Source: Dehalococcoidia bacterium (GTDB lineage Bacteria > Chloroflexota > Dehalococcoidia > Dehalococcoidales > Fen-1064). Taken from it: DNA of 5,595 nucleotides. Shown one piece after another: positions 1 through 5,595 of the stretch. The translations under genes and the position numbers were made by a program. Location: assembly GCA_003153075.1 (NCBI GenBank), contig PMBW01000266.1, forward strand, positions 1 to 5,595, given 5' to 3'. Numbering within the stretch: the stretch's first letter is position 1; each line of letters opens with the position of its first letter. The notes under the pieces were generated by a model, which was given only the letters and a program-made list of their open reading frames with translations, made no database searches and was not told the DNA's origin.

Positions 1-529
1 TGAGCCCTTCGATGCGGCCCGATTTCTTATTCCAGTATTCATCCGCGATGTGTAACCGTAGTACTGAGCCGAGAACAAGGCTGGTCACGCGCGGTTTTCC
101 AAACTCGAGTATTTGAAGGACGCGGCATTCCATCTTGACCGGCGACTCTACTACCATTGGTGCATTAACGACATCTGCTTTTACGGGTGTAAGTCCAGCT
201 TTACGAAATTCGCTCACCTCTCTGGGAAATGGTGCCGAGGTTATGTTCATGGCTGCCGCTAAAGTTTCGGTTACTACGTTTATAACAAACTCTTTGGTCA
301 ATTCAATGTTTCTGATGGTATCTTTCTTTTTCCCGTCTCGATACGAGCCAACGGAAAAACCTACCACCATCGGGAAACTACTCACCAGTCCATAGCAAGA
401 AAACGGCGCAAGGTTGAATACCCCGTTCTCATCTACAGTAGAAACCCAGGCAATTGGCCGCGGTACCACGATATCGGTCATCAAATGTGAGGAATCTTGC
501 AGGTTAAAATCGTCGGGATCAATTTTCAT
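1..529 (-). CDS. Flavin reductase-like (DIM6/NTAB family) flavoprotein, C-terminus cut by window edge
   Basis: The frame is open from ATG at 529 to the left edge, giving 176 codons with no stop. Proteins of this family are about 200 residues, so only the last 25-35 are missing. Visible family signatures are PRPIAWVST (residues 23-31), NLAPFS (39-44), KDTIRNI followed by EFVINVV (69-86) and ITSAPFP (96-102). These mark the split-barrel FMN-binding fold of the flavin reductase-like/flavoredoxin group (COG1853). Such soluble proteins bind FMN and act as NAD(P)H:flavin reductases, flavoredoxins or electron carriers; the exact substrate cannot be read from sequence. The start is fixed by GGAGG at 540-536, six bases before the ATG. 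The gene lies 86 nt downstream of the nitroreductase on the same strand, so the two are probably co-transcribed. Family assignment is firm; the role is inferred. Confidence 0.9.
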   Translation of the reverse strand, partial: MKIDPDDFNLQDSSHLMTDIVVPRPIAWVSTVDENGVFNLAPFSCYGLVSSFPMVVGFSVGSYRDGKKKDTIRNIELTKEFVINVVTETLAAAMNITSAPFPREVSEFRKAGLTPVKADVVNAPMVVESPVKMECRVLQILEFGKPRVTSLVLGSVLRLHIADEYWNKKSGRIEGL

Positions 530-615
530 TTTTTGCCTCCAGTCTTCGCGGATTTTAATTACCTTTCTTGTCCTCTTTTGAAATGGTGGTCATGGATTGT
601 TTCAGGTTTTCTGAC

Positions 616-1272
616 TCACCTGATTATCTGGCAAACTTCGCTTACCGGTTTGCGGTCCTTGAGCGGACTTTCTGCCGGATAACCGACCGGAACGAGGGTG
701 ACTATGTCCATACCCACCGGGATTTTAAGTAGCTTTTCGATATCTACCTTAGCATGCAGCCCGCCTGTCATCCACAGTGTCCCCAACCCCTTTTGATGTA
801 AAACCAGCATCAGAGTGGCGACTGCCGCCGAGGTGGATTGCGCCCATCCGGCTACAACCTGCAGCCCTTCGAACATCTGCCTGGCTTTGGGATCAATTTT
901 AGCGCGCTTTGCCATTGCGTCAACCATCGGATTTGGGGATCGGATAGCGGCTACGACAATCAGAGCCGGTGCAGTACTTAGCGGGTCTACCCGGGGAAGG
1001 CTACCGGGACGGGAAGCTGGCGGCCCCGCGTTAGCCATTTCCGGCCACGACATCATGGTTTTCATATCCGCTTGTATAGCATCGGCGATGTTTTTAATTA
1101 CCTTCTTATCCAGGATAATGAAGAAGCGCCAATTCTGGGCATTGCCGCCATTAGGCGCCCAGGTTGCCGTTTCTACCGCCTCCACCAGTACGGCTTCCGG
1201 CACCGGTTTATCCTGAAACAAACGAATCGAACGGCGGGTCTTGATCAGGGTGGCTAGTTCAGTACTTTCCAT
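616..1272 (-). CDS. Nitroreductase-family FMN-dependent oxidoreductase
   Basis: This 218-residue protein has the full length of the nitroreductase family. Visible signatures are RRSIR (residues 13-17), which contacts the FMN phosphate, WAPNGGNAQNWRF (38-50), GLGTLWMTG (162-170), and the C-terminal VPVGYPAE (194-201) that completes the flavin site. Family members are soluble, usually homodimeric FMN enzymes that use NAD(P)H to reduce nitro groups, quinones or enones; some act in dehalogenation or cofactor chemistry. The physiological substrate cannot be told here. The start is supported by AAAGGAG ending eight bases before the ATG (GGAG at 1284-1281). An acidic, Pro-rich segment around residues 75-100 looks like the variable lid over the active site. 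A flavoprotein gene follows on the same strand, and a promoter with palindromes lies directly upstream. Together these suggest a small inducible redox operon. Confidence 0.93.
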   Translation of the reverse strand: MESTELATLIKTRRSIRLFQDKPVPEAVLVEAVETATWAPNGGNAQNWRFFIILDKKVIKNIADAIQADMKTMMSWPEMANAGPPASRPGSLPRVDPLSTAPALIVVAAIRSPNPMVDAMAKRAKIDPKARQMFEGLQVVAGWAQSTSAAVATLMLVLHQKGLGTLWMTGGLHAKVDIEKLLKIPVGMDIVTLVPVGYPAESPLKDRKPVSEVCQIIR

Positions 1273-1304
1273 GGTGAAATCTCCTTTGTTTATTTTTTTA
1301 CCTT

Positions 1305-1328
1305 ATTATAACGACCTGGGTCGGTCAA
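1305..1328 (-). promoter_or_regulatory. Nitroreductase promoter with overlapping inverted repeat
   Basis: Read on the minus strand, a perfect TATAAT (1310-1305) lies 32 bases before the nitroreductase ATG. The -35 is unclear. TTGACC (1328-1323) is only 12 bases upstream of TATAAT; with a 17-base spacer its partner would be the weak TAAGGT. The inverted repeat CGACC-TG-GGTCG (1312-1323) fills the space where the polymerase spacer would be, which is typical of a repressor operator of TetR type. The regulator is not in the window. Promoter placement is likely; operator function is inferred. Confidence 0.55.
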
Positions 1329-1331
1329 TTC

Positions 1332-1348
1332 ATATCAATACTTGATAT
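1332..1348. promoter_or_regulatory. Perfect 17-bp palindrome upstream of the nitroreductase promoter
   Basis: ATATCAA-TAC-TTGATAT is a perfect 7-bp inverted repeat with a 3-bp centre. It lies between the acetolactate synthase stop and the nitroreductase promoter, at about the -50 position. AT-rich palindromes built on TTGATAT arms are typical of MarR-family operators, and a MarR gene occurs at 4583-5032, but no identical site flanks that gene. A terminator is unlikely because the stem is AT-rich, the loop is three bases and no T-run follows. Confidence 0.5.
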
Positions 1349-1370
1349 TGGGAAGGTTTACTTTCGACTT

Positions 1371-2993
1371 TTAGAGAAGATGGGTAAGCAATTCGTTAGA
1401 TGAATAATCAATCGGCACTTCGATAATAACGGGTTTCACCCGGGAAAATGCCCATGTCAGGATTTGTTCTAAGCTGTCGCCAGGTTGGACTCTGACTCCC
1501 TCCACTCCAAAGCTATCCGCAAGTTTCACAAAGTCAGGGTTTGAGAAATCCACCCCGAAAGCCTTGCCAAATTTACTTATACTCTTCCACTTGATAAGGT
1601 TGTATCCGTCGTCCCTGAAAATGACGATCACGATATTAAGTCCCAGACGGCAAACAGTTTCTAACTCATGAACGTTCATCAGAAATCCGCCGTCTCCACA
1701 AATGGCCAGCACTTTTTTGCGAAGATGTAAAAGCTTAGCACTTATCGCGGCAGGTAGAGCAAATCCCATAGATGCAAAACCATTGGATATTAGAAGGGTG
1801 TTGTTGCTATATACCGGATAGAACTTCCCAACCCATAATTTGTTAGTGCCGACATCGCTGACTAAAATGTCGTCTTCTCCCAATATCTTACGTGCTGCGT
1901 GGAGTACCCGCTGCGGGCGGACCGGCCACGAGTTCACTGCTCCTTCTCTTTCAAAGGTTTCTACCATTTCCTGGTGGAGCGGGGGAAAATAATCTACTTT
2001 CTGGACATTGCGGATCATCCCACCTAAAAGCTCCATAGTTTCTCTGATATCAGAATTGATCTCGACTTCAGGCACATAATGGAGGTCAACCTCCGAAGTT
2101 GTAAAGTCGATGTGGATTATTTTCTTATCCAGGTCAGGATTCCATAAGGTTGGAGCGTACTCAACAAGGTCATAACCAATGGCAATCACTAAGTCAGACT
2201 TTCCAAACACCTCTGAAATCAGCCGGTCCCTCGCCAGACCGAGGGTTCCCGCATAACAATTGCTTTTGGCTGTTATAGCTCCCTTACCCATGAAGGTCGT
2301 CACTACCGGGATACCAAAATGTTCTGCAAATTCCCGGAGTTGCGAAGACGCATTTTTTCTTATAACCCCATTGCCGGCTAGTATCATTGGGGATCGTGAT
2401 TTTTCAATCAATTCGGAAGCGTGTTTTAATGAATGGTTATCGGGAGAACTTCTCCGCGCTCTTATGGGCACGATAGGCTTTTCATGAGTTTCGTCTGCAT
2501 CCATTGACGCCACGTTTTCAGGAAGCTCTAAATGGACAGCACCTGGTTTTTCAGTTTCAGCAACTTTGAAAGCTTTTCGAACAACTTCCGACACCACATC
2601 CGGAACCTCAATTCTAGTATTCCATTTTGTAACGGTTTCGAAGTTTTCCACAATGTCGACGTATTGGTGGGATTCTTTATGAATACGCTTTAAGTCAGCC
2701 TGTCCTGTAATGGCGACAAGCGGCGCTCTATCCAAAAAAGCGTCAGCGATTCCCGTCAATAGGTTGGTTGCCCCGGGCCCGAGCGTGGAAAGGCAGACCC
2801 CTGCCTTCCCGCTCAATCTACCATAAGCATCTGCCATGAAAGCGGCAGCTTGCTCGTGCCTCGTCAGTACAAACCTGATGCTAGATTTGCTCAAGGAATC
2901 CATAAGGTCGAGAGTCTCCTCACCCGGTATACCGAAGACAAATTGGACGCCCTCGTTTTCAAGGCATTTGATAAGCAAGTCAGAGGTTTTCAT
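1371..2993 (-). CDS. Acetolactate synthase, FAD-independent (catabolic AlsS-like) type, ThDP-dependent
   Basis: The 540-residue protein has the three domains of ThDP enzymes. The N-terminal PYR domain holds FGIPGEE (20-26) and catalytic Glu47 in RHEQAAAFMADAYGR. The central domain spans roughly 190-330. The C-terminal PP domain holds GDGG (433-436), with Asp434 and Asp461 as likely Mg2+ ligands, and ends in VPIDYSSN. The expected reaction is two pyruvate to 2-acetolactate plus CO2. The FAD-binding RFDDRVTG signature of biosynthetic enzymes is absent. Its place is taken by AIGYDLVEYAPTLWN, which resembles Bacillus AlsS, as does Asp at 461 in place of the more common Asn. No small regulatory subunit (IlvN) and no acetolactate decarboxylase lie nearby. 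The ATG is preceded by GGAGGG. Another carboligase or a related ThDP decarboxylase remains possible, since paralogues are hard to separate by eye. Confidence 0.87.
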   Translation of the reverse strand: MKTSDLLIKCLENEGVQFVFGIPGEETLDLMDSLSKSSIRFVLTRHEQAAAFMADAYGRLSGKAGVCLSTLGPGATNLLTGIADAFLDRAPLVAITGQADLKRIHKESHQYVDIVENFETVTKWNTRIEVPDVVSEVVRKAFKVAETEKPGAVHLELPENVASMDADETHEKPIVPIRARRSSPDNHSLKHASELIEKSRSPMILAGNGVIRKNASSQLREFAEHFGIPVVTTFMGKGAITAKSNCYAGTLGLARDRLISEVFGKSDLVIAIGYDLVEYAPTLWNPDLDKKIIHIDFTTSEVDLHYVPEVEINSDIRETMELLGGMIRNVQKVDYFPPLHQEMVETFEREGAVNSWPVRPQRVLHAARKILGEDDILVSDVGTNKLWVGKFYPVYSNNTLLISNGFASMGFALPAAISAKLLHLRKKVLAICGDGGFLMNVHELETVCRLGLNIVIVIFRDDGYNLIKWKSISKFGKAFGVDFSNPDFVKLADSFGVEGVRVQPGDSLEQILTWAFSRVKPVIIEVPIDYSSNELLTHLL

Positions 2994-3092
2994 AGATAAG
3001 CCCTCCCTTCACAGTGAACACCGGCAATAACCCGGTTTCAATTTAACTTATTTGAAATAGCGTTTGCTAATTAACAAAGTGTTTACTTAAAC
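2994..3092 (-). promoter_or_regulatory. Leader of the acetolactate synthase gene with hairpin and palindromes
   Basis: The leader runs about 130 nt from the promoter to the ATG. GGAGGG at 3005-3000 is the ribosome binding site. Just before it lies an 11-bp palindrome TTCAC-A-GTGAA (3008-3018). A hairpin ACCGG-N7-CCGGT (3020-3036) follows. Further upstream are a near-perfect 16-bp palindrome (3063-3078, arms TTTG/CAAA around TAATTA) and GTTTA-CT-TAAAC (3081-3092). The last two suit DNA-binding operators just downstream of the transcription start. No known riboswitch or leader-peptide attenuator is recognisable. Confidence 0.35.
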
Positions 3093-3132
3093 CGTGCCTC
3101 GGGATTTTGTTAGATGTCTACTTTTTCTGAAT

Positions 3133-3161
3133 ATATTATAGACCTTGAGACACGACGTCAA
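3133..3161 (-). promoter_or_regulatory. Promoter of the acetolactate synthase gene
   Basis: On the minus strand TTGACG (3161-3156) is followed by TATAAT (3140-3135) after 15 bases, or by TAATAT (3138-3133) after the standard 17 bases. Either reading gives a good sigma-70-type promoter with a start near 3126, about 130 nt before the synthase ATG. No other candidate of this quality is seen in the 353-bp gap between the lipoprotein and the synthase. Confidence 0.6.
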
Positions 3162-3346
3162 ATCCCTTGTAACGCCATACTCAAACCTGACTTTCCAGGG
3201 AATCATTGCGGCTTGAATGTCGATATTTGAACCAGGCTGTAAGAAGTGCCTGGTGGGCTAAAGTGGTTTCTTGCTGATCATCAAATAGAAAAAAACGTGT
3301 CTTTTACGAAATGATTATTATCAAAAATAACGTAGAAGTCCTGAAA
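3162..3346. other. Intergenic stretch with one GC-rich inverted repeat and a weak possible terminator
   Basis: No gene is seen here. ACCAGGC-N10-GCCTGGT (3231-3254) is a perfect 7-bp inverted repeat. It has no T-run on either side, so a standard intrinsic terminator is not supported. Closer to the lipoprotein stop, the minus strand reads a run of seven T (3295-3289) straight after a very weak CGT/ACG stem. Together these may form the 3' end of the lipoprotein transcript, but the evidence is thin. Confidence 0.3.
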
Positions 3347-3970
3347 CTAATTGACATTGATGTATAGAAATACCAGGGTGCCCCACTCATCGCCGGCTAC
3401 CACCGTATACATGCCGGAAGTCAGGGGAGTTAATTGAATTCCATTCGGGTAAGTTCCTTTGACTGTTTCGGTGGCTGACATCGAAGTCGGTGACGCTAGA
3501 TCGCCGCCGGGCATGATAGCTGCATTGCTGCTATCGGGAAGAAAGTCGTATCCGGTTATCAATCTGATTAATTGTGGACAGGGAACTGCTCCAAATAATG
3601 CTAGCGGAGTCCCCTCCGAAATGTTCCGGGCATCATAGCGTCCCTGGAACACTGCTACGCCAAACGGTAGCGCATTAATATTCGGGCAGGCCCCGATGGT
3701 TAGGTCGTGAACACCCCAATTTGCTGCAGCGGCTACATTGTTGTTCGTGGAGAGTGTGTTGTACTCACTGATATTAATCTGGAGCGGTTCGCCCGAAGTT
3801 ATCGTGTCCGCATTTACAGTGACTTGGAGCCGTAATCCATTCACCGATTGTACTGTTGTTGTCAGTGTTGCGCTTGTTGTCTCAGTATTTGTTTGCGCAC
3901 AGCCAGTCATCAACACCAACACCAGAACGAAAAACGTTGATATGATATATAATCCACCCTGTATTCTCAT
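3347..3970 (-). CDS. Secreted lipoprotein of unknown function (beta-rich)
   Basis: The 207-residue protein starts with a hydrophobic signal segment (residues 7-22) and a lipobox LMTGC, with Cys24 as the lipid-modified residue. It should be anchored on the outer face of the membrane. A short Thr/Ser-rich linker (26-40) leads into a beta-strand-rich domain. Recognisable stretches are SGEPLQINISEYNTLS (59-74), LPFGVAVFQG (101-110) and the terminal GMYTVVAGDEWGTLVFLYI (186-204). Cys95 and Cys131 could form a disulfide. I recall similar lipoproteins, with an FG-AIFQG motif and a closing YTVV-GDEWG motif, in Dehalococcoidia; their function is not known to me. The start overlaps the preceding reading frame by ATGA (3970-3967), and no strong Shine-Dalgarno sequence is present. 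Translation may therefore be coupled to the remnant SRAP frame upstream, or weak. Confidence 0.85.
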   Translation of the reverse strand: MRIQGGLYIISTFFVLVLVLMTGCAQTNTETTSATLTTTVQSVNGLRLQVTVNADTITSGEPLQINISEYNTLSTNNNVAAAANWGVHDLTIGACPNINALPFGVAVFQGRYDARNISEGTPLALFGAVPCPQLIRLITGYDFLPDSSNAAIMPGGDLASPTSMSATETVKGTYPNGIQLTPLTSGMYTVVAGDEWGTLVFLYINVN

Positions 3971-4541
3971 AGTAATTTAATCTCGGTCAGGTCTTCATAT
4001 TGGAAGGGAGCCATCACTTCCGGAACATTCGTATTTCTGGACTTGCTTGATAGCAATCGAGAAACCGGGAAGGCTTCCATTTCGCCTTGATCATAGGGTA
4101 CCAATATCGATGCAGAGTCCGCCATGTTAAAATCGCCGCTGATCCACTTTTTCTCATCTTCTTGCCTCAAGATTACTGGCATTCTTTCTTTTGAATTGTG
4201 TATTCGAACTAATAGGGGTTAGCTTGGGCAGTTACTATAGAAAATGTATTGAGGGTTTTCCCTTTCTCTTTATCTTCCCAGGTATCCCAGATCCCGGCCA
4301 TGGCAAATGCCTCTCGATTTTTTAATCTGATGTGGAAAGGATATTTTTTGTTATTCTACTCGTACCATTCATAAAAACCACCGGTAAGTACGAGGCACCG
4401 CTTGTTTCTAATAGAATCGCTATAAGCTGGTTTAATGTTTACCGTCTCGGATCTGGCATTGAGGGTTCTGAGTTTTATCTTGTTTGCCTCGGCGTCATCT
4501 TTTTCCCGCAGATTTTTCAAGTTCAAGATTAGTTTTGAGGC
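3967..4541 (-). pseudogene. Broken SRAP (SOS response-associated peptidase, YedK/HMCES-like) gene
   Basis: Intact SRAP proteins crosslink abasic sites in single-stranded DNA through Cys2 and are about 200-230 residues. Here the minus strand encodes, in order, LNARSET (4463-4443, catalytic Asn region), GFYEW (4382-4365, catalytic Glu), a frame ending in TFSIVTAQANP (to 4215), then RIHNSKERMPVIL (catalytic His) and EMEAFPVSR near the C-terminus. Three lesions are visible. An amber codon sits at 4358-4356, right after GFYEWYE. A frameshift of two extra bases (or one lost) lies at 4214-4213 between ANP and LVRIHN. The N-terminal 70-80 residues, including Cys2, have no room before the MarR stop at 4583 and are not found. 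The last 71 codons (ATG at 4182) are still open, and their TGA overlaps the lipoprotein ATG. Confidence 0.88.
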
Positions 4542-4582
4542 TTATTCAGTAGCGTTAGAAGCTGGCACTACCTATCGAAGTA

Positions 4583-5032
4583 TTAAGAAGGAGTGTATTT
4601 TTCAGCTTTAGCAATTATAGTTTCCAACATGGAAATTAATAGTTGACGTTGATCCTCTGATAAACTTGACATGATTGTTTTTACCGATGTTATTTTCTTA
4701 ATTTTATTGTAGGTGTTTAAACCTTTTTTTGTTAATTCAAATCTTAATTGGTTAGATTTAGGTGTCGCTCTTACCTTTTTCACCAACCCATCCTTTTCCA
4801 TGAGGGTTACTTGCATGGACAGAGTATTGATTCCTCTGTCAGTATTTTTTGCCAGTTCTGCAAGAGTTGCCTTTTCCCCTAGTTTATAGACAATGATGAG
4901 CGTATTGGCTTGTCTGGGAGAAATGTGATAAGGTCTCAACTCCCTTTGTCTCGCTTGAAACATTAAATGTCTTGCTTTACCCAGTAAATATCTTGCGTAC
5001 AGATTACTATCCCGAGAGATTATTTCCGGCAT
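4583..5032 (-). CDS. MarR-family transcriptional regulator
   Basis: This 149-residue protein has the usual MarR length. N-terminal and C-terminal helices (about 8-32 and 115-145) form the dimer interface. The winged helix-turn-helix covers ATLAELAKNTDRGINTLSMQ (55-74) as the recognition unit, MEKDGLVKK (78-86), and the wing up to RFELTKKG (97-104). ISPRQANTLIIVYKLG (37-52) and the ending MSSLSEDQRQLLISMLETII (121-140) resemble the MarR regulators next to reductive-dehalogenase genes in Dehalococcoides, from memory. The start has GGAG ten bases upstream (5046-5043). The gene is markedly AT-rich compared with the nitroreductase and synthase (one 60-base stretch is 22% GC by hand count), which suggests separate ancestry. 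It diverges from the promoter at 5171-5199, so it probably controls that leader and gene as well as itself. The ligand is unknown. Confidence 0.9.
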   Translation of the reverse strand: MPEIISRDSNLYARYLLGKARHLMFQARQRELRPYHISPRQANTLIIVYKLGEKATLAELAKNTDRGINTLSMQVTLMEKDGLVKKVRATPKSNQLRFELTKKGLNTYNKIKKITSVKTIMSSLSEDQRQLLISMLETIIAKAEKYTPS

Positions 5033-5125
5033 AGGATTTCAACTCCGTTTTTCACACAATTAATCAATGTAACTATTCCTAAAATTTATATTTTTGGTTT
5101 TGGGTAAATGCTAATTTCGTTATTA

Positions 5126-5155
5126 AGTATAATTGAAATGGCCGGCAGTAATCAA
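5126..5155 (-). promoter_or_regulatory. Promoter of the MarR gene
   Basis: On the minus strand TTGATT (5155-5150) is followed after 18 bases by TATACT (5131-5126). The predicted transcript starts near 5119, about 85 nt before the MarR ATG. Its -35 is only 15 bp from the -35 of the opposite promoter, so one bound protein could block both. Confidence 0.5.
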
Positions 5156-5170
5156 CGTTTTTAATGATAC

Positions 5171-5202
5171 TTGACAAAGGTCAAAACTGGTAGTATACTG
5201 CC
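5171..5202 (+). promoter_or_regulatory. Strong divergent promoter with two inverted repeats
   Basis: TTGACA (5171-5176), a 17-base spacer and TATACT (5194-5199) form a near-consensus sigma-70 promoter, the best in the window, with a start near 5206. Two dyads overlap it. TTGAC-N4-GTCAA (5171-5184) covers the -35. A 14-bp site GGTAGTATACTGCC (5189-5202, one mismatched pair) covers the -10. Both are plausible operators for the neighbouring MarR protein; the choice between them is inference. Confidence 0.72.
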
Positions 5203-5216
5203 AATTAATTTATAAC

Positions 5217-5255
5217 ATTCGATATTGAATGCGATATTAGATTCTATCTTGAATG
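5217..5255 (+). repeat. Three tandem 12-mers forming two ATTC-N6-GAAT dyads
   Basis: CGATATTGAATG (5220-5231), CGATATTAGATT (5232-5243) and CTATCTTGAATG (5244-5255) sit head to tail; the second and third match the first at 9 and 10 of 12 positions. The same stretch also contains two dyads, ATTC-N6-GAAT, at 5217-5230 and 5241-5254, exactly 24 bp apart. They lie at about +12 to +50 of the rightward transcript, a position suited to a repressor that binds cooperatively. Confidence 0.5.
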
Positions 5256-5361
5256 TTGTTAGTTATTTGGCCTTAGTTCATTTTAAACTGACAGGCGACA
5301 AATCTCATTTTTTATATATTTTTAATAAATAATTGGAGCTGAATTTTAAGCGAATACCCGT

Positions 5362-5496
5362 TTGAGACTGGCCCTGTCCTAAATGATTCAGGGTACTGAG
5401 AGCTTCGTGGTTGGACTCACAGCTAAGTTCCGTTGTCGTGGCCTCCTACGACACGAGCCTTGTACCAATTTATATTAATGACTCGGCCAGTCTCAA
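5362..5496 (+). ncRNA. Structured leader RNA with 12-bp closing stem and three-way junction
   Basis: A perfect 12-bp stem TTGAGACTGGCC/GGCCAGTCTCAA (5362-5373 with 5485-5496) encloses further helices. CCCTG/CAGGG (5372-5376 with 5389-5393) competes with two pairs of the closing stem. A long helix begins GGTAC/GTACC (5392-5396 with 5462-5466) and continues after a TGA bulge as GAGCTTCGTG against CACGAGCCTT. It opens into two hairpins: GGACT/AGTTCC with one bulge (5413-5431, loop CACAGCTA) and TCGT/ACGA (5436-5451, loop GGCCTCCT). By hand count 5361-5500 is 48% GC against 23% before (5281-5340) and 17% after (5521-5580), the usual mark of a folded RNA in AT-rich sequence. It does not match TPP, SAM, cobalamin, lysine, T-box or tRNA signatures as I know them. 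A C4-type antisense RNA, processed from the leader of its own target mRNA in phages, is the closest idea I have, held weakly. The fold is well supported; the function is not. Confidence 0.7.
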
Positions 5497-5513
5497 TTGA
5501 AGAAATCTAAATG

Positions 5514-5544
5514 TTCAAAGACAATTATTTGAAACTTATTCAAA
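5514..5544 (+). promoter_or_regulatory. Mutually exclusive hairpins between the structured RNA and the start codon
   Basis: TTCAAA (5514-5519), TTTGAA (5528-5533) and TTCAAA (5539-5544) let the middle element pair with either neighbour, giving two competing 6-bp hairpins with loops of 8 or 5 bases. A further TTGAA at 5497-5502 could also pair with the first element. The stems are AT-only except for one G-C pair, so stability is low. They end 11 bases before the purine-rich ribosome binding site. Confidence 0.35.
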
Positions 5545-5569
5545 ATACAAAAAATAAAGGAAGGTTAAT

Positions 5570-5595
5570 ATGAATTTAAACGAACTGCAAAAGAA
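5570..5595 (+). CDS. Start of a rightward gene, product unknown
   Basis: ATG at 5570 opens eight codons (MNLNELQK) before the window ends. The start is convincing because AAAGGAAGG (5556-5564) lies five bases upstream, in an A-rich unstructured stretch. The eight residues are too few to name a family. The gene follows a promoter and a leader of about 365 nt, so its expression is likely controlled both by the divergent MarR protein and by the structured RNA. It is the natural candidate for the target of this control region. Confidence 0.6.

Follow-up and report, generated by a model that had tools for sequence, protein, structure and literature searches.

A divergent copy of a dispersing, uncatalogued structured-RNA family in a MarR-linked leader of a Dehalococcoidia bacterium

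RESULTS

The MarR-linked leader and its folded RNA

The window, by which we mean the whole 5,595-nucleotide stretch of Dehalococcoidia bacterium DNA analyzed here (contig PMBW01000266.1), contains a MarR-type regulator gene and, divergent from it, a long leader that precedes a gene cut by the window end. The features of this region are as follows.

4583-5032, minus strand: MarR-type regulator gene, divergent from the leader (open reading frame and homologues)
5171-5199, plus strand: promoter, TTGACA-17-TATACT
5217-5230, strand undefined: palindrome ATTCGATATTGAAT, near the transcription start, a candidate MarR operator
5362-5496, plus strand: divergent copy of the RNA family described below (model match 5364-5494)
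5559-5564, plus strand: Shine-Dalgarno-like GGAAGG
5570-5595, plus strand: start of the downstream gene (MNLNELQK...), cut at the window end after 8 full codons

The initial annotation had described a near-consensus promoter followed by about 365 nt of untranslated sequence and a well-placed start codon, and this description holds: the promoter has 11 of 12 consensus bases, and the leader runs from ~5206 to the ATG at 5570, carries the Shine-Dalgarno-like sequence shortly before it, and contains no convincing gene. It is likewise clear that a GC-rich island lies within the leader, with 53% GC at 5350-5449 compared with 25% at 5250-5349 and 31% at 5450-5549, and that the closing stem is a perfect one of 12 bp, in which TTGAGACTGGCC (5362-5373) pairs with GGCCAGTCTCAA (5485-5496). 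The predicted fold of 5361-5497 reaches -54.4 kcal/mol against a shuffle mean of -33.8 (z -5.43), and none of 200 shuffles was as stable. Since the opposite strand folds almost equally well (z -5.06), the fold alone does not give the strand, which is provided by the relatives of this RNA and the orientation of their genes.

Homology searches with the MarR-type protein returned 43 further homologues at E 1e-5, three of them (P0002 to P0004) 81-86% identical, and several of which carry PF01047, the MarR name being one taken from a source; the only Pfam match of the window protein itself is PF25212, below its cut-off. An alignment of 40 sequences (A1) led to five loci, L001 to L005, in two fen MAGs named 'Dehalococcoidia bacterium'. 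In nhmmer comparisons of the window leader (5150-5595) with these loci, L001 matched beside its MarR gene (E 1.7e-15), L002 matched at a second place distant from its MarR gene (E 1.2e-8), and L005 matched over the promoter part only (E 0.00018). Comparable promoter blocks precede the divergent gene in L001, L002, and L005, and, by eye, the leaders of L001 and L005 have similar palindromes at the same place just past the promoter; the palindrome, recurring as it does in MarR-linked leaders, may be a MarR operator. The RNA lies between promoter and gene in L001 and the window, whereas the MarR-linked leaders of L002, L003, and L005, where the solute-binding-protein gene is present, and that of L004 are without it. 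By analogy with L001, L002, L003, and L005, the gene at 5570 perhaps encodes a family-5 solute-binding protein; when the fetched loci were searched for a full-length protein related to MNLNELQK, the one match obtained looked unrelated. In L001, the stretch after the RNA resembles, by eye, the 3' half of a second copy.

A structured-RNA family with a double pseudoknot

A DNA search of the two fen MAG genomes found six strong copies in one genome and two in the other, plus five weak matches (E 0.18-5.3). The L002 copy, used as the query for a DNA search across the class, had matches in 15 of 294 genomes. The window RNA belongs to a previously uncatalogued family of structured RNAs of ~130 nt with no match in Rfam 15. 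In its intact form, a long closing stem, P1, surrounds a double pseudoknot and a hairpin, P2. The core helices are P3 (GGGG/CCCC), PK (CCAGGG/CCCUGG), and P5 (CCCG/CGGG), with PK crossing both P3 and P5, and nearly invariant letters lie within GGGGAAA, CCUCCCGUG, and GUAAUC.

This fold was first suggested by an alignment of 18 copies (A3), with P1 modeled as 14 pairs. Double-sided changes were present in 19 of the 31 pairs of A3, and 93.1% of its cells were paired compared with 30.8-61.4% for slid structures; of five shuffle measures, one (further pair types) was equaled in 29 of 500 shuffles and the other four in none. Two larger alignments, A4 (78 copies) and A5 (69 copies outside model building, found and aligned with the model R2), gave the same picture. 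Double changes occurred in 26 of 31 pairs in A4 and 29 of 31 in A5, the paired cells amounted to 92.6% and 95.1% (33.6-60.3% and 39.5-56.6% for slid structures), and the double-change cells numbered 316 and 279 compared with 78.9 and 78.2 in shuffles that ignore relatedness. A4 and A5 were fitted to models that hold P1, P2, P3, and P5 without PK, and PK is therefore the least biased test of covariation; it is paired in 98.1% of cells in A4 and 95.1% in A5, with C-G to U-A and A-U to G-C exchanges in both sets. Covariation among homologues, the check proposed in the initial annotation, is thus strong, and the claim of a highly folded, unassigned RNA in a long leader is upheld.

The competing idea that homologues might conserve the 31-aa reading frame at 5383-5478 instead of the stems found no support. 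A start codon stands at the corresponding column in 1 of 78 copies, the window copy itself, and the aligned stretch holds stops in 43 copies and is open in 35, so we rejected this small ORF. Frames of at least 25 codons occur somewhere inside the element in 52 of the 78 copies, with no fixed place among those checked, and we take them to be chance. A hairpin CUCC/GGAG after P3 was set aside by eye because one subtype lacks the GGAG.

The loci fetched comprise the copies listed by the DNA search of the two fen MAG genomes and the class search with R1, and part of the additional copies from the order-wide search, among the matches listed. One search took 73 of the 78 loci L071 to L148 plus the window; L082, whose copy holds an N, was left out, as were L110, L122, L133, and L137, which are repeat copies or the same sequence in another genome.

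The window copy as a degenerate member

The elements of the RNA in the window are as follows.

5362-5373, plus strand: P1, 5' strand of the perfect 12-bp stem
5388-5393, plus strand: PK, 5' strand, 5 of 6 pairs kept
5396-5422, plus strand: P2 hairpin CTGAGAG...CTCACAG, 3 of 3 modeled pairs kept
5434-5453, plus strand: hairpin TGTCGT...ACGACA, private to the window copy
5458-5463, plus strand: PK, 3' strand
5485-5496, plus strand: P1, 3' strand

The window copy scores 76.0 bits with the model R1 and 48.1 bits with R2, which is low for a copy present in both training sets; the nhmmer match of the bare window leader to L001 supports membership independently of R1 and R2. While the outer 12-bp stem is perfect and 11 of the 14 modeled P1 pairs are kept, P3 retains none of its 4 pairs and P5 only 1 of 4, and the private hairpin occupies the place of the P3 3' strand and the P5 5' strand of other copies. 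Judged against 22 nearly invariant positions, derived from 69 reference copies with the window and eight low-scoring copies left out, the window copy keeps 11, the fewest among the 78 aligned copies (the next lowest keeps 14). By intact P3 and P5 helices and the invariant core, it is a degenerate relative and not a canonical member. The loss of P3, most of P5, and half of the invariant positions indicates that the copy has probably decayed, with the outer stem persisting, and with its core degenerated, the RNA may here amount to hardly more than a stable hairpin in the leader; alternatively, it could be a working subtype and not a decayed one. The same losses explain the fate of the three-way junction described in the initial annotation, which is present in the minimum-energy fold of the window but differs from the fold of the family.

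Distribution

At E 0.01, R1 matched 28 of the 393 class genomes searched. R2 matched 12 of 350 genomes in a sample of the phylum, 11 of which had already matched in the class search; the twelfth (G409) is weak at 29.1 bits. In the order that contains the fen MAG, inferred to be Dehalococcoidales, 63 of 151 genomes matched at E 0.001. In the samples searched (class, phylum sample, and order), the family is thus nearly confined to one order of the Chloroflexota; filters were stricter whenever more than 40 genomes were searched, with loss of weak matches. The two richest genomes have 16 and 15 copies at E 0.001, and 16 and 17 at E 10, where two of the 17 stand at E 0.87 and 1.86. Three of the genomes (G015, G051, and G100) are presumed, from their gene content, to be Dehalococcoides.

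One contig of a viral collection, IMGVR_UViG_3300033150_002262, carries a copy (L149:5350-5482, minus strand, 83.5 bits). Among the viral contigs, two patterns of the family core led to this same single contig and the stem pattern of the window had no matches; none of the viral contigs searched for the window MarR protein encodes it. A blastn search of phage and plasmid records with the window leader gave no match.

Gene context of the copies

Gene context was determined with a home-made gene caller for 145 distinct copies, 2 of 147 aligned copies having been dropped as duplicates. For the 105 copies with both neighbors called, 58 lie between two genes in the direction of the RNA, 28 between divergent genes, 14 between converging genes, and 5 between two genes that run against the RNA. 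A downstream neighbor was called for 134 copies and is sense in 113 and antisense in 21. The divergent gene is always at least 191 nt away in the 28 divergent cases, while in 27 of the 58 co-directional cases the upstream stop codon is within 60 nt, so that the RNA looks intercistronic there.

Clustering of 108 of the 113 sense genes, those within 700 nt and of at least 60 aa, gave groups of 31, 12, 10, 7, 6, and 4, four pairs, and 30 singles. Representatives alone were named, the other members being placed by single-linkage blastp: family-5 solute-binding proteins in the group of 31, the B12-dependent ribonucleotide reductase NrdJ in that of 12, TAT-exported 2Fe-2S subunits like those of molybdenum hydroxylases in that of 10, radical-SAM proteins in that of 7, and oligopeptide/nickel-type permeases in that of 6. 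One pair is a reductive dehalogenase and one single is ModA, and the N-termini of others suggest TRAP, ModB-like, methyltransferase, and corrinoid proteins. A protein alignment of 28 downstream genes gave nothing informative.

Terminator-like sites follow 17 of the 145 copies compared with 8.6 in mononucleotide shuffles; with so few, a terminator switch is not general, and a built-in terminator was rejected as the general mechanism. In the three presumed Dehalococcoides genomes, the copies either come after a gene or have a terminator immediately behind them. In L079 to L081, a terminator directly follows the copy. One genome (G115) has five copies, of which three precede TAT 2Fe-2S genes resembling those of molybdenum hydroxylases and another precedes a ModB-like gene, and a search of G115 for the Moco riboswitch gave no match.

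Comparison with known RNA families

The initial annotation did not recognize a standard riboswitch class in the leader, and this was borne out, as an Rfam 15 scan of the window leader gave no match up to E 5, C4 antisense RNA (RF01695) included. Nor did any family reach its cut-off at 23 relative loci, two of which repeat others. For the part of these loci scanned up to E 10, RF_site3 touches the L074 copy at E 7.3, with 20.9 bits where the cut-off is 50, and six other weak matches all lie outside the RNA copies. Molybdenum hydroxylases, molybdate transport, and B12-dependent enzymes are gene kinds that the downstream genes of the family share with the Moco (RF01055) and cobalamin (RF00174) riboswitches. 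The family copies scanned are, however, without an Rfam match, and both riboswitches were rejected as its identity: of 10 member genomes, 8 have Moco matches and 5 have cobalamin matches above the cut-off, all at other places.

The HDV-like ribozymes have a double pseudoknot topology with a hairpin between the crossing strands. The family shares this arrangement but has an outer P1 that closes the whole, and the HDV families of Rfam gave no match to the copies scanned. ERIC and BOX elements are intergenic, dispersed structured repeats with many copies per genome, ERIC being of similar size. Like these and MRSC-65-2, a candidate selfish element (Narunsky et al. 2024, PMC11109978), the family is intergenic, with many copies per genome, a long terminal stem, and covariation. 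MRSC-65-2 is described as one long stem, however, whereas the family has helices that cross, a core that is fixed, and a bias toward sense orientation to genes.

The same article (PMC11109978) also presents the rdhA motif WRC-34-1, an orphan cis-RNA candidate immediately upstream of rdhA with 18 representatives, mostly from Dehalococcoides. The new family is likewise an orphan cis-RNA candidate of the same bacteria, two of its copies directly precede a reductive dehalogenase gene, and some of its other loci have rdhA-like genes further downstream, judging from N-termini. Compared by position with the description of WRC-34-1, with which the family may yet prove identical, most copies of the family precede other genes, and the six copies in the three presumed Dehalococcoides genomes are not directly before rdhA. 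Among the open-licence papers listed in literature searches, none describes the family in its title or the beginning of its abstract, and term look-ups in PMC8632094 and PMC6429828 gave no hits.

Dispersal within genomes

The family seems to disperse as a complete unit within genomes. The copies of L105, before rdhA, and L114, before a radical-SAM gene, are 99.2% identical within one genome, and further pairs (L103/L107, 96.7%; L174/L177, 97.4% and 96.8%) are nearly so, with no flank similarity found in any of them. Identity in these pairs stops at or a few bases from the P1 ends, which implies either that the unit was inserted or that gene conversion was limited to it; copies of the unit with sharp ends thus occur at unrelated sites. 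A further ~25-27 bases upstream are common to the two copies of L105, and likewise to the two of L106. Other within-genome pairs also have similar flanks, as gene duplication would predict. For 49 of the 145 copies the nearest relative lies in the same genome, and for 96 it lies elsewhere, the downstream labels in this comparison being crude. At L168:2196-2708, three copies stand side by side in one direction, and at L174:8246-8690, there are two.

An NrdJ query found 53 matching genes in 11 genomes, with 8, 10, and 8 in G191, G202, and G213 (loci among L221 to L250), some adjoining reductive-dehalogenase-like genes. The RNA is present at 13 of the 30 matches fetched as loci; those without it differ, by eye, in their upstream sequence, so no clean empty site is found among the 30. 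At L235, whose copy is that of L111 (G070:C1, ~1583683-1585184), nrdJ is immediately preceded by a stretch like the 3' half of the RNA, and a full copy lies ~400-500 nt upstream; by eye, the arrangement looks like an insertion of DNA between two copies of the RNA.

DISCUSSION

We consider 5362-5496 of the window to be a divergent, probably decayed copy of a family of dispersing, cis-acting leader RNAs, possibly an orphan riboswitch, and give this reading a probability of about 0.5. The RNA would be transcribed together with the downstream gene and act on it in cis at the RNA level, by affecting translation or mRNA processing and not through a terminator of its own. Most plausibly, it would be a control module of a riboswitch-like or protein-binding kind that spread as one unit. 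The window copy stands in a MarR-linked leader before a gene that may encode a solute-binding protein. The position of the copies argues for cis action, given that 113 of 134 run in the same direction as the next gene, the downstream genes fall into recurrent groups, and in the 28 divergent cases the upstream gene is at least 191 nt away. A riboswitch-like role is a candidate suggested by position and fold, and the option of a new riboregulator raised in the initial annotation survives in a family with strong covariation and no Rfam 15 match. Against the reading as a whole stand the very mixed downstream genes, which no single ligand explains, the 21 of 134 copies with an antisense downstream neighbor, and the 14 between converging genes; the copies in the presumed Dehalococcoides genomes, which follow a gene or precede a terminator, are no less compatible with a free RNA or a 3' end, and copying within genomes also fits a plain repeat.

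The family could instead be mainly a non-autonomous dispersed repeat of the ERIC or BOX kind, with P1 as its ends, a fold that serves mobility or protects mRNA ends, and only incidental effects on genes. We regard this as possible though distinctly the less probable account. It would fit the up to 16 copies per genome at E 0.001, the near-identical copies without flank similarity found and with identity ending at P1 in several pairs, the nearest relatives in the same genome for about a third of copies (49 of 145), the tandem copies at L168 and L174, and the presence of the RNA in some MarR-linked leaders (L001 and the window) and its absence from others (L002, L003, and L005). However, compensatory change in all helices together with fixed unpaired core letters implies selection on the RNA itself, the strong sense bias and recurrent downstream gene families also speak against it, neither an empty site nor a target duplication appeared among the loci compared, and gene conversion may instead have yielded the near-identical copies. 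The dispersal and the leader function may also be two sides of a bacterial SINE-like RNA, an unlikely account in which a compact double-pseudoknot unit ending at P1 would reach new sites by copying, perhaps via reverse transcription, and would there be put to use as a preformed sensing leader of genes for transporters, B12-dependent reductases, molybdo-enzymes, and dehalogenases.

It is also unlikely that the element is an independent small RNA, or the 3' end of an upstream transcript, acting in trans. The 14 of 105 copies between converging genes and the terminators directly after the copies in L079 to L081 would suit such an RNA, but terminator-like sites follow just 17 of 145 copies (8.6 in shuffles), and 113 of 134 copies are sense to the next gene. 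The C4-like antisense RNA and retron ncRNA that the initial annotation had also entertained are highly improbable: they share with the family only the general look of a long-stemmed folded RNA, RF01695 gave no match in the leader up to E 5, and there was no reverse transcriptase among the proteins scanned, six from the window and ten encoded downstream of relatives.

These results describe a new covariation-supported RNA family without an Rfam 15 match in what we infer to be the order that holds the organohalide respirers, and the family offers more than 100 leaders for testing. They raise the question of what an RNA that precedes family-5 binding proteins, B12-dependent ribonucleotide reductases, and molybdo-enzymes senses or binds, as well as that of how a structured RNA unit gets copied between unrelated places of one chromosome. 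If the family is both regulatory and mobile, it would represent a regulon built by the dispersal of an RNA control module.

Elsewhere in the window, 3967-4526 (minus strand) holds the apparent remains of a SRAP-type gene, with a weak SRAP match at 3967-4182 (minus strand; 22.8 bits against a cut-off of 27.1) and an ORF at 4356-4526 that, by eye, may be another piece of the same kind of gene.
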